Shown here: positions 1 through 64,000 of the stretch, in pieces
Numbering within the stretch: the stretch's first letter is position 1
Layout: each line of letters begins with the position of its first letter
From: Fodinibius halophilus
GTDB taxonomy: Bacteria > Bacteroidota > Rhodothermia > Balneolales > Balneolaceae
Direction of reading: 5' to 3'
DNA: 64,000 bases
Assembly (NCBI RefSeq): GCF_011059105.1
Contig: NZ_JAALLS010000007.1
Coordinates: 62,001-126,000 of the forward strand
Position numbers and translations under genes: made by a program
Notes under the pieces: model-generated
Databases searched by the model: none
What the model saw: the letters and a program-made list of their open reading frames with translations, nothing else
Told to the model about the DNA's origin: nothing

Positions 1-106
1 CATTAGCAGCGGTTTCTGCGACATCAACTGTATGTTCATTTTTCTCCAGTACTGCTTTCACCAGCGCACGAACTGAAGGATCGTCCTCGATAACTAATAC
101 ATTCAT
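1..106 (-). CDS. Response regulator receiver domain, N-terminal fragment
   Basis: An open frame runs off the left edge on the minus strand, starting at the ATG at 104-106. The first 35 codons begin MNVLVIEDDPSVRALVKAVL, the typical start of a CheY-like receiver domain: beta strand 1 followed by the acidic pair (E7, D8, D9) that helps bind magnesium. The phospho-acceptor Asp and any output domain lie outside the window, so the kind of regulator cannot be told. The fold is recognised from sequence; the function is inferred. Confidence 0.8.
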   Translation of the reverse strand, partial: MNVLVIEDDPSVRALVKAVLEKNEHTVDVAETAAN

Positions 107-203
107 AGTAAGAGTATCTTCCTTCCCTGATTTAATCCCGTTGTTAGAATTAACTGATTATAACTAACTAAGTATAAATATGCTAAGTTTTAGACTATAA
201 TTT

Positions 204-905
204 TTAAATATACTTCTGATAACCTAAATCGAGCATCCATTCTTTTATTTCTTGTAAAAATAAACTACTCAAAGCATGTGACTCTTCCAACTCCTTAAAT
301 GTTACATTAGCACCCCATTCGGAAAGCTGACTACAACACTTTTTCTGAGGGGCACTTTTAACACTCCCATCTTTTGTACCATGCAATGCCAACACATTCA
401 TATGGTCAAAGTGATGCTTCTTATCCTCAAATAGTTCTGTCTTAATCCGTGCCCCTACAATAATCAAATCTTGAATATTTTTCCACCTTGAAAGCCCAAA
501 ATACCCGGCCAGATATCCTCCCATGGAGTATCCCAATACCGTAACATGGCTCGGAGATAATTGATCGCTAACTTTTTCAATATGATCTTGTACAAACTCA
601 GAGGCAGCCTCCAGGGAACGGACAAACTGGTCCTGATTACCATCATACAGATACCAGGCTCTCCCCCACTCTTCTACGGCTTTCTTTCGACTTCGATCAT
701 AAATGGGATAAGGAGCCTGAACAAATAAGTGATAAGCTTCAATATCCAAAAGCTCCTCAACTAATCCCTGAAACATCTGTATATTTTGTTTAAACCCGTG
801 CAAATATACAATCAGAGGCTTCTCATCCGATTTTCCTGTCTCTATTAATTTATAGGGTACGTCTATTTGAAAAGTAGATTTCCCCGAACTCAAAATCTCT
901 GGCAT
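204..905 (-). CDS. Alpha/beta hydrolase (esterase-like)
   Basis: This is a 233-residue cytoplasmic protein without a signal peptide. It has the alpha/beta-hydrolase landmarks: an LHGF oxyanion-hole segment near residue 35, the nucleophile elbow GYSMGG with Ser127, an LHGTKDGSV strand with Asp179, and ESHAL with His210. The size and order fit the small carboxylesterase/phospholipase families. The substrate cannot be told from the sequence. It is transcribed toward the response regulator but about 100 bases separate them, so I do not infer an operon. A shorter overlapping frame on the same strand is a shadow. Confidence 0.85.
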   Translation of the reverse strand: MPEILSSGKSTFQIDVPYKLIETGKSDEKPLIVYLHGFKQNIQMFQGLVEELLDIEAYHLFVQAPYPIYDRSRKKAVEEWGRAWYLYDGNQDQFVRSLEAASEFVQDHIEKVSDQLSPSHVTVLGYSMGGYLAGYFGLSRWKNIQDLIIVGARIKTELFEDKKHHFDHMNVLALHGTKDGSVKSAPQKKCCSQLSEWGANVTFKELEESHALSSLFLQEIKEWMLDLGYQKYI

Positions 906-1620
906 AGCACTAATTTATATCTATAAATTCGTTGATATCTCCGTAATCTCCCATAATAACCAGCCAATATTTTTTGTGTATTGTTATTAATGGGTTACGC
1001 ACTCCGAGTATTTGATTTTCTTGCTGATGCACCCTTAAATGGGACCTCATTTTCTTAATTCTGCTTAATCCTCAACAACTTTACATTATAACGCTGTTGT
1101 ATTTTGAAGATCGTTGAGTGTATTACCATCCATAGCTTCCGGTGCTTGGATCCCATAAATAGCAATATCTTTACTGAGCTCAAAGGAATTATTCACTGAC
1201 CAGATGGATACGCTGTACTGCCATCTGTGCTTTCTCATCTTTCCTTTTAGGGAAAAATAATTTCATCAAGTAAAATGGACTCTCACCTCTCCTGCGATAA
1301 CCGAGCTTAAAGAGATTCCTTTCGGACCAATATTAGCGATCCAAAGGCTTCTATAATGCCGGGGATAACACTATCAATAGTAAAAACAGCCTAATCGGTT
1401 GCAAAAAAAGTCGATATCAGCAAACATGATAACCTCTACCACCTCACTTTTAATAACCTTTAGTTTTACAAGGATATATATGGCTCTATTAAAGAGCTTC
1501 ATCAAATAAAAAATGAATACCTAAAAAGAATAAAATTCAATCAATTTTCTATTGGGATTTACGATTCATCCCTATTAGTTTTGGACAAATTGAATTGCAG
1601 ATTGAAGAAAACTGACATTT
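906..1620. other. Intergenic region, possibly decayed coding DNA
   Basis: About 700 bases separate the esterase from bioB and hold no convincing gene. On the minus strand, 1086-1238 gives a 50-codon frame starting MRKHRWQYSVSIWSVNNSFE. It loosely resembles the C-terminal strand ('VWTVND') of glycerophosphodiester phosphodiesterases. Upstream of it the possible extension is broken by consecutive TGA codons and shifts of frame. I read this as possible gene debris at low confidence. The last 100 bases must carry the bioB promoter; I did not see a clear BirA operator. Confidence 0.25.
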
Positions 1621-2625
1621 ATGGCTGATGTAAGAACCGATTGGAGTAAAGAAGAAATTTCTGAGATTTACCACACCCCACTGATGGAACTTGTCTATCG
1701 CGCCGCAACGGTACATCGAGAACATCAGGAGACAGGAGAAGTACAAGTATGCACCCTGCTCTCTATAAAAACGGGCGGTTGCCCCGAAGACTGCGCCTAT
1801 TGTCCACAGTCGGCTCACCACGACACTGATGTAGAAGCTGAAAAGATGCTGGACAGTGCGGATATCCTTTCGGCCGCAAAACGAGCAAAAGAAGCAGGCA
1901 GTACACGATTCTGTATGGGAGCTGCCTGGCGATGTGGACGTGAAACCAAAGATTTTGATCAAGTACTCGAAATGGTGAGCGAGATTACTGATATGGACAT
2001 GGAAGTATGCTGTACCCTGGGTATGCTTTCGGATGAACAAGCAGCCAAGCTCAAAGAAGCCGGTCTTTATGCTTACAACCATAACCTTGACAGCAGCGAG
2101 GACTTTTATAATCGTATTATCTCAACTCGTAAATATCAGGATCGACTGGATACCATAGAGACAGTTCGGGAAAATGATATCAGTGTTTGCTCCGGGGGTA
2201 TCATTGGAATGGGCGAAACGGATGAAGACCGCATAGAGCTTATTCACAATCTTTCTACGATGCCCGAACATCCGGAATCGGTTCCCGTTAATGCACTTAT
2301 TGCTGTGGAAGGAACACCCCTTGAAGACCAGCCGAAAGTGCCTTGGTACGATATGGCCCGCATGATTGCTACAGCACGCATTACAATGCCCGATTCTATG
2401 GTACGCCTGTCAGCAGGCCGTGTAGATATGAGTATGGAGGAACAGGCTCTCTGCTTTATGGCCGGTGCCAATTCAATATTTACAGGAGAAAAACTGCTTA
2501 CTACGGATAACAACGAGCTGGAAGAGGACAAAAAGATGTTTGATATCCTCGGCTTACAGCCGCGAGAAGCTTTTAAAGAGGCCAAGGAGAAACATATGCC
2601 CGAAAAAGTTGAAGCAGCTGAATAA
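1621..2625 (+). CDS. bioB: Biotin synthase (radical SAM)
   Basis: The 334-residue product matches BioB along its length. BioB inserts sulfur into dethiobiotin, the last step of biotin synthesis, in the cytoplasm. The radical-SAM [4Fe-4S] cysteines are C54, C58 and C61 in GGCPEDCAYCPQS. The ligands of the sacrificial [2Fe-2S] cluster are also present: C98 (RFCMGAAWR), C130 (EVCCTLG), C190 (SVCSGG) and R262 (VRLSAGR). They sit at almost the same positions as in E. coli. No other bio gene is adjacent. A strong terminator follows 20 bases after the stop. A 177-residue frame on the opposite strand (1549-2082) is a shadow. Confidence 0.97.
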   Translation: MADVRTDWSKEEISEIYHTPLMELVYRAATVHREHQETGEVQVCTLLSIKTGGCPEDCAYCPQSAHHDTDVEAEKMLDSADILSAAKRAKEAGSTRFCMGAAWRCGRETKDFDQVLEMVSEITDMDMEVCCTLGMLSDEQAAKLKEAGLYAYNHNLDSSEDFYNRIISTRKYQDRLDTIETVRENDISVCSGGIIGMGETDEDRIELIHNLSTMPEHPESVPVNALIAVEGTPLEDQPKVPWYDMARMIATARITMPDSMVRLSAGRVDMSMEEQALCFMAGANSIFTGEKLLTTDNNELEEDKKMFDILGLQPREAFKEAKEKHMPEKVEAAE

Positions 2626-2644
2626 ATATTCTCTAGCTTTACTT

Positions 2645-2680
2645 AAAAAAGCTGCGGGGCTCTGCCCGGCAGCTTTTTTT
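2645..2680 (+). terminator. Rho-independent terminator of bioB, probably bidirectional
   Basis: An inverted repeat with arms AAAAAAGCTGC and GCAGCTTTTTT, plus inner GGG/CCC pairing, is followed by a T run. The A run on the left arm means it could also stop the convergent SMP-30 gene ending at 2694. Confidence 0.85.
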
Positions 2681-2693
2681 ATTTTAGAATAAC

Positions 2694-3593
2694 TTACTGT
2701 ATCCCCTCTTTGGTCATCTTCAGCTTATAAACAGCATTGGGAGCGGTCATAAACAATGTTTTATTCTCTGCCCCACCCCAAGCTAGGTTTGTAATTCGCG
2801 GGCTTTCCAGTTGTTGCAGTAATTCTCCGCTGGGTGAAAAAATCCATAACCCGCCGGGCCCTGTTGAATATAAGTTTCCATCCTTATCAACTTTCATCCC
2901 ATCAGCAGCACCGTCTCCTTCGCTTTCCATGGTAGCAAATACCTCTCCACTGCCAACAGTGCCATCTTTTTTTACCTTAAATACCCGGATATGATTGTGC
3001 TTGCTGTCATTCACGTACAGCTTCTCTTCATCCGGTGAAAATACGATGCCGTTGGGGAGAGCAAAATCATCCACCAACAACTGTAGCCCGTTCTTCTTGG
3101 AATAGCGATATACTCCCTGGAAGGCAAGTTCTTTATCTTCATCAGAGACTCCAAAAGAAGGATCGGTAAAATAGATAGATCCATCAGACTTAACCACCAG
3201 ATCATTAGGACTATTTAATCGCTTTCCCTTGTAGTTATCAATAACGACAGTAATTTCTCCACGCTCATTTTCTCTAGCAATAGCCCCATCATGCTGGGCC
3301 AATAACAGGTGCCCCTGGTTATCAAAAGTAAGCCCGTTGGCATGTCCACTGGGTTTTAGATACGTCGATGCTCCCTTTTCAGCTGACCATTTATATACTG
3401 TATTCGCCGGAATGTCGCTGAAGAGAAGATAACCAGAACTGTGCCACAGAGGACCCTCAGTAAATTCATAATTCGAGGTTATTTGTTGAGGCTCGACGTT
3501 CTCTTTTACTAGTTGCTGCCCTATTGATAAAGTTGAAAAAACAAATAAAAAGCTTATAACAAATACTAACCTGATAATATATTGATACATCAT
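2694..3593 (-). CDS. Secreted SMP-30/gluconolactonase/LRE family protein
   Basis: This 299-residue protein opens with a signal peptide (hydrophobic residues about 8-24, cleavage likely after SIGQ). Six-bladed propeller features of the SMP-30/gluconolactonase family follow: EGPLWHSSGYLLFSD near residue 46, NGLTFDNQGHLLLAQ, LNSPNDLVVKSDGSIYFTDP, and ALPNGIVFSPDEEKLYV. The Glu and the Asn and Asp residues in these segments are the usual divalent-metal ligands. It probably acts in the periplasm as a lactonase; the substrate is unknown. It is convergent with bioB and divergent from the lipoprotein at 3798. Confidence 0.85.
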   Translation of the reverse strand: MMYQYIIRLVFVISFLFVFSTLSIGQQLVKENVEPQQITSNYEFTEGPLWHSSGYLLFSDIPANTVYKWSAEKGASTYLKPSGHANGLTFDNQGHLLLAQHDGAIARENERGEITVVIDNYKGKRLNSPNDLVVKSDGSIYFTDPSFGVSDEDKELAFQGVYRYSKKNGLQLLVDDFALPNGIVFSPDEEKLYVNDSKHNHIRVFKVKKDGTVGSGEVFATMESEGDGAADGMKVDKDGNLYSTGPGGLWIFSPSGELLQQLESPRITNLAWGGAENKTLFMTAPNAVYKLKMTKEGIQ

Positions 3594-3797
3594 ATCCCCT
3601 AATTAACTGTTAACTGACAATACTATTCAACATTATTGTAAATAAAACACAAACAAGAAAATCGCTTTTTATTTCAGCGAACTTCTTTAAGCTCAAAAAC
3701 AGTTAATAAAGCCGGAAACAAATCATCTTATTTGTTTTGTAATTATGAATGGTTAGTGTAAATTTTCACGCTTTTATTAACTAGAAAGACTGACCGA

Positions 3798-4169
3798 ATG
3801 AAATACCTGATTCTACTTTTAGTATGCGTTGCCGTTTCTTGCCAATCTAATGACCAAAGACTGGAAGAAGGACGTTGGATAGGGAGCCTAAGCCCTATGA
3901 GTCATCCTGATATGGAAAACCCGGTGGCCTATGCCGTTTCATATAATGAAAACGATGAGCTTGAAATAATCCTTATTGGCCCCAGCGGCGACCCTATACA
4001 AACACGCAAACCCGAGTTAAAGGCCGATACGCTCACGTTCTCTTTTAAAGAACCGGAAGAACAGGTCTTTTTGAACTGCAAGCTGGTTCGCGAACAATCC
4101 GCATTCTCAGGAAAGTGCACCGATATGGAAGGCAAATGGGCCCAATTTACAATGAATCCTCCTCAATAA
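3798..4169 (+). CDS. Small lipoprotein of unknown function
   Basis: The 123-residue product has a short lipoprotein signal (MKYLILLLVCVAVSC, lipobox ending at C15). The rest is a compact, polar, probably beta-rich domain that I do not recognise. C105 and C110 or nearby cysteines ('LNCKLV', 'GKCTDM') could form a disulfide. The gene ends two bases before the end of the convergent gene at 4172. An imperfect inverted repeat across the two stops (CCTCAATAA/TTATTGGGG) may serve as a shared terminator. Confidence 0.75.
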   Translation: MKYLILLLVCVAVSCQSNDQRLEEGRWIGSLSPMSHPDMENPVAYAVSYNENDELEIILIGPSGDPIQTRKPELKADTLTFSFKEPEEQVFLNCKLVREQSAFSGKCTDMEGKWAQFTMNPPQ

Positions 4170-4171
4170 TC

Positions 4172-5272
4172 TTATTGGGGGATATCTGAGTAATACGTAG
4201 CATCTGTTATCTCAAGCAGATACCAAGTAAACTCTCCATCATCTAGCTGCCATGTTACACTGGCTTTAGTCGGAATCTTCATACCATCAAAAACCCGGTA
4301 AGAAGAAGGCTCAATATCGATAAGCCATGTTTCTAATGTGGCGCCCTCTTTCCGACTATAGTAACGTTCCGCTTCAAACTGTACAGGCATACCCTCTTTG
4401 TTAAATTCAAATATCCCCGAAGTGATAATGCCTTCATTTTCTATTGTTGCACGAGCTTTACGTTCTTCTATTTGTTCCCATTCTATATATTCTTTAGTGG
4501 CAGCCCTGGGGTACCAAACTATTTCTGCTAAATATCGCACTAACGTAGCCTGATCAATTTTCGCCCCCTTGGCATTAGCCACCGGAAATAGCGAGAGTAA
4601 TTTTATGAGCATATGCCCTTTTCCATCTTTGTATTTATCACGTCCGGCTAAGTGGATATATGATGCCATCTGTACATCTGCAATCCATAAAAACTCCGGT
4701 GAATCCACATTTACATATTGATCAGCCTCAACTAACATCCAACTGCCCTCAGGAGTAGTTTTCAACCTTCCCTTTTGGTTTAGCTTTACGGCTTCCTGAT
4801 TGTTGATATCACTTTGGTTTAACCATTTTTGAACAACCGGAGGCAGGTCATCTATTTTTTTACCATCTCCTTCTGTTTGCTCACTGGCTACACCATTCCA
4901 AAACTGGTCCAGTTCTCTATCTACCATCGCATTAAAGCTCCAGTGACCATACCCCAATATGCCTCCTGCCATTATGATTACATTAGCTACTGTACCAAAT
5001 TTTGCATCTTCCCAGTATGTTACAATAAGTGCCTGTGAAACAATCACAGCAACTGCCGCAATTATCCACCACCAGTCTATCTGAAATAGATAAAGAAATA
5101 CTGAAGCAATAAATAACAGAAAAGCTCCAAGCCAAATCAGACCCGAGGTCCTGGAAATAGGAAGTACAAGCTGATCAATTGATGCCAGGTTATATGCTTT
5201 AAGAAATCCCATTAAATGGATAAATCCATGCAACAGGACAATAACACTCCACCCCACTTTTATCATATCCAA
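4172..5272 (-). CDS. DUF6544/DUF6920-like membrane protein
   Basis: This is a 366-residue protein. The first 120 residues hold about four transmembrane helices and a large soluble part follows. The start of the soluble part, 'DLPPVVQKWLNQS', and later segments (KGRLKTTPEGSWM, EIVWYPRAA, 'FEAERYY', a basic/Trp-rich C-terminus) resemble the family annotated as DUF6544/DUF6920. The function of that family is unknown. It lies downstream of the serine hydrolase at 5302 on the same strand with 29 bases between, so the two may be co-transcribed. Confidence 0.7.
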   Translation of the reverse strand: MDMIKVGWSVIVLLHGFIHLMGFLKAYNLASIDQLVLPISRTSGLIWLGAFLLFIASVFLYLFQIDWWWIIAAVAVIVSQALIVTYWEDAKFGTVANVIIMAGGILGYGHWSFNAMVDRELDQFWNGVASEQTEGDGKKIDDLPPVVQKWLNQSDINNQEAVKLNQKGRLKTTPEGSWMLVEADQYVNVDSPEFLWIADVQMASYIHLAGRDKYKDGKGHMLIKLLSLFPVANAKGAKIDQATLVRYLAEIVWYPRAATKEYIEWEQIEERKARATIENEGIITSGIFEFNKEGMPVQFEAERYYSRKEGATLETWLIDIEPSSYRVFDGMKIPTKASVTWQLDDGEFTWYLLEITDATYYSDIPQ

Positions 5273-5301
5273 TAACTTAATTTTAGATGCCGACTTTGCT
5301 T

Positions 5302-6417
5302 TTATTCGTACAAGCTTTCTAGCAATACTTTACCCAGTTTATCAATCTTACTGCTTGCCTTGTGGCCAGCAGAAATATTCGATAGCACAATAACTCCTTT
5401 TCGATCATTGATATCCAGTGTCATTGACGAGCGATAACCGCCCGTTCCACCATTGTGCCAATGCCATCGATCTCCGGAATCTCTTTTAAGTATAAACCAA
5501 CCCAATCCTATATCCATACCATCATTGATGGTAAACGTTTTTTGATGCATCTTTTGGAAAATGCTGTCCTGCCCACTAACATTAGCTATCCCAAATTTGG
5601 ATAAATCTTCAGCCGTTGAAAGAATGGCTCCTGCTCCCTTTAAAGCAGCCAAATCCCAATTGGATGTAACGCTACCTCTCTTGGACAATCCCGCAATTAA
5701 TTGCTCTTTAACATTTTTTCGTATTGTCGTTGTGCGGGTCATTTCCAGTGGAGAAACGATATAGTGCTGTAGCATCTCTTCATATCTCTTGTCATCTGCT
5801 ATACCCAGTACATAACCCAATATTCCCGCTCCTAAGTTGGAATATTGATGTTCAACGCCAGGTAGCGTATCCAGCTTCATTTCTGTACTCATATATTCTC
5901 GCAACTTTGACACATCATAATCTTTGTAGGGATTATCCATATGCCAGATCGACTCCCAGAAAAATCCTGACGGCAAACGAGGAACTCCTGAAGTGTGATT
6001 AGACAGCTGCTTAAAAGTTATATCCTCTTCAGTATTTATATCGAAATCCAGATAATGCTGAATCGGATCATTAATTTCAATCTTCCCTTCATTAGCCAGA
6101 TGAACCATTAAAGCAGAAGTGAAGACTTTGGTTAAGGATCCTATTTCGAAAACACGGTCTCTGTTTTCTATCGTTTTGAGGGTATCTTGCTTTCTTAGCG
6201 CCCCATAGAATGTTGCTGTGCTGTCATTAATAATTGCAATAGCCAACTGTGTATTATTGGGATAATATTTCAGGACAGATGCAATGGAATCTTTTTGTTC
6301 AGGGCTAACTTTGTTGTCAGTTACTAACTTATTAATTGCTAGTTCTGGCTCACTAATACTACTGCAAGCCAAAACGATGAACACCATCCCACAAGCCACT
6401 AATAATCTCTTCATCAT
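5302..6417 (-). CDS. Beta-lactamase-fold serine hydrolase lipoprotein
   Basis: This 371-residue protein of the class C beta-lactamase/DD-peptidase superfamily (Pfam Beta-lactamase, PF00144 type) has all three active-site boxes. These are S94-L-T-K97 (GSLTKVF), the Tyr box Y192-S-N, and H321-N-G-G. The N-terminus carries a lipobox (VLAC, Cys18), so it is predicted to be anchored in the envelope. Members hydrolyse peptides or esters and are usually not resistance enzymes, so I make no claim of drug resistance. The upstream 240 bases are AT-rich and shared with the divergent tspO. Confidence 0.88.
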   Translation of the reverse strand: MMKRLLVACGMVFIVLACSSISEPELAINKLVTDNKVSPEQKDSIASVLKYYPNNTQLAIAIINDSTATFYGALRKQDTLKTIENRDRVFEIGSLTKVFTSALMVHLANEGKIEINDPIQHYLDFDINTEEDITFKQLSNHTSGVPRLPSGFFWESIWHMDNPYKDYDVSKLREYMSTEMKLDTLPGVEHQYSNLGAGILGYVLGIADDKRYEEMLQHYIVSPLEMTRTTTIRKNVKEQLIAGLSKRGSVTSNWDLAALKGAGAILSTAEDLSKFGIANVSGQDSIFQKMHQKTFTINDGMDIGLGWFILKRDSGDRWHWHNGGTGGYRSSMTLDINDRKGVIVLSNISAGHKASSKIDKLGKVLLESLYE

Positions 6418-6661
6418 TCTCTTAACCGAATGGATTTTAAAATACTGTTTTTTAAATCATTGGCGTACGATACTGTTAATTTAGATAAACAGCTAACTAT
6501 TTTGAAACAATTAATTTACTCGTGGAATGATGATTTTGAACTAAGGTTAATATTTAAATATCAGAATTAATATTCGGTCGAACTAAATAAATTTTAAATG
6601 TTTAGAATAAATTTTCTGTTAGATTATTTAATTATTCTGATAAAACATCATCACCGATACC

Positions 6662-7129
6662 ATGAATAAATCAAAGTCCATTATTGGCCTCATCACCTGG
6701 ATCATCATCTGCAGTACCGCGGGAATTATTGGGGCACAGTTTGATCCGGGTACGTGGTACGAACTTCTACAGAAGCCCACATGGACCCCTCCAAATTGGG
6801 CTTTCCCAGTTGTTTGGCCTATCCTTTATGTAATGATGGGAACTGCTGCATGGATTCTATGGAAAATGGAAACCATATCTATCAGGGATTATGCTTTTAC
6901 CTGGTTCTTTCTACAGTTGGTGCTAAATGCACTCTGGTCATGGTTATTTTTTGGGATGAACCTTATTGGTACAGCTTTAGCAGAAATTTTCTTACTATGG
7001 ATAGCTATCATCTTTACGGTACTCCTTTTTTGGAGACACAAACAGATTGCCGGGCTGTTACTGCTTCCCTATTTATTGTGGGTGAGTTATGCTTCGGCAC
7101 TTAACTTTGCGATCTGGCAGCTCAATTAA
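6662..7129 (+). CDS. tspO: TspO/MBR family tryptophan-rich membrane protein
   Basis: The 155-residue protein has five predicted transmembrane helices and the Trp-rich TspO/CrtK pattern: WYELLQKPTWTPPNWAFPVVW near residue 32 and ALWSWLFFG near residue 90. TspO proteins bind tetrapyrroles and modulate photosynthesis, porphyrin or carotenoid related responses. The lycopene cyclase gene follows 31 bases downstream, matching the historical crtK link of TspO with carotenoid clusters. Family membership is read from the sequence; the physiological role here is inferred from the neighbour. Confidence 0.93.
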   Translation: MNKSKSIIGLITWIIICSTAGIIGAQFDPGTWYELLQKPTWTPPNWAFPVVWPILYVMMGTAAWILWKMETISIRDYAFTWFFLQLVLNALWSWLFFGMNLIGTALAEIFLLWIAIIFTVLLFWRHKQIAGLLLLPYLLWVSYASALNFAIWQLN

Positions 7130-7160
7130 AAATTAATACCAACAACCATTTATCTGAGAA

Positions 7161-8327
7161 GTGACTCATCACTACGACTATATTATTGCCGGAGCAGGTG
7201 CCGCTGGACTCAGTTTAGCCTGGCATTTATTACGGTCCCCTCTTCGGGATAAAAAGATACTTATAGTCGATTCTGACCTGGAACCCAAAAATGAAAAGAC
7301 GTGGTGTTTTTGGGATTCAAATACGCCTCCTTTTGAGGATACTATTTACAAAACATGGAACCAGGTTGAGCTCAGTGTTTTTGGTGACCATGTTGTACGA
7401 TCTCTCAATGAGTATCCATACTACTGTCTGCGTAGTATCGACTTTAAAATGAAAGTTTTCGATGCCATAAAATCGGCAAAGCATATCACCTTATTGGAAT
7501 CAGAGATTGAAGAACTCCATACTACTTCAGGCAATGCCACTCTGGAGACAGCTGAGCACTCATATACTGCCGAGTACATTTTTCAAAGCTGCTTTACTCC
7601 TCAAGAGCACCAGCAATCTACTCCACGTTACCCCCTGCTACAACACTTTTTGGGATGGGAAATTGAAAGCCAAAAGGCAATTTTTGATGCGTCCACGTTT
7701 ACCCTCATGGATTTTGATGACACCATTTCAGATGAACTGGCATTTATGTACCTGTTGCCCTGGACTTCCCGCACCGGCCTCATAGAATACACTGTTTTTT
7801 CGGATCAGCTGCTGGAAAAAGAAGCCTATGAAGAGAAAATATCCCTTTATCTCAACAACAGGTTTGGATTACAGTCCATCAACTACAACATCCGACGACG
7901 AGAGTTTGGTAAAATCCCGATGCAGGACCGGCCGTACATGCCATGGTACAAACCCCATATTCTCAATATCGGTACTGTTGGCGGGCGGACAAAGCCTTCC
8001 ACCGGCTATACCTTCAAGCGCATTCAGCAGCAAGTAAAAAATATTGTTGACGACCTTTTATCAGAAGGGCAACCTACCGGCCATCCGCCATCCCTAAAAC
8101 GGTACCGCGCATATGATCTTTGGTTATTACAAATCATTCATGACCACCCCAAAGAGGCCCGAAGAGTATTTAGTCATCTCTTTAAAAATAATACCATAGA
8201 TGAGGTATTTCGATTCCTTGGTGAGGAAACAACATTACTGCAAGATCTTAAAATCATGAATAGCGTACCCTACCTGCCCTTTCTGCGAGCTATTTGGGAA
8301 ACTCGGAATCGACTTCTAAAGATATAG
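7161..8327 (+). CDS. crtY: Lycopene beta-cyclase (CrtY/CrtL type)
   Basis: This is a 388-residue FAD/NAD(P)-binding protein. It starts with a Rossmann glycine motif (IIAGAGAAGLSLAW, residues 8-21). The lycopene-cyclase features follow: EKTWCFWD near residue 44, FMYLLPWTSRTGLIEYTVFS, EFGKIPMQDRP, and GTVGGRTKPSTGY. The family cyclises the ends of lycopene to beta-carotene. The start is GTG with a weak GA-rich site just before it. Its stop codon abuts the end of the convergent AI-2E permease gene at 8328, so no room remains for a separate terminator. It probably shares a transcript with tspO. Confidence 0.92.
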   Translation: MTHHYDYIIAGAGAAGLSLAWHLLRSPLRDKKILIVDSDLEPKNEKTWCFWDSNTPPFEDTIYKTWNQVELSVFGDHVVRSLNEYPYYCLRSIDFKMKVFDAIKSAKHITLLESEIEELHTTSGNATLETAEHSYTAEYIFQSCFTPQEHQQSTPRYPLLQHFLGWEIESQKAIFDASTFTLMDFDDTISDELAFMYLLPWTSRTGLIEYTVFSDQLLEKEAYEEKISLYLNNRFGLQSINYNIRRREFGKIPMQDRPYMPWYKPHILNIGTVGGRTKPSTGYTFKRIQQQVKNIVDDLLSEGQPTGHPPSLKRYRAYDLWLLQIIHDHPKEARRVFSHLFKNNTIDEVFRFLGEETTLLQDLKIMNSVPYLPFLRAIWETRNRLLKI

Positions 8328-9404
8328 TCAATCCTCCGGTTCCAGCTGGGCTTTTTTATAATCGGGATGATCGCCAAATAAGTACCCATACGGCTTAAGT
8401 CCATCAACCTGGTCAAAAATACATTTTAAAATACCCAGGAAAGGGACAAATAAAATCATCCCGGCAATACCCCAGAGTTGTCCGCCAATAATAAGAGCAA
8501 CCAATGCCATAAAAGGGTTAATACTTACGCTGGACCCAATAATATTTGGAGTAATAAAGTTACCTTCTAAAAATTGTACTGCTGCAAAGACCCCCATCAC
8601 AGCCAGTGGATTCAACAGGGAATCAGTAAATAGAAGAGCAAAAAGGATAGCCGGCAAGCTGCCGATAATGATTCCTATATAGGGAATAATAGCCAATACA
8701 GCCGCAAATACCGCAAAAAAGAGCACATGATCCAGCCCCACTATCCAAAGCCCAATAGCATTTAAAACGGCAAGGATACTGATCACCATAATCATACCCA
8801 CTACATAACTTTGAGTCACATGCTGTATGCCATCGAGCACCGAATCGATCTCATCATTTTTGCCTTCAACAGCTTTATGCAAAAAGGTGCGATACATTTT
8901 TTTATAGTACATCATAAAGAATACAAAAAAAGGCAGCAATCCTATCGTCGTAAATACACTGGTCGTAGCTCCCAGTGCAGTGCTAATATACTGCCCGCTT
9001 TTATCTACTAAGGTCTCTAACCCCCGCTCCAAAAACTCTACCTGCCTGTTGGGTGACAGATTAAATTTTGCCTCTAAAAACTGAATTAAATCGCGGCTTA
9101 CAGTCTGTATTTTAGCATTCGCTTCCGGCAGTCGATCAGCAAATTGTACCAATTGTATCGACAGTAACGATACAATGCCTCCCAACACAATCGTTACTAA
9201 GAGCATACTGGTGATAATAGCCACTACCCGGTTAAACTTATATTTTTGTAACCAGTTGCTTAGGGGCTGTAACAACATCGCTAGTAATGCAGAAAAAGCC
9301 AGCGGCATCAGAATAAATTTACCGTACGAAAAAACGATAAACACCAAGAAAATCCCCAATAAAATAGTCGTACCTTTTAGCCAAAATGGATAAGATTTAC
9401 TCAT
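8328..9404 (-). CDS. AI-2E family (PerM/YdiK-like) membrane transporter
   Basis: The 358-residue protein has about eight hydrophobic helices: two near the N-terminus, a long soluble loop (residues about 80-140), then the rest. Hallmark segments of the AI-2E/UPF0118 family include FSALLAMLLQPLSNWL, IPYIGIIIGSLPAILFALL, and 'LEGNFITPNIIGSSVSINP'. Despite the family name, few members carry autoinducer-2; others are Na+/H+ antiporters, so the substrate stays open. It ends against crtY in convergent orientation. Confidence 0.9.
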   Translation of the reverse strand: MSKSYPFWLKGTTILLGIFLVFIVFSYGKFILMPLAFSALLAMLLQPLSNWLQKYKFNRVVAIITSMLLVTIVLGGIVSLLSIQLVQFADRLPEANAKIQTVSRDLIQFLEAKFNLSPNRQVEFLERGLETLVDKSGQYISTALGATTSVFTTIGLLPFFVFFMMYYKKMYRTFLHKAVEGKNDEIDSVLDGIQHVTQSYVVGMIMVISILAVLNAIGLWIVGLDHVLFFAVFAAVLAIIPYIGIIIGSLPAILFALLFTDSLLNPLAVMGVFAAVQFLEGNFITPNIIGSSVSINPFMALVALIIGGQLWGIAGMILFVPFLGILKCIFDQVDGLKPYGYLFGDHPDYKKAQLEPED

Positions 9405-9444
9405 ACTTTTTATTTACTTGGTTTTACTGAATAGTTATTCACCC

Positions 9445-10155
9445 TTAATTCTCTAACTGATCGTCCAATACCTCTAAAGGAGGATCAAAGTCTTCTTGAA
9501 AAATCTCAAACGAAATCCGATACCCCACCTCTTCTTTCACATTACTCTCTTCTATTACCTCCTGGTAGGTTTCATAGCAATCAAGGGCATCCTCAAACTT
9601 CTGATAATCTTCTTTACTGGCCTCCACCCAACAATCGATCTCTTTTAGTTTCGAAGAGCTGAGATTGAACTTCCCACCACTCTCATCTTCACTAAAGCGG
9701 GTAAAAAAGGCAAGCCGCCGCGGATAAGGGGCTCCTTCTCTTTTTAAATCACAATAGACGCTCTTTACCACTGCGTGGCTCACCAAATGATCTTCGAACC
9801 CACTGATACCATGCACAGCATAGGTTACCAAAATATCTGGCTCAATGCGCTCAACGTGATCACGAATCACACTTTCTATTTTATGAGGATCTAACTCTTT
9901 TAGCCCATCGTCCGGCAAGTCACAAACTTTCATCCCATTTAGATCCAGTACTTTTTCCACACACTGCATCTCTTTGTATCGAATCTCACCCATCTTCTTT
10001 TTGTCAACCCCCAGACGGAACCGCTGTTTGGTAGCTTCTCCCTTCGTCAATGTCAGCAGGTACACCTCATTGCCCCTTCTGCGTTGGGCTGCTATCGCGG
10101 GGGCCGGGCCAAACGATTCATCATCAGGATGAGGAAAGACATACAATATTTTCAT
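9445..10155 (-). CDS. PIG-L family deacetylase
   Basis: The 236-residue protein begins with the PIG-L/LmbE zinc motif FPHPDDESFGPA (H9, D11, D12). It has the second zinc-site region around 'HGISGFEDHLVSH'. The family removes acetyl groups from N-acetylglucosamine-type substrates. It is a different branch from the BshB1 gene at 22183: the 'HPDH' motif there is replaced here by 'EDHLVSH'. The substrate is unknown. It stands alone between the AI-2E gene and the terminator that closes the export operon. Confidence 0.88.
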   Translation of the reverse strand: MKILYVFPHPDDESFGPAPAIAAQRRRGNEVYLLTLTKGEATKQRFRLGVDKKKMGEIRYKEMQCVEKVLDLNGMKVCDLPDDGLKELDPHKIESVIRDHVERIEPDILVTYAVHGISGFEDHLVSHAVVKSVYCDLKREGAPYPRRLAFFTRFSEDESGGKFNLSSSKLKEIDCWVEASKEDYQKFEDALDCYETYQEVIEESNVKEEVGYRISFEIFQEDFDPPLEVLDDQLEN

Positions 10156-10219
10156 AATCGATTGATAAAAACTTAGAAAGAAAAAGAGCTACATCGATTT
10201 TAACCATATTTTATACAAC

Positions 10220-10252
10220 AAAAAAACCCCGACATTAAAAAATACCGAGGTT
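10220..10252 (-). terminator. Rho-independent terminator after the ABC ATPase gene
   Basis: On the minus strand the arms AACCTCGGTATT and AATGTCGGGGTT pair over 12 positions, including G-U pairs, around a TTTT loop. A run of six T follows. It lies 20 bases after the ATPase stop and ends the tolC-adaptor-ATPase transcript. Confidence 0.85.
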
Positions 10253-10271
10253 CAGGACTTTAAATGTGATA

Positions 10272-11006
10272 CTATCCGGCTTTGGGAACGGTAAGTTCCA
10301 CATTTTGCAACTCTGGATTTTCTACTTGTTCATCACTTTCAATCTCGCCATCTCTCAACCGAATAATACGGCGGGCATGGTCAGCAATATCTTGTTCGTG
10401 CGTCACCACGAGAATGGTATTACCCATGCGATAAAGCTCCTCAAAGAGCATCATTATTTCATTACCTGTTTCGGTATCAAGGTTCCCGGTTGGCTCATCA
10501 GCCAGTAAAATTGAAGGGTTGTTAACCAGGGCTCGTGCAATAGCAACGCGTTGGCGCTGTCCCCCGGAGAGCTCATTGGGCTTATGATCAATGCGATCTC
10601 CCAGTCCCACTCTTTGCAACGTTTCTGAAGCACGTTTATGGCGCTCCGCTGTTTTAATCCCCGAATAGATGAGTGGCAGCTCCACATTAGATAAACAATC
10701 GGTTCGGGGCAACAGGTTAAACGTTTGAAAAACGAAACCAATTTCCCGGTTTCGGACTTCAGCAAGATCCGCATCTTCAAGCTCACTCACATCCTGCTTG
10801 TTAAGAATATACGTGCCCGATGTTGGGGTGTCGAGACAACCGATAAGGTTCATCAACGTTGACTTTCCCGATCCCGACGGACCCATAATGGCGATATATT
10901 CGTTTTCCTGAACATCAAATGAAACCCCGTCAAGAGCACGAACCTCCTGGGTTCCCATCTGGTAAATTTTAGTAAGATCGGTAACACTGATAATTGAATT
11001 TGACAT
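10272..11006 (-). CDS. ABC transporter ATP-binding protein (MacB/LolD type)
   Basis: The 244-residue ATPase has Walker A (GPSGSGKST, residues 42-50), the Q-loop region [11 protein letters not shown], signature [15 protein letters not shown] (146-160), and Walker B with [12 protein letters not shown]. This pattern belongs to the LolD/MacB/FtsE group, which drives mechanotransmission rather than substrate import. It is 7 bases downstream of the adaptor gene. No permease is fused or adjacent; the matching FtsX-type permeases are probably those at 19572 and 20797 in the same orientation. Confidence 0.95.
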
Positions 11007-11013
11007 ACTTCCT

Positions 11014-12387
11014 TTATTGTGATGTCAGATTACTATACATCTGGTTATTAATTTTTACTTTATCTCCATCCGAAAGCTTTTTCGACAAGGTTCGGTAACT
11101 TCCGGTTACAATTTTATCACCGGCCTCAACTCCATTTAATATCTGGATATGTGTATTGTCGCTAATTCCCGTTTTCACCTCGCGCCGATTTGCCACCCCC
11201 TCTTCAACGACAAACACGACTTTTCGAAGATCCTCTTTGGGAATAATGACATCCTTATCAGCAGCAGTGGTATCCGTTTGGGTGGAATCATCGCTAGTTG
11301 ATGCATCAGCAAAGTCACGAACCGTAACCGCCTGTATAGGCACTGACACTACATTTCTGGCCGTCTCCGTCTGTACATCTACCGTTGCCGACATACCCGG
11401 TTTAAATGAAGGAGTAAAGGAACCCTCAGGTACTTCCTGAGAGGCCTGTTGCACAATACGTTTATTACCGGCCATATCCAGATTATGGGGCGTTAATACC
11501 CGAATCTTTACTTCATAATTGGTTACCTGTTCTGCGGTCCCGGAACCTGATATATCAGCGGAATTAGCGATCTCAGTCACCAATCCTTTAAAGGTTCGGT
11601 CCGGGTAGGCATCCACTTCAATATTTGCCGTATCCTCGACCGATACATTCACAATATCATTTTCATTGACCTGCACCTGCACCTCCATCTGATCCATCTT
11701 GGCAATGCGAAGCAGTTCGGTACCGATAGACTGTGTATTACCGAGCACACGCTCTCCCACCTCTACAGCCAGCTTGCTGATGGTCCCTTTCCGTGGAGCT
11801 CTTATAATCGTTTTCTGAAGCTCTTCTTTGGCCTGTTCCAGCTGGGCTTCCATACTTTGAACTTGGTATTCAGCAGCCTCATAACTTGCCTTCCGTGCCT
11901 CATAAGAAGTTTTAGCCCGAATATACTCCGACTCAGAAATAGCTTCCGACTCATACAGCTTTTTGTTTTGCTGATACGTATTCTTGGCTTCCAACAAATT
12001 TGCCCGGGCTTCTTGTAACCGGGCCTTTTGTGTTAACCTGGAAGCATTGATCTCATCAATACGAGCCCGGTAAATATCCGGTTTGATACGGACCAGCAGA
12101 TCCCCTTTGGCAACATAGTCGCCCTCTTTAATAGGCAGTTCAATAATTTCTCCGGATACCTCGGGACGCAGGATCACTTCCACTTCCGGTTGTATCTTGC
12201 CCGATGCTGAAACTTCCTGGGTAATGGTTTTAAGCTTGGCCTCCGAAGTCTCTACCTCCGTTTTAGGACCCTCTCCGCCCAGCCATCCCATCGATTTAGC
12301 AAGCACTATACCCAATCCCAACGTTATAACAAGTCCGCCGGCTACATACAGTAGCTTCTTCGTAGCTGATTTTTTTTGGTTAGCCAT
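11014..12387 (-). CDS. MacA/HlyD-type periplasmic adaptor
   Basis: This 457-residue membrane-fusion protein has an N-terminal anchor (hydrophobic about 13-32) and a lipoyl half-motif ([19 protein letters not shown]). A long alpha-helical hairpin follows, rich in Glu/Lys/Ala (about residues 110-200), then the second lipoyl half, and beta-barrel and membrane-proximal domains ([12 protein letters not shown] near 345). Such adaptors link an inner-membrane ABC transporter to TolC. An insert of Ser/Thr/Asp residues near 360 is a flexible linker. It starts 13 bases after the end of the TolC gene and is 7 bases before the ATPase. Confidence 0.93.
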
Positions 12388-12400
12388 TTTTTCCCTGCTA

Positions 12401-13774
12401 TTAGTTCAATGAAATATTTTGGTCAAGCTTGCCGATGTAATAATCAAGCAACTTCTTCTGGAACACGAATCGAAATAAAGCCTGCGCTCTATTAGATTGG
12501 GCTTCAATATATTGTGCATTGGCATCACTAAGTTCAACAAGAGTCCCTGCTCCTACTTCATACCTTTCTTTTTGGGTTTGATAAGACTTTTCAGCAGCCT
12601 GTAAAGCTTTTTGGGTTGAACTCAACTGTTTCACATAAGACTGGTAATCATTATAAGCCTGCCGCACCTCTTTCAGTACTGTATACTTCAGGTTCTGATA
12701 TTCCAATTGGCTATTCTTATAAGTAATCTTTGATCTTTGAACATTAATACGGCTGTTTAAATTATTAAAAATTGGAATATTCACTGAAAACCCAACATAT
12801 TTATTCACATTTTGATCAAAAAACTGATCTGAGAAATTTACTTTTTCAACATTTTGAGGACCTGTTCGCAACCTATAGGTATCATAATAACTACTATTTA
12901 TTCCTATATCAGCAGAAAGCGAAGGATAGTAACTAGCACGTGCCAAACCTAAATCCTCGCGGTTACGCTTAATTAGCAATTGTTGCGCTTGTAAATCTTT
13001 CCGTTCACTTAATGCCTGATTGATCAACGCAGAAAGTTCAAAAGATTGTGCAGCAGGGGTTAAATCTTTAAGATCTGGTGCTACAAACTCATACTCTTTT
13101 TGAGGATCAAGTTGCAAGGTACCAACTAGCTGGGTTTTGCTGTATGACAAATCATTTTTCCTTTGAGTAACCGTAAGTTCGTTGCTTGCGACAGTAGACT
13201 CTTGGTTATATAAATCTACCGTAGGACGGGAGCCAACCTCTACTTGGGCTTCAACTTGTTTCAACTGTTCACGTGCCGATTCTAAATTTCGACGGGCAAT
13301 TTTAAGTAACTCCTTATTCAATACAACCTGTAAAAACCCGCTGGCCGCATTGAAAATAACAGTTTGTCGTGCCCGATTTTTATTAGCTTCCTGATACTCT
13401 TCATTCAACTGGTTACGACGCAGGTTCATAATATTTGTAAACCCCTCAAATATCGTAAGGCTTGCGCTAACTCCTCCACTCAGAGAATTACGGACTGTAT
13501 TTTCAAGCTGCAACGTGGTATTGTTAAACTGTTGACCCTGAGTACTTCGGCCACTAAACTGTCCATTTATAGAAGGTAAAAAATCAGCTTTGGCACCTAA
13601 TATCTGCTGTTCAGCTAAATTCAAATTGTTATTTGCTTGTTTCAGCTGATAATTATTTTCCAGTGCGATATCAATAGCGTCTTGCAGCGATATTTTTTTA
13701 GCCTCTTGAGCGTGCATGGTGGTTGCCAGACACAGACTTACAAACAAGAATAGAATCCCTTTGCGCATATCCAT
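12401..13774 (-). CDS. TolC-family outer membrane efflux protein
   Basis: The 457-residue protein has a signal peptide (cleavage near TMHAQ, residue 23) and two repeated OEP halves with long coiled helices. Typical segments are ISLQDAIDIALENNYQLKQA, VGSRPTVDLYNQ, 'ARASYYPSLSADIGI', and 'YEVGAGTLVELSDAN'. It forms the trimeric exit duct of a tripartite exporter. It is the first gene of a tight operon with adaptor and ATPase. About 110 bases separate it from the upstream coiled-coil gene, room for its own promoter. Confidence 0.95.
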   Translation of the reverse strand: MDMRKGILFLFVSLCLATTMHAQEAKKISLQDAIDIALENNYQLKQANNNLNLAEQQILGAKADFLPSINGQFSGRSTQGQQFNNTTLQLENTVRNSLSGGVSASLTIFEGFTNIMNLRRNQLNEEYQEANKNRARQTVIFNAASGFLQVVLNKELLKIARRNLESAREQLKQVEAQVEVGSRPTVDLYNQESTVASNELTVTQRKNDLSYSKTQLVGTLQLDPQKEYEFVAPDLKDLTPAAQSFELSALINQALSERKDLQAQQLLIKRNREDLGLARASYYPSLSADIGINSSYYDTYRLRTGPQNVEKVNFSDQFFDQNVNKYVGFSVNIPIFNNLNSRINVQRSKITYKNSQLEYQNLKYTVLKEVRQAYNDYQSYVKQLSSTQKALQAAEKSYQTQKERYEVGAGTLVELSDANAQYIEAQSNRAQALFRFVFQKKLLDYYIGKLDQNISLN

Positions 13775-13885
13775 AAAAATATTGGTTGTGAATTATATGA
13801 TTCGTGCTCTTACACGAACCACAATAGTAATTGTTACAGTGAGATGTGACTTTGGTACGTTAAAAAATTAAAAAGGAGTATTTAA

Positions 13886-14269
13886 CTACTCTTCCTCTGC
13901 TCCATTTGAAGTTGATAGATGCTTCTCTGCTTTCTCCTCTAATAGCTCTTCTACATAATCGGTAGCAAAAGAAATAGCCTTTCGGGTTGCCAACCTTTTT
14001 AATTCAGATAACAAGGCACCGCTAAACTCTCCCGCTGATGAACTTTTTCCGGATGAACGGCCCCGGTGTCCCAATAAAAATCCAATAACTGCAGCGCTCC
14101 CTACAATCGGCAATGGATGCTCCCTAATAATTGATTTGGGATCCAGCTTTGTACTAACATCATCACGTACACGGTCAATAGAGTCGTCCAGCTCTTCCTG
14201 AATCTCTCCCAGCTCTTGTTCCAGTTCTTTTTTCTTCTGTTCAAGTTCATCTATTTGATCTTTAGCCAT
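13886..14269 (-). CDS. YqjD/DUF883-like coiled-coil membrane-anchored protein
   Basis: The 127-residue protein begins with a charged coiled coil (about residues 3-40, Glu/Lys-rich heptads). It has one short hydrophobic segment at 'HPLPIVGSAAVIGFLLGHRG' (about 50-69) and a second helical region. The layout (coiled coil, then a Gly-rich helix preceded by HP) resembles the ElaB/YqjD group that tethers ribosomes to the membrane in E. coli. The similarity is by pattern only. It is the last of three closely spaced genes, 4 bases after the YqjE-like gene. Confidence 0.6.
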   Translation of the reverse strand: MAKDQIDELEQKKKELEQELGEIQEELDDSIDRVRDDVSTKLDPKSIIREHPLPIVGSAAVIGFLLGHRGRSSGKSSSAGEFSGALLSELKRLATRKAISFATDYVEELLEEKAEKHLSTSNGAEEE

Positions 14270-14273
14270 AATA

Positions 14274-14714
14274 CTAATCGTCTTTCTGAGTTTTTGATCG
14301 AGCAGATTCTGTTGTGTCTAATTTCTTTTGAGGGAGCTCTCCATTCTGACTAATAGCCTTAATCACTTCGGCCTCAAACATCTGTTGCAGACGTTTAAAT
14401 AATCCATCCGGCTTAAGATAAACAAACAAGAGGCCGGTCAATAGCAGGGGCAACGAAACGAGTACATATCCAAGGCTATCACTTCCCAGCAGATCTCCCA
14501 AATAGATCGCCAGCGCAAAAAGAAGGAAGCAGACGCCACCCAATATCAACAAAGCACCCACTCCGCGATGTAGTGATGCCGCTATCCAACCAGACAAATA
14601 TTCCCCGGTGTTTAGCATCATCAACTCAATGCGCTTTTCAATATAAAGCTTTAGATCAGCAGAAATTCGTCGAAACTGATTTCCCAGCCGATCTTTATCC
14701 TTTTTTTTCTTCAT
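14274..14714 (-). CDS. YqjE-like / phage holin superfamily III membrane protein
   Basis: The 146-residue protein has two hydrophobic helices (about residues 52-72 and 80-102) between a basic N-terminus and a charged C-terminus. This matches the putative 'Phage holin family/holin-X' and E. coli YqjE pattern. It is a chromosomal gene in a yqjD-yqjE-like order, so I do not read it as a phage lysis gene. One base separates it from the preceding 70-residue gene. Confidence 0.65.
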   Translation of the reverse strand: MKKKKDKDRLGNQFRRISADLKLYIEKRIELMMLNTGEYLSGWIAASLHRGVGALLILGGVCFLLFALAIYLGDLLGSDSLGYVLVSLPLLLTGLLFVYLKPDGLFKRLQQMFEAEVIKAISQNGELPQKKLDTTESARSKTQKDD

Positions 14715-14715
14715 A

Positions 14716-14928
14716 CTAATCGTCTGAACTCAATAGCTTTCCAATAATATATCCGGCCAGCAAGCCGCCTGCCACACTTTTTACCGGGTGCTTCCGGATT
14801 AGCTTTTCGGCTCGCAGTTTCAGTTCATCGATACGCTCGGCCAACTCTTCCTCTTCTACCATTTGCCGGCCACGATCGAGGGTCTCATCCAATCGTTCAT
14901 TGATATTTTCCAGTATCTCTTCATCCAT
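14716..14928 (-). CDS. Small ElaB/YqjD-like C-terminal anchored protein
   Basis: This 70-residue protein has an acidic coiled helix (residues 1-45). It ends in a Gly-zipper membrane helix, HPVKSVAGGLLAGYIIGKLL (about 45-66), the hallmark of YqjD/ElaB/DUF883 tails. It leads the three-gene cluster, which I infer to be a stress or stationary-phase envelope module by analogy with E. coli yqjDE. No function is proved. Confidence 0.7.
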   Translation of the reverse strand: MDEEILENINERLDETLDRGRQMVEEEELAERIDELKLRAEKLIRKHPVKSVAGGLLAGYIIGKLLSSDD

Positions 14929-15075
14929 AATTATCTATTTTCTTAGTATCTGCTAGTAACTTCCACTTAATTATAAGGAAATATCTGCATATAAAATATA
15001 CCTCTCTTAAACCAATTTTCCTGCCATTTAAAAATCATGGTAGACGATTACCTAGAAATATATTATCGGAAAATA

Positions 15076-15735
15076 CTATAACCAACGAGGTGGCCAAGGC
15101 CATAGAACCATCCGAACCCTACCTAAAATATTTTCCTCTGATATCAGTCCCCAATATCGGCTATCATTGCTATTCTTTCTATTATCACCAGCCATATAAT
15201 AGAAATTTTGAGAGGCTATATAACAAACTTTTACCTGTCCATCATGTTCATTGATTGCCCCTTCCCTAAATAGACTTGCAGGTATCCTCTTTCCTTTAGC
15301 TGGAATCTGATAACTATAGTTTTTTTTACCCAAATTATCATATGCCCTACTATAGTAAGACGGTTTTTTTAATACTATACCATTCACTTCAGAATACTCC
15401 GCAGTTTCCCAAACTCTGTCTCTTGGTATGCCAACAACTCTTTTTAAAAAAACATCATGGCTCGAATTGGACAGGTTATTTTTTTCGAAAATTACGATAT
15501 CATTCCTGTCTGGTTTTGCTAAACCCGGTAAAGTAATGACAGGAATAGAAATATTGGTGAAGGGCAACGTAGACGGAGATCTAAACTGATAGTCAAATTT
15601 TGTTACTAGGATATAGCTCCCTTTCACAATAGTGGGACTCATCGATGAGGTAGGAACATAATAGACAGAGCAAATACAGTTTTTACAAAACAAGGCTACT
15701 GTAATAATCAAAAAAAATCGTCTTAACCACCGCAT
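15076..15735 (-). CDS. lepB: Signal peptidase I
   Basis: The 219-residue protein has one N-terminal hydrophobic anchor (about 7-26). The catalytic Ser31 is in PTSSMSPTI and the catalytic Lys98 in FLKRVVGIPRD. The C-terminal box is GDNRKNSNDSRYWG. These are the S26 family boxes. It is short for a main housekeeping enzyme and sits 26 bases after a CxxC protein in the peptide cassette. I infer that it may process the local secreted peptide; a general role cannot be excluded. The N-terminus carries three Cys (17, 20, 22), which is unusual. An AT-rich 147-base gap follows. Confidence 0.9.
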   Translation of the reverse strand: MRWLRRFFLIITVALFCKNCICSVYYVPTSSMSPTIVKGSYILVTKFDYQFRSPSTLPFTNISIPVITLPGLAKPDRNDIVIFEKNNLSNSSHDVFLKRVVGIPRDRVWETAEYSEVNGIVLKKPSYYSRAYDNLGKKNYSYQIPAKGKRIPASLFREGAINEHDGQVKVCYIASQNFYYMAGDNRKNSNDSRYWGLISEENILGRVRMVLWPWPPRWL

Positions 15736-15761
15736 TTTATTTGATACAGGTTTTATGTTGG

Positions 15762-16319
15762 CTAATCTCCCCCATCTTCACTGTAGACTTTCTTATAAAA
15801 CGATTCAGCACTATTCCAGAATGCATGCATTTTTTCTTCCATAAATCCATCACCAGGGGAAAGTTCATATAAAAGATGCGTATTATATTTATCCATTACC
15901 AATACCGTTGGTTTTACAAGTTGAAAATATCCATCAAATACACCCGACATTTCATTAACAGTTATATAATCAATATTTGGCAATTTTTGATACTCAGAGT
16001 CAAAATAGGGTTGTACAAATACCACCTTTGTATAGGAAGAAAGAGTGTTATAATTTTCCAAAAAATTGAGAGCATATTTTGAACAGCTTATACATGTTTT
16101 AGCCGGAATAAAAAAAACAACATTGATTCCATTTATTGATTCATCCAAAAACTGCTCCTGGAAACAATCCAGTTCGCGACAATTATTAAGCGATGTAATT
16201 GGTTGGTTCACTTGTTGCGATAACTGGTGGTATTTATCATTTATTTCCCGGTTATTGATAATTAGGGCAACATCAACAACCAGCAATACTGCCAAAACAA
16301 AATATCCGTATTTATTCAT
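15762..16319 (-). CDS. Thioredoxin-like membrane-anchored CxxC protein
   Basis: The 185-residue protein has an N-terminal signal anchor (about 5-22), then a domain with VVFFIPAKTCISCSKYALNFL. This is a strand followed by C76-I-S-C79 at the start of a helix, the thioredoxin-fold layout. A later 'KPTVLVMDKYN' segment resembles the cis-Pro strand of TlpA-like proteins. I infer a periplasmic redox role, perhaps on the disulfide of the local peptide. It starts 6 bases after the propeller gene and precedes lepB. Sequence similarity to known families is weak. Confidence 0.65.
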   Translation of the reverse strand: MNKYGYFVLAVLLVVDVALIINNREINDKYHQLSQQVNQPITSLNNCRELDCFQEQFLDESINGINVVFFIPAKTCISCSKYALNFLENYNTLSSYTKVVFVQPYFDSEYQKLPNIDYITVNEMSGVFDGYFQLVKPTVLVMDKYNTHLLYELSPGDGFMEEKMHAFWNSAESFYKKVYSEDGGD

Positions 16320-16325
16320 ATCATT

Positions 16326-17306
16326 TTATTTTTTAATTACTTCTATCCGGTATTGATACAATTTATCTCGTTCTTCTGAATAAGCAAACAAATCAGTACT
16401 ATTAGAAGCAATCAACGTTGAATATGCATCAATAGCATACTTACCTACTATTTCGCCCTCTAAAAAATTATAATCGTATACATAATTTGTTTCATAATTC
16501 TGATCCTTTTCTCCCTTCATCAATAGAAAAATTCGATCCTCCGCAACTGGATTATTAGCAATCTCCACTAATTTTACCTCTACATTTTGCGGTGGGATGG
16601 TGCCAACCATATCCCCCATTTTTGCTTTTTTAGTTTGCGGTGTTTCACTGAATTCTATAACTGTACTTTTCTTATAAAGTTCAGAGTCACTTAACCGCCA
16701 TACATATAAATCTCCGTAGTTATAGTTCGCGTGTACAAGGTACCTCCCAGAAATAGCCGGAACACCATCTACTCGAAAGTTATTTTGCAACGGTTTATCA
16801 AATTTATATTTATGTAATATTCGATCTTTACTGGCATCGTATATAAAATAGCCAATTCCGGTTGTTGAATATGTAGTCATCATTATCTTATTATCTGGGT
16901 AACCGTAGATTGATTTCATAACATTTTTGCCCTGATATTTGTTAGTCTTCAGTCGATCGGTTTTAAAGTTGTATACAATAAACCGCTGACTATCAGTGTC
17001 TCCCATATATAGTTTTTCCTTCATCAACGCTATTCCAAAAGGTCCCCTACTTACCTCTCCAGGGCCTCTACCCTTCGAAAACTGTACATCATCGATAGTT
17101 TTTTTTTCAATATTAACCAAGTAAATTCTATTTAGATTAGGACAGACCAACCCAACGATATCACCATTTACTTCTAAAAAGGTATTATAGTATCCCCTTT
17201 CAAATGAATAAGTATGAATTTTTTTGAGCTTCAATGCATCCGTCTGACCATAAACAGGCAAAGCCCCAAAAAACATTAAAACAATTAGTAGAAATCTTCT
17301 CATCAC
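16326..17306 (-). CDS. Secreted 6-bladed beta-propeller protein (DUF5128/BF3386-like)
   Basis: This 326-residue protein has a signal peptide (cleavage near VYGQT, residue 20). It carries the blade motif GRGPGEVSRGPFGIAL near residue 80, characteristic of the Bacteroidota '6-bladed beta-propeller' family. Repeated blades follow (LYMGDTDSQRFIVYNF, DNKIMMTTYS, 'YGDLYVWRLSDS'). Such proteins are often found next to NVEALA-type peptide genes; their function is unknown. It follows the peptide gene by 58 bases, including a hairpin, and is followed by the CxxC gene. Confidence 0.82.
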   Translation of the reverse strand: MMRRFLLIVLMFFGALPVYGQTDALKLKKIHTYSFERGYYNTFLEVNGDIVGLVCPNLNRIYLVNIEKKTIDDVQFSKGRGPGEVSRGPFGIALMKEKLYMGDTDSQRFIVYNFKTDRLKTNKYQGKNVMKSIYGYPDNKIMMTTYSTTGIGYFIYDASKDRILHKYKFDKPLQNNFRVDGVPAISGRYLVHANYNYGDLYVWRLSDSELYKKSTVIEFSETPQTKKAKMGDMVGTIPPQNVEVKLVEIANNPVAEDRIFLLMKGEKDQNYETNYVYDYNFLEGEIVGKYAIDAYSTLIASNSTDLFAYSEERDKLYQYRIEVIKK

Positions 17307-17322
17307 AACAAGATTAAATTAA

Positions 17323-17351
17323 GGCAGGTCCCCAATTATGAGGTACCTGCC
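17323..17351 (-). promoter_or_regulatory. Hairpin between peptide gene and propeller gene (attenuator-like)
   Basis: On the minus strand GGCAGGT and ACCTGCC form a 7-bp stem around a 15-base loop, followed by a TTAATTTAAT stretch rather than a solid T run. It sits 14 bases after the peptide stop. I infer partial termination or RNA protection, giving more peptide than propeller. The parallel cassette at 32.8 kb has a hairpin in the same place. Confidence 0.55.
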
Positions 17352-17364
17352 ATCATAGGTTTGG

Positions 17365-17604
17365 TTATTCAACACGAATGTCTTTAATGCCACCCGATAT
17401 TTCAATTCGAACTGTCCCATCATCATAAGTAAAACAGTCTGAATTGCGGCTGCCACATTCAATAACTATGTCAGCATTAGCATTTGGAACAGCAACAGCT
17501 TCTTCTGATAAATCCACTGCTCCAAACTGTACATTTACAATCATCAATGCAGCAAAAGCAGCAATAGCTAATATACGATTTCCTATCTTGATTAGTTTTC
17601 TCAT
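17365..17604 (-). CDS. NVEALA-like secreted peptide precursor
   Basis: The 79-residue precursor has a basic start and a hydrophobic core (about 10-29). The segment LSEEAVAVPNANADI (32-46) follows, in the place and style of the 'NVEALA' cleavage segment of Bacteroidota peptides. The predicted mature part from D45 is 35 residues, acidic, with two cysteines (C50, C57) that could form one disulfide. The role of NVEALA peptides is not established. It is the first gene of peptide, propeller, CxxC protein and signal peptidase. The assignment is pattern-based. Confidence 0.7.
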   Translation of the reverse strand: MRKLIKIGNRILAIAAFAALMIVNVQFGAVDLSEEAVAVPNANADIVIECGSRNSDCFTYDDGTVRIEISGGIKDIRVE

Positions 17605-17751
17605 AACTCTTCCTTAACTTTTATTGATATGTTAGTTATGTCAAGATCATTTTACACTCATATTTTCGGCAATTGAATCCCACAACTATTACCGTTGATC
17701 CTGAACTACTTCTAAATCCAAAAAAAAATAAAATATAACAACTGTAATCAG

Positions 17752-17772
17752 TACGTAATATTCTACGTAATA
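17752..17772. promoter_or_regulatory. Direct repeat TACGTAATA x2 upstream of the peptide gene
   Basis: TACGTAATA occurs twice with 3 bases between (12-base period, about one helical turn), about 150 bases upstream of the peptide start and just after the LuxR-type gene. Each copy contains the palindrome TACGTA. It is a candidate operator for the neighbouring HTH protein. This is inference; nothing else in the sequence shows binding. Confidence 0.4.
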
Positions 17773-17838
17773 AGAACAAGTTATAAAATAAGGCCAGCTA
17801 TAAAGTTGATTGTCTATAATTCAACTATTTTTAGAATA

Positions 17839-18090
17839 TTACCAATCTATTTTATTCAACCCCACTTTTCCGACCCACTCTTCCAACGCTCTTTTCCCAG
17901 TTAGACCCAATTTTTGACAAATGCTATAACGATGGGTTTCTACTGTTCTCAAACTAAGAAACAACTGTTCAGCAATCATTGCATTTGAATCCCCTTGAAC
18001 TATCATCAATAGTATTTCCCCCTCTCGTTTACTCAATTTTACGAGCGCCATTATCATCTTCTTATTTAAAACGCAGTGTGTGTTATTCAT
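17839..18090 (-). CDS. Stand-alone LuxR-type HTH protein
   Basis: The 83-residue protein is almost entirely a LuxR/GerE DNA-binding domain: LSKREGEILLMIVQGDSNAM then IAEQLFLSLRTVETHRYSIC (about residues 19-58). No receiver or sensor domain is attached. The first Met may not be the true start, since M12 and M14 are alternatives. It lies upstream of the peptide gene in the same direction with a 234-base gap. I infer it regulates the cassette. Confidence 0.82.
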   Translation of the reverse strand: MNNTHCVLNKKMIMALVKLSKREGEILLMIVQGDSNAMIAEQLFLSLRTVETHRYSICQKLGLTGKRALEEWVGKVGLNKIDW

Positions 18091-18220
18091 GATATCTCTC
18101 CTGTTTAATTCATAGTTGCTCTATTAAACAAGAGGTATTGAAAAAAGCAATGTTACAGAAATTAGATTAATATATTCTAATACTATTGTTATAGGGTGTG
18201 TGTTTCTGTAAATGCTTGTA

Positions 18221-19462
18221 CTATCTATTCTTCTCCTCAATCCAGCGAGACATATATTTAGTACTGGCCATGGTGTGATGTTGTAACATGCGGCCGGTAA
18301 AGTTTTGGACGCGATGGGTATCTAACTCTTCAACTAATTCAGTGATCCTACGAATAAAATGATCGCCATATTCCGGTTTGGCAAATCGTTCATTTATAAT
18401 CCTGATCCCCTGTTTCTGTTTTTTATGCCATACCGTTTCATTTTGATATAACTGAACTGCAGCATCAGCAATATTACGAGCTTTATCTTTTATACTTCCA
18501 CTCCACTCAAAATCACCGGCAATGCCCTCTGCTCCAATCTTGGTTGTTATATTGGGAGTCCCGCACTGCATTGCCTCAACGAGTTTTCCCTTGAGACCGG
18601 CTCCAAAACGCAGCGGTGCCAGACAAATCCTGGCTTGGCTAACCACCTCTTGTGCATCAGCAGCTCGACCTTCGATATAAAACCCTTCTTCGGGTTTATG
18701 AAGCTGTTTGGCTTTCCGGGTGACATAGGAGCCATAAATATGAAGCTCTGCCTGGGGCAGCTTCTCCCTGATTAACGGCCATACCTCAGCCCGCATAAAT
18801 CGCACAGCATCCCAATTGGGTTTATGTCGAAAATTACCAATCATCACAAAATGATCACGCTCAGAAAATGACGGCCATTGGGTAATAGTATCCTCGTTTA
18901 TCTTCGAAAGCATAAATGGAAGATAGCACAATAGCTTATCTTCAATACCAAAAAGGTCGGCCAGCAGCTGCATCTCATATTCTGATATGATAAGAGAAAG
19001 ATCAGAGCGGTAGATACTGGCGATCTCTCGTTTTGTCGTATCTTCGCGTAATAGATCTTCCTTTACAAACGGTCGATCCTGTTTGACTGCCGTTTTTCGT
19101 GCCCGTCGCAAACAATGTAAATCTTCAGTATCCAGGATACGAATAGCATCAGGGCACTGCTCAGCCACCCGCCACCCAAACTGCTCTTCGGTCATAAATC
19201 GATCAAAGAGTACCATGGACGGCTGCAGATTATTAACGAACTGATTAAAATCGGAGCTGTTTATTTCAATTTGAAGGGTATCAACGCCACGGGCCTCAAG
19301 GTCAGCCATATGTTCACTTTCAGCTGCTGAAGTCGCAAAGGTGATCTCCCATCCCTGCTGCTGGAATAATGAAATGAGATTCATCATTCGTCCCCCTGCA
19401 GCAGAGGAGTTAGGCTCTGGCCATACAAGACCAATAATCAACAGATGTTCTTTTTCTTTCAT
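18221..19462 (-). CDS. Group 1 (GT4-like) glycosyltransferase
   Basis: This is a 413-residue GT-B fold protein. The N-terminal domain starts LLIIGLVWPEPNSSAAGGRM (acceptor side). The C-terminal domain has the donor-binding region MIGNFRHKPNWDAV and APLRFGAGLKGKLVEAMQCG, the E-x7-E-like segment of GT4 enzymes. It is cytoplasmic, and donor and acceptor are unknown. It stands between the permease pair and the LuxR-type gene on the same strand. Whether it modifies the local peptide or an envelope glycan is open. Confidence 0.85.
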   Translation of the reverse strand: MKEKEHLLIIGLVWPEPNSSAAGGRMMNLISLFQQQGWEITFATSAAESEHMADLEARGVDTLQIEINSSDFNQFVNNLQPSMVLFDRFMTEEQFGWRVAEQCPDAIRILDTEDLHCLRRARKTAVKQDRPFVKEDLLREDTTKREIASIYRSDLSLIISEYEMQLLADLFGIEDKLLCYLPFMLSKINEDTITQWPSFSERDHFVMIGNFRHKPNWDAVRFMRAEVWPLIREKLPQAELHIYGSYVTRKAKQLHKPEEGFYIEGRAADAQEVVSQARICLAPLRFGAGLKGKLVEAMQCGTPNITTKIGAEGIAGDFEWSGSIKDKARNIADAAVQLYQNETVWHKKQKQGIRIINERFAKPEYGDHFIRRITELVEELDTHRVQNFTGRMLQHHTMASTKYMSRWIEEKNR

Positions 19463-19571
19463 AGCCCCGAATATAGCCAGCCCCGATCTCGATATAAAAT
19501 CGATATAAATGTTTACATAAGATCTTGTTAGCTCAAAAACTCTCTATATTCCCAGCCCCGAATAGATTGCG

Positions 19572-20795
19572 TTACTCGTACCGCAGGCTTTCTATAGGAT
19601 CCAGCTGAGCCGCTTTATAAGCCGGATACACCCCAAAAAGAAGTCCAATCACAAACATGCCCAGAAAGCCCGTTAGTACAGCCCATATCGGGATAACCGG
19701 TTCCGTCTCAATCCAAAGTGCCATTCCATTACCGCCCAAAACTCCTAACACAATACCGATAAGACCTCCCAGCTGACAGATAAAGATCGTTTCTGCCAAA
19801 AACTGAGAAACAATCGCCTTTCTTGTTGCTCCAACAGCTTTGCGAATCCCGATCTCCCGCGTACGTTCTGTTACTGATACCAGCATGATGTTCATTACTC
19901 CGATTCCGGCTCCAAAGAGCGTTATTCCCCCTATAATAAAGCCAACGGCATAGAGTATAAACGTAAACTGATCAAACGTTCCGGCCAATGTATCATTTGT
20001 TTCTACTTCAAAATCATTTTCCATGCCCGGGGCCACACTGCGTATCACACGCATTATACCGGTTACTTCATCAATAGTTGCCTCAATCATATCCATGGCC
20101 GGCGCTTTTACCATGATATCGATATTGCGATCTCCCCCGTAGATGTTCAACCCGGTAGTATAGGGAATGATGACTCTCTCATCCATCGACTGCCCCATAA
20201 TACTGCCTTTGCTTTCCAAGGCACCTATTATTTGATACCGATGCCCGGCAATTTTGATGCTTTTTCCTATAGGATTTTCTCTTTCAAATAGTTCATCTCG
20301 AATGTCTTTCCCGATAATAACATATGGACGACCATACTGTATATCCTCTGAAGAAAAGTTACGTCCATCTTGCAAATCATACGCATTATTGTCTAAGTAA
20401 TACTGGTTACTTCCTATGACTCGTACCGTAGGATCTGTTTCCTTACCCTCATATATAACCTTCGTAAAATCAAACAGTTCATCGGGACTCATCTTTTTGG
20501 CCAGTCGCATCCGTTCTTGTAGCTTTTCGGCCATATCGAAAGTGATATCTTCCCGGTTCCTACTACTCCGATCACTTCTTCCAATTTGAACAGAGGGGGT
20601 CCGCGATACATTCACGACATCGCCCCCCATGATGCTCATCGTATTCTGGAAAAAGTTATCCAATACAGCAACAGCCGTTGTAGAAACGATCACAGAAAAC
20701 ACTCCTACCACCAAGGCCAATAAGGTAAGCGAGGAGCGCAGCTTATTCGCCCATAGTGAATCTAAAGCCTGTTTAAATACTTCGACAAAGTTCAT
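19572..20795 (-). CDS. ABC transporter permease, MacB/FtsX type
   Basis: The 407-residue permease has an N-terminal transmembrane helix (SSLTLLALVVGVFSVIVST), a MacB-type periplasmic core domain (residues about 45-270), and three C-terminal helices. The conserved coupling segment is 'ERTREIGIRKAVGATRKAI' near residue 315. It ends with ESLRYE, as does its upstream partner. It follows that partner after one base. The two permeases probably form a heterodimer driven by an ATPase encoded elsewhere, most simply the one at 10272. Confidence 0.93.
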   Translation of the reverse strand: MNFVEVFKQALDSLWANKLRSSLTLLALVVGVFSVIVSTTAVAVLDNFFQNTMSIMGGDVVNVSRTPSVQIGRSDRSSRNREDITFDMAEKLQERMRLAKKMSPDELFDFTKVIYEGKETDPTVRVIGSNQYYLDNNAYDLQDGRNFSSEDIQYGRPYVIIGKDIRDELFERENPIGKSIKIAGHRYQIIGALESKGSIMGQSMDERVIIPYTTGLNIYGGDRNIDIMVKAPAMDMIEATIDEVTGIMRVIRSVAPGMENDFEVETNDTLAGTFDQFTFILYAVGFIIGGITLFGAGIGVMNIMLVSVTERTREIGIRKAVGATRKAIVSQFLAETIFICQLGGLIGIVLGVLGGNGMALWIETEPVIPIWAVLTGFLGMFVIGLLFGVYPAYKAAQLDPIESLRYE

Positions 20796-20796
20796 C

Positions 20797-22038
20797 TTAT
20801 TCGTACCTCAATGATTCAATAGGATCAGATTTAGCAGCTTTATATGCGGGAATAAATCCGAATACCAATCCAACGACAGAACATAGAATAAATGCTGAAA
20901 ATACTACGCTGAGATCTATACTGGCAATAAAGAGCTGGTTGAGTAACAGGCTTAAGGGATAAGCAATCCCGAGCCCTATCACTCCGCCCAGCAAACACAT
21001 AACAACGGCTTCAATTAAAAACTGGTAGAGAATCTCCCAAGCCTTGGCCCCCACGGCTTTTCTGATTCCAATCTCTTTCGTTCGTTCACGAACCGAGACA
21101 AACATAATATTCATCACGCCTATTCCCCCAATGATCAAAGAAAGAGCGGTTAAGGCTCCACCGACCAAGTACAGGCCGGTTTTAAAAGACTCGAGCTGTG
21201 CTTTAAAGGCCTGTGGCTTGTTAATTTCAAAATCGTTCTCCTCCGTTGCTTCCAGCCCACGAATACGTCGCATTATGCCTTCAATTTCATACTCTCCCTC
21301 GCGCATTAGTTCTTCACTAGGGAATTTTACAGAAATAGTAATATCGTCTCGCATTCCATATATCTTTCCCACTGCAGTAATGGGAGTAATAGCACGCCTA
21401 TCCATATCGGCAAGTCCAAGGAATTTACCCTGCTTTTCTAACAAGCCGATAACCTCAAACCTCTTGCCACGTATGCGAATATCTTTTCCCAGTGGAGTAG
21501 TTTGATCAAACAGTTTTTCAGCCAATGTTGCTCCAAGGACAACTACATTTGCTGCCCGGTGCACCTCTTCAGCGGTAAACACTCTTCCTTCTTCAATATC
21601 AAGACCTGACGTATCAAAATATTTTTCGGTAACCCCAGCCAGCAACACACCCTCTGCATTTACATCTTCATATCGCATCACAGGACGTTTAACAACAGAA
21701 GCAGCTACATCAGAAGCCAATCGACTTGCCTCTTGAATCTCCTTTACATATTCCAGCTTCATATTACGCCGACTCCGATATTCCCACCATTCGTAATCGG
21801 GACCACGATTCCAGGGTTGCGTTTCCACATATACTACGTTCTGCCCTATCATCGCCATGCTTTTATCAAACTCGGTATCCATACCATTACTGACGGCATT
21901 CATCAGTGTTACCATAACAATACCGATAATAATACACAGTGTTGTAAGAATTGATCTCGTTTTATTAATCCCTAAAGCACTTAAAGAGATTTTCAACCCT
22001 TCCCAACTACTATTGATAAATCGACTAAATCCGGACAT
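20797..22038 (-). CDS. ABC transporter permease, MacB/FtsX type
   Basis: The 413-residue protein has the same architecture as its neighbour: one N-terminal helix (about residue 27-48), a large periplasmic MacB_PCD domain, and three C-terminal helices with 'ERTKEIGIRKAVGAKAWEI'. The C-terminal ends of the two permeases (FIPAYKAAKSDPIESLRYE here) are near-identical, so they arose by duplication. It is the first gene of the pair and faces bshB1 divergently, with about 145 bases between. Confidence 0.93.
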   Translation of the reverse strand: MSGFSRFINSSWEGLKISLSALGINKTRSILTTLCIIIGIVMVTLMNAVSNGMDTEFDKSMAMIGQNVVYVETQPWNRGPDYEWWEYRSRRNMKLEYVKEIQEASRLASDVAASVVKRPVMRYEDVNAEGVLLAGVTEKYFDTSGLDIEEGRVFTAEEVHRAANVVVLGATLAEKLFDQTTPLGKDIRIRGKRFEVIGLLEKQGKFLGLADMDRRAITPITAVGKIYGMRDDITISVKFPSEELMREGEYEIEGIMRRIRGLEATEENDFEINKPQAFKAQLESFKTGLYLVGGALTALSLIIGGIGVMNIMFVSVRERTKEIGIRKAVGAKAWEILYQFLIEAVVMCLLGGVIGLGIAYPLSLLLNQLFIASIDLSVVFSAFILCSVVGLVFGFIPAYKAAKSDPIESLRYE

Positions 22039-22182
22039 GTTCTCTTATATTTTTCCTTTAATGATAGCCCTGTTACGAGATCCATATCAAATCGTTACAG
22101 CCTAATTTAATATACTCTATGATTTTAATGATCCCACAATTTTAAGCTATATTATACCGAAAAATAACTCAACAAGATCTCT

Positions 22183-22926
22183 ATGAAACTCGACGTATTA
22201 GCGCTATCTGCACACCCCGATGATACCGAACTTTGCTGTGGCGGCACTCTTGCTGCCCTTGTAAACCAAGGCAAAAAAGTGGGAGTGGTAGACTTTACCC
22301 GCGGTGAGATGGGCAGTCGGGGAACCCCCGAAACACGACTTAAAGAAGCTTCTAAAGCAGCGGAAATTATTGGGTTAGCGATTCGTGATAATTTAGGTCT
22401 GCCCGATACTAAGATTGAGAGCAACAGGGAATACCAAAAGAAGATCATTCAAAAAATTCGGGCTTATCAGCCTCACGTCTGTTTTGTAGGAGCTCCTTCC
22501 GACCGGCACCCCGATCACGGCAACGCCACCCAACTTGCCCTGGATGCCATTTTCTTCAGTGGATTAACTAAAATTGAAACGGTGGATGAAGATGGAAGTC
22601 CCCAGGATCGCTGGCGCCCCTCGCATGTGCTCCACTTTATGCAAGATCGGCCGTTTGAACCCGATTTCGTCTTCGATATCACCGATACTTTTGAGACCAA
22701 AAAGGAAGCCATACTGGCTTTTGAAACGCAGTTCAATGTTCAAAATCCAACCGAAGAGCCTGAGACCTATATCTCCAACAAACAGTTCTTTAGTGGAATT
22801 GAGGCCCGGGCCCAACACTATGGACATCTAATTGGCGCCACTTATGGCGAACCATTCAAATACCATAACGGTCCCATACCGATGGCCTCACTCAGCGACC
22901 TATTTGCAACGAACCCTCAGCGGTAG
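22183..22926 (+). CDS. bshB1: Bacillithiol biosynthesis deacetylase BshB1
   Basis: The 247-residue protein is the BshB1 branch of the PIG-L family. It deacetylates GlcNAc-malate to GlcN-malate, the second step of bacillithiol synthesis, in the cytoplasm. Zinc-site residues are in SAHPDDTELCCGG (H11, D13, D14) and RHPDHGNA (H109, D111, H112). The characteristic 'TRGEMGSRGTPETR' segment (40-52) and LGLPDTKI are present. bshA and bshC are not in this window. It is convergent with the inositol monophosphatase gene, 19 bases away. Confidence 0.95.
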   Translation: MKLDVLALSAHPDDTELCCGGTLAALVNQGKKVGVVDFTRGEMGSRGTPETRLKEASKAAEIIGLAIRDNLGLPDTKIESNREYQKKIIQKIRAYQPHVCFVGAPSDRHPDHGNATQLALDAIFFSGLTKIETVDEDGSPQDRWRPSHVLHFMQDRPFEPDFVFDITDTFETKKEAILAFETQFNVQNPTEEPETYISNKQFFSGIEARAQHYGHLIGATYGEPFKYHNGPIPMASLSDLFATNPQR

Positions 22927-22945
22927 AGTGGTAAAATATGCAGAT

Positions 22946-23776
22946 TTAACCTGTAACCTTGTGTCGGGTATCAATTTCGCCCTCTTCAAAATATTTGCTT
23001 ATTTCTTCGAGTAAGAATTCGTGCATAACGGGATTACCGGCAACAATACGTTCCCCAAATAACCAGTCATCGCCCCCCTGCCAGTCACTTACCTTGCCAC
23101 CGGCTTCTTTTACGATAAGTGCTGCTGCCGCTACATCCCAGGGGTTCAATGCATACTCATAGAATCCGTCAAACCGTCCGCTTGCTACACAACACAGATC
23201 ATAAGAAGCAGCACCGGGGCGTCTCACTCCCCGGATGTTTTCCATCAGCATACGAAAGAACTTCAGGTAATTGTCCACTAAACTCATATCGTTATAGGGA
23301 AATCCGGTACCAACCAACGCATCTTTCGGATCGGTAAGCTTCGATACCGTGATAGGATTGCCATCAAGATATGCCCCCTTGCCCGCTACAGCTGTAAATA
23401 TCTCTCCCCCCGAGACTTCAAGAACCACAGCCATCTGCGGTTCTTTTTGATCCCACAGTGCAATAGAAACACAATAGACCGGGAACCCATGAGTAAAGTT
23501 TGTTGTACCGTCAATTGGATCTACGAGCCAAGTACGTCCTTCGGGCAAACTCAGTTCTCCGGCCGTTTCTTCAGCAAGGATATGATCGTCCGGAAACTCT
23601 TTTTCTATTACGGAAAGAACCTCTTTCTCTGCTTTTACATCCGCCTCAGTAACGAGGTCATTTTTGCCTTTATAATCGACCGAAAAGTTACGGTCGCGCT
23701 GATATTTTTTAATAATTTCAGCAGCCGATTTCGCTGCCTGCTTAGCAATATTTAGCTCAGCTGTATAATCAGACAT
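22946..23776 (-). CDS. suhB: Inositol-1-monophosphatase family protein (SuhB-like)
   Basis: The 276-residue protein has both family signatures: WLVDPIDGTTNFTHGFPV (metal-binding D86, D89) with an upstream Glu pair (E69/E70 in LAEETAG), and 'NPWDVAAAALIVKEAGG' near the C-terminus. The family hydrolyses inositol monophosphate or related sugar phosphates with Mg2+; SuhB also acts in rRNA transcription in E. coli. The gene lies 37 bases downstream of dnaG on the same strand, so co-transcription is possible. Confidence 0.92.
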   Translation of the reverse strand: MSDYTAELNIAKQAAKSAAEIIKKYQRDRNFSVDYKGKNDLVTEADVKAEKEVLSVIEKEFPDDHILAEETAGELSLPEGRTWLVDPIDGTTNFTHGFPVYCVSIALWDQKEPQMAVVLEVSGGEIFTAVAGKGAYLDGNPITVSKLTDPKDALVGTGFPYNDMSLVDNYLKFFRMLMENIRGVRRPGAASYDLCCVASGRFDGFYEYALNPWDVAAAALIVKEAGGKVSDWQGGDDWLFGERIVAGNPVMHEFLLEEISKYFEEGEIDTRHKVTG

Positions 23777-23813
23777 GGTTATAATATTGGATTTTAAATA
23801 AAATTAGATTGGC

Positions 23814-25853
23814 TTATTCCCGTTCATGTTTCATTTTATATTCAAATACTTTATCTGATACTTTTTTAGCAGCATCAGAGTCCGGATCCGGAAAGAGCTC
23901 ATCAACGGGAGACTGTTGCAAAATTGATCGCTGGCGCCCTGCTTCTTTCATCGCCTTCATTACCTTTTTTTTCTTTTCTTCTTCTGCAGAATTGTACCGC
24001 TGATACAGGTCAACCTGCAGTCGTTCGAGATAATGGATCTTCAAGGCTTTCATTGCGCCTTTGGCTGTACGGTACGGATTTTTATCCTTTTGATATTTTA
24101 CACCTACCATTTCGTGATGTCGCTCACTTACCGTATGTTCATCGATCACAATTTCCCCTATTAGTTGGGGATAGGGGTGCTCCCGGGCGGCATAGGCTTC
24201 TACGGAAACTTCCTTTTCTTCTTTATAACGTTCAATAATGTCTTCATAAAACTGTCGAAGTTGTTCATCTTCAAACTGGTTTTCGTTGCAATATGATCCA
24301 ATATAGTCAATCATATCCCGCTCATAAACCAGCATCAGACGAATAAGCTCTTTTTCATAGTTGGGCCGCTTAACCGGCTGTTTAGGTTCGTTCCTCTTGG
24401 GAGCATTTTTCTTAACCTGCTCATTAAAGCCTACCGTATGGGGACGCGGAGCGTGGGTCGGGCGATCCGTATCCTGCTGTTCCCGTTTCCGATCTTCTCG
24501 CTCTCTGCGTCGCTGTTCACGCTTTTTAGCTTTTTTGCGCTCCTCTTTAAGCCGGCTGTTGATCTTTCCCAATTCATCAAAAAGGGCTCGGTCCCCAATC
24601 TTCGAAACTTTATTCAGTTTCTGGACTTCCACTTCCTGCTTAATTTGGTCGGGGATATGAGCAATGGATTCTAAAATCTCAGTGACAACCTTTTCCTTTG
24701 CCTCATTCCAGCGGCCCGAACTCCTGGCCTTATGCACTGTATAATCAAGAAAACCTTCAGACTCCTCTTTTTTAAGCTCTTGGAACGCCTCTTTTCCAAA
24801 CTGTCGTACAAAAGAATCGGGATCTTCCCCTTCGGGCAGTTCCAGCAGCTTAACATCCATTCCTTCGTGCAAAGCAATGTTAATACCGCGCTTCATCGCC
24901 CGTTTTCCGGCCGAATCGGAATCATAGATCATCGTAATAGTATCCCCGTAACGATGCAGCAATTTCATCTGGTCGGGCGTCAGCGATGTTCCGCTGGAGG
25001 CAGCAACATTCTTAATACCCGCTTGCTGTAACGATATCACATCAGTATAGCCCTCAACCAATATTACTTCATTTTTTTTACGGATATCATTTTTAGCAAA
25101 ATTGATACCGTAGAGTACTTTACTCTTATTATAAACTTTCGTCTGAGGTGAATTGATGTATTTAGCCGTCTTTTTCTTACCTAATACGCGACCAGCGTAG
25201 GCTATAACTTTTCCCGAAGGATTAAAAATCGGGAACATCAGTCGCCCGCGGAAAGCGTCATAAAAGCCGTCATCCCGTTTGCTGGGCTTTATCAGCCCGG
25301 CTTCAAGCAGGTACTCTTCATTAATTCCCGAATCAATTGCTGTCTTATAAAACTTTTCACCGTCAGGTGGGGCATAGCCCAAGCCGTATTTTTTAATGAC
25401 CTCGCGATTATATCCTCTCTTTTGGAGATAATCGCGAGCCTTTTTTGCTTTATCGGTTTCCATCAGGTGACGAAAAAAGAATACTCCCGCATATTTGAGT
25501 GCATGATAAATTCCCTCGCGCAGGTTATGCTCTTCTGTGAGTTCTTCCGCCTCTTCTTCGGGTAAAGACACTCCGTAGCGGTCACCCAGCGAGCGCATGG
25601 CTTCAACGAATCCCACCCCCTCCATCTCCATAACAAAATTAAAGACATCACCGGATTCTCCACAGCCGAAGCACTTGTAAATACCCAGGTTTGGTGTTAC
25701 GTGAAAAGAGGGGGTTTTCTCGTCATGAAAAGGACATAGCCCTTTCCAGCTGCGACCGGATCGCTTTAGTTTGACGTAGTCTTCGACCACTTCGACGATA
25801 TCCGCCGCCCCGCGCACTTCTTCTTTTTTTTCGTCTGGAATCATGGTTGCCAT
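23814..25853 (-). CDS. dnaG: DNA primase
   Basis: The 679-residue primase has an N-terminal zinc ribbon (C40, H43, C61, C64 in GLCPFHDEKTPSF and KCFGCGESG). The catalytic core follows, with the toprim motifs VILVEGYTDVIS (E267) and YDSDSAG (D311, D313). A highly charged linker (about 435-500) precedes the C-terminal helicase-binding domain. It makes RNA primers at replication forks. Its length is slightly above the E. coli enzyme, mostly in the linker. Divergent from sucD, with about 210 bases between. Confidence 0.97.
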   Translation of the reverse strand: MATMIPDEKKEEVRGAADIVEVVEDYVKLKRSGRSWKGLCPFHDEKTPSFHVTPNLGIYKCFGCGESGDVFNFVMEMEGVGFVEAMRSLGDRYGVSLPEEEAEELTEEHNLREGIYHALKYAGVFFFRHLMETDKAKKARDYLQKRGYNREVIKKYGLGYAPPDGEKFYKTAIDSGINEEYLLEAGLIKPSKRDDGFYDAFRGRLMFPIFNPSGKVIAYAGRVLGKKKTAKYINSPQTKVYNKSKVLYGINFAKNDIRKKNEVILVEGYTDVISLQQAGIKNVAASSGTSLTPDQMKLLHRYGDTITMIYDSDSAGKRAMKRGINIALHEGMDVKLLELPEGEDPDSFVRQFGKEAFQELKKEESEGFLDYTVHKARSSGRWNEAKEKVVTEILESIAHIPDQIKQEVEVQKLNKVSKIGDRALFDELGKINSRLKEERKKAKKREQRRREREDRKREQQDTDRPTHAPRPHTVGFNEQVKKNAPKRNEPKQPVKRPNYEKELIRLMLVYERDMIDYIGSYCNENQFEDEQLRQFYEDIIERYKEEKEVSVEAYAAREHPYPQLIGEIVIDEHTVSERHHEMVGVKYQKDKNPYRTAKGAMKALKIHYLERLQVDLYQRYNSAEEEKKKKVMKAMKEAGRQRSILQQSPVDELFPDPDSDAAKKVSDKVFEYKMKHERE

Positions 25854-26065
25854 AGCTATGAAATGATAACAGAATTACGGATGATAATCATCCCGATATT
25901 TGTGTGATAGAAACAAAAACTCCCTGTTAGCGTCATTTTTTTTGTGATTCCAGAGCACTATATTCGAAATTCGTTTTTATCGGCTGTTATCTTTGCCAAA
26001 TCACGATGATGTCGGTATATTCCGTCCGACTTACGAAAATCATTTAACTTAATATAGGAAAGTTC

Positions 26066-26941
26066 ATGAGCGTACTTGTAGGGAATGATACTCGACTAGT
26101 TGTACAAGGAATTACAGGCAGCGAAGGTAGCTTCCATGCCGAACAGATGATCGAATACGGCACCAATGTCGTAGCCGGCGTTACCCCCGGAAAAGGTGGG
26201 CAAACGCATCACGATCTGCCGGTTTATAATACGGTAGCTGACGCTGTAGAAAAAGAAGATGCCAATACTTCGGTCATTTTTGTACCGCCTGCATTTGCCG
26301 GCGATGCTATCTCAGAGGCCGCTTTTGCCGGTATCGAAGTGATCATCTGTATCACCGAAGGTATTCCGGTAAAAGATATGGTCAAGGCTAAACAGATTGT
26401 AGACAGCCACGATGCTACGCTTATTGGCCCTAACTGCCCCGGCGTTATTACACCCGGCGAAGCAAAGATCGGTATCATGCCCGGCAGTATTTTCACCCCC
26501 GGTAAAGTGGGACTAATCTCGCGTTCGGGAACACTAACCTATGAGGCAGTAGATCAACTTACCAAAGCTGACTTGGGACAAAGCACGGCTATTGGAATCG
26601 GCGGCGATCCCGTAATTGGAACAACGCATACTGATGCAGTCAAACTCTTTGAAAATGATGATGACACCGAAGCCATTGTTTTAATCGGTGAAATCGGCGG
26701 AACAGCTGAAGAAGAGGCTGCCGCTTATATTGAAGAAAATATTGATAAGCCGGTTGTTGCGTTTATTGCCGGAAGCACAGCACCTCCCGGCCGACGAATG
26801 GGCCACGCCGGTGCTATTATCTCTGGCGGCGAAGGTGGAGCTGATGCTAAAAAGAAAGCATTACGCGATGCCGGTGTTACTGTTGTAGACAGCCCTGCTG
26901 AAATTGGGATTACGCTCAAAGAGCTTTTAACAACAGCTTAA
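26066..26941 (+). CDS. sucD: Succinyl-CoA ligase (ADP/GDP-forming) alpha subunit
   Basis: The 291-residue subunit has the CoA-binding Rossmann start ([15 protein letters not shown]), the phosphate-binding segment [14 protein letters not shown] and '[14 protein letters not shown]', and the phosphohistidine motif [10 protein letters not shown] with H247. It makes succinyl-CoA hydrolysis drive NTP synthesis in the citric acid cycle. The beta subunit gene sucC is not adjacent, so the two subunits are encoded apart. A perfect hairpin follows the stop. Confidence 0.97.
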
Positions 26942-26954
26942 CTCCTTTATGTAG

Positions 26955-26983
26955 TGATCCGATCACTCCAAGTGATCGGATCA
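26955..26983 (+). terminator. Hairpin after sucD
   Basis: TGATCCGATCACT and AGTGATCGGATCA form a perfect 13-bp stem around a 3-base loop. The following sequence is AT-rich (TTATTAATTA) without a solid T run, so it may be a weak terminator or a 3'-end protecting hairpin. Confidence 0.6.
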
Positions 26984-27017
26984 TTATTAATTATATCCAA
27001 CAACCAGCCGTTCGACC

Positions 27018-27200
27018 ATGCCATATCTTATTTTTGGATTCGCTGTCGGTACTTTTGTTTGTGGGCTCATCGAACATTTCCATAAACCCGAACAAGCAGG
27101 CTGGATAAAATCCTCTTACCTTTTTGGCTTAAGCGGTATCATATTCCTGATCTTTATATATGAAGCCTGGCCCTTACTTGTTCAGGTCTTTTCCGGATAA
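27018..27200 (+). CDS. Small two-helix membrane protein
   Basis: This 60-residue frame encodes two hydrophobic helices (about 3-19 and 33-55) separated by a polar loop with HFHKPEQAG. I do not recognise it. It follows the sucD hairpin in the same direction and is convergent with the flavoprotein gene at 27227. The ribosome-binding site is weak, so the call rests on the clean amphipathic/hydrophobic pattern. Confidence 0.45.
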   Translation: MPYLIFGFAVGTFVCGLIEHFHKPEQAGWIKSSYLFGLSGIIFLIFIYEAWPLLVQVFSG

Positions 27201-27226
27201 TAGCGGGCGAATATCATTTAAGATCC

Positions 27227-28705
27227 TTACACTATTCTATTGGGATCACTGAAATCAGGTACCTCTCCACGATACCCAAACACCTTTTTAATAAGTTTTA
27301 CCTGCCACTCCGACTGGTTTTTGATATACCATTGGTCGGCAGCCCGCCGGGCCCCAAGGCTATAGGTAGGATATGGATGAATGGTGTCGGCGATATTACG
27401 CAACGATATTCCATTTTTCATGGCCAGCGCATATTCTGAAATAAGCTCCCCAGCATGGGCTCCATAAATACTCACTCCATAAATTTTACCATTCCACTTT
27501 TTAGCATGGATTTTTATAAGCCCCTCCTCTTCTGAATCAATCAGTGCCCGGTCAATTTTGGAATAAGGGAAACGATACGTCTCATAGTTTATCTCCTGCT
27601 GTTTGAGTTGCTCCTCTGTTGCTCCTACATGCCCTAATTCAGGATCGGTATAGGTAACCCAAGGCACATGATCTGCATCAATCTTCATAGGAAACTTTAA
27701 CAACGCGTTGGTCGTTGCCACCTTGGCCATATGGTCGCTCATATGGGTAAACTGGTAACGCCCCGTGATATCACCACAGGCATAAATATGCGAATGATTG
27801 GTCCGGCATTTATCATTGACCTCAATACCCTGTGATGAGTACGTTATCCCAGCCTTGTCAAGCCCCAAGCCATCAATATTGGGACGACGGCCTGTTGCCA
27901 TCAACAGCTGATCGCCTGTAATTTCTTTAGTCTGTCCATCTACTTCTATCCTTACCGTTATCCCGCCTTCACTACTCACTTCTTTAACCCGGGCTCCTAA
28001 TTCATAATGGATGCCCTCTCCTTCTAGTTTCTTACGCAGCATATCTGCCAGCTCCGGATCATCATTGACCATAATACGATCGGCCATATCAATAACGGTT
28101 ACATTCGCCCCTAAACGACTCATCGCCTGTGCCATCTCGGTGCCAATAGGTCCAGCACCGATAATGGTTAGCTCTTCGGGCAGATCTTCAATCTCGAACA
28201 AGGAATCATTCGTTAAATACGGCACGCTGTCGATACCCTGGATGGGCGGGACAAATGCACTGGCTCCTGCGCAGATAAAGAAATACCGGGATGAGACTTT
28301 TCGGTTGGATCCATCTTTGCCTTTTATTTCAACAGTATGTTCATCAATAAATTTTGCCGATCCGGAAACCACTTTGATCCCCATATCCTCAAATATTTCC
28401 GGACGGTCGGCATCCTCATACACTTCTTGCCGAGTTTCGTGCACATGCTCAATAACGTTTTGAAAATTAATCTCCGGCTCTTGGTCAATAAGTCCATACT
28501 TCGCACCTTCCCGAATTTGTTGTGCTACCTTTCCAGCTTTGAGAAGGACTTTACTGGGCACACAGCCCGTCCAGGTACAATCGCCACCCAGCCGATACCT
28601 TTCTATCATCATCGTTTTTGCACCAAAGTTAGCTGCAATACCTGCAGCCGTAAGCCCCGCAGCCCCTCCGCCAATAATAATTGCATCAAAATCGTATTTA
28701 CTCAT
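27227..28705 (-). CDS. Mercuric-reductase-like FAD disulfide oxidoreductase
   Basis: The 492-residue flavoprotein of the pyridine nucleotide-disulfide oxidoreductase class I has FAD-binding [11 protein letters not shown] (12-22) and the redox pair in [13 protein letters not shown] (C43, C48). It also has NAD(P)-binding [13 protein letters not shown] and the C-terminal dimer domain ([15 protein letters not shown]). It lacks an N-terminal HMA domain and a C-terminal vicinal Cys pair, so it is not a true MerA. The substrate is unknown. Its start overlaps the end of the upstream membrane-protein gene by 8 bases. Confidence 0.9.
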
Positions 28706-29054
28706 CTGTAGACTGTTCCTGATTAATATTTTTTATACGCTTCTTAACACTCTTATAAGTCGAAAAAGCACCATACAGTACCATCAATACTACAATTCCG
28801 TACACCCACCACGGTACATTATGTCCCACAATAATTAAATACAGGTAGGCCGATATAAAAAAGAAAGTAGCCAATAGTGAAGGAAGTACAATAGATTTTT
28901 GCAACCGATAGTTTCGAATCAGCCATCCAATACTTAATGAGAAGAAAGGAATAGCACCAACGTAAATACTACCAAACACAATGGGGTTTACCCCATATTG
29001 CTGTCCCAGTCCAAAAAACCATTCCTTTGTTAGCTCTAAAAATTCTGCCATCAA
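28698..29054 (-). CDS. Membrane protein of unknown function
   Basis: The 118-residue protein has three hydrophobic helices (about 22-46, 54-74 and 80-100) and a basic, polar C-terminus. I do not recognise a family. It overlaps the oxidoreductase gene by 8 bases, indicating translational coupling, so it is likely to work with it or with the same membrane electron flow. The second Met may be the true start. Confidence 0.7.
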
Positions 29055-29214
29055 ATAATAAATCTTAAATTCTGTTTCTTAACTGAATACACCAATCCTA
29101 CAAATCTTACCTTCCAAAAATAGTAGTGTGCATAAATTGATAATAACTTTTTACCTGTTCCAATTTGTCAGAGTTGGATTTAAAACATAACTTTACGGCA
29201 AATAAATTCATTTT

Positions 29215-29538
29215 ATGTTGAAGCATAGATTAAAAATAACCGTAGGCTTTTTTCTGTTGATGCTCATGGGCATCGGTCTTACTATATCTACGCTTCACTC
29301 ACACCATGATCTGGATCTTCACAACTCAGCCGACTTTGCTGATACCGGTCAGTGTCTCACTGCTGACTCTACCGTGTGCCCAATCTGTGCCCATCTGGTT
29401 GATGTTGAACCACTGAATTATTACCAATCAGCGAATACGTTACTTAAGACTGATCATAATATCCTTTTAGCGGATAGTAACAAAAGTTCGGTTACAATAT
29501 TTGCTAATAAAGGCCGCTCCCCTCCTATTACTGTTTAA
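29215..29538 (+). CDS. Small secreted His/Cys protein with CxxC
   Basis: The 107-residue protein has a signal-anchor-like N-terminus (hydrophobic 10-27), a His/Asp-rich patch HSHHDLDLH (29-37), and two Cys motifs (TGQC and VCPICAHL). The layout resembles small DUF2946-like periplasmic proteins. I infer metal binding. It is the first of two related small genes before a TonB receptor, with the same order of His patch then CxxC-HL in both. Confidence 0.65.
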   Translation: MLKHRLKITVGFFLLMLMGIGLTISTLHSHHDLDLHNSADFADTGQCLTADSTVCPICAHLVDVEPLNYYQSANTLLKTDHNILLADSNKSSVTIFANKGRSPPITV

Positions 29539-29711
29539 CTGTTCCCTATCCCGTACGAGTGTAGAGATAATACAATTCATTGCTGTAAACTTGAATTACA
29601 GCAAGCACATCACCCTACACAGTATTCTATTATTTCAAAAAATGGGAATCCCATACCGGAGCTTGCACCTTAAGTTACCCGGATGAGTTCCAACCTCGAC
29701 AGTTGAAGATT

Positions 29712-30053
29712 ATGTTCAATCGTAAAACTCAAAAGCTAAGCAAGTTCATAATACTGTTAGCCAGTATGTGCCTGGTTGGGTCTGCATTCCATATCCACCA
29801 GCTCCATCCTGACTACAGTTTGCACGATCACGGTCTCAACCACCATCTTAGTGTTGAAAAACAGGATTGTACTGCCTGTTTACATCTCGCTAATGCCCCA
29901 AATTCTGTTCAAAAAACTACAAGCAGGAAGTACCCTGACGTTGAGCGATTAGTACTACCTGGCACCCCTGCCTCAAAAATTCAATTAGTCTCAAAACGCA
30001 ATAATAAATCGCCCCCTTTTATGAGTAGTGACTTACCGTTACAACAATCATAA
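29712..30053 (+). CDS. Small secreted His/Cys protein with CxxC, paralogue
   Basis: Choosing the ATG at 29712 (rather than the upstream in-frame TTG at 29703) gives 113 residues. It has a hydrophobic N-terminus (about 12-27), a His-rich stretch (HIHQLHP, LHDHGLNHH), then DCTACLHL. This is the same order as the gene at 29215 (CPICAHL there). I infer duplication and metal binding, probably in the periplasm. It ends 26 bases before the TonB receptor start, so an operon is likely. Confidence 0.65.
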   Translation: MFNRKTQKLSKFIILLASMCLVGSAFHIHQLHPDYSLHDHGLNHHLSVEKQDCTACLHLANAPNSVQKTTSRKYPDVERLVLPGTPASKIQLVSKRNNKSPPFMSSDLPLQQS

Positions 30054-30079
30054 CTCATAAAAAATTACCTATACCTATA

Positions 30080-32494
30080 ATGAACAGTCGATCTAAAATT
30101 TTACAATTACTATTATATACCGGTTTCTTTCTATTCGTTGTGGGATCAGTAACCGCTATTGCTCAATCAGCTGAAAAAGCATCAATCGAAGGTACTGTCA
30201 GTGACCAAGAAAAGGACCCGATATCGGGCGTGAACGTGGCTTTGCCGCAACTCAATCGTGGTACTTTTACAAAAGGAGATGGTTCTTACAGCATACAGAA
30301 CCTCCCTTCGGGGACATATACAATCGTCTTTTCTTTTGTAGGATATCAAAACAAAAGACAGCAAGTCACTTTGCATCCCGGAGAAACAGTTACCTTACGG
30401 GTCTCTCTTGAGCAAACCCTCATCAGAAATGAAACCATAACGGTTACTGGCACCCCTTATGCTTCCGACCCGCTTACGACGCCGGCCGATGTGGATGTAC
30501 TTACCGGCAGCGATAAATTTTCCAAGCAGCAAACGTCACTGGGTTCTTCACTTGATGATCTCGCGGGGGTTTCAAGTATCTCAACCGGAAGTCAGATGGG
30601 CAAGCCCGTTATCCGGGGACTCAGCGGCAGTCGGGTTCGCGTTCTTGATGACGGTGTAGCCATGGACTACCAACAGTACGGCGTGCGGCACGGCCCTAAT
30701 GTAGACCCTTTTACCTCTGAGCGCATTGAAGTCCTTAGGGGAGCAGCCAGTGTACAGTATGGTTCAGATGCGTTGGGAGGGGCTGTAAATGTCATCTCCA
30801 ATGCTTTACCCGATGCTATAGACTCTCAATCATTTCTAGAAGGAAAAACACTCGGAGAATTTGCCACCAACAATAACGAACTGGTAGGTGGTTTGCATTT
30901 AAATGGTGCTACCGGCCGGTGGGGCGTTACCGGTACCATTATTCGCCGGTCTGCCGGTAATATGACCGTACCTGAAGTGCCCACCTTTCCACAATCGGCT
31001 GATTCCACAGCCCCGAAGTTTTCAGGTGAACTTGACCATACCGACTATGATCAGTTGAACGGCAGTTTAGGGATTGGGTATCAAACCTCAATCGGGCAAC
31101 TCACTGCTGAATATACCCGCTGGCAAAATAACCATAACTTCTTGTTACCAAATGGTAAAGGATTAGGACAAAACCTTGAAAATAACTCATTGCAAATTGA
31201 AGGGAACCTTCAACTTAATAACAATTTCATCTTAAAACCCAGCTTTACCTACGCCAGCAACCTGCGCCAGTCCAACCCAGGCGGTGCAAACGCTGAACCC
31301 CGCAGCGAACTTCCGGGAAGTGGTTTTGCTCACCTTGATATCCTCACAAAAAACTACACCGGAAAAGTAAACCTGGATCATCCTTCGGTTGGTCCGTTTT
31401 CGGGGGCTGTTGGACTTGAATACAAATACAAAGATCAAGATACCCGGGGCGTTGAGCCGCTTGTTCCTTCTGCAACCATACAAAATTTTGCTGCCTTCGT
31501 GTTTGAAAAAGCAGAATTTGGAGATTTCACGCTCTCAGTGGGTGCCCGCGCTGATGCCCGTTCCCAGGAAGCGGACCCCAACGCGGATCTTAATCTGCCC
31601 GATTTTTCTGCCGAAGAAACAGCAGATGTTCTTGATCAATCCTACTTTGAATTCAGTGGTTCGGTTGGGGCTACCTACCGAATCACCAATTCCTTTGCCA
31701 TTGCCACCAATATCGGGCGTGGCTTTCGCGCCCCCAGCCTATTTAATCTGCATGTGGATGGTGTGCACGGTGGTATTGCCGCATACCAGGTCGGGAATCC
31801 CTATCTAGATCCCGAAAGATCACTAAACACAGATCTTTCAATCCGTTGGAGATCAACAAATGTAAAAACAAAAGCCACAATCTATCGGAATGCAATACAA
31901 AACTACGTTTTCTTGGTAAATACCGGTGAGTTTGCAGGTCCCAACAATGATGGTCCGCCTGTTCTCAAAACCGTGCAAGGAAATGCACGACTATTGGGAG
32001 CCAATGCGGATATTACGGCTCAACTTTTACCCTGGCTACAGCTATCGGGAACATTTGAAACGGTAACCGGCGAAAATGTAGATGAAAGTATATCACAGGT
32101 TAATGATCTGCCGTTACTCCCTCCAACAAAGATAAGCGCCAACATAAAACTTATTCAAAAAGATCTGGGAGCCTTCCAAAATACTTTTCTAGACTTGGGA
32201 ATCACTCACACCTCTTCAAAAGAAGCAGCGGGCCGTTATGAGCCATTTTGGCAATTTGGGAATGCCCCTAAGTTCAATAACTTTGGAGTAGCTTCAACAG
32301 ATGCTTATACGCTTATCAATGCCACTATAGGCGGTGAGATATCTATATGGAATCGCCCAATATCAATGCAGATATCTGCTAAGAACATACTAAATAAAGA
32401 CTACCGCGACTTCTTGGATACCTATAAAGGGTATGCCCTTAGTCCCGGACGAAATATTACGTTCAGAGTAAAAGTGCCTTTCACTATTCTTTGA
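30080..32494 (+). CDS. TonB-dependent receptor, ZnuD-like plug
   Basis: The 804-residue outer-membrane receptor has a signal peptide (cleavage about residue 29), a carboxypeptidase-regulatory-like domain (about 34-115), a plug (about 125-240), and a beta-barrel that ends in an aromatic-type terminus (TFRVKVPFTIL). The plug has 'GKPVIRGLSGSRVRVLDDG', HGPNVDPFTSERIEVLRG and YGSDALGGAVNV, a pattern I associate with metal receptors such as ZnuD. Two His/Cys proteins precede it. I infer zinc or copper uptake. A strong terminator follows. Confidence 0.88.
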   Translation: MNSRSKILQLLLYTGFFLFVVGSVTAIAQSAEKASIEGTVSDQEKDPISGVNVALPQLNRGTFTKGDGSYSIQNLPSGTYTIVFSFVGYQNKRQQVTLHPGETVTLRVSLEQTLIRNETITVTGTPYASDPLTTPADVDVLTGSDKFSKQQTSLGSSLDDLAGVSSISTGSQMGKPVIRGLSGSRVRVLDDGVAMDYQQYGVRHGPNVDPFTSERIEVLRGAASVQYGSDALGGAVNVISNALPDAIDSQSFLEGKTLGEFATNNNELVGGLHLNGATGRWGVTGTIIRRSAGNMTVPEVPTFPQSADSTAPKFSGELDHTDYDQLNGSLGIGYQTSIGQLTAEYTRWQNNHNFLLPNGKGLGQNLENNSLQIEGNLQLNNNFILKPSFTYASNLRQSNPGGANAEPRSELPGSGFAHLDILTKNYTGKVNLDHPSVGPFSGAVGLEYKYKDQDTRGVEPLVPSATIQNFAAFVFEKAEFGDFTLSVGARADARSQEADPNADLNLPDFSAEETADVLDQSYFEFSGSVGATYRITNSFAIATNIGRGFRAPSLFNLHVDGVHGGIAAYQVGNPYLDPERSLNTDLSIRWRSTNVKTKATIYRNAIQNYVFLVNTGEFAGPNNDGPPVLKTVQGNARLLGANADITAQLLPWLQLSGTFETVTGENVDESISQVNDLPLLPPTKISANIKLIQKDLGAFQNTFLDLGITHTSSKEAAGRYEPFWQFGNAPKFNNFGVASTDAYTLINATIGGEISIWNRPISMQISAKNILNKDYRDFLDTYKGYALSPGRNITFRVKVPFTIL

Positions 32495-32521
32495 TTTGAG
32501 AATTGACTCTTTTTAGTACTC

Positions 32522-32558
32522 AACCCTGCCAGAGTTCAACCCTGGCGGGGTTTTATTT
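32522..32558 (+). terminator. Rho-independent terminator after TonB receptor
   Basis: Arms AACCCTGCCAG and CTGGCGGGGTT pair over 11 bases (one G-U) around a 9-base loop. TTTTATTTTA follows. It separates the metal locus from the peptide cassette. Confidence 0.85.
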
Positions 32559-32791
32559 TAATTGTAAATAGCACGAACAATTTGTCTTAAACTAATTGGT
32601 AAGAGAATTACAATTACTCTTTTATTCTTCTTATCTCCTATAGGTTCTTGTCAGCCAATAACTTACTCTTTGTATGAAAATTCGAGTAGTAAATTAACAG
32701 AGTAAATTCATGTATTGATATCTATTTTCAATTTCCAGAATCTACTATTGCATCAAAAATATAACCTAAGAGAGCAAATGAGGTATTTGTC

Positions 32792-32986
32792 ATGAAGAAA
32801 GTAAAACGTAAGCTTGTCTCAATAATAACAGTAGTCTTGATAACACTTGGGGGCTTAGCAGCTGTAAATGCAGCCTGTCTTAATGACCCCGGTAATAATG
32901 ATGGCGACTGTATTTCTGACCAATACGGTAATGACTTCTGTGAAGACAGTTGGGCATGGCACGACTGTGTGCAAGGATATTTTTAA
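32792..32986 (+). CDS. Secreted Cys-rich peptide precursor
   Basis: The 64-residue precursor has a basic start (MKKVKRKL), a hydrophobic core (9-24), and a likely cleavage after VNA (residue 27). The mature part of about 37 residues is acidic with four cysteines (C29, C40, C50, C59), enough for two disulfides. It ends in aromatic residues. It is the first gene of a cassette parallel to that at 15-18 kb. About 230 bases of promoter-like AT-rich DNA precede it and a hairpin follows. Function is unknown. Confidence 0.7.
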   Translation: MKKVKRKLVSIITVVLITLGGLAAVNAACLNDPGNNDGDCISDQYGNDFCEDSWAWHDCVQGYF

Positions 32987-33008
32987 TATCAAATAATATA
33001 ACAATTAT

Positions 33009-33040
33009 AAAAGGTGTCCTCTGCCAGAGAGGCACCTTTT
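33009..33040 (+). promoter_or_regulatory. Hairpin between peptide gene and lipoprotein gene (attenuator-like)
   Basis: AAAGGTGTCCTCT pairs with AGAGAGGCACCTTT with one bulge, forming a stem of about 12 bp. Only TTTTG follows, so read-through is likely. It is 22 bases after the peptide stop. Like the hairpin at 17323 it would separate a highly expressed peptide from its downstream genes. Confidence 0.6.
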
Positions 33041-33057
33041 GTATAACAACATCTTCT

Positions 33058-34245
33058 ATGAACCTCGACAAATATCTATCAGCGATATTGATCTTCGCCT
33101 GCTTTTATTCATGTACCAATATACATGAAAATAAAAATCCAAGGTATCAAAAAAACAGCATATCCCCCCATCAGGAATCTTATACGCTACAGATCTCAGA
33201 CACAATCCGATTACCTTTAGATCATTATTCTATCCCACTTAACCGTTCAATCAATACTTTTTCTCTTAATAATGCCACTTATTACAGCTTTATAAATAAA
33301 TTCAAAGGTACTATTTACATATACAAATACAACCGGGAATCGTTGGTAAAAAAGATACCAATAGACCAAGAGATACTGGAAAAGTATAATAATATCACGG
33401 GTCTTCATATAGTATCCTTCGACTCCATTTTTGTTTTTGATTATAACAAGACCTCTTATCTGTTACTAAATCAAAAAGGGAAGTTACAAAGCACATTAGC
33501 CCCTCCCGACTCATCCTTCAAATCAGTAAAATATCCCCCAAGTCCAAAAGGATGGATGACAATGCCTATCGTAAAAAGAGGATCTCAACTGATTACAGCC
33601 GGTTATAAAACAGGTGAAATGACTGATGAAACAAAAAGAAACCGGCCAATTACACTTATTTTCGATTCCCAAACTGAGGAGACTCATTTCCAGGGGTATT
33701 ACCCAGAGGTCTATAGAGAAGGTAATTGGGGCGGTTCTCTATATCGTCGTTTTTATTATACCTATAACCCGTTTGAAGATCTGTTTATTTACAGTTTTCC
33801 TGCTGATCATCATGTTTCTGTGAGCCAACATACTCCACAAAATACATTCAAAAAATATTATGCAGGCAGTAAAATAATTCCCTCAATCAACTCTATGGGG
33901 CAATCCAAATACTTTTCTTTTTCGAAAATGGATCGAAGAAAGCACTTTGCAAAAAATTATAGTTATGGGCCGATTTATTTTGATCCATACCGCAACAGAT
34001 ACTACCGTATTGCAGAAAAGAAGATAAAAGACTTTAAGGATGATCTTTACAAAGAAAAGTTACTGATTGGCCTAAACAGCGATTTTAAAAAAATATTCGA
34101 ATTTGATTTAAGCAACTATTTTCAGAATAAAATATATACCTATGGAATATTTGTTACGCAAGAAGGTCTCAATGTTCAAGTTCTGGATGGTAATGAAGAT
34201 CAAATAACTATAAAAGTTGTAACTTTTTACGATGATGAAAACTAA
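33058..34245 (+). CDS. DUF4221-like propeller lipoprotein
   Basis: Choosing the ATG at 33058 gives 395 residues with a lipoprotein signal (MNLDKYLSAILIFACFYSC). The open frame upstream overlaps the peptide gene and hairpin and is unlikely to be translated. The body has repeated strand pairs (TFSLNNATYYSF, GTIYIYKYNRES, 'DSIFVFDYN') like the propeller family DUF4221 of Bacteroidota. Its role is unknown. The end overlaps the next gene by 14 bases, so the cassette is co-translated. Confidence 0.7.
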   Translation: MNLDKYLSAILIFACFYSCTNIHENKNPRYQKNSISPHQESYTLQISDTIRLPLDHYSIPLNRSINTFSLNNATYYSFINKFKGTIYIYKYNRESLVKKIPIDQEILEKYNNITGLHIVSFDSIFVFDYNKTSYLLLNQKGKLQSTLAPPDSSFKSVKYPPSPKGWMTMPIVKRGSQLITAGYKTGEMTDETKRNRPITLIFDSQTEETHFQGYYPEVYREGNWGGSLYRRFYYTYNPFEDLFIYSFPADHHVSVSQHTPQNTFKKYYAGSKIIPSINSMGQSKYFSFSKMDRRKHFAKNYSYGPIYFDPYRNRYYRIAEKKIKDFKDDLYKEKLLIGLNSDFKKIFEFDLSNYFQNKIYTYGIFVTQEGLNVQVLDGNEDQITIKVVTFYDDEN

Positions 34246-34705
34246 ACTTCACCTCTATTCTCTCCTATTACTATGTTGTTTCCTTTTTGGAGCTAACATG
34301 AGCTGTACCAATAAGGAAGAGACAATTAAAAATACGCAGGAAAAAATTACTGATTTTTTAACCACCGAAGGGATTGACTCAGATTATATTCTCTTGGTTC
34401 CTAATTCGGGTTGTCCCGGTTGCATTTCTACCGCCGGCCTATTTATCAAAGATCATTATCAAAACAAGAATCTTTTTGTTATTCTAACTCGTATTTCATC
34501 AGTAAAGACTTTTGAAATACGTACTGGTATTCAGGTTGATTCAACATCTAACATCATTGTAGATCAACAAAATCATTTTTTGATAAACGGAAAGAATAAA
34601 ATATATCCTGCTTTATTCACCTGGAAAAATCAAAGGTTAGAATTCAAAGGCTATCAAAAACCGAAAAATGATATATTCGGATATCTGCAGAAAAAACTTC
34701 AATAA
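34232..34705 (+). CDS. Thioredoxin-like lipoprotein with CPGC
   Basis: The 157-residue protein has a hydrophobic N-terminus with a probable, non-canonical lipobox at Cys25 (NMSC). The thioredoxin-like active site follows at C61-P-G-C64 in ILLVPNSGCPGCISTAGLF. A short helical domain with 'YPALFTWKNQRLEFKGY' follows. It probably works on disulfides outside the inner membrane, plausibly of the four-Cys peptide. It overlaps the genes on both sides (14 and 38 bases), showing tight coupling. Confidence 0.7.
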   Translation: MMKTKLHLYSLLLLCCFLFGANMSCTNKEETIKNTQEKITDFLTTEGIDSDYILLVPNSGCPGCISTAGLFIKDHYQNKNLFVILTRISSVKTFEIRTGIQVDSTSNIIVDQQNHFLINGKNKIYPALFTWKNQRLEFKGYQKPKNDIFGYLQKKLQ

Positions 34706-35867
34706 CTTTCGTCCAGAGTTTTTTTGCTCGATTTTAATACTATTTTCGGTGGTATTCGTTCTAGCATCCTGTCAATCGCATAACCGTGAAAACAATTTTG
34801 AGCTGCCCGATAGCCTCTTCACTAAGCATCCAGAATTTACAGCAATAAACTTTAGTGAAAAGACCAAGGATATTCCTATCGAAAAAATTGCAGCTGGTAT
34901 CAGATTTGTGCCTCTTGAAACTACTGAAGGTTCCCTCTATAAAGTTATAGATGACCTTTTTATTAATGACTCGCTTATAGTGATCAATGCAAGAAGCAAA
35001 GTTCTGTTCTTTAACAGGAATGGAAATCATAAATACACCTTTAAAAATAGTGGTCGTGGTCCCGGTGAATTTCGAACTATTTACAGTTTTGCCGTAAATT
35101 TTGAAGCAAACTTAATGGCCATTGCCGATATTAAGTTTATAAAACTATATACCCTTCAGGGAAAATTTCTTAAGGAGCTTAAACTCCCTTCGATGCCTTT
35201 TTCGCTCACTCCCAACATTCGCTTTTTAAAAGAAAATAAACTGATCATCGAAAACAACCGTATTAAACCTCATTATGAAGATGACTTCAGTCCCCTTTGG
35301 ATTTATAACCTAGAAACAGAAAAAGGTTATCCCATTTTTAAGAATTATCCAGACAGTACCTCTCATTTTCAGCAAAAGTATACGTTTAAAGGTGAACTAT
35401 ATTCCTATCAAAACGATATTAGATACCAATCAAGAGATACTTATAATATCTACTCTGTTGATACCTCCGAAAATCTTACTCTTCGGTATAAAATGGATTT
35501 CGGGGACCTTTCCATGCCTATCGGAGCTATACATGATGCCAAACGGTACCGGGATTACCGCGAACGATTTATTGAAGTTTTTAATATCCGAGAAAGCAAG
35601 AGATATCTTTTTGTAAAGTTTGGTCGGGATCGCAAACCAGGAATTGCTCTCTATGATAAGACTAAGAAGTTTGTAAAAAGTTATGATAACTCTTCTGAGG
35701 GGTTCAGATCCACTGAATACCCTAACCTTTCATTTTGGCCCAAAAAAATCACCAATACCAATCAACTTATCTGCATACATTCAGCCAAAACTATACAACA
35801 ATCTAAGGCAGAATTAGATATCGATGAAAATGACAACAGCGTCCTTTCTTTTATTGCCTTAAAATGA
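34668..35867 (+). CDS. 6-bladed beta-propeller lipoprotein (DUF5128/BF3386-like)
   Basis: The 399-residue protein has a lipoprotein signal ending in FVLASC (Cys35) and the family motif NSGRGPGEFRTIYSF near residue 126. The motif is closely like the one in the propeller at 16326. Repeated blades follow (LMAIADIKFIKLYTLQG, 'PNIRFLKENKLIIEN'). The only start before the lipobox is the ATG at 34668, which overlaps the previous gene by 38 bases. It is the last gene of this cassette on the plus strand. Confidence 0.82.
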   Translation: MIYSDICRKNFNNFRPEFFCSILILFSVVFVLASCQSHNRENNFELPDSLFTKHPEFTAINFSEKTKDIPIEKIAAGIRFVPLETTEGSLYKVIDDLFINDSLIVINARSKVLFFNRNGNHKYTFKNSGRGPGEFRTIYSFAVNFEANLMAIADIKFIKLYTLQGKFLKELKLPSMPFSLTPNIRFLKENKLIIENNRIKPHYEDDFSPLWIYNLETEKGYPIFKNYPDSTSHFQQKYTFKGELYSYQNDIRYQSRDTYNIYSVDTSENLTLRYKMDFGDLSMPIGAIHDAKRYRDYRERFIEVFNIRESKRYLFVKFGRDRKPGIALYDKTKKFVKSYDNSSEGFRSTEYPNLSFWPKKITNTNQLICIHSAKTIQQSKAELDIDENDNSVLSFIALK

Positions 35868-35911
35868 CTCTTAGCTAGCCTAATAGCAGTTACACCAGCT
35901 AATTTTTATCA

Positions 35912-36277
35912 TCAATTATCCTCCAGTGCTATTAATACTTCCTCCGCCTCTTTATCCGAAAGAGCTTTAAGTTGAGTAGGTGATTTTGCAAGATGTCGGT
36001 TTGTAAAGTTATACAATGCCTTTTCATCCGGTAAGCTATGTGCCCAAGCAATTTTAATGCAAGACTCTCCATTCTGGCGCAACTGCTTAATTATACTCTG
36101 AAGACGTACCCGCTTTAAAACCTTCGAAGGTCGTAACCTGAAATGACGCAAAAAATGCCTGGAAAACAACTTACTGTCCTTGTAATTCATTAAATACGCC
36201 CACTCATATACTCTTGCCACAGAATCGAGATGCCTTTCCAATTCAGCGATTGCATCTCCTATTGGTTTTCTATTCAT
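35912..36277 (-). CDS. AraC-type DNA-binding protein, short form
   Basis: The 121-residue protein has two AraC-like HTH-type segments: 'SKLFSRHFLRHFRLRPSKVL' near residue 35, and 'EKALYNFTNRHLAKSPTQL' near residue 88. No N-terminal sensory domain is present. It lies convergent to the propeller gene, 44 bases away. I infer it as a possible regulator of the cassette, in the way the LuxR-type protein flanks the other one; the difference in family argues for independent recruitment. Confidence 0.65.
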   Translation of the reverse strand: MNRKPIGDAIAELERHLDSVARVYEWAYLMNYKDSKLFSRHFLRHFRLRPSKVLKRVRLQSIIKQLRQNGESCIKIAWAHSLPDEKALYNFTNRHLAKSPTQLKALSDKEAEEVLIALEDN

Positions 36278-36850
36278 TATGCTCTCTGATTATATTTTTG
36301 TCCTACTTAACATTTCAAAGAGTTCCAAAGATGGCGGATGTTACAAAAAATATGTATTTCCAATTGAGAATCTCTGATCTACTGCCCACTCACTACTAAC
36401 AAATCAATCAAACTAAGGGAACGGTGAATCTCATCGTCTACTTATATACCTTGTCACTAAAATCGTTTAACAAGCAATACAAATACTTTTATCAGGCAAT
36501 AAACATCCCTTCTCAAAGATTTAAACCTCTACGTCATATTTTGCATCACCCTTTCGGCAGTGATGGGGGGGGCAGTATCGCACCTACCCTGCCTAAGATG
36601 GTTAGCGTACTGGAAGTCACCAATAAAAAGGTCAGTCTCCTTATTACTGTTTTACCGTGCCCGACTTGTTTTTAACGCCCTTTTTCCGGTATTTTTGCCG
36701 ATTGAATCGGGCGTAAAGTAATAACTGGCTCCCTCTCTTTTTATCTTTCGTATTGCTGGCACTGCCAGTGCTGTTGCAACCGATTTCACATGGTTATTGA
36801 TACTACAGTTGGGCTTTTTGGAATAGCTTGATCTTTTTACTGCTTGTTAC
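36278..36850. other. Intergenic region, possible decayed coding DNA
   Basis: No firm gene. A minus-strand open stretch, roughly 36670-36850, could be read from an internal GTG as about 46 residues (MKSVATALAVPAIRKIKREG...). It looks protein-like but has no ATG and no neighbours to support it. A run of G follows 36565. An 83-residue plus-strand frame at 36424 has no coding character. Probably a remnant of a mobile gene; I cannot prove it. Confidence 0.2.
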
Positions 36851-38143
36851 CTATTCTTGCGAGGCTACCTTAGCTCCATTATGGTAATAATGATTGTTAT
36901 CACGAGCTTCTGCCTCTCGTTCTACATCATAATCGATCACTTCGAAGCTTTTGGCATTGGCGCCCTCCACTTCCTGCACGCCCGACTTATAGTCAGCTCG
37001 ATAGTAAACTCTCTGATGATCTTTCAAATACCCTTTCCCCAGTACGGCGATAGTATTGGGATCGGCCCCTTCGATAATCCCAGCATGATCTTTACTTAGG
37101 TTATACACATGACGAGCATCTACGGCAAGGTAACCCGCATCCTCCAAAAGTTTAAAAGTTCCGAAATTGTGACCTGTTATAATTGGTTCGGCTTTGTAGA
37201 ATACGCGGGCTTTATCCATACTAAATTCATAGTTTAGTACCGTAAAAGAACTGGGAGCCTCTGAGGGAATACGTTGCCCCCTCCAATAAACATAACTCTC
37301 CCCATTTTGCTCTAATGACTGTGTATAGTGGTAAGGTTCTTCCGTTAGAGAACGAAAGTTTTCAGGCACAGCTTCAGGTATCACTTCGCCGTTAAAATAA
37401 ACAGCAGTATCGTCCACCCAATAATGTTGATCGGCCTTGGCCGCCGGTTTAAAACTATCCGGATCGGCTCCGGGGATCATTTGCCCTTCATAATAAACAT
37501 ACTGCTCATCCCTCCAGTAGGCCGGATGTTCCTCATTTATTACCGAAAAGGTGGCCGGATCTGCTTCTTCTATAAACTCAATTTTATCATCAAAGCTATC
37601 TGCATAGAATACCTTGAATTTATCTTTTGCATATAAATAATTCGTACTGTTTGGCAAAAGAGTGAAGGTAGAGGCATCTATCCCGTTAAGCTCAGTACCC
37701 CGGTAATAAACATGATTCGAATCCTTGGCATAGGGTGCTCTTTCTTTTAAAGATGATGGCAACCCAGACAATATTTTAAAACTAGCAGCCTCCGCCCCAA
37801 TCAGGGCCTCACCGTTATAATAAACCTCTCCACCACTAACAGAGTATCCTTCATTCAATATACCCTGCGACAAATTCCATGCAGCCTGTGGATAACCACT
37901 TGCAAAAAGTAGCCCACAAACTCCGATAACGCTTCCAATGAACATCATCCGGCCCGATATGTTAAAAAATGACCAGCCAAACAGCCAGTAAACTCCAAAT
38001 ATTATAACGGGATAGCTCAAACAGACCATAACTATAATATAATTAGACAAATTATTGCCGGCACCCGGTCCACCAAACAACATTACTGAACTTATCCAGC
38101 ACAGTGGCCAAGCCAAAAGAGCAAATGATACGATCCAATTCAT
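36851..38143 (-). CDS. DKNYY-repeat membrane protein
   Basis: This 430-residue protein has about three N-terminal transmembrane helices (to about residue 90). About ten DKNYY-type repeats follow, each of the form D-x-x-x-V-Y-Y-x-G-x-x-I/L-x-G-A-D-P-x-S-F (for example DSNHVYYRGTELNGIDASTF and 'DDTAVYFNGEVIPEAVPENF'). The repeats form an elongated periplasmic or surface array. The DKNYY family has no known function. It stands alone between two long intergenic regions. Confidence 0.85.
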   Translation of the reverse strand: MNWIVSFALLAWPLCWISSVMLFGGPGAGNNLSNYIIVMVCLSYPVIIFGVYWLFGWSFFNISGRMMFIGSVIGVCGLLFASGYPQAAWNLSQGILNEGYSVSGGEVYYNGEALIGAEAASFKILSGLPSSLKERAPYAKDSNHVYYRGTELNGIDASTFTLLPNSTNYLYAKDKFKVFYADSFDDKIEFIEEADPATFSVINEEHPAYWRDEQYVYYEGQMIPGADPDSFKPAAKADQHYWVDDTAVYFNGEVIPEAVPENFRSLTEEPYHYTQSLEQNGESYVYWRGQRIPSEAPSSFTVLNYEFSMDKARVFYKAEPIITGHNFGTFKLLEDAGYLAVDARHVYNLSKDHAGIIEGADPNTIAVLGKGYLKDHQRVYYRADYKSGVQEVEGANAKSFEVIDYDVEREAEARDNNHYYHNGAKVASQE

Positions 38144-38819
38144 CCCATTTATAATTATTGAGTTAAATATTGTTGTTATAGCCCTCTCTATATATAAATG
38201 GCAATACTAGAGTTGGGCATATCGATTTTGATCCGTGTCCATGTCCAGATCAAATGTGCATATATCATGAATGCAATTAAAGAAGGTAGGCTACAAGAAA
38301 CAGATTGGACCTTGCCTATAAAGTCTCTCGTGACCTACTATCTAATTTATTGCCACATATCCTATTCAGACGGCGGTTAACTAACAATATTTCCTGTTGA
38401 AAGGCAAGATCACTAAGCCATTATCATATCTATCCTAGACCGATAAATACCTAAACTTTGAAAAGCCAAAAATTCTATGAATTCTCAGCTTTACTGTTAC
38501 CTTCCGAGAATGGGTAGTGATGGGCAGAAACAACAATTTTTATAATAGGATATATCTCCAAGACAGACCATGCAAGATGTTTTTACAAAAAATGGTCAAT
38601 CCTTTTTCAAATTCACATACATTATTCAGATATTATTGGTATAAAAAAGGACCTCAGGAGTATCCGTCCCGAGGCCCTGTGCTTTAGGTTTCAGCATTTA
38701 GGAGTGACTAGTTGACTAACTAGATTAGGTCTAGAGAGACAATAATAGTGCGTTCTGTTAACAAGAGTATTGCGAAGGGCATTTGTTACAAAAAAAATTA
38801 AATTATTTTTTCTTCTCTT
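38144..38819. other. Intergenic region with inverted repeats
   Basis: Nearly 700 bases without a convincing gene; a 60-residue plus-strand frame at 38198 shows no recognisable protein. Two structures stand out: an imperfect inverted repeat at 38649-38677 (GGACCTCAGGA / TCCCGAGGCCC, two mismatches), and CTAGTT-GACT-AACTAG at 38708-38723. These may belong to a leader or operator of ogt. Confidence 0.3.
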
Positions 38820-39290
38820 TTGAGCCTCGTTAAAAGTCACTACAAATCACCGCTGGGTTGGCTCGAATTGAGCACATCAGAGGGGTTTTTGTACCAAATT
38901 TCGTTTTTAGACAGCCGCCCCAAGCCTTTATTAGAAATTACTAATACTAGCCACAAGAAAATTAAGAGTGAATTAGATGAATATTTCCGAGGTGAACACA
39001 AACAGTTTACTCTACCCTTGAAGCCCGAAGGCACTAATTTTCAGCAACGTGTATGGAATGAACTTCAACAGATACCATTTGGATGCGTTACAAATTACGG
39101 TGAATTGGCAAAACGGCTAGGTGATGTTAAAAAAGTTCGAGCTGTTGGCAGGGCAAACGGTCAAAATCCCATTCCTATCATTATTCCGTGTCATCGAGTA
39201 ATTGGTGTAAACAATAATCTTGTGGGATATGCCGGGGGAATCAGTCGAAAAAAGTTTTTGCTCAAACACGAGGGAGCCCTTTTATTATAA
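38820..39290 (+). CDS. ogt: Methylated-DNA--protein-cysteine methyltransferase
   Basis: The 156-residue protein has the MGMT active site PIIIPCHRVIG with acceptor Cys124, the 'PFGCVTNYGELAKRLG' helix-turn-helix and Asn/Arg finger region (86-101), and a compact N-terminal domain. It removes alkyl groups from O6-alkylguanine in one suicide reaction. The start is a TTG at 38820 without a strong ribosome site, so a slightly different start is possible. The downstream amidohydrolase frame overlaps its end, but the real start of that gene lies past it. Confidence 0.93.
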   Translation: MSLVKSHYKSPLGWLELSTSEGFLYQISFLDSRPKPLLEITNTSHKKIKSELDEYFRGEHKQFTLPLKPEGTNFQQRVWNELQQIPFGCVTNYGELAKRLGDVKKVRAVGRANGQNPIPIIIPCHRVIGVNNNLVGYAGGISRKKFLLKHEGALLL

Positions 39291-39372
39291 CAACCTTAAA
39301 AACTTTTTACTGTCGGATGGCTGTGCAATTTGTACATTCACCGTATCTTTCACGTTAAGAAACTATTACAAT

Positions 39373-40968
39373 ATGATGACCTTTCGACGCTTAGCTGTTC
39401 TACTGATTAGTATCATTGGCCTTGCCATCACTGCTAATGCTCAGGTTCAAGAAGCCCCGGAACGCACAATGGGCGAAGGACCTTATGAAAAGCTTATTAT
39501 CCGCGGTGTAATGCTAGTTGATGGTACGGGTTCTCCTCCCCGCGGTCCGGTTGATGTGGTGGTTGAGGATAATAAAATTGCCACCATCCAATCCGTAGGC
39601 TACCCCGGCATACCCATTGATGAAGATCGACGCCCCGAAGCAGATACTAATACGAAAGAGATCCAAGCCAAGGGTATGTACCTGCTACCCGGCTTTATTG
39701 ATATGCATGCCCACACCGGCGGTGTTGCCCAAGGCACCCCTGCAGAATATGTGTATAAACTCTGGATGGCCCACGGCATCACAACCGTTCGCGAACCCGG
39801 CTCTTTTAACGGCATGGAGTGGACTTTGCGTCAAAAAGAACGAAGCAGGAAAAACGAGATTACTGCCCCACGTATTTTCTCTTATATCGGCTTTGGAATG
39901 GGTCACGACGGACCTATAACTACGCCTGAAGAAGCACGAAAGTGGGTGCAGATGATCCATGACGAAGGTGCTGATGGCATCAAATTTTTCGGAGCCAGTA
40001 AACCAGTATATGCCGCTGCTATTGATGAAGCCAACAAACTGGGCCTTGGCACCATGACTCACCACGCTCAAACCCGTGTCGTCTATAATAATGCATTGGA
40101 ATCGGCTCGATTGGGACTTACCAGTATCACTCACTGGTATGGCATCCCCGAAGCCCTTTTCACAGGTCAGATTATTCAAGACTATCCTCTTGATTATAAC
40201 TATAGTAACGAGCAGCACCGCTTTGAAGAGGCCGGAAAATTGTGGCAACAAGCCGCTGAACCATACACTGAAAAATGGAACAGCGTGATGAATGAAATGC
40301 TTGAGCTCGATATTACGCTCAATCCCACTTTTACTATTTATGAAGCCAGCCGCGATCTCAGTGCTCAACGACGCGCCGAATGGCACGAGCGATATACCCT
40401 ACCCTCTCTTTGGGATTTCTACAAGCCCAGCCGTATCTCTCACGGTTCGTACTGGCTGAACTGGGGTACCGAGCAAGAAGTTGCCTGGAAAGATAATTTT
40501 GATCTCTGGTTTGAGTTTGTCAATGAGTTTAAAAATCGCGGGGGACGTGTTACCCTGGGCTCCGATGCCGGCTATATCTATAAACTCTACGGATTTGCCT
40601 ATATACAGGAAATGGAGCTTTTCCGGGAAGCCGGATTCCATCCCCTCGAAATTTTCCAATCGGCTTCACTCAAAGCAGCTGAGGTGTTAAATATGGATGA
40701 TAAACTCGGCACCATTGAAGTTGGGAAACTGGCAGACATGGTATTGGTGGATGCCAATCCCCTTAAAAACCTGAAAACTTTATACGGAACCGGTGCGATA
40801 CACGTTAATGATGAAAACAAGCCGGTACGCATCGGCGGCGTTAAATATACGATTAAAGATGGCATTGTTTACGACGCTAAGAAGATGCTCGAAGATGTGT
40901 CCAAAATGGTAAAAGAAGCAAAGGCTGAGAAAGAATATGAGATTACACAACCAGGCCTAGACTATTAA
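39373..40968 (+). CDS. Secreted amidohydrolase family protein
   Basis: I use the ATG at 39373 instead of the longer frame, because it starts a clean signal peptide (MMTFRRLAVLLISIIGLAIT, cleavage near NAQVQ). The 531-residue protein has the amidohydrolase metal site FIDMHAHTGG (HxH) and the C-terminal 'LGTIEVGKLADMVLVDANPL' typical of imidazolonepropionase-like secreted amidohydrolases. Two others occur at 61.6 and 63.0 kb. Substrate unknown; action in the periplasm. Confidence 0.9.
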   Translation: MMTFRRLAVLLISIIGLAITANAQVQEAPERTMGEGPYEKLIIRGVMLVDGTGSPPRGPVDVVVEDNKIATIQSVGYPGIPIDEDRRPEADTNTKEIQAKGMYLLPGFIDMHAHTGGVAQGTPAEYVYKLWMAHGITTVREPGSFNGMEWTLRQKERSRKNEITAPRIFSYIGFGMGHDGPITTPEEARKWVQMIHDEGADGIKFFGASKPVYAAAIDEANKLGLGTMTHHAQTRVVYNNALESARLGLTSITHWYGIPEALFTGQIIQDYPLDYNYSNEQHRFEEAGKLWQQAAEPYTEKWNSVMNEMLELDITLNPTFTIYEASRDLSAQRRAEWHERYTLPSLWDFYKPSRISHGSYWLNWGTEQEVAWKDNFDLWFEFVNEFKNRGGRVTLGSDAGYIYKLYGFAYIQEMELFREAGFHPLEIFQSASLKAAEVLNMDDKLGTIEVGKLADMVLVDANPLKNLKTLYGTGAIHVNDENKPVRIGGVKYTIKDGIVYDAKKMLEDVSKMVKEAKAEKEYEITQPGLDY

Positions 40969-41079
40969 AGGCAAGGTTCCACCTGTTTCCATACTTCATT
41001 TATTCCTGACATATCTCCTGCTGTATACTTCCTAATCTCTTACAGCAGGAGTATAACATTACAAAAATTTTAGTTATTA

Positions 41080-41658
41080 ATGGGTTTCGACCTGCGTAAA
41101 GACTCACGAAAGTTACATCGGTGGGGTGCTATCTTAATAGCACTTCCTTTTTTAATTGTCCTTATATCAGGACTCTTTTTACAGGTAAAAAAAGAGTTCG
41201 ACTGGATACAACCCGCTACCCAATCCGGTAGCCAGGTAGGAGCCTCACTCCCTTTCGACAGTATACTTAACACAGCTAAATCCATTCCCAAATTAGCGGT
41301 CAACGAGTGGGAAGATATAGACCGGTTGGATGTACGTCCTGATGATGGCATTATCAAAATTCGGAGTACCAATGGCTGGGAGGCACAAATTGATGCCCAC
41401 ACCGGAGAAAAACTACAACTGGCCAAACGTCGTTCAGATGTTATTGAAGCCATCCACGATGGGTCATGGTTCCATGATGAGGCCAAGCTCTGGCTGTTTT
41501 TACCCTCTGCTGTCGTTGTACTTATCCTCTGGCTTACCGGTATCTACCTCTTTTTTTATCCCTACTTTGCCAAATGGCAAAACCGCAAACGCCTCAAAGA
41601 GAGAAAACTTGAAAAGCGAAGAAAAGAACGTCAGAAAGAAAAAGAAATGGCCCTGTAA
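41080..41658 (+). CDS. PepSY-associated membrane protein
   Basis: The 192-residue protein has an N-terminal helix (about 19-36: GAILIALPFLIVLISGL) and a periplasmic PepSY-like domain (about 45-130, with 'IIKIRSTNGWEAQIDAHTGEKL'). A second helix follows (about 145-170), and it ends in a strongly basic tail. A shorter relative of PepSY_TM reductases, it likely anchors or inhibits a partner. The paralogous frames in the same stretch are shadows. It precedes the [2Fe-2S] gene by about 95 bases. Confidence 0.8.
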   Translation: MGFDLRKDSRKLHRWGAILIALPFLIVLISGLFLQVKKEFDWIQPATQSGSQVGASLPFDSILNTAKSIPKLAVNEWEDIDRLDVRPDDGIIKIRSTNGWEAQIDAHTGEKLQLAKRRSDVIEAIHDGSWFHDEAKLWLFLPSAVVVLILWLTGIYLFFYPYFAKWQNRKRLKERKLEKRRKERQKEKEMAL

Positions 41659-41755
41659 CATTCTTTTCACATATAAATTCCATAGTGACAAAAGCTATCA
41701 TATCTTAGCGATAATCCTTATCATTGGGCTTTTTAAATAAAGGATTGAGAACAAA

Positions 41756-42124
41756 ATGGCCGAGACTCCAAGCGATAAAGCAGAAGAACTTCATGTTGAT
41801 GACATTCAGCGACATATCTTTTTATGTGCTGATCAGACCAAACCAAAATGTTGTAACAAGGAATGGAGTATCAGGGCCTGGAACTTTCTTAAAATGCGTC
41901 TCAGAGAACTGGGGCTGGATGGCGCCGGAGGCGTGTACCGAACCAAAGCCAACTGCCTGCGTATCTGTAAAAAAGGTCCGGTAGCTGTAGTTTACCCTGA
42001 AGGTATTTGGTACCACTCTTGCAAACCCGAAGTATTGGAACGAATCATCCAAGAACATCTCATTAATGGTAACCCCGTTGAAGAATACATGTTTGCTGAA
42101 AGTCCTCTGCAAGAAGAAGATTAG
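41756..42124 (+). CDS. Thioredoxin-like [2Fe-2S] ferredoxin-domain protein
   Basis: The 122-residue protein has the thioredoxin-like ferredoxin layout: C24 with C32/C33 in '[16 protein letters not shown]', then C67 and C71 in [20 protein letters not shown]89 lies further on. This family binds one [2Fe-2S] cluster and is cytoplasmic. The partner enzyme is not evident nearby, so the role is unknown. It is the last gene before a repeat-rich stretch with the IS element. Confidence 0.85.
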
Positions 42125-42275
42125 GCTTTTCTCTAATGAAATTATTTATAGGAATATAGATATTCCGAAGGGAATGTTAATTCTTAATATCCCGCTCCTA
42201 TCATTTTTTAGGAATTACCCCTCCAATAGCTGGAATGGCATTAAAAAACAACGCCTGTCATGGTGAGCGTAGTCG

Positions 42276-42440
42276 AACCATCTCCATGAATCGATTGGTT
42301 AATGCGTGACAGCTGCTTTTTTGATACTACGCGAACTTATTCGGGGGAGATCCTTCGGCTTCACTCCGTTCCGCTCAGGATGACATTGCTTTTGCTGGGG
42401 AAAGGAGTTCCCCTGCCTGATCATAGGGAGCGACCAAGGC
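42276..42440 (+). repeat. Dispersed non-coding repeat, copy 1
   Basis: This stretch shares a core with two other places in the window (44091-44206 and 54461-54570). The order is an ATCTCCAT-AATC-segment, TACTACGCGAAC, GAGATCCTTCGGCTTC, CTCAGGATGACATTGCTTTTGCTG, then (in copies 1 and 2) GGAGTTCCCC and TAGGGAGCGACCAAGG. It lies after the ferredoxin-like gene and just before the IS element. The copies have no protein frame in common. Confidence 0.7.
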
Positions 42441-42703
42441 TGAGTAAAAAGTAGTACATGCGTTCCAACGCAGAGCATTAAACCGAGATCCCGGAAGAGA
42501 TACTTCGCTGAGCTCAGCACATGGTTCGGGATGACAAGGAATTTATAATATGGTTTTTTAAATCGGAGATCCGGATTTCCATAAATAGATGAGCAGTACC
42601 ATCCCCCTTACCCCCTTCTGATTACACCCAATGGACTTGCTACATTTTGGTAGACACCCAGTTAAGTCATAGATTGTACGACACATATTATAATAAAACA
42701 ATC

Positions 42704-43006
42704 ATGAGCACAACAAACAGACGAACTTTTACCAAACAGTTTAAACAGGATGTAGTCCAGCAAAGCCAGCACTGCGATACCATTACCGAGCTGGCTGCTG
42801 ATTTAGGGCTGCGCCCGGAACTTATTTACCGGTGGCGATCCGAGCTGTGAGATGACCCGCAGGGAAGTTTTCCCGGCAACGGCGTGCCCAAACAAACCCC
42901 GGCCGAAGAAAAAACAGCGCAATTAGAACGGGAACTAGCTAATGTGCGCACCCAACGCGATATCTTAAAAAAGGCCATGGCTATCTTCACAAATCCAAAC
43001 GCGTAA
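42704..43006 (+). pseudogene. IS3-family orfA with an in-frame stop
   Basis: The ATG at 42704 starts an HTH-type orfA: TFTKQFKQDVVQQSQHCDTI then ELAADLGLRPELIYRWRSEL. A TGA at 42848-42850 (codon 49) interrupts it. The same frame continues cleanly after it (DDPQGSFPGNGVPKQTPAEE) through a leucine-zipper stretch ending 'QRDILKKAMAIFTNPNA' and TAA at 43006. A single C-to-T change (CGA to TGA) explains the stop. The element is therefore likely unable to make a normal OrfAB. Confidence 0.85.
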
Positions 43007-43017
43007 TTTATACCTTT

Positions 43018-43887
43018 ATGGAGAACAATAAACATACTTTTCCCATAGTGAAGATGGCCGAAATCCTGGATGTATCGCGCAGCGGATATTACAGCTGGCG
43101 GGACCGAAGCCCCTCGCGGGGCAGCTTGGAAAACAAGCGGCTGACAAAAAAGATACGCCGGGTCTGGACCGATTCCGGGAAGACCTACGGCAGCCCTCGG
43201 ATCCACCAGCAGCTGCTGGGCGACGGAGAATCGATCAGTCGACCGCGGGTGGCCCGCCTGATGGCGGCCGCAGGAATCCAAAGCCAGATTCGCAAAAAGT
43301 GGATTCCGACGACTCATTCGGCCCACAGCGAGCCGGTAGCTCCAAACCTGCTTGACCGGAACTTTACTCCCGGCCAGTTAGGCCAAGTCTGGGTCAGTGA
43401 TATTACATATATCCAAAGCCGTAACGGCTGGCTGTATGTGACGACCATCATGGATCTGGCCGACCGCCAGATCCTCGGCTGGTCATTGTCGAAAAGCATG
43501 GAGGCGGCCCAGACCATCATCCCGGCCTGGGAGGCCGCCTGCCGGCGGCGCCCACCGAGTCGTGAGCTTTTGTTCCACTCCGACCGAGGCATCCAGTATG
43601 CCTGCAGGGAATTTATGACACTGCTGACCGCCGAGCCGCTGATCACTCAGTCGATGTCTCGGAAAGGCAATTGCTGGGACAATGCGCCGGCCGAAAGCTT
43701 CTTTAAAACGTTTAAGGCAGAACTTCCGGTCGATACAAAACCCTGCACCGAGCGCCAGATTCGATCGGCGGTATTTGCCTTTATCGAAATCTGGTATAAC
43801 CGAAAACGCCTGCACTCAACGCTGGGATACCAAACACCGGCACAAACCGAGCAACAGTTAATCAAAAAACAGGAATCAAATGCATGA
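43018..43887 (+). CDS. IS3-family transposase OrfB (rve integrase core)
   Basis: The 289-residue protein has the DDE integrase-type catalytic core. First Asp in VWVSDITYIQSRNGWLYVTT, second in LLFHSDRGIQYACREF, and the Glu in GNCWDNAPAESFFKTFKAEL. The N-terminal HTH-like region (YSWRDRSPSRG, 'YGSPRIHQQLL') is present. It starts 11 bases after the orfA stop. It looks intact but depends on frame-shifted OrfA for normal transposition. The gene looks more GC-rich than its neighbours. Confidence 0.93.
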   Translation: MENNKHTFPIVKMAEILDVSRSGYYSWRDRSPSRGSLENKRLTKKIRRVWTDSGKTYGSPRIHQQLLGDGESISRPRVARLMAAAGIQSQIRKKWIPTTHSAHSEPVAPNLLDRNFTPGQLGQVWVSDITYIQSRNGWLYVTTIMDLADRQILGWSLSKSMEAAQTIIPAWEAACRRRPPSRELLFHSDRGIQYACREFMTLLTAEPLITQSMSRKGNCWDNAPAESFFKTFKAELPVDTKPCTERQIRSAVFAFIEIWYNRKRLHSTLGYQTPAQTEQQLIKKQESNA

Positions 43888-44090
43888 TATGCCTTAACTC
43901 ACTGTCTACTTTTTTGTAGCAATTCCACTTTTCATTCGGATAATGTCTGAAGGGGGAGCTTTTTCTTGCCCTTCGACACAACTCGGAAAAGGAATCCCTC
44001 CTCGAGGAGGGTGGGCAATTCGTGGGCTTCGAATTGGTCGGGAGGTGTTCCGTTCTTGAAAATAGCTCTATTGATATATGCCTCCCTTTA

Positions 44091-44206
44091 GATGCTAGGC
44101 GAACTTATTCCGGAAGAGCCTTCGACTTTACTTCGTTGCGCTAAGGATCACATTGCTTCTGCTGAAGAACAGAGTTCCCCTCCCCGATTATAGGGAGCGA
44201 CCAAGA
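44091..44206 (+). repeat. Dispersed non-coding repeat, copy 2
   Basis: It shares GATGCTAGGCGAACTTATTC, a CTTCGACTTTACTTCGTTGC-type segment, CATTGCTTCTGCTGAAG, GAGTTCCCCT and TAGGGAGCGACCAAG with copy 1, with about 20-25% divergence by eye. The preceding stretch (43928-44090) is a plain intergenic sequence apart from the perfect palindrome CCCTCCTCGAGGAGGG at 43996-44011. Confidence 0.65.
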
Positions 44207-44251
44207 GTGGGTCAGAAAAAGAAGCTTTGCAAAACCTTGCCTTATATGATT

Positions 44252-44280
44252 CGTCGGACGACAACCCCAGTCGCCCGACG
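44252..44280. repeat. Short hairpin element, copy 1
   Basis: CGTCGG-A-CGAC-AACCCCA-GTCG-C-CCGACG folds into a stem of 6 + 4 bp with an A/C mismatch. The same unit, with flanking CCTTATAT-ATT and GA-AGAT, recurs at 55046-55074. The loop differs by one base. The two copies are about 11 kb apart. Confidence 0.75.
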
Positions 44281-44294
44281 AAAGATAGTAAAAT

Positions 44295-44327
44295 AGCGAT
44301 GCCATCACTTGAAGTGATGGCATCGCT
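44295..44327 (-). terminator. Hairpin after the M14 peptidase gene
   Basis: AGCGATGCCATCACT and AGTGATGGCATCGCT form a perfect 15-bp stem around a 3-base loop. On the minus strand an ATTTTACTATCTTT stretch follows. It lies 45 bases after the peptidase stop. Confidence 0.75.
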
Positions 44328-44371
44328 TAAGCAACGGTTAATTAGATATCAAGAGTAAGAATTCGTTCTCT

Positions 44372-47005
44372 TTACATATCATGTAAAATCATTACGGCAT
44401 TTTGCATCATCCGTGCCGGACCTACCCAGAACATTCTGTACTGCGTATTATCCAACAGGAAGACCACCTGCCCTGAGCCCATAGGTTGAACACCCGCAAA
44501 AGCATTACCGGCTACCTGCTTTTTATTTTCAGCAGAAGCATAACCAGAGGCCAATACCGACTGGGGATCTTTATCATAGTGACCCACCACCTGCCAGTTT
44601 GTAGAAGGCACCAATGATTCATCACTAAATTTAAGCGTAAACAACTTATTGGGTAATCCAAAAGCTAGTGGATTGGTATTGTCGATGTGACCTTGAAAAG
44701 CTGAACCGGGTATTCGTTTGAGGCCGGAGGAATCTTCACGGGCTGCATAGGTAGTATAGGCAGCCGGTTTAATGGTATCTTTCTCCTCCTTTTTATCGTT
44801 TGAAGGCTCATCTGCCAACTCAACAGAAGTAAAACCGGACTGATCTTTACTCATAAATTCAGCAGCATTTTCGGTGGCTACCAGGGTACCGCCATCACGA
44901 ACCCAGCCTTTCAGTTTATCTAAGGCAGTAGAATCGAGGGCCGAAGAAAATCCACCCCATGCACTCGGAAGCACCAACACATCATATTCATCGAGGTCTA
45001 AATACGAGAGGCGATCACTTCGAATTCGGTTAATCCCAAACTCTGTCCACTGGTCAAAGAGAAACCATATCTGCCCTGCTGTGTAGGAACTGAACGGGCT
45101 ATCGACCATAAGAGCTACATTGGGCTTGTCAACGGGCTCACTGTCGCGAGAGGCTAAATCCATGCCGCTGACCATACGACCTGTATCGAAACCTTCAATC
45201 GTTACTTTTGCCTCTTTAGCAATACGCTGCATATCCGATACAATAGCCTCTCGTTTTTCATAGTTTCGTCCAAGCAGAACAACTAGGCTTCCCCTACTAT
45301 ATCGTTTACCGTCATGGGTAAAGTATTTTTTAGCAACACGTACTCGGTATCCGGCATCCCATAATTTTGCAAGTGCATTAGGGGTATACCGCTGTTTACC
45401 ATCCACAACATAGGCGTATTGGGCACCGCTATTTTTAACGCCATTTTCATAAACCGGGGCTTCGGTTACCTTAGTCGTTGATACCCCCACTTCATCTTCA
45501 GACCAAGCGGCATCCAAGTTATAAGCCATGGGGGCTGACCATGTTGACATATCGTACATCACCGAATCGCCGATAGCCAGCTGACGCTTCATTAGGGTAT
45601 TAAGAAAAATATGCCGTGGTTGGTCAGTATTAATCAGGTAGCTGCCTTTGCTGAATTCCCGGCGATCAGATGAACCATCCCAATAGCTGTACGCATCATC
45701 TACCTCAAAACCTTCGGTCGCCTTTTCCACTTCTACCCCATGCTGCAACATAATATCAACCAATTCTGCAGTATAGGCGCGATCATTATTAGGTAAGATG
45801 AATGCTTCTACATCACCCTTCTTAGCATCTTCACTAAATGCATTGTGAAAATAGTCGAGCAATGGCTTCCGGTTTTCAATGGAAGTCCGCACGGTTGCTA
45901 TTGAATTTGTATAATGATCAAATACACGCTGTCGTAGCGTCAACTTGTAGCCATCTTCTGTTTCAACAGAACGACCACCGCGGCTATGTCCTCCTTGTTC
46001 GGCCAACATCCCGATAGCTCCCATATTGCTGGGATAAGATGAGCCGTAGCCGGGATAAAAGAAATCAAACGCCTCACGGGTAGCGTAATTTATATTATGC
46101 GCATCAAACTCTTCTATAACCCCACGACCAAACACATCGGCCCATTTTTCGTAATCATTGGGCAACTCATGATTTCGGGGCGTTGTACCGGGCATCGTAA
46201 AGTAATTACTGTTAAAACCCTGCTCATGTAGATCAAGATGCACTTGTGGCATCCACTTCTGATAGGTTGCTATACGTCCGCGCGATTCAGGATGCACCAA
46301 CCAAACCCAATCTCGATTCAGATCAAACCAATAGTGGTTGGTCCGTCCGCCGGGCCAGATCTCGTCATGTTCAATATCATCTGCATTTGAGTTGAGCACC
46401 GCACTGCGCGAAGATTTATACCAATACACATACCGATCACGCCCGTCGGGATTCAGCATCGGATCGATAATAGTAACGGCTTCACTCCTCATCTTCTTCG
46501 TCTCGGCATCCATTCCCGCTACCAAGCGATAGGCGGTCTGCATGGCCGCTTCACTACTTGATGCTTCGTTCCCATGCACATTGTAGCTCAACCATACCGT
46601 AATGGGTTGTTCCGACTTTATTGATGTTGCTGCATCATTCCCCAAATTCGCAGGATCAGTAAGCGCCAGATTGTTGTTACGCAACTCCTCAATATTATCC
46701 TGATTTTCTTCAGACGTAATAACAGCAAAATACAGCCCCCTCCCCTCATAGGTTTCAGCATATTTTTTAAGACTGATACGATCAGAAACTTTTGACAAAT
46801 AATTGAGGTATTTAACTACATCTGAATGGAGGCTATACTCGGACCCAAGCTCATACCCTAAAAACTCTGCCGGTGATGAGATCTCAGAATCATAGGAGAT
46901 ATCCGGATCAAACTGGAATCGCTTATCCTGCGCCTGTAACACGCTGGAACTTATAAAAAGAAATGCGACAACGACTAAGAGGTATCGGAATCGATATTCT
47001 GACAT
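44372..47005 (-). CDS. Secreted zinc carboxypeptidase (M14 family)
   Basis: The 877-residue protein has a signal peptide (cleavage near LQAQ, residue 26) and an M14 catalytic domain. Zinc residues are in YNVHGNEASSSE (H144, E147) and the third His in 'VHLDLHEQG' (near residue 260); DPMLNPDGRDRY is the substrate-side loop. After about residue 380 comes a long beta-rich C-terminal part unlike a typical carboxypeptidase, perhaps a class-I amidotransferase-like or accessory domain. It likely degrades peptides outside the cell. It is convergent with repeats and faces the divergent AsmA-like gene. Confidence 0.9.
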   Translation of the reverse strand: MSEYRFRYLLVVVAFLFISSSVLQAQDKRFQFDPDISYDSEISSPAEFLGYELGSEYSLHSDVVKYLNYLSKVSDRISLKKYAETYEGRGLYFAVITSEENQDNIEELRNNNLALTDPANLGNDAATSIKSEQPITVWLSYNVHGNEASSSEAAMQTAYRLVAGMDAETKKMRSEAVTIIDPMLNPDGRDRYVYWYKSSRSAVLNSNADDIEHDEIWPGGRTNHYWFDLNRDWVWLVHPESRGRIATYQKWMPQVHLDLHEQGFNSNYFTMPGTTPRNHELPNDYEKWADVFGRGVIEEFDAHNINYATREAFDFFYPGYGSSYPSNMGAIGMLAEQGGHSRGGRSVETEDGYKLTLRQRVFDHYTNSIATVRTSIENRKPLLDYFHNAFSEDAKKGDVEAFILPNNDRAYTAELVDIMLQHGVEVEKATEGFEVDDAYSYWDGSSDRREFSKGSYLINTDQPRHIFLNTLMKRQLAIGDSVMYDMSTWSAPMAYNLDAAWSEDEVGVSTTKVTEAPVYENGVKNSGAQYAYVVDGKQRYTPNALAKLWDAGYRVRVAKKYFTHDGKRYSRGSLVVLLGRNYEKREAIVSDMQRIAKEAKVTIEGFDTGRMVSGMDLASRDSEPVDKPNVALMVDSPFSSYTAGQIWFLFDQWTEFGINRIRSDRLSYLDLDEYDVLVLPSAWGGFSSALDSTALDKLKGWVRDGGTLVATENAAEFMSKDQSGFTSVELADEPSNDKKEEKDTIKPAAYTTYAAREDSSGLKRIPGSAFQGHIDNTNPLAFGLPNKLFTLKFSDESLVPSTNWQVVGHYDKDPQSVLASGYASAENKKQVAGNAFAGVQPMGSGQVVFLLDNTQYRMFWVGPARMMQNAVMILHDM

Positions 47006-47158
47006 AACAAAAATTGGTTATTTACTTTTTTATGTTGGAATCGTTTATCATGGTACAAAAACTGAAAGTAAAATGGCGTTAAAAATTCCCGAATTATCCG
47101 TTATTAGAGGCTGTTAAGAAGTTTACCAAATAATCCTGTTCAATATTCATCTATTCCA

Positions 47159-48760
47159 ATGAAGAGATATCAAAAAGTTTTACTTGGGATTCTCACCGCC
47201 ATCATTATTCTGATAGGCGGTATTCAGATCTATTTTAGTTTTTTTATGGATGCCCAGCTAAAACAAACGATAATAAGCCGTTTTCAGGAATCCGCCGGAA
47301 ATACCTTTACGCTTACTATTAACGATCTGGACCTGGAACTGCTGGGAAGAGGTATTAATATCTCTGGAGTTACATTGTCTTCAAAAAAACAGGAATATCA
47401 AAGTGAGCTGCAGTCCACAATCGAAGATATTCATATTCGTGGAATCAACTTTTGGCAACTATTTATTCATCAAAATATTAAACTTAAAGAGATCCGGATC
47501 GTCAATCCCGACATTTCACTGACAGGAACCTCGTCTTCAACTTCTTCTACCTTTAATCGGGAAAACATCAGGAATCAACTTTCTAAGATCGACCTACTTC
47601 AGCAGCTATCAATCCCCAAATTTTCAATTACAGGATTATCTTTCAATTATACCCACAAAGATGAACAGAGTAGTCCTACTTTAAGCTTCCGAGACAGTGA
47701 TATTCACCTCTATGATATATCTTTTGACTCTACTTTCTTCTCAGAAGATAAGATCATTCCCGCCCAACATCTTACGACCGATCTTCGAGATCTTCAATAC
47801 CAAACTGCAGATGGTGTATATAAGCTCTCTACCCACCAAATTGCCTTTTCCTCTATGGATAGCAGCATGAGTATTCGTTCTCTGCAACTGCAGCCAAGGT
47901 TCAGCAAAGCTACTTTTCCCAAACAGTTCAATCACGAAGTTGACCGAATTAGAATAAAAGTGGACCAGATTTATTGGTCCGGCATCGACAGCCATAAACT
48001 AAACTCCAAGCAGCAGCTCAGCGTACAAGATATTCTGATCCGCAATCCTGATTTTGATATCTATCGCGATAAACGACCTCCCTTTCCACCCAACAACAAC
48101 CCTCCGCTCCCCCAAGAGGTGATTCAAGGCATTCCATTTCCCATTACTGTTGATCGTATCACCCTTTCTGACGGTAGAATCCGGTATAGTGAACAAATTC
48201 CCCAAGCTCAAAAAGCCGGTTATCTGCTTTTTACTAACCTCACGGGCATTTTTAATAACCTATCAAATATTGAAAAAGAATGGCATGACAAGTCCCCATC
48301 CCTGCAAGTTAAAACTGATGTGATGGACAGTGCAGAACTGAATGCCTCATTTCGTTTCCCGATGGATTCCAAACAACAATATATCTCTGGGCATCTATCC
48401 GCAATGCCGATGAAGCCTCTGAATAAGGCCTTAACACCTCTTGCCTTTACCCGCATTGATAAAGGACAAATACTGGGAATGGATTTTAATATGACTCTGA
48501 GTCCGAATAAAGCTAAGGGCGCTATGACTTTCACTTACGAGAATCTAAAAATATCGCTGCTTAATAAAGGAGAAGGACAGCAAAACTTTGGTAACACAAT
48601 GAAATCATTCCTGGCTAACACCTTCAAGGTTAAGACTCAAAATAAGGGAGATGACCCAAGAAAAGGGACAATTAAATTTGACCGAGATACAAATAAATCA
48701 GTTTTTAACTACTGGTGGAAAAGCCTGCTGTCAGGACTTAAATCGAGTATAGGAATCTAA
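47159..48760 (+). CDS. AsmA/DUF748-like envelope protein
   Basis: The 533-residue protein has one N-terminal transmembrane helix (about 7-29: VLLGILTAIIILIGGIQIYF). A long periplasmic beta-rich part follows with AsmA-like openings ('GNTFTLTINDLDLELLGRGI', 'LKEIRIVNPDISLTG'). AsmA-family proteins are thought to move lipids between the membranes. The assignment is by pattern. The following ammonia-lyase gene starts 11 bases later, so an operon is possible. Confidence 0.65.
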   Translation: MKRYQKVLLGILTAIIILIGGIQIYFSFFMDAQLKQTIISRFQESAGNTFTLTINDLDLELLGRGINISGVTLSSKKQEYQSELQSTIEDIHIRGINFWQLFIHQNIKLKEIRIVNPDISLTGTSSSTSSTFNRENIRNQLSKIDLLQQLSIPKFSITGLSFNYTHKDEQSSPTLSFRDSDIHLYDISFDSTFFSEDKIIPAQHLTTDLRDLQYQTADGVYKLSTHQIAFSSMDSSMSIRSLQLQPRFSKATFPKQFNHEVDRIRIKVDQIYWSGIDSHKLNSKQQLSVQDILIRNPDFDIYRDKRPPFPPNNNPPLPQEVIQGIPFPITVDRITLSDGRIRYSEQIPQAQKAGYLLFTNLTGIFNNLSNIEKEWHDKSPSLQVKTDVMDSAELNASFRFPMDSKQQYISGHLSAMPMKPLNKALTPLAFTRIDKGQILGMDFNMTLSPNKAKGAMTFTYENLKISLLNKGEGQQNFGNTMKSFLANTFKVKTQNKGDDPRKGTIKFDRDTNKSVFNYWWKSLLSGLKSSIGI

Positions 48761-48771
48761 ATATTCAATTC

Positions 48772-49740
48772 ATGTCAGAATTAAACGCTATCACTATTCC
48801 CACTTATGAGGAAGTAAAAAATGCTTATCTGAAAATTCGGGATAAGGTACACCGAACACCGGTATTGAACAGTAAAAAAGTTAATGAACGGGCCGGTGGA
48901 GAGCTGTTTTTTAAATGTGAAAACTTTCAAAAAGTAGGGGCCTTTAAGTTTCGTGGCGCCACCCATGCTGTAGGTGAACTTTCCGATGAAGAGGCCCAAA
49001 ATGGTGTTGCTACGCACTCTTCCGGCAATCATGCCCAAGCAGTGGCGCTGGCAGCTAAACTTCGCGGTATTGCTGCTCATATTGTGATGCCCGAAAATGC
49101 GCCCAAAGTAAAGGTCAATGCCGTTCGCGATTACGGAGCAACCATTACCTTTAGTGAATCTACCCAAGAAGGCCGGGAAGCTACGCTCAAAAAGGTTGTA
49201 GAAGAGACAGGTGCCACTTTTATTCATCCCTATGATAATCCACATATTATCATGGGACAAGCAAGTGCAGCAATAGAATTATTAGAGGAGAAACCGGACC
49301 TTGATTACATCATTGCCCCCATTGGTGGTGGCGGCCTTATGAGTGGTACGTCGATTGCGGCATCCGGCTTATCTCCCGAGACAAAAATAATCGGTACCGA
49401 ACCCGAAGTAGCTAATGACGCATATCTATCATTTAAAACCAGTGAGCTTCACCCTGTTCAAAGTACCGATACAGTAGCTGACGGACTTCGAACTTCGCTA
49501 AGTCCTTTAACTTTTGCTTGCATTCAGGAACATGTAGATGCCATTTATACGGTAACGGAACAGGAAATTATAGATGCGATGCGCTTTATTTGGGAACGCA
49601 TGAAAATTATTATCGAGCCATCATGTGCCGTTCCTGTAGCCGCGGTATTCAATGGAAAAATTGACCTCCAAGGGAAAAGGGCTGGGATTATTATCACCGG
49701 TGGTAATATGGACCTGGATCAACTTCCTTGGCAAGGTTAG
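48772..49740 (+). CDS. PLP-dependent threonine/serine ammonia-lyase family
   Basis: The 322-residue protein is a fold-type II PLP enzyme. The Schiff-base Lys59 is in QKVGAFKFRGATHA, and the Gly-rich phosphate cup is GGGGLMSGTS (about 184-193). It lacks the C-terminal regulatory ACT domain of biosynthetic IlvA. It is therefore of the catabolic threonine dehydratase/serine racemase group or threo-3-hydroxyaspartate lyase. The precise substrate cannot be told. Confidence 0.9.
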   Translation: MSELNAITIPTYEEVKNAYLKIRDKVHRTPVLNSKKVNERAGGELFFKCENFQKVGAFKFRGATHAVGELSDEEAQNGVATHSSGNHAQAVALAAKLRGIAAHIVMPENAPKVKVNAVRDYGATITFSESTQEGREATLKKVVEETGATFIHPYDNPHIIMGQASAAIELLEEKPDLDYIIAPIGGGGLMSGTSIAASGLSPETKIIGTEPEVANDAYLSFKTSELHPVQSTDTVADGLRTSLSPLTFACIQEHVDAIYTVTEQEIIDAMRFIWERMKIIIEPSCAVPVAAVFNGKIDLQGKRAGIIITGGNMDLDQLPWQG

Positions 49741-49752
49741 GAATTAATAATT

Positions 49753-49775
49753 GGAAATTAGGAATTAGGAATTAA
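49753..49775 (+). repeat. Short AT-rich tandem repeat
   Basis: The unit GGAATTA is repeated (GGAAATTAGGAATTAGGAAT) between the ammonia-lyase and the next gene. The GGAG that follows, three bases before the ATG at 49789, is likely the ribosome site. Probably a slippage product. Confidence 0.55.
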
Positions 49776-49788
49776 AAATTTGGAGTTA

Positions 49789-50937
49789 ATGTCTGAGAAA
49801 GTAATTATAATCGGCGGGGGTGTTTCGGGGTTAACTACGGGCCTCACTTTGCAGTTACTGGGATATAAAACGGAGATCTATGCCGATAAGGTTATCACCG
49901 ATATCCTGGATAAAAATGCCCATCCTGAATTTGCCAGCCTTTTCCCGTCGGCTTCAGTTATTCCCCATTCGGTATATTCTGATCAGTTGGAAGAGCTGTT
50001 TCACCACTCCCAGGCTGTCTTTTATGAGCTCCGCAAACAGACTTTCCCGGGCACTACCATTAACAAACATTATGAGCTTTTTGAAACCAGGTCCGACCGC
50101 CCTGACTACTGCGACTGGATGCTGAACTACCAGCCGGTGGAAGAGCTTGATACTGATTCCATTCCCCGCCGGCCAGGCAACAATACCCTCTATGGCTGGA
50201 GCTTTAACTGCATTTTTGCTGACTGGTCGCTATACCTGCCCGCACTATACGAATTATATCAGGATAGCGGAGGTACCATTACTCAACAAAAGCTGGTTTC
50301 AAAAAATATTGATAGCCTTCCAACTGATACCATCATCAACTGTAGTGGCACTGGCAGCCCCTCTTTGTTTGATGACCCCAGCGAAGAGCAACTGATCGTC
50401 CGTGGACACCTGCTCCATAAAGTTGATGCACCATTACTGAAAAACTCAAAAGATGAAACCGTCTCCTATAACTACACCCCCAAAGCTTCTGTGTACTCTG
50501 ATACTAAAGGAGAGGCCAGTGATGTCTATTGTTATCCCCGAAAAGATGGATGGATCTTGGGAGGAAGTCGACAAACAGGCACCCTGGGGCATACTGACTG
50601 GGATGAAGATAAAGAAAACTACGAAGTTGACGGGATCTCTTTTCCCAAACAGATCATCGATCTAAATAGTGAAATTCTTGAAAACCGATTTGGTGCCTCG
50701 GTCAGTCTGTCGGATGACTTAACCCCTTCGGTTGGATATCGTTATATTCGAAACAGGAAAAACGGACTGCGATTAGAATCAGAAACAGTAGCAAATAGAC
50801 AAGTCATTCATAACTATGGACATGGCGGAGCAGGTGTTACTCTTTCGTGGGGATGTGCACTGAAGATAGCTTCATTAATCAATAGTGTCCCTGTTGATAA
50901 AAACAAGCAACGCTTATTGGTAGAGATGGATCATTAA
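49789..50937 (+). CDS. FAD-dependent oxidoreductase (D-amino-acid oxidase-like)
   Basis: Starting at the ATG at 49789 (MSEKVIIIGGGVSGL) gives 382 residues; an in-frame TTG nine bases earlier is less likely. The Rossmann FAD motif is GGGVSGLTTGL. The C-terminus has NYGHGGAGVTLSWGCALKIA, the DAAO-type FAD tail, and 'CYPRKDGWILGGSRQTG' in the middle. It oxidises an amino acid or amine with oxygen. It follows the ammonia-lyase gene, so both may act in amino-acid catabolism. Confidence 0.85.
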   Translation: MSEKVIIIGGGVSGLTTGLTLQLLGYKTEIYADKVITDILDKNAHPEFASLFPSASVIPHSVYSDQLEELFHHSQAVFYELRKQTFPGTTINKHYELFETRSDRPDYCDWMLNYQPVEELDTDSIPRRPGNNTLYGWSFNCIFADWSLYLPALYELYQDSGGTITQQKLVSKNIDSLPTDTIINCSGTGSPSLFDDPSEEQLIVRGHLLHKVDAPLLKNSKDETVSYNYTPKASVYSDTKGEASDVYCYPRKDGWILGGSRQTGTLGHTDWDEDKENYEVDGISFPKQIIDLNSEILENRFGASVSLSDDLTPSVGYRYIRNRKNGLRLESETVANRQVIHNYGHGGAGVTLSWGCALKIASLINSVPVDKNKQRLLVEMDH

Positions 50938-50977
50938 AGAAATAGAAAATTTATACTTGGATATAATACCCAGCCAA

Positions 50978-51316
50978 TCAGCTTTGAACCTGTTTTTCGG
51001 CACATTCGGGGCAATCCAACCAGTGTTCTGATGGGATAGACGGTAATGCTTTGGGACTACTCCCCTTTTCAAACACCGGCCGATACAACACATCTCCTTT
51101 ATCATGCGATTCGCCACAGCTATGGCAACTTTCCTCTGTATCCAACTCTTTGGGAGTATAACCCGCAATAATCCATCCCTCGTGACCGGCATGCACAGCC
51201 AGACTTTCCAAAGCCGCCCGTACCGTTTGTGATTTATTGCCGTTATAATACTTTTCAGACAACTCTCCCAGAAGTTGAACTGTCTCATTATCCAATGTAA
51301 AATTCAGCCGTTTCAT
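50978..51316 (-). CDS. Ribbon-helix-helix protein with zinc-ribbon tail
   Basis: The 112-residue protein has an N-terminal RHH/CopG-type domain (MKRLNFTLDNETVQLLGEL, 'NKSQTVRAALESLA', residues 1-40). Two CxxC pairs follow (C64/C67 and C102/C105) with H71, a probable zinc ribbon. I infer a metal-sensing regulator of the ZIP gene upstream, which it follows by 27 bases; NikR is a known RHH metal regulator. The gene was not recognised as a named family. Confidence 0.7.
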   Translation of the reverse strand: MKRLNFTLDNETVQLLGELSEKYYNGNKSQTVRAALESLAVHAGHEGWIIAGYTPKELDTEESCHSCGESHDKGDVLYRPVFEKGSSPKALPSIPSEHWLDCPECAEKQVQS

Positions 51317-51343
51317 AATAGCTCCTAACCCTGTGGTTCACAT

Positions 51344-52165
51344 TTAATACGCAAGATACCAAGCTGCAAATACAATGAATCCGCCTACAAAAGTGGTGAG
51401 CACAGCCCATCGACGATAACGATCCAGTTCATGATGCTCATGATCATCTAATTCGGTCTCTTGGTGGATATTTCCGCCCACCTCGCACTCTGGCAAAAAG
51501 TCGATCGCAACGTGGAAAAAGACGCCTGTTGCAAATCCAAAAATGAGGGCATTTACGATGGCATTTCCCGGGATATTAATCAGACTCATGGGAAGCGCTG
51601 TAAGCCCGATGGCCGCGGCCGGCAATAATATCAACATCGGATTTTTCCCTTTAATGGCGAGCCGCCGAGAAGCAGCATAACCCGCAGGACCTTTATGAGA
51701 AATAATCGCGATACCCAACAGTATCCCCAACTCAGGCATAGCAGCATACACCATCCCAATAATTAGTCCGGCAGACAGAGCATGCGATGTTAGTTCTAAC
51801 ACCACCGGATTGACTGAAAAAGAGGTATGGGTTAAATCATGATTAAGCGTATGAATCGCAAAACCGGCCATAATACCTATGGCTATTCCCAGTCCCCCGT
51901 ATACTGGATGATGATTAATTGCCGTTGGCACAAGAAAGATAGCAGCACTCGTAATCATAGCTCCACTTGCCAATCCATAGCCAATGACAAGACGATTAAG
52001 CTTATTCTTTTTGGCTGCTTTTATTCCCAGTGGTATCGCCAACGCCATTGCCCCAAATGCAACCCAGGAAATACCGATAATTTTCCAGTTTGATTGCAAT
52101 GCCGCTAATACAGAGAATACACACAGTAAAAATAGGGATCCGTAAATTATTATTTTGTTAGACAT
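51344..52165 (-). CDS. ZIP-family metal permease
   Basis: The 273-residue protein has about eight transmembrane helices. Histidines lie in TM-IV/V-like segments: TSHALSAGLIIGM (H128) and IISHKGPAGYAA (H157). A His-rich loop (HQETELDDHEHHELDRY) precedes the last helix. The usual Glu of the 'HKIPEG' motif is Ala here, so transport may differ from the canonical type. It probably moves zinc or another divalent metal. The regulator gene follows it directly. Confidence 0.8.
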   Translation of the reverse strand: MSNKIIIYGSLFLLCVFSVLAALQSNWKIIGISWVAFGAMALAIPLGIKAAKKNKLNRLVIGYGLASGAMITSAAIFLVPTAINHHPVYGGLGIAIGIMAGFAIHTLNHDLTHTSFSVNPVVLELTSHALSAGLIIGMVYAAMPELGILLGIAIISHKGPAGYAASRRLAIKGKNPMLILLPAAAIGLTALPMSLINIPGNAIVNALIFGFATGVFFHVAIDFLPECEVGGNIHQETELDDHEHHELDRYRRWAVLTTFVGGFIVFAAWYLAY

Positions 52166-52482
52166 ACTGCCCTGTACATATTTTAATGATTAAAAGTCTC
52201 CAGAAAATAGAATATTTTAGGATGATACCAGCACCTATAATGCCATCTCATACAATCTGCATATTCATTCTATATGGATGAAAGAAAGTTAGAAAACCCA
52301 ACCCATCTACGTGTGTATTAAAGTACACACTACAGTGTTTTTTAACAAGCACTTTTCTTTTTTTATTCCTGTTGGTTTCATAAACATGCCATAAAATACT
52401 TTTAAATTTCTAAGTTTTCATGATTGCCAAAAAGTTGTATCCCTTTATATTGTAGATTGAATTTTTAATAAACCTTAGTCGA
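52166..52482. promoter_or_regulatory. Divergent promoter region with inverted repeat
   Basis: Between the ZIP gene and the S15 hydrolase gene, GTGTGTA-TTAAAG-TACACAC (52311-52330) is a 7-bp inverted repeat with a 6-base spacer. It is a candidate operator for the RHH regulator next to the ZIP gene, or for another regulator. The rest is AT-rich with no gene. Confidence 0.45.
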
Positions 52483-54357
52483 ATGATCAACTCCCCAAAA
52501 AATATATGGCAAGGTATCATCATTGTATTATTATTACTTGCCACATCCCCTGCCTTTGCTCAACAAAATAATTTTTCAAGCACCGATTATGTTAAATCGC
52601 AGTATGATATTGAAATGCGTGATGGCGTAAAACTGCACACCGTTGTGTATGCCCCCAAAGATACCACCCAGTCCTATCCTATTCTTATTAAGCGTACTCC
52701 CTATAATTGCCGTCCCTATGATGATAAAGTGCCTGAACACATTATCTCGAATCCCTACATGCAAAAAGAAGGGTTCATTATTGTTTGTCAGGATGTACGC
52801 GGACGGTGGATGTCGGAAGGAAATTATACAACAATGACGCCGAACCAAACCGACAAAGACAAAATTGACGAGAGCTCTGACACCTATGACACCGTAGAAT
52901 GGCTGATTAATAACGTCCCCAATAACAATGGTAAAGTGGGACAGTGGGGCATCTCCTACCCCGGTTTCTATACCACCGCCGGCTTGCCGAATGCCCATCC
53001 CGCGATGGCTGCTTCCTCTCCACAGGCTCCCATATCAGACTTCTTCTTTGATGATTTCCATCACCACGGAGCGTACTTTATGAGCTATTGGTTTGTAACC
53101 CCGCTCTTTGGTATTCAGCACGATGCGCCCACAAATACGGCATGGTACCATTTTGCTGATCTTGGAACCAATGACATGTATAAGTTTTATGATAGTATTA
53201 CCCCACTCAAAAACGCGGATAAATACTACTCTGAAGAAAATTTCTTTTGGCAGGAGTTAAAAAATCATCCCAATTATGATGAATTTTGGCAAAAGAGAAA
53301 TATTCTGCCCCATCTTGATGATATTAAGCATCCCGTAATGACTGTTGGCGGTTGGTTCGATGCCGAAGATCTCTATGGTCCATTGAACACCTACCGATCT
53401 ATTGAAGAAAAAAATCCGGATCTACAAAACACCATCGTTATGGGGCCCTGGAGCCACGGGCAGTGGGCCAGCAGCAATTCGCACCAGATGGTTGGCGAAA
53501 TCTATTTTGGTAAAGGAATTTCCGATTTCTATCAAAAAGAGATCGAATATCCCTTCTTTATGAAACACCTGAAAGGAGCCGACACCCACGAGCTGCCGGA
53601 AGCTTATATGTTTGATACCGGCGTAAAAGAATGGAGACAATTCGAAGACTGGCCCCCTAAAAAGGTAACAAAGAGATCATGGTATATTCATGGTGACGAA
53701 TCATTGAACACTCAAAAGCCGGGTAATTCCAATCAGGAGTATACCGAATACACAAGCGATATTGACAATCCCGTGCCCTACAGAGAGGAACAAAGTCTTG
53801 TCTTTATCCCCCAGGATTATATGACCGATGATCAGCGTTTTGCAGCACGCAGACCTGACGTTATCACATTTGAAACGGAAGTATTAAAAGAAGAGATAAC
53901 CCTGGCGGGAGATATGCTGGCCAACCTTTATGTTTCTACTTCAGGAACGGCTTCCGACTGGGTTGTAAAAGTAGTGGATGTGTATCCTCCCCAAACCAAA
54001 GAAGGAGAACATACCCCTGAGGGAGTTGAGCTGGATAATTATCACCAGATGGTACGCAGTGAAGTTATCAGGGGCCGTTTCCGGGATAGTTATTCCGATC
54101 CTAAACCTTTCGAACCCAACGAGGTAACGTATATAGATCTCCCCTTACAGGATGTCTTCCATACTTTTAAAAAGGGACATAAGATTCAGATCCAGATACA
54201 GAGTACCTGGTTCCCCCTTGTTGATTTAAATCCTCAAAAATATGTCCCCAATATTTTTAAAGCGGATGAGAAGGACTTTCAGGATGCTATACAACGTGTA
54301 TATCACACGGAAGAATATCCTACGAATATTGAGGTAAAGCTATTGGAAAAAGAGTAG
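52483..54357 (+). CDS. Secreted CocE/NonD (S15) family hydrolase
   Basis: The 624-residue protein has a signal peptide (cleavage near AFAQQ). The S15/CocE hydrolase fold is shown by RDGVKLHTVVYAPKD, RGRWMSEGNY, the nucleophile GQWGISYPGFYTT (Ser158), and VGGWFDAEDLYGP with Asp. The C-terminal jelly-roll part has 'IQIQSTWFPL'. It hydrolyses esters, acylpeptides or beta-lactam-like amides; the substrate is unknown. It acts in the periplasm. Confidence 0.9.
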   Translation: MINSPKNIWQGIIIVLLLLATSPAFAQQNNFSSTDYVKSQYDIEMRDGVKLHTVVYAPKDTTQSYPILIKRTPYNCRPYDDKVPEHIISNPYMQKEGFIIVCQDVRGRWMSEGNYTTMTPNQTDKDKIDESSDTYDTVEWLINNVPNNNGKVGQWGISYPGFYTTAGLPNAHPAMAASSPQAPISDFFFDDFHHHGAYFMSYWFVTPLFGIQHDAPTNTAWYHFADLGTNDMYKFYDSITPLKNADKYYSEENFFWQELKNHPNYDEFWQKRNILPHLDDIKHPVMTVGGWFDAEDLYGPLNTYRSIEEKNPDLQNTIVMGPWSHGQWASSNSHQMVGEIYFGKGISDFYQKEIEYPFFMKHLKGADTHELPEAYMFDTGVKEWRQFEDWPPKKVTKRSWYIHGDESLNTQKPGNSNQEYTEYTSDIDNPVPYREEQSLVFIPQDYMTDDQRFAARRPDVITFETEVLKEEITLAGDMLANLYVSTSGTASDWVVKVVDVYPPQTKEGEHTPEGVELDNYHQMVRSEVIRGRFRDSYSDPKPFEPNEVTYIDLPLQDVFHTFKKGHKIQIQIQSTWFPLVDLNPQKYVPNIFKADEKDFQDAIQRVYHTEEYPTNIEVKLLEKE

Positions 54358-55100
54358 CTTATACATTTGGGGAATCAATGAAAAAACGACCAAATTCGTC
54401 TCACCGGCCGATATGGGCTTAACAGCAACGCTCATCATCGCGAGCCACCGGCTAGCGGAGAAGCAATCTCCATAAATCAACTGGCTGATGTATGAAGGGA
54501 ACCTTTAGATGCTACGCGAACCACTTAAGGGAGATCCCTCGGCTACGCTTGGGATGACATTGCTTTTAAATGGGGTTAAACGGGGGCTGGGCGAAAGCTT
54601 GGGAAAGGAAGGGAGATTTTTTAAAAAATATGTGGATCGAAATGTCATCTTGATCCACTATCAATAATTATCTGACGGATCCCTTTAGATCTTACATGAG
54701 CTAAAAAAGAGAGACTGCGTGGTCTTCCGAACAATCACCGGAATCCCTCGCAGTAACACTGCTTTTAAATTTTTAACACCAATGCCAAACATTGCATGTA
54801 ACAATAAATTTGAAACTAATCTTGGCAACATGGTTAAGAAGGGTGTCAGATAAACAGATGATATTTCTCACCACCTATCGTCGGTTCGAAATGACATGCG
54901 GGTAACCTATATCTTAGTTGGGGCCTCCTCAAAAATGGAAAGTTCAATAGCTCCAAGGGAGTTGTACTCCCGAAGCTATAATTCTGTCTGCTTTTCAACT
55001 ACAGATAGTTAGAAAATCAGTTGTGCGTACATGCCTTATATAATTCGTCGGACGACAACTCCAGTCGCCCGACGAGAGATGGGAACTCATCCAAAATAGA
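54358..55100. repeat. Repeat-rich intergenic region, copy 3 of dispersed repeat
   Basis: About 740 bases without a gene. 54461-54570 matches copy 1 (CAATCTCCAT-AATC, GATGCTACGCGAAC, GGGAGATCCCTCGGCTACGC, GGGATGACATTGCTTTTAAA). 54690-54770 has a weaker related segment (ACACTGCTTTTAAA). A second hairpin element follows at 55046. The region lies between convergent genes, where such elements would disturb little. Confidence 0.6.
55046..55074. repeat. Short hairpin element, copy 2
   Basis: This is the second copy of the CGTCGG-A-CGAC-...-GTCG-C-CCGACG unit (AACTCCA loop). It is preceded by the same CCTTATATAATT and followed by AGAGAT as in copy 1. It lies upstream of the aconitase terminator. Confidence 0.75.
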
Positions 55101-55128
55101 AAAGGCCCCGAATAAACGGGGCCTTTTT
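55101..55128 (-). terminator. Bidirectional terminator of the aconitase gene
   Basis: AAAGGCCCCG and CGGGGCCTTT form a perfect 10-bp stem around AATAAA, with T-rich sequence on each side (TTTTTT outward). It lies 27 bases after the aconitase stop on the minus strand. Confidence 0.85.
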
Positions 55129-55154
55129 AATCTATCCGTAAGAAATGGAATCAA

Positions 55155-57119
55155 TTACTGTCCATTCCTTTTCGCTTTAAAGCGATTAATTACACCACCA
55201 TGGAGAACAGCTTCTTTCTGCCGTTCACTAAAGGTATGCTTAACGGTATACTTTTTGTCTTTCGTCTTGTTATGAATAACAACTTCGTTACCGTTTTTAA
55301 TAGCTTCACGAATGTTATTCACTTCAAGGATATCTCCCTGGTCGATATCTTCGTAATCCGCATCATTTGCGAACTCCAACGGTGGAATACCGAAGTTGAT
55401 CAGGTTTTGCCAACCGATTCGAGCATAACTCTTCGCTATTACTGCTTGCATACCAAGGTAACGAGGTGCAATAGCAGCATGCTCGCGACTAGAGCCCTGC
55501 GCATAGTTTTCACCGGCGATAACAACGTGTCCGTTGTGTTCTTCTTTCGCTTCCATAGCGCGATCGTGGAAGTTTTCATCCACTACATCGAGCGTAAACT
55601 TACTGATCTCGGGAATATTACTTCGATAAGGAAGTACTTCTGCACCGGCACGTAGGATCTCATCGGTTGAGATATCATCCCCCATCTTCAGTAGCACAGG
55701 TACATCAAAGTCTTTGAGCTCATCAAAATCAGGCATGGTAGAAATATTGGGCCCTTTCTTGATTTCTCCGCGTTCCTCTTTAGGCTTTGGCGGCGTAAGC
55801 ATCTCGGTATTGATGTGAATCTCTTTTGGATGCTCAAATTCCGGACACTCCATGTTATAGAGATCTTCAAGATCTCGCGGATCGGTAATTTTACCGGTAA
55901 GCGCTGAAGCAGCAGCAGTCTCCGGACTTACCAAAAAGACAGAGTCTTCTGGCGTTCCCGATCGGTCCGGGAAGTTACGCGGAACAGTACGCAAACTATT
56001 TTGGCCTGATGCAGGCGCCTGCCCCATTCCAATACAACCATTACATCCGGCTTGGTGGATACGTGCTCCGGACTGTACCAGGTTAAACATCACATCATTT
56101 TTGACCATATTTTCAATGATTTGTCGTGATGTGGGGTTAATGTCGTAAGAAACATTATCATTCACTGTTTTTCCTTTGACAATCTCAGAAGCAATCCAGA
56201 AATCACGAAATCCGGGATTTGCCGAAGAACCAACATACGACTGATAGATATCTTTTCCTTCTACTTCACGAACCGGAACAACATTTCCGGGACTGCTGGG
56301 CAGTGCAATCAACGGCTCAACATCATCGAGCACAAGCTCTTCGTACTTGTCATACTCAGCACCTTCATCAGCTTTAAGCTCTACAAACTCGTGGCCGCGT
56401 TCCTGCGATTCCATAAATCGGCGAATCTCGCCGTCTGCAGGAAATACCGTACTGGTAGCCCCCATCTCAGTACCCATGTTGGCGATTACATGACGATCCA
56501 TGGTAGAAAGATTCTTCAACCCTTCGCCAAAGTATTCAATCACATAACCGGTAGCACCGTCAACATCGTAACGGCGAAGCATTTCAAGGACAACATCCTT
56601 TGCACTCACCCAATCAGGAAGCTCACCTTTAACCTCAACTCCCAGTACTTTAGGCATTTTGATGTAAAGAGGTTCACCGGCAATAGCAAAAGCGACATCC
56701 AAACCGCCAGAACCAATTGCCAACATTCCCATACAACCGGATGCGGGAGTATGACTGTCGGAGCCGGCCAACGTTTTACCCGGGATGGCGAAACGCTCGG
56801 TTTCTATTGGGTGACTTACCCCATTTCCCGGACGACTGAACCACATCCCAAATCGTTCTGCAGCAGATTTGAGAAAGACGTGGTCATCAGGATTTTTAAA
56901 ATCTGTCTGGATCAAATTGTGATCAACATACTGGCAAGATATTTCTGTCTGGGCTTCATCCAGTTCCATTGCCTCCAACTCAAGCATTACCATTGTACCA
57001 GTGGCATCTTGGGTAAGGGTTTGATCAATCTTAAGCCCAATTTCTTCGCCCGGAACCATTTCACCATCCACAAGATGGCTTTTAATCAGTTTTTCCGTAA
57101 CAGTTAGTGGTTTACTCAT
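55155..57119 (-). CDS. acnA: Aconitate hydratase
   Basis: The 654-residue protein is an aconitase-family enzyme of the shorter bacterial type. It has LAGSDSHTPASGCMGMLA (substrate/cluster side), GCNGCIGMGQAP with cluster cysteines C359 and C362, 'GENYAQGSSREHAAIAPRYL' in the C-terminal swivel domain, and 'IGWQNLINFGIPPL'. The usual first cluster Cys motif (GSCTN) reads GSSAN (Ser299), discussed in the findings. It isomerises citrate to isocitrate in the citric acid cycle. The symbol rests on function, not on an exact orthology call. Confidence 0.9.
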   Translation of the reverse strand: MSKPLTVTEKLIKSHLVDGEMVPGEEIGLKIDQTLTQDATGTMVMLELEAMELDEAQTEISCQYVDHNLIQTDFKNPDDHVFLKSAAERFGMWFSRPGNGVSHPIETERFAIPGKTLAGSDSHTPASGCMGMLAIGSGGLDVAFAIAGEPLYIKMPKVLGVEVKGELPDWVSAKDVVLEMLRRYDVDGATGYVIEYFGEGLKNLSTMDRHVIANMGTEMGATSTVFPADGEIRRFMESQERGHEFVELKADEGAEYDKYEELVLDDVEPLIALPSSPGNVVPVREVEGKDIYQSYVGSSANPGFRDFWIASEIVKGKTVNDNVSYDINPTSRQIIENMVKNDVMFNLVQSGARIHQAGCNGCIGMGQAPASGQNSLRTVPRNFPDRSGTPEDSVFLVSPETAAASALTGKITDPRDLEDLYNMECPEFEHPKEIHINTEMLTPPKPKEERGEIKKGPNISTMPDFDELKDFDVPVLLKMGDDISTDEILRAGAEVLPYRSNIPEISKFTLDVVDENFHDRAMEAKEEHNGHVVIAGENYAQGSSREHAAIAPRYLGMQAVIAKSYARIGWQNLINFGIPPLEFANDADYEDIDQGDILEVNNIREAIKNGNEVVIHNKTKDKKYTVKHTFSERQKEAVLHGGVINRFKAKRNGQ

Positions 57120-57359
57120 AAATAATTATATGTTTTGATTTCCGCTAAATTCTTATTTATCTAAAGTTTAACTCCCGAAAATAGTTCCATAAAATACCAT
57201 AGCAATGCCCTACTCATCAAGTTAATAACATAAATAACACTATTTATAAGTATTCTAAGCTGTAATAGGAATCTTACTTAGTTTTTAAAAGTTTTTTTTC
57301 TTAATTAAAGGTGTAGGGTAATACAATTAGTTTAAACATCAACTCAGGCGTCAGATACT

Positions 57360-57653
57360 ATGAACACAAGTGATTTGGTAAAAGCACTTGCAAACAATTG
57401 GGATATGAGCCAGGCCGAAACGCGCCGGTTGTTGGATACTATTGTTAACCGATTAACAGATAACCTGGCCAACGGTAATACTTTTACCATCCCAGAGCTT
57501 GGTACTTTCGAATTATCAACACGTGGAGAACGGGAATCTTATAATCCACACTATGAACAATATATGAAGATACCCCCTAAACGCGTTGTTGATTTTAAGC
57601 CCAGTAAGGGGTTAAAAGAAGATTTCAAACAAGTGGAGTCCGACAATGAGTGA
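57360..57653 (+). CDS. HU-family DNA-binding protein
   Basis: The 97-residue protein has the HU/IHF fold: N-terminal helical hairpin with 'LVKALANNWDMSQAETRRLL' and a beta-arm region 'FTIPELGTFELSTRGERESYN' with FKPSKGLKEDF at the end. The typical PxxG tip is changed to 'NPHYEQYMKIPPKR'. It overlaps the next HU-containing gene by 8 bases, so both are made together and could form a heterodimer. Confidence 0.9.
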   Translation: MNTSDLVKALANNWDMSQAETRRLLDTIVNRLTDNLANGNTFTIPELGTFELSTRGERESYNPHYEQYMKIPPKRVVDFKPSKGLKEDFKQVESDNE

Positions 57654-59199
57654 GAAAGTAACGTTTCAGGAACTCATTGAGTCGATTGCAGAAGAAAGTG
57701 ATAATTCTAAGCAATTCACTCACGATTTCCTCAAAGATTTTGTCGATGTCATCAATAATGGACTTGAAGAGGACGGGAATGTCAATATTGCCGGCTTTGG
57801 TAAGTTCAAGCTTCGGTTTGTCGAAGAACGAGAGGGGTATAACCCCCAAACCGAGGAAAAAATGACCATTCCTGCTCACAACAAGGTAGTTTTCAAGCCA
57901 TACAAAGGAATTCGCGAGCTGGTCAACGCCCCCTACTCTCACTTAGAACCCCAGCTTATTGAAAAAGATGAAGATGGGGATCCTAATGAAGAAGCTCCTG
58001 CTGCTGATCACGCGGACGAAACCTCTTCCGGTGAATCCGATTCTTCTTCTGGCGAAAGTGAAGGGAAAACAGCTAAGGAGAAGTACATAGAAGAGGATCC
58101 ATTCGGTTTTGAAGAGATGAGTTCAAAATCCTCATCAACATTTTCTCTGGAAGAAGATGAGGAGGTTGTTGACGAGGAAGAAGATGTTGTAGAATTTAAA
58201 CCCGATACTACCGAAGAAGAAACTGATGAAACGGAGCAGGATCTTGAAGAATTTATTGGGTCAGTGGAAGAGACCGAAGATGCGCCTGTAGAAGTAGAAT
58301 CAACAGAAGATTCTCCTGACCAAGATGAAGAAGAAATTACAGAAGAGAACACTTCTGAACCTATTGAAGAGGACGAAAAAGAGACTGAATCTGAGGAAGA
58401 GACAAAAATTGACTCCCCCTTTGCCTCGGTAAATACAAAATCTGATAAAGATGCTACTGGTCCGGATGACAAAGAGAAACAAAAAGATGATACTCAAATA
58501 TTGGATCGGCAACTGCCCGATCGTAAAGACAGTTCATCCTTACCAATAATAGCAGCAGCGATTTCTATTTTGGTACTTATAGCTGTTGGCGCATGGTATT
58601 TTGGGGTCTTTTCAACAGAGAGTTCTTCTCAGATGGCCGCACAACAAGCAATTTCATCAGCTCAAACCGAACAACAAGGCACTAATCAAAAAGAAAATAC
58701 AGTACCATCATCTAATAACGACAGTCAGTCTAAACCTTCTTCCAGCGAAGGACAACAACAGCCGGCCCAGAAGCAAGCTGCCAATAAGAACACCCAAAAG
58801 AAAAATCAGTCCACCTCATCAGCTTCACAACAAAAGGAACAACATGCTATTGCTGAAGGTCAAACACTCTGGAGCATAGCCGAAGATAAATATGGCAACC
58901 CACGGCTTTGGCCGTGGATCTATGGTAAGAATGGGTCGTTAAATGATCCTGACCTTATCATTGCAGGCAGTTCGCTAACCGTACCACTGCCCTCCGGTCC
59001 TCAGAATAGTTTAACTACTTCCGATTCGACAGGTGTTGCCAAAGGCTTTTTAGCCACCTATAAATGGTACAAGAAGCAGCAATCGCCAAAAGCAAAGAAT
59101 CATTTATGGGGAGCCAAAGTTTACTATAATGATATCCGAAATTTGGCTGATATCCCGATCGATGAAGCTGACCTTTCGTATGCCAATAAGGCCCGCTGA
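57646..59199 (+). CDS. HU-TM-LysM fusion protein
   Basis: This 517-residue protein joins three parts. Residues 1-95 are HU-like (NIAGFGKFKLRFVEEREGYN, IPAHNKVVFKPYKG). Residues about 105-295 are a long acidic, Ser-rich linker. Residues 299-322 are a transmembrane helix (LPIIAAAISILVLIAVGAWY). After a Gln/Ser linker, residues 400-448 are a LysM domain (AEGQTLWSIAEDKYGNPRLW). The HU part would be cytoplasmic and the LysM part periplasmic, bridging DNA and peptidoglycan. I know of CCDC81/HU-SPOR proteins in Bacteroidota; this LysM form may be the analogue. Confidence 0.88.
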   Translation: MSEKVTFQELIESIAEESDNSKQFTHDFLKDFVDVINNGLEEDGNVNIAGFGKFKLRFVEEREGYNPQTEEKMTIPAHNKVVFKPYKGIRELVNAPYSHLEPQLIEKDEDGDPNEEAPAADHADETSSGESDSSSGESEGKTAKEKYIEEDPFGFEEMSSKSSSTFSLEEDEEVVDEEEDVVEFKPDTTEEETDETEQDLEEFIGSVEETEDAPVEVESTEDSPDQDEEEITEENTSEPIEEDEKETESEEETKIDSPFASVNTKSDKDATGPDDKEKQKDDTQILDRQLPDRKDSSSLPIIAAAISILVLIAVGAWYFGVFSTESSSQMAAQQAISSAQTEQQGTNQKENTVPSSNNDSQSKPSSSEGQQQPAQKQAANKNTQKKNQSTSSASQQKEQHAIAEGQTLWSIAEDKYGNPRLWPWIYGKNGSLNDPDLIIAGSSLTVPLPSGPQNSLTTSDSTGVAKGFLATYKWYKKQQSPKAKNHLWGAKVYYNDIRNLADIPIDEADLSYANKAR

Positions 59200-59279
59200 G
59201 ATTAACTAACAAAGGGCACAAATTACTTTCTTAAAAAATTAAATTCGCAATAAAACCACACATAACAGGAGAAATATTT

Positions 59280-59600
59280 ATGATTCGTCATATAGTAATG
59301 TGGAAATTAAAGGATGAAGCAGAAGGAGCCACTAAAGAGAAGAATGCTGAAAAAATGAAGCTGATTCTTGAAGGGCTCAAAACCAATATTGATGAAATAA
59401 AAAATGTAGAAGTCGGTATCAATATCAGTGAAGATGACGACGAGGCGGGCTCTCCGCATGATGTCGTATTAATCTCTGATTTTGAGTCCGAACTCGACTA
59501 TACGATGTATACTCGTAACGATCATCACAAAAAAGCTGTTAAATTTATAAACTCGGTTATTGAAGAACGCCACTTTGTGGATTATAAAGTAGATACTTAA
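59280..59600 (+). CDS. Dabb (stress-responsive alpha/beta barrel) protein
   Basis: The 106-residue protein has the Dabb domain start IRHIVMWKLKDEA and the 'VVLISDFESELDYTMYTRND' and HHKKAVKFI segments. Such proteins are small dimeric ferredoxin-like barrels of poorly known role, sometimes in stress response or as cyclases. A good purine-rich ribosome site (CAGGAGAAAT) lies before the ATG. It is followed by a strong terminator. Confidence 0.88.
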   Translation: MIRHIVMWKLKDEAEGATKEKNAEKMKLILEGLKTNIDEIKNVEVGINISEDDDEAGSPHDVVLISDFESELDYTMYTRNDHHKKAVKFINSVIEERHFVDYKVDT

Positions 59601-59623
59601 CCGTTTAGCTCATATTACAGTAT

Positions 59624-59656
59624 AAAAGGGTTTGCTTTGGCGAACCCTTTTTCTTT
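59624..59656 (+). terminator. Rho-independent terminator after the Dabb gene
   Basis: AAAAGGGTTTGC pairs with GCGAACCCTTTT over 12 bases around TTTG, followed by T-rich DNA. It also lies just past the stop of the convergent amidotransferase gene and may serve both directions. Confidence 0.85.
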
Positions 59657-60466
59657 TTATCCCTTTCTTTGATCCAACATAAACTCTTGTGCTTCCTCAA
59701 CCACCCGTTTAAAAATACGTCGCTGAGACGGTACTTGGGGCATATATTCAGGATGCCATTGAACGCCCAGCACAAAATTGCTGTATTGATGCTCAATGGC
59801 TTGAATAATTCCCCTCTCCTCCCGAGCAACCACCGTCATATTATCTCCGGTCTCATCCACAGCCTGTCGATGCATCGCATTAACCCACACCGTCTGAAAC
59901 GTTAATACTTCGAATAATTTACTCTGCTCATCAATCTGTACCTTCTTTTTAGGCCAAACACTGTGGGGCCGCGGTACTTCTGTATAATAGTTCTCAATAT
60001 CTTGATGCAAGGTCCCGCCGAAATAGATATTCATTAATTGTGCACCTCTGCAGATGCCTAAAATAGGAATGCCCTTTTCTACGGCTCTATCCAACAGGTC
60101 CAACTCCATCTCATCACGAGCATTATCAATGCCCACCGAAGTCGTAGAAAACAGCTTGCGGAGCAAAATAATAATGGGGAAAAATAAAATTGTAGCGAGA
60201 CGAATAAGCAACTGGCGTATTCCCGATAGCTTCTGGTCTTCTGAAAGCAGCTCCCGTATTTGTGACTCCCCATATCTTTTGGGATTAATATCTGCTCCTC
60301 CCCCAATTATCAATCCATGAATATCAGCATCCGGAATTCCATCCTCAGGACGAATATGTATTGCGCGCCCCCCATGGATAGCTATTGCAAACCAGCTAAA
60401 CCACCAAGCAGCTGTTCCTCCCTTGTCCGGGCCTGTAACCCCAATGTTCGGTCGTCTGCTACTCAT
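59657..60466 (-). CDS. Class-I glutamine amidotransferase / peptidase C26-like
   Basis: The 269-residue protein has the C26 (gamma-glutamyl-GABA hydrolase) motifs: GLIIGGGADINPKRYG, the nucleophile ILGICRGAQLMN (Cys139) and the His/Glu of GVQWHPEYMP (H238, E240). A hydrophobic insert of about 25 residues (about 84-108: GIRQLLIRLATILFFPIIIL) is unusual and may dock to a membrane. It follows the amidoligase gene with an 8-base overlap and is therefore likely to work with it. Confidence 0.85.
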   Translation of the reverse strand: MSSRRPNIGVTGPDKGGTAAWWFSWFAIAIHGGRAIHIRPEDGIPDADIHGLIIGGGADINPKRYGESQIRELLSEDQKLSGIRQLLIRLATILFFPIIILLRKLFSTTSVGIDNARDEMELDLLDRAVEKGIPILGICRGAQLMNIYFGGTLHQDIENYYTEVPRPHSVWPKKKVQIDEQSKLFEVLTFQTVWVNAMHRQAVDETGDNMTVVAREERGIIQAIEHQYSNFVLGVQWHPEYMPQVPSQRRIFKRVVEEAQEFMLDQRKG

Positions 60467-61457
60467 CCAGATCTAAAAGTATAATTACTGTTCCTGCCCA
60501 TTCTTTTTTAAAAGAGATAACCGTTTCTTGCTTTCTGAGTAAATATAATCGACTTAGCTTCTTTAACATCTCTTTGTCTTCTGCCAGTTTCTCAACTTCC
60601 AGCCAATATTTCCATTCTGTTTCGAACCTCCATTCCGGATTATCAATGCGGCTATTGGGCAAACGATAATGAAAAGTAGGTCGCGGATCATTTTTTTCGC
60701 CCTCCATCACCGGTTTTACCAGCTCGGGTTCCAGTAAACCAAAAACAGGCATCATATCAATCGGACGATTCCGGGTTGGGTTCCTATCAATATAATCTTG
60801 GACCATTTGCACTTGATCAGGTTGATATTCCGGATCCAACACTTTGCGCACATACTTATCGGGAAACGGATCAACAAAGGGCGAAATACGTCGTGAAATA
60901 TCGATATTCAACGTTTCCAGAAGCCACGGATACAAAATCATGAAAGAACGCAGATAGTCAATAAGTGTAGACACTTCGAGATCCGGCGATTCTATATTAA
61001 TATGCATTCCAAAGGCATTAACAAAAGAGGCATGTGTACCCTTGGCCTTATCCTCTTGCAGTCTGCTGCGTAGCGTTTCAAGCTGTTTAAGCTCTTCTAC
61101 TGGTAAAGGAGGCATTACAATTTCTAACGGCACAACGGAACGGGCCATTTTATCAATAGCATCTTCAATTGACTTTCGAAGGGAGTCTTCTTCTAGTTTA
61201 ATACCCCACCGATCAAGGATATTGTGTTCAGCCATCTTTTGCAGAATACGAGCATCAAGCTCAACCCGGAAGTCCCCCAATGATGTCCCCTCAATACGGT
61301 AGTGATACCGATGTTCTTTAGTTATAGCCCCTCCGTAGAGCGAAGTGATAATTTCTGCCGCCCGTTGTGGCTCTATACCGGCAAATTCCAGTTCAAACCC
61401 AACTTTTCGGTACTCCCCCCTCGCATTGTTTTGTGTAGGCGGTAATTTGTAGGTCAT
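60459..61457 (-). CDS. Amidoligase-family protein
   Basis: The 332-residue protein resembles the amidoligase (COOH-NH2 ligase, glutamine-synthetase-like) family defined by Iyer and Aravind. Features include VGFELEFAGIEP (25-36), RVELDARILQKMAEHN, a conserved 'VNAFGMHINIESPD' block, and a helical C-terminal part. Such ligases join an amine and a carboxylate with ATP; the pairing with a glutamine amidotransferase is typical of the family. The product is unknown. It overlaps the amidotransferase gene by 8 bases. Confidence 0.85.
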   Translation of the reverse strand: MTYKLPPTQNNARGEYRKVGFELEFAGIEPQRAAEIITSLYGGAITKEHRYHYRIEGTSLGDFRVELDARILQKMAEHNILDRWGIKLEEDSLRKSIEDAIDKMARSVVPLEIVMPPLPVEELKQLETLRSRLQEDKAKGTHASFVNAFGMHINIESPDLEVSTLIDYLRSFMILYPWLLETLNIDISRRISPFVDPFPDKYVRKVLDPEYQPDQVQMVQDYIDRNPTRNRPIDMMPVFGLLEPELVKPVMEGEKNDPRPTFHYRLPNSRIDNPEWRFETEWKYWLEVEKLAEDKEMLKKLSRLYLLRKQETVISFKKEWAGTVIILLDLDE

Positions 61458-61621
61458 CTAATATCTCCAACCTTGTTGGTTATAATTATCACCGAAAATT
61501 TGATCATATTGTAAAAGATTGAAAATGAGAACCGGTTATATTTGCCAACCACATTTGTTCTTAACATAATCATGTTCATTTTGCTACAAAAGATATCATT
61601 AATAAAATACAGGGATAATCT

Positions 61622-62920
61622 ATGAAACGTTTCATTCAGCTTAGTATACTGCTGTTATTTTGCATTCCCGCTATTGTATTAGCACAACAAACAAAAGTTT
61701 TTACCGGCGGTAAAATAATACCTGTCAGTGGTGAACCTATAGAAAATGGCGTCATGGTAATCCAAGACGAAAAAATTATTGCTATAGGTGCCCAGGGAGA
61801 AGTTGATATTCCAACTAATGCTAAAAAATATGATGTTTCGGGAAAAGTTATTATGCCCGGGCTCGTAGACTCACACTCCCACGTTGGTGGCGGTGATGGC
61901 GGAGACCGATCCTCAGCTCTTCATCCCGATACCCGTATTTTGGACAGTATTGATCCCCGCAGCGATACCTTCAAAAAAGCACTGGCCGGTGGTATAACCA
62001 CCGTTAATGTGATGCCCGGTTCCGGCCACTTGATGAGTGGACAAACCGTCTACCTAAAACTGCGAAAGGCGAACCGTATAGAGGATATGCTGTTTGTCGA
62101 TAATCCCAGAGAAGAAGTAGCGGGCGGTCTCAAGATGGCGAATGGAACGAACCCCATTGGGAAAGGTCCCTTTCCCGGAACTCGTGCAAAATCCGCTTCT
62201 ATGGTTCGCGAACTCTTTATAAAAGCCCAAAACTATAAAGAAAAAATAGAAAAGGCCGATGGCGATCCTGATAAAATGCCCACCCGAGACATTGGTATGG
62301 AAGCCCTGGTTGAAGTACTCAACGGTGAGCGCATTGTCCATAATCATACCCACCGACATGATGATATTTTAACAGCTATCCGATTGGCCGAAGAGTTTGA
62401 CTACCGATTGGTTCTGCATCACGTAAGTGAAGCCTGGAAAGTAGCTGATGAGATTGCAGAAGCTGACGTCCCTGCCTCTATTATTGTGCTGGATTCACCC
62501 GGTGGTAAAATGGAAGCGGTAGATATTAAATACAAAAACGGTGCAGTACTTGAAGATGCCGGTGTTACGGTAGGATATCATACTGATGCCTCAATAACTG
62601 ATACCCGGCTGTTTCTCCGCTCCGGTGCTTTTGGTGTGCGTGCCGGTATGAGCCGTGAAGCTGCTCTTAAAGCATTAACTATTGAAAATGCAAAAATGCT
62701 GGATGTCCAAGACCGTGTCGGAACCCTTGAAAAAGGAAAAGATGCCGACTTTATCATTTTATCCGGCAATCCGCTCAGTGTTTATACCCGCGTACAACAA
62801 ACATGGGTGGAAGGAAAGAAGAGATTTGATATCTCAAACCCTGAAGATCGTAAGTATGCTACCGGTGGTTATGATGTGTTTGAACGCACAACCCAAAATC
62901 ATAATCACGGCCGCAACTAA
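61622..62920 (+). CDS. Secreted amidohydrolase family protein
   Basis: The 432-residue protein has a signal peptide (cleavage near VLAQQ, residue 22) and the metal site LVDSHSHVGGGDGG (HxH), a later 'YRLVLHHVSEAWKVADE' His pair, and the C-terminal 'VGTLEKGKDADFIILSGNPL' segment. It probably hydrolyses an amide or ring substrate in the periplasm. The next gene encodes a related protein, 59 bases downstream, so the two form a duplicated operon. Confidence 0.92.
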   Translation: MKRFIQLSILLLFCIPAIVLAQQTKVFTGGKIIPVSGEPIENGVMVIQDEKIIAIGAQGEVDIPTNAKKYDVSGKVIMPGLVDSHSHVGGGDGGDRSSALHPDTRILDSIDPRSDTFKKALAGGITTVNVMPGSGHLMSGQTVYLKLRKANRIEDMLFVDNPREEVAGGLKMANGTNPIGKGPFPGTRAKSASMVRELFIKAQNYKEKIEKADGDPDKMPTRDIGMEALVEVLNGERIVHNHTHRHDDILTAIRLAEEFDYRLVLHHVSEAWKVADEIAEADVPASIIVLDSPGGKMEAVDIKYKNGAVLEDAGVTVGYHTDASITDTRLFLRSGAFGVRAGMSREAALKALTIENAKMLDVQDRVGTLEKGKDADFIILSGNPLSVYTRVQQTWVEGKKRFDISNPEDRKYATGGYDVFERTTQNHNHGRN

Positions 62921-62979
62921 GAATATTTATTGAAAGAAATGGTTGCCAAAAGAATTTTAGACTAAAAAATACTACAATT

Positions 62980-64000
62980 ATGAAGAAACGAATCACATTA
63001 TTTCTTTTTGCACTCCTTCTCGGGGTATCAATGAGCAGCTATTCGCAAATAGCTGTACAAGCAGATACCATTTATACCATGGAAGGCAACAAAATTGTCA
63101 ATGGTATAGTACTGGTACAAGGAGATAAAATTGAGGCTGTCGGCTCTGCTTCAGAGATCGAAATACCCTCTGGTTATGATACCCATAAAACCTCCGTTGT
63201 TACTCCCGGTCTTATTGATGCACACACTGTAGTGGGCCTGGCAGGAATCTATAATCAAGACAGCGACCAGGACCAGCTCGAAACCTCTTCGGCCATACAG
63301 CCCCATCTTCGTGCTTATGATGCCTACAATGCACGTGAAGAACTCGTAGACTTTGTACTCAACAAAGGAGTTACAACTGTACACACCGGTCACGGCCCCG
63401 GAGCGTTAGCCAGTGGACAAACGATGATAGTGAAAACTCCCTATAATACAGTTGAAAAAGGAGTTTTGGATTCTGAAACCACCGTTGCCTTTACTCTTGG
63501 GTCAACTGTGGGGCGATATTTTGATAAACCCGGAACACGTGCCAAAGGAGTAGCCATGCTTCGTCAGCAATTTATAAAAGCACAGGAATATCTTGAAAAA
63601 CAAAAGTCTGGCGAAAAGCCCAATAAAGATCTCAAAATGGAGGCACTGGCAGATGTACTAAACGGCGACCTAACAGCTATGATTACCGCCCATCGTGCCA
63701 ATGATATCATGACAGCCCTACGCCTAAAAGAGGAGTTTGGCTTCGACATGATTCTTGATGGTGCGGCCGAAGCATACCTGGTACTCGATGAAATTAAAGA
63801 AGCCGGTGTTCCTGTATTCATCCATCCTACTATGACTCGCACCTATGGTGATGCCAAAAATGCCAGTTTTACTACTGCTTCTAAACTGGCAGAAGCAGGC
63901 ATTTCCTTTGCTTTCCAAAGTGGATTTGAAAGTTATGTACCTAAAACGCGCATTATTCTTTACGAAGCAGCCATTGCAGCAGCTTACGGACTCGATCGGG
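62980..64000 (+). CDS. Secreted amidohydrolase family protein, cut by window end
   Basis: The ATG at 62980 starts a frame that stays open for 340 codons to the window end. The signal peptide ends near SYSQI (residue 23). The fold follows the upstream gene (ALASGQTM..., 'AHRANDIMTALRLKEEFGF'). The expected HxH metal site reads LIDAHTVVGL: the second His is absent. It may be a non-catalytic or altered partner of the upstream enzyme. C-terminal part not seen. Confidence 0.88.
   Translation, partial: MKKRITLFLFALLLGVSMSSYSQIAVQADTIYTMEGNKIVNGIVLVQGDKIEAVGSASEIEIPSGYDTHKTSVVTPGLIDAHTVVGLAGIYNQDSDQDQLETSSAIQPHLRAYDAYNAREELVDFVLNKGVTTVHTGHGPGALASGQTMIVKTPYNTVEKGVLDSETTVAFTLGSTVGRYFDKPGTRAKGVAMLRQQFIKAQEYLEKQKSGEKPNKDLKMEALADVLNGDLTAMITAHRANDIMTALRLKEEFGFDMILDGAAEAYLVLDEIKEAGVPVFIHPTMTRTYGDAKNASFTTASKLAEAGISFAFQSGFESYVPKTRIILYEAAIAAAYGLDR

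Follow-up and report, generated by a model that had tools for sequence, protein, structure and literature searches.

A membrane-anchored HU-LysM protein and its HU partner gene in Fodinibius halophilus: a candidate link between nucleoid and cell wall

Introduction

The joining of a DNA-binding HU fold to a membrane helix and a wall-associated domain has a precedent in the Bacteroidota. Burroughs et al. reportedly foresaw an architecture of HU, transmembrane (TM) helix and wall domain with SPOR as the wall module, and they are said to have predicted a role in chromosome partitioning for the HU-CCDC81-TM-SPOR proteins of this phylum. Their study (Burroughs et al., 2017, Cell Cycle 16:1093) is cited in PMC7016017. 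Other points of comparison come from proteins of different build. HubP, according to PMC8789113, is a binder of ParA1 and influences where the chr1 origin lies. According to PMC8233713, Rv3852 is a nucleoid-associated protein that is anchored by a TM helix, is tied to wall synthesis and works through Wag31.

Here, we describe a gene pair from a window of 64,000 nucleotides of the Fodinibius halophilus genome (Balneolaceae; contig NZ_JAALLS010000007.1, positions 62,001 to 126,000). An initial annotation, made from the DNA letters alone, had proposed that one of the encoded proteins unites an HU domain, a TM helix and a LysM domain and could couple DNA to the wall. We call the small upstream HU gene HU-A and the HU domain of the fusion protein HU-B.

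The Gene Pair and Its Domains

The layout of the pair is given in Table 1. The overlap of 8 bases with the upstream HU gene, read off in the initial annotation, agrees with the two open reading frames (57360-57653 and 57646-59199), and the proposed domain limits hold up well. The HU fold, put at residues 1-95, is matched by PF00216 over residues 7-94 with an E-value (9.6e-25) that passes the cut-off; the acidic linker, estimated at about 190 residues, measures 202 (residues 96-297, 38.6% D/E, net charge -62); the TM helix expected at 299-322 coincides with a model helix over these residues, the highest 19-residue hydropathy (2.51) lying at 298-316; and the LysM domain assigned to residues 400-448 is supported as a fold at about 396-448 by a profile match and a superposition. 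The helical C-terminus (residues 458-516), seen in the AlphaFold model and in the family profile, is a conserved part absent from that annotation.

Table 1. Positions of the HU pair and of its parts within the window.
Feature	Position	Strand	Evidence and remarks
HU-A gene	57360..57653	+	97-aa partner HU; translational overlap with next gene; PF00216 E 4.1e-23
HU-A structure	57360..57653	+	AlphaFold mean pLDDT 85.6; HU helices and beta-arm; member of HU-A clade
GGAG, ribosome-site-like	57635..57638	+	within HU-A, 7 nt 5' of HU-B start; read from sequence
HU-B-TM-LysM fusion	57646..59199	+	ATG start, 517 aa; orthologs in three groups
HU-B domain, residues 7-94	57664..57927	+	PF00216 E 9.6e-25; fold match to HU-DNA 1p71
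Acidic disordered linker, predicted cytoplasmic, residues 96-297	57931..58536	+	net -62, 38.6% D/E; mostly pLDDT <50
TM helix, residues 299-322	58540..58611	+	hydropathy 2.51; model helix; K/R asymmetry across family
Q/S/N-rich linker, predicted periplasmic, residues 323-395	58612..58830	+	composition; pLDDT low over most
LysM domain, residues 396-448	58831..58989	+	sub-cut-off PRK11198 match; Kbp profile match 4.5e-10; superposition rmsd 0.8/54 residues
Conserved C-terminal helical segment, residues 458-516	59017..59193	+	pLDDT mostly 90-97; conserved with LysM in A5 profile

Distribution Across Bacteria

The relatives searched numbered 58 including the source genome, 35 of the Balneolaceae and 23 of other families of the order. 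Among the matches listed, the fusion was found in 25 of the 35 Balneolaceae genomes and not found in 10, four of them of the same genus, and the module is therefore not universal in the family; in the 23 genomes from other families, the best matches listed were of HU length only. A scan of named genomes, for which the best 80 of 439 loci were considered, contained 40 that parse as HU-TM fusions (L068, cut by its contig, is unparsed). Its members include Aliifodinibius salipaludis, Rhodohalobacter halophilus and Gracilimonas mengyeensis, a KSB1 MAG (L074) and the gammaproteobacterial MAGs L076 and L077 (contig-cut), to which L085 was added by hand reading. One copy labelled Chitinophagaceae (L042) is Balneolaceae-like, and its label may be wrong.

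The profile A5, made from the C-terminal part of the protein (LysM plus helical segment), matched 39 of 394 sampled Bacteroidota genomes at E<=3.3e-30, all of them Balneolaceae. The next match stands at 5e-16, and those after it are confined to roughly the LysM half of A5; these weaker matches, not inspected singly, are read as probable ordinary LysM proteins. The initial annotation had suggested a search for HU-TM-LysM in other phyla, and the same profile located it in KSB1 and in the Gammaproteobacteria. Of the 82 KSB1 genomes, 18 have a match at 1e-15 and 15 were confirmed as HU-TM-LysM; the three rows set aside are L152, which an edge truncates, L155, for which no ORF could be resolved, and L164. 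Six of 369 sampled gammaproteobacterial genomes match and 4/369 carry the HU part. Dropped there were L170, whose chosen ORF is not a LysM fusion, and L169, a gammaproteobacterial TM-LysM-helix protein of 195 aa with an ORF that lacks an HU domain. At E<=1e-15, the profile found 0/297 in the phylum around L079 (Syntrophobacteraceae) and 0/289 in the class around L075 (Alphaproteobacteria), empty results that say little by themselves, and 10/147 in the phylum around L106 (WOR-3), where all ten were read as LysM proteins that lack HU and have a hydrophobic stretch near the N-terminus.

The Partner Gene and the History of the Two Halves

The pairing with an upstream HU gene, pointed out initially for the window, recurs across the family. 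An HU gene lies directly upstream in 23/23 parsed Balneolaceae loci (of 25; L025 and L026 are outside the parsed set), with an overlap of 8 bases in 13, of 4 in 5, of 11 in 2 and of 1 in 1, and with a 2-base gap in 2. The named-genome scan has it in 39/40 parsed loci, overlapping by 8 bases in 24/40 and by 4 in 8/40; the 65-base overlap at L063 and the missing partner at L065 may both stem from over-extended starts. KSB1 shows the partner in 12/15 loci, 10 of which overlap by 4 or 8 bases, an over-extended start being a possible reason for the three loci without a detected partner. In one relative (L017, genome G022) the ortholog has its frame broken after the TM segment and its LysM part in another frame, and this locus was left out of alignment A1.

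A tree of 79 HU domains (92 columns) was built from 30 chosen pairs (14 from Balneolaceae, 11 from KSB1 and 5 gammaproteobacterial) and 19 other HUs. All 30 HU-A fall into one clade (support 96/93, starred) and all 30 HU-B into another (99/95, starred), each spanning the three groups. The HU-A of L167 is flagged as a long branch, and 25 inner branches stay open, leaving the inner branching order uncertain. A starred set of nine unites the gammaproteobacterial HU-B sequences with four KSB1 rows, which hints at a transfer. Distances among HU-A and among HU-B are correlated (r 0.607), a value reached in 0 of 2000 within-phylum partner shuffles; the correlation suits a co-evolving pair, but equally simple co-inheritance of an operon.

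Fold, Arm Residues and Charge of the HU Domains

Both halves belong to the HU/IHF superfamily, with PF00216 scores of 87.1 bits for HU-B and 81.9 bits for HU-A against a gathering score of 22.4. The AlphaFold model of HU-B has a pLDDT of about 90 over the HU part and matches the Anabaena HU-DNA complex 1p71 (Foldseek E 1.1e-6; VIA Z 9.9, rmsd 3.8). The DNA-wedging arm proline P63 is present in 54/57 HU-B domains in a wider recount (27/30 in the tree set), as is R58 (54/57); position 61 is R in 15/57 and has lost it in 42/57, and R55 occurs in 0/57. Among 30 HU-A sequences, P63 is found in 27/30, R58 in 16/30, R55 in 18/30 and R61 in 0/30, position 61 being Y or F in 29/30. The arm residues of HU-A and HU-B thus differ in a complementary fashion, a pattern that an asymmetric DNA-bending heterodimer with different contacts in each half would be expected to show. 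The HU-A arm is mostly missing in one gammaproteobacterium whose HU-B arm stays, and the HU-B arm of L154 is much shortened.

The main caution on a DNA-binding reading is the acidic HU domain of the window, together with the loss across the family of most other arm arginines. Net charge in the window is -6 for HU-B and 0 for HU-A. It ranges from -8 to +8 (mean +0.4) in 37 other Balneolaceae HU-B domains and averages +5.4 in 29 canonical HUs, the canonical HUs of the source genome having +2 and +4. Against these basic canonical HUs, the value of -6 means that DNA affinity may be weak here, and the absence of R55 from 57/57 HU-B slightly lowers our confidence in a DNA-wall tether. The HU-B domains of L074, L076 and L077, the only three of KSB1 and gammaproteobacterial origin with a computed charge, stand at +7, +8 and +8. 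Acidic proteins are common in halophiles, and HU folds have been turned to protein binding elsewhere (CCDC81).

Linkers, Membrane Topology and the C-Terminal Part

That the chain crosses the inner membrane with HU inside and LysM outside was a further proposal of the initial annotation, and the topology prediction agrees: K and R are more frequent in the 20 residues before the TM helix than in the 20 after it in 49/53 proteins, with the reverse in 2/53. Across the family, the cytoplasmic linker is between 32 and 266 residues long, a spread more in keeping with a tether than with a rigid relay of signals. The window linker (57931-58536) contains a DPFxF-like motif, EEDPFGFEE. Motifs of this kind occur in 9/35 linkers vs 0.7 expected from shuffles, only in some Balneolaceae with long linkers, and in 0/14 KSB1 and 0/4 gammaproteobacterial linkers. 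A universal docking motif in the linker was rejected because these motifs are confined to some Balneolaceae. RFDFAE-like motifs are seen in some KSB1 members.

The LysM assignment draws on profiles and on the model. The window protein has no match to PF01476 (LysM), whose gathering score is reached neither there nor by the ortholog LysM hits with scores examined; at E<=0.01 the family matches 8 of 39 rows (one row twice, best 0.0015), and L074 comes to 18.9 bits against a gathering score of 20.9. The NCBIfam model PRK11198 (YgaU/Kbp) aligns over residues 386-447 with E 4.8e-7 and 30.3 bits, far below its cut-off of 134 bits. The family profile matches the LysM domains of Kbp (7pvc, E 4.5e-10), TsaP (1.6e-7) and Ecp6 (5.7e-5), as well as SafA. 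Model residues 397-450 superpose on the Kbp LysM with an rmsd of 0.8 over 54 residues and a Z of 6.9, where a Z below 8 alone may mean little, and weakly on the chitin-bound Ecp6 LysM 4b8v (Z 5.8). The model has the beta-alpha-alpha-beta arrangement of a LysM fold, as predicted by AlphaFold. Kbp, the nearest solved LysM, is a potassium-binding protein. In the alignment, the G-x-[ST]-L-W motif of LysM is missing from several orthologs and worn in some clades; its pattern is present in 36/40 parsed loci and missed in L042, L045, L053 and the contig-cut L077. The VIA structure comparison barely covers the C-terminal helices.

Genomic Neighborhood

The pair is flanked in the window by an aconitase-like ORF (recognized by eye), whose counterpart in L048 matches PF00330, and by a Dabb-domain gene. 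The latter lies 3' of the module at 59280-59600, and likewise at L048:6749-7060 and L038:7046-7366 (Aliifodinibius, Rhodohalobacter). At window positions 59657-61457 on the minus strand, an Amidoligase_2 gene overlaps a peptidase C26/GATase gene by 8 bases, forming a ligase-hydrolase pair, and a C26 gene also adjoins the module in L009, L010 and L013 (by eye). The neighbors in L064 are HemN-like and fumarylacetoacetase genes. In L076:426-4989 the module stands 3' of Ser/Thr kinase, PP2C phosphatase and FHA genes, with the same layout in L077 (by eye), and response-regulator-like ORFs adjoin the pair in L085 and L074 (by eye). The idea of a further conserved operon partner, besides the HU pair itself, was rejected, as no neighbor is common to the window, L038, L048, L064 and L076. 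A tblastn search with the C-terminal 121 aa found nothing at 1e-5, either among 72,556 plasmid records or among 50,697 phage records, and a mobile element was rejected on this ground.

A Second HU Pair in the Same Genome

The existence of HU-SPOR fusions in Bacteroidota, stated in the initial annotation, is borne out by a gene of the source genome itself and by a SPOR match in 2/3 HU-CCDC81 proteins tested. At L005:1286-2601 (contig C12 of the same genome), a small HU gene overlaps by 4 bases a gene for an armless HU, acidic region, TM helix and SPOR domain, followed by a MotA/TolQ/ExbB gene. The HU-SPOR protein is matched in 57/58 relatives at E<=1e-5, in some over the SPOR end only, and a small HU-like ORF lies upstream of the HU-SPOR gene in 28/30 loci. 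PF18174 was detected in 15/99 sampled Bacteroidota genomes, none of them in Balneolaceae, and the HU-CCDC81 proteins tested carry PF18174 and PF18175 in one chain (3/3). Since the HU-SPOR pair of the source genome matches PF18175 and PF18174 below the cut-offs only, layout and weak matches are what ties it to the one-chain form. Subject to this caveat, the double HU in one chain provides a Rosetta-stone argument that the HU units may work in pairs. A 504-aa TM protein of another genome (L200, G037) starts with a small HU-A-like unit (by eye), and the two HU units may be fused there. The HU-B domains of the HU-SPOR proteins examined are armless and those of the LysM type are armed, which makes the latter the more promising of the two for gripping DNA.

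Interpretation

The reading we favor, as somewhat more likely than not, is that HU-A and HU-B join in a heterodimer on DNA and that the membrane-spanning chain fastens this heterodimer to peptidoglycan, tethering the nucleoid to the wall. HU-A and the N-terminal HU-B domain would form an asymmetric heterodimer whose two beta-arms would grip and bend DNA; HU-B would sit on the flexible cytoplasmic linker, followed by a single pass through the inner membrane, and the periplasmic linker would put LysM and the small helical domain onto peptidoglycan. The pair would thus hold the nucleoid to the wall transiently and at many sites, and could help to place or organize the chromosome with respect to growth of the envelope or to division. 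The computations give the domain anatomy, the predicted topology, the gene pairing, the single clade for each half and the retention of the arm proline; to these the tether reading adds, by inference, heterodimerization, binding to DNA in the cell and to peptidoglycan, and a role in the cell. Recurrence in three distant groups makes the pair a good candidate for physically linking chromosome and cell wall.

Several features would also suit an HU pair that now serves mainly as a protein-binding adaptor, joining the wall, via the TM helix and LysM, to a cytoplasmic protein of cell division or shape. Eukaryotic CCDC81 and RodZ, with its HTH domain, are precedents; HU-B is net acidic in F. halophilus and near zero in the family mean, R61 is lost in 42/57 HU-B and 30/30 HU-A, the HU-B domains of the HU-SPOR relatives are armless, and the DPFxF-like motifs enriched in some linkers suggest docking sites. 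This adaptor is nevertheless unlikely, given that P63 and R58 are each kept in 54/57 HU-B over three groups and that the three KSB1 and gammaproteobacterial HU-B domains with computed charge are basic. A related doubt concerns the other end of the chain, where LysM might not bind glycan and the C-terminal part might instead dock on a periplasmic protein, linking DNA to an envelope machine. Loss of the LysM motif in some clades, the conserved extra helical domain and the position of Kbp as nearest solved LysM speak for such docking, which would be compatible with the first half of the tether reading; the weak superposition on the chitin-bound Ecp6 LysM 4b8v (Z 5.8) as well and the profile matches to Ecp6, TsaP and SafA speak against it, and we consider it quite unlikely.

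A DNA-binding protein with a single TM helix and a periplasmic sensor is a familiar design, and signaling genes adjoin some copies (kinase, PP2C and FHA in L076/L077, response-regulator-like ORFs in L085 and L074). A membrane-bound regulator, in which LysM senses the state of the wall and HU-A/HU-B alters transcription at specific sites, is improbable all the same: the linker varies from 32 to 266 residues, no neighbor is common to the clades examined, and no ligand-driven switch is known for HU/IHF folds. A chance fusion, an assembly artefact or a mobile gene can practically be dismissed. One relative (G022) does have a frame broken after the TM helix, but the 40 parsed loci come from separate assemblies, cultured strains included, tblastn with the C-terminal 121 aa found nothing at 1e-5 in the plasmid and phage records, and recurrence with the same partner argues strongly against it; chance fusion and misassembly were rejected by the recurrence of the architecture.

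A bolder form of the tether reading, which we hold tentatively and at a little under even confidence, would see in the pair an ancient and as yet undescribed two-gene device that also moved between phyla, an obligate HU-A/HU-B heterodimer dedicated to anchoring the chromosome to peptidoglycan, in some bacteria alongside a second link based on HU-SPOR. If this were true, two glycan readers of different kinds would hold the nucleoid to the wall there. One protein reaching from DNA across the membrane to peptidoglycan would, if real, be a molecular answer to how the nucleoid feels or follows the growing envelope, and it could be tested with two small genes. The recurrence in three groups, with one clade per HU half, marks a conserved device and not a curiosity of one genome.

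Comparison with Known Systems

HU and IHF share with HU-A/HU-B the fold, the arm and the scheme of an IHF-style heterodimer, the latter being predicted here; HU-A/HU-B differ in being membrane-bound, in the LysM tail and in the HU-A signature of Y/F at arm position 61. HubP has its LysM at the N-terminus, i.e., its domain order is opposite to that of HU-TM-LysM. The fusion has no match to the FimV model among its Pfam and NCBIfam matches and, with its order reversed, falls outside the HubP/FimV family. The two nevertheless share a periplasmic LysM, a single TM helix, an acidic cytosolic region and a chromosome-linked function, the last being predicted for HU-TM-LysM; HubP/FimV differs in its C-terminal TPR and its binding of ParA1, whereas HU-B carries a DNA-binding fold of its own. 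HubP, which acts on the position of a chromosome origin (PMC8789113), offers a working analogy. Rv3852, in contrast, is annotated as H-NS, not HU, and the excerpted text of PMC8233713 mentions no wall-binding domain for it.

The closest system is HU-CCDC81 (PF18174+PF18175)-TM-SPOR, which likewise has cytoplasmic HU, one TM helix, a periplasmic peptidoglycan-associated domain and two HU units. In the present module, LysM and helices replace SPOR and the HU units are split over two overlapping genes. The fusion has no SPOR match, reaches 18.7 bits with PF18175 against a required 35 and has no match to PF18174, which sets it apart from the HU-CCDC81 models. Arms bearing the wedge proline are usual in HU-A and HU-B; those of the HU-SPOR domains examined are short and lack it, or are missing altogether. 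The HU-TM-LysM module, unlike HU-SPOR, also occurs in KSB1 and Gammaproteobacteria. No description of HU-TM-LysM was found in the open-access papers searched. The nearest known kind is therefore the HU-TM-wall-domain protein exemplified by HU-SPOR, and what is new here is a LysM version of it with a separate HU partner gene.
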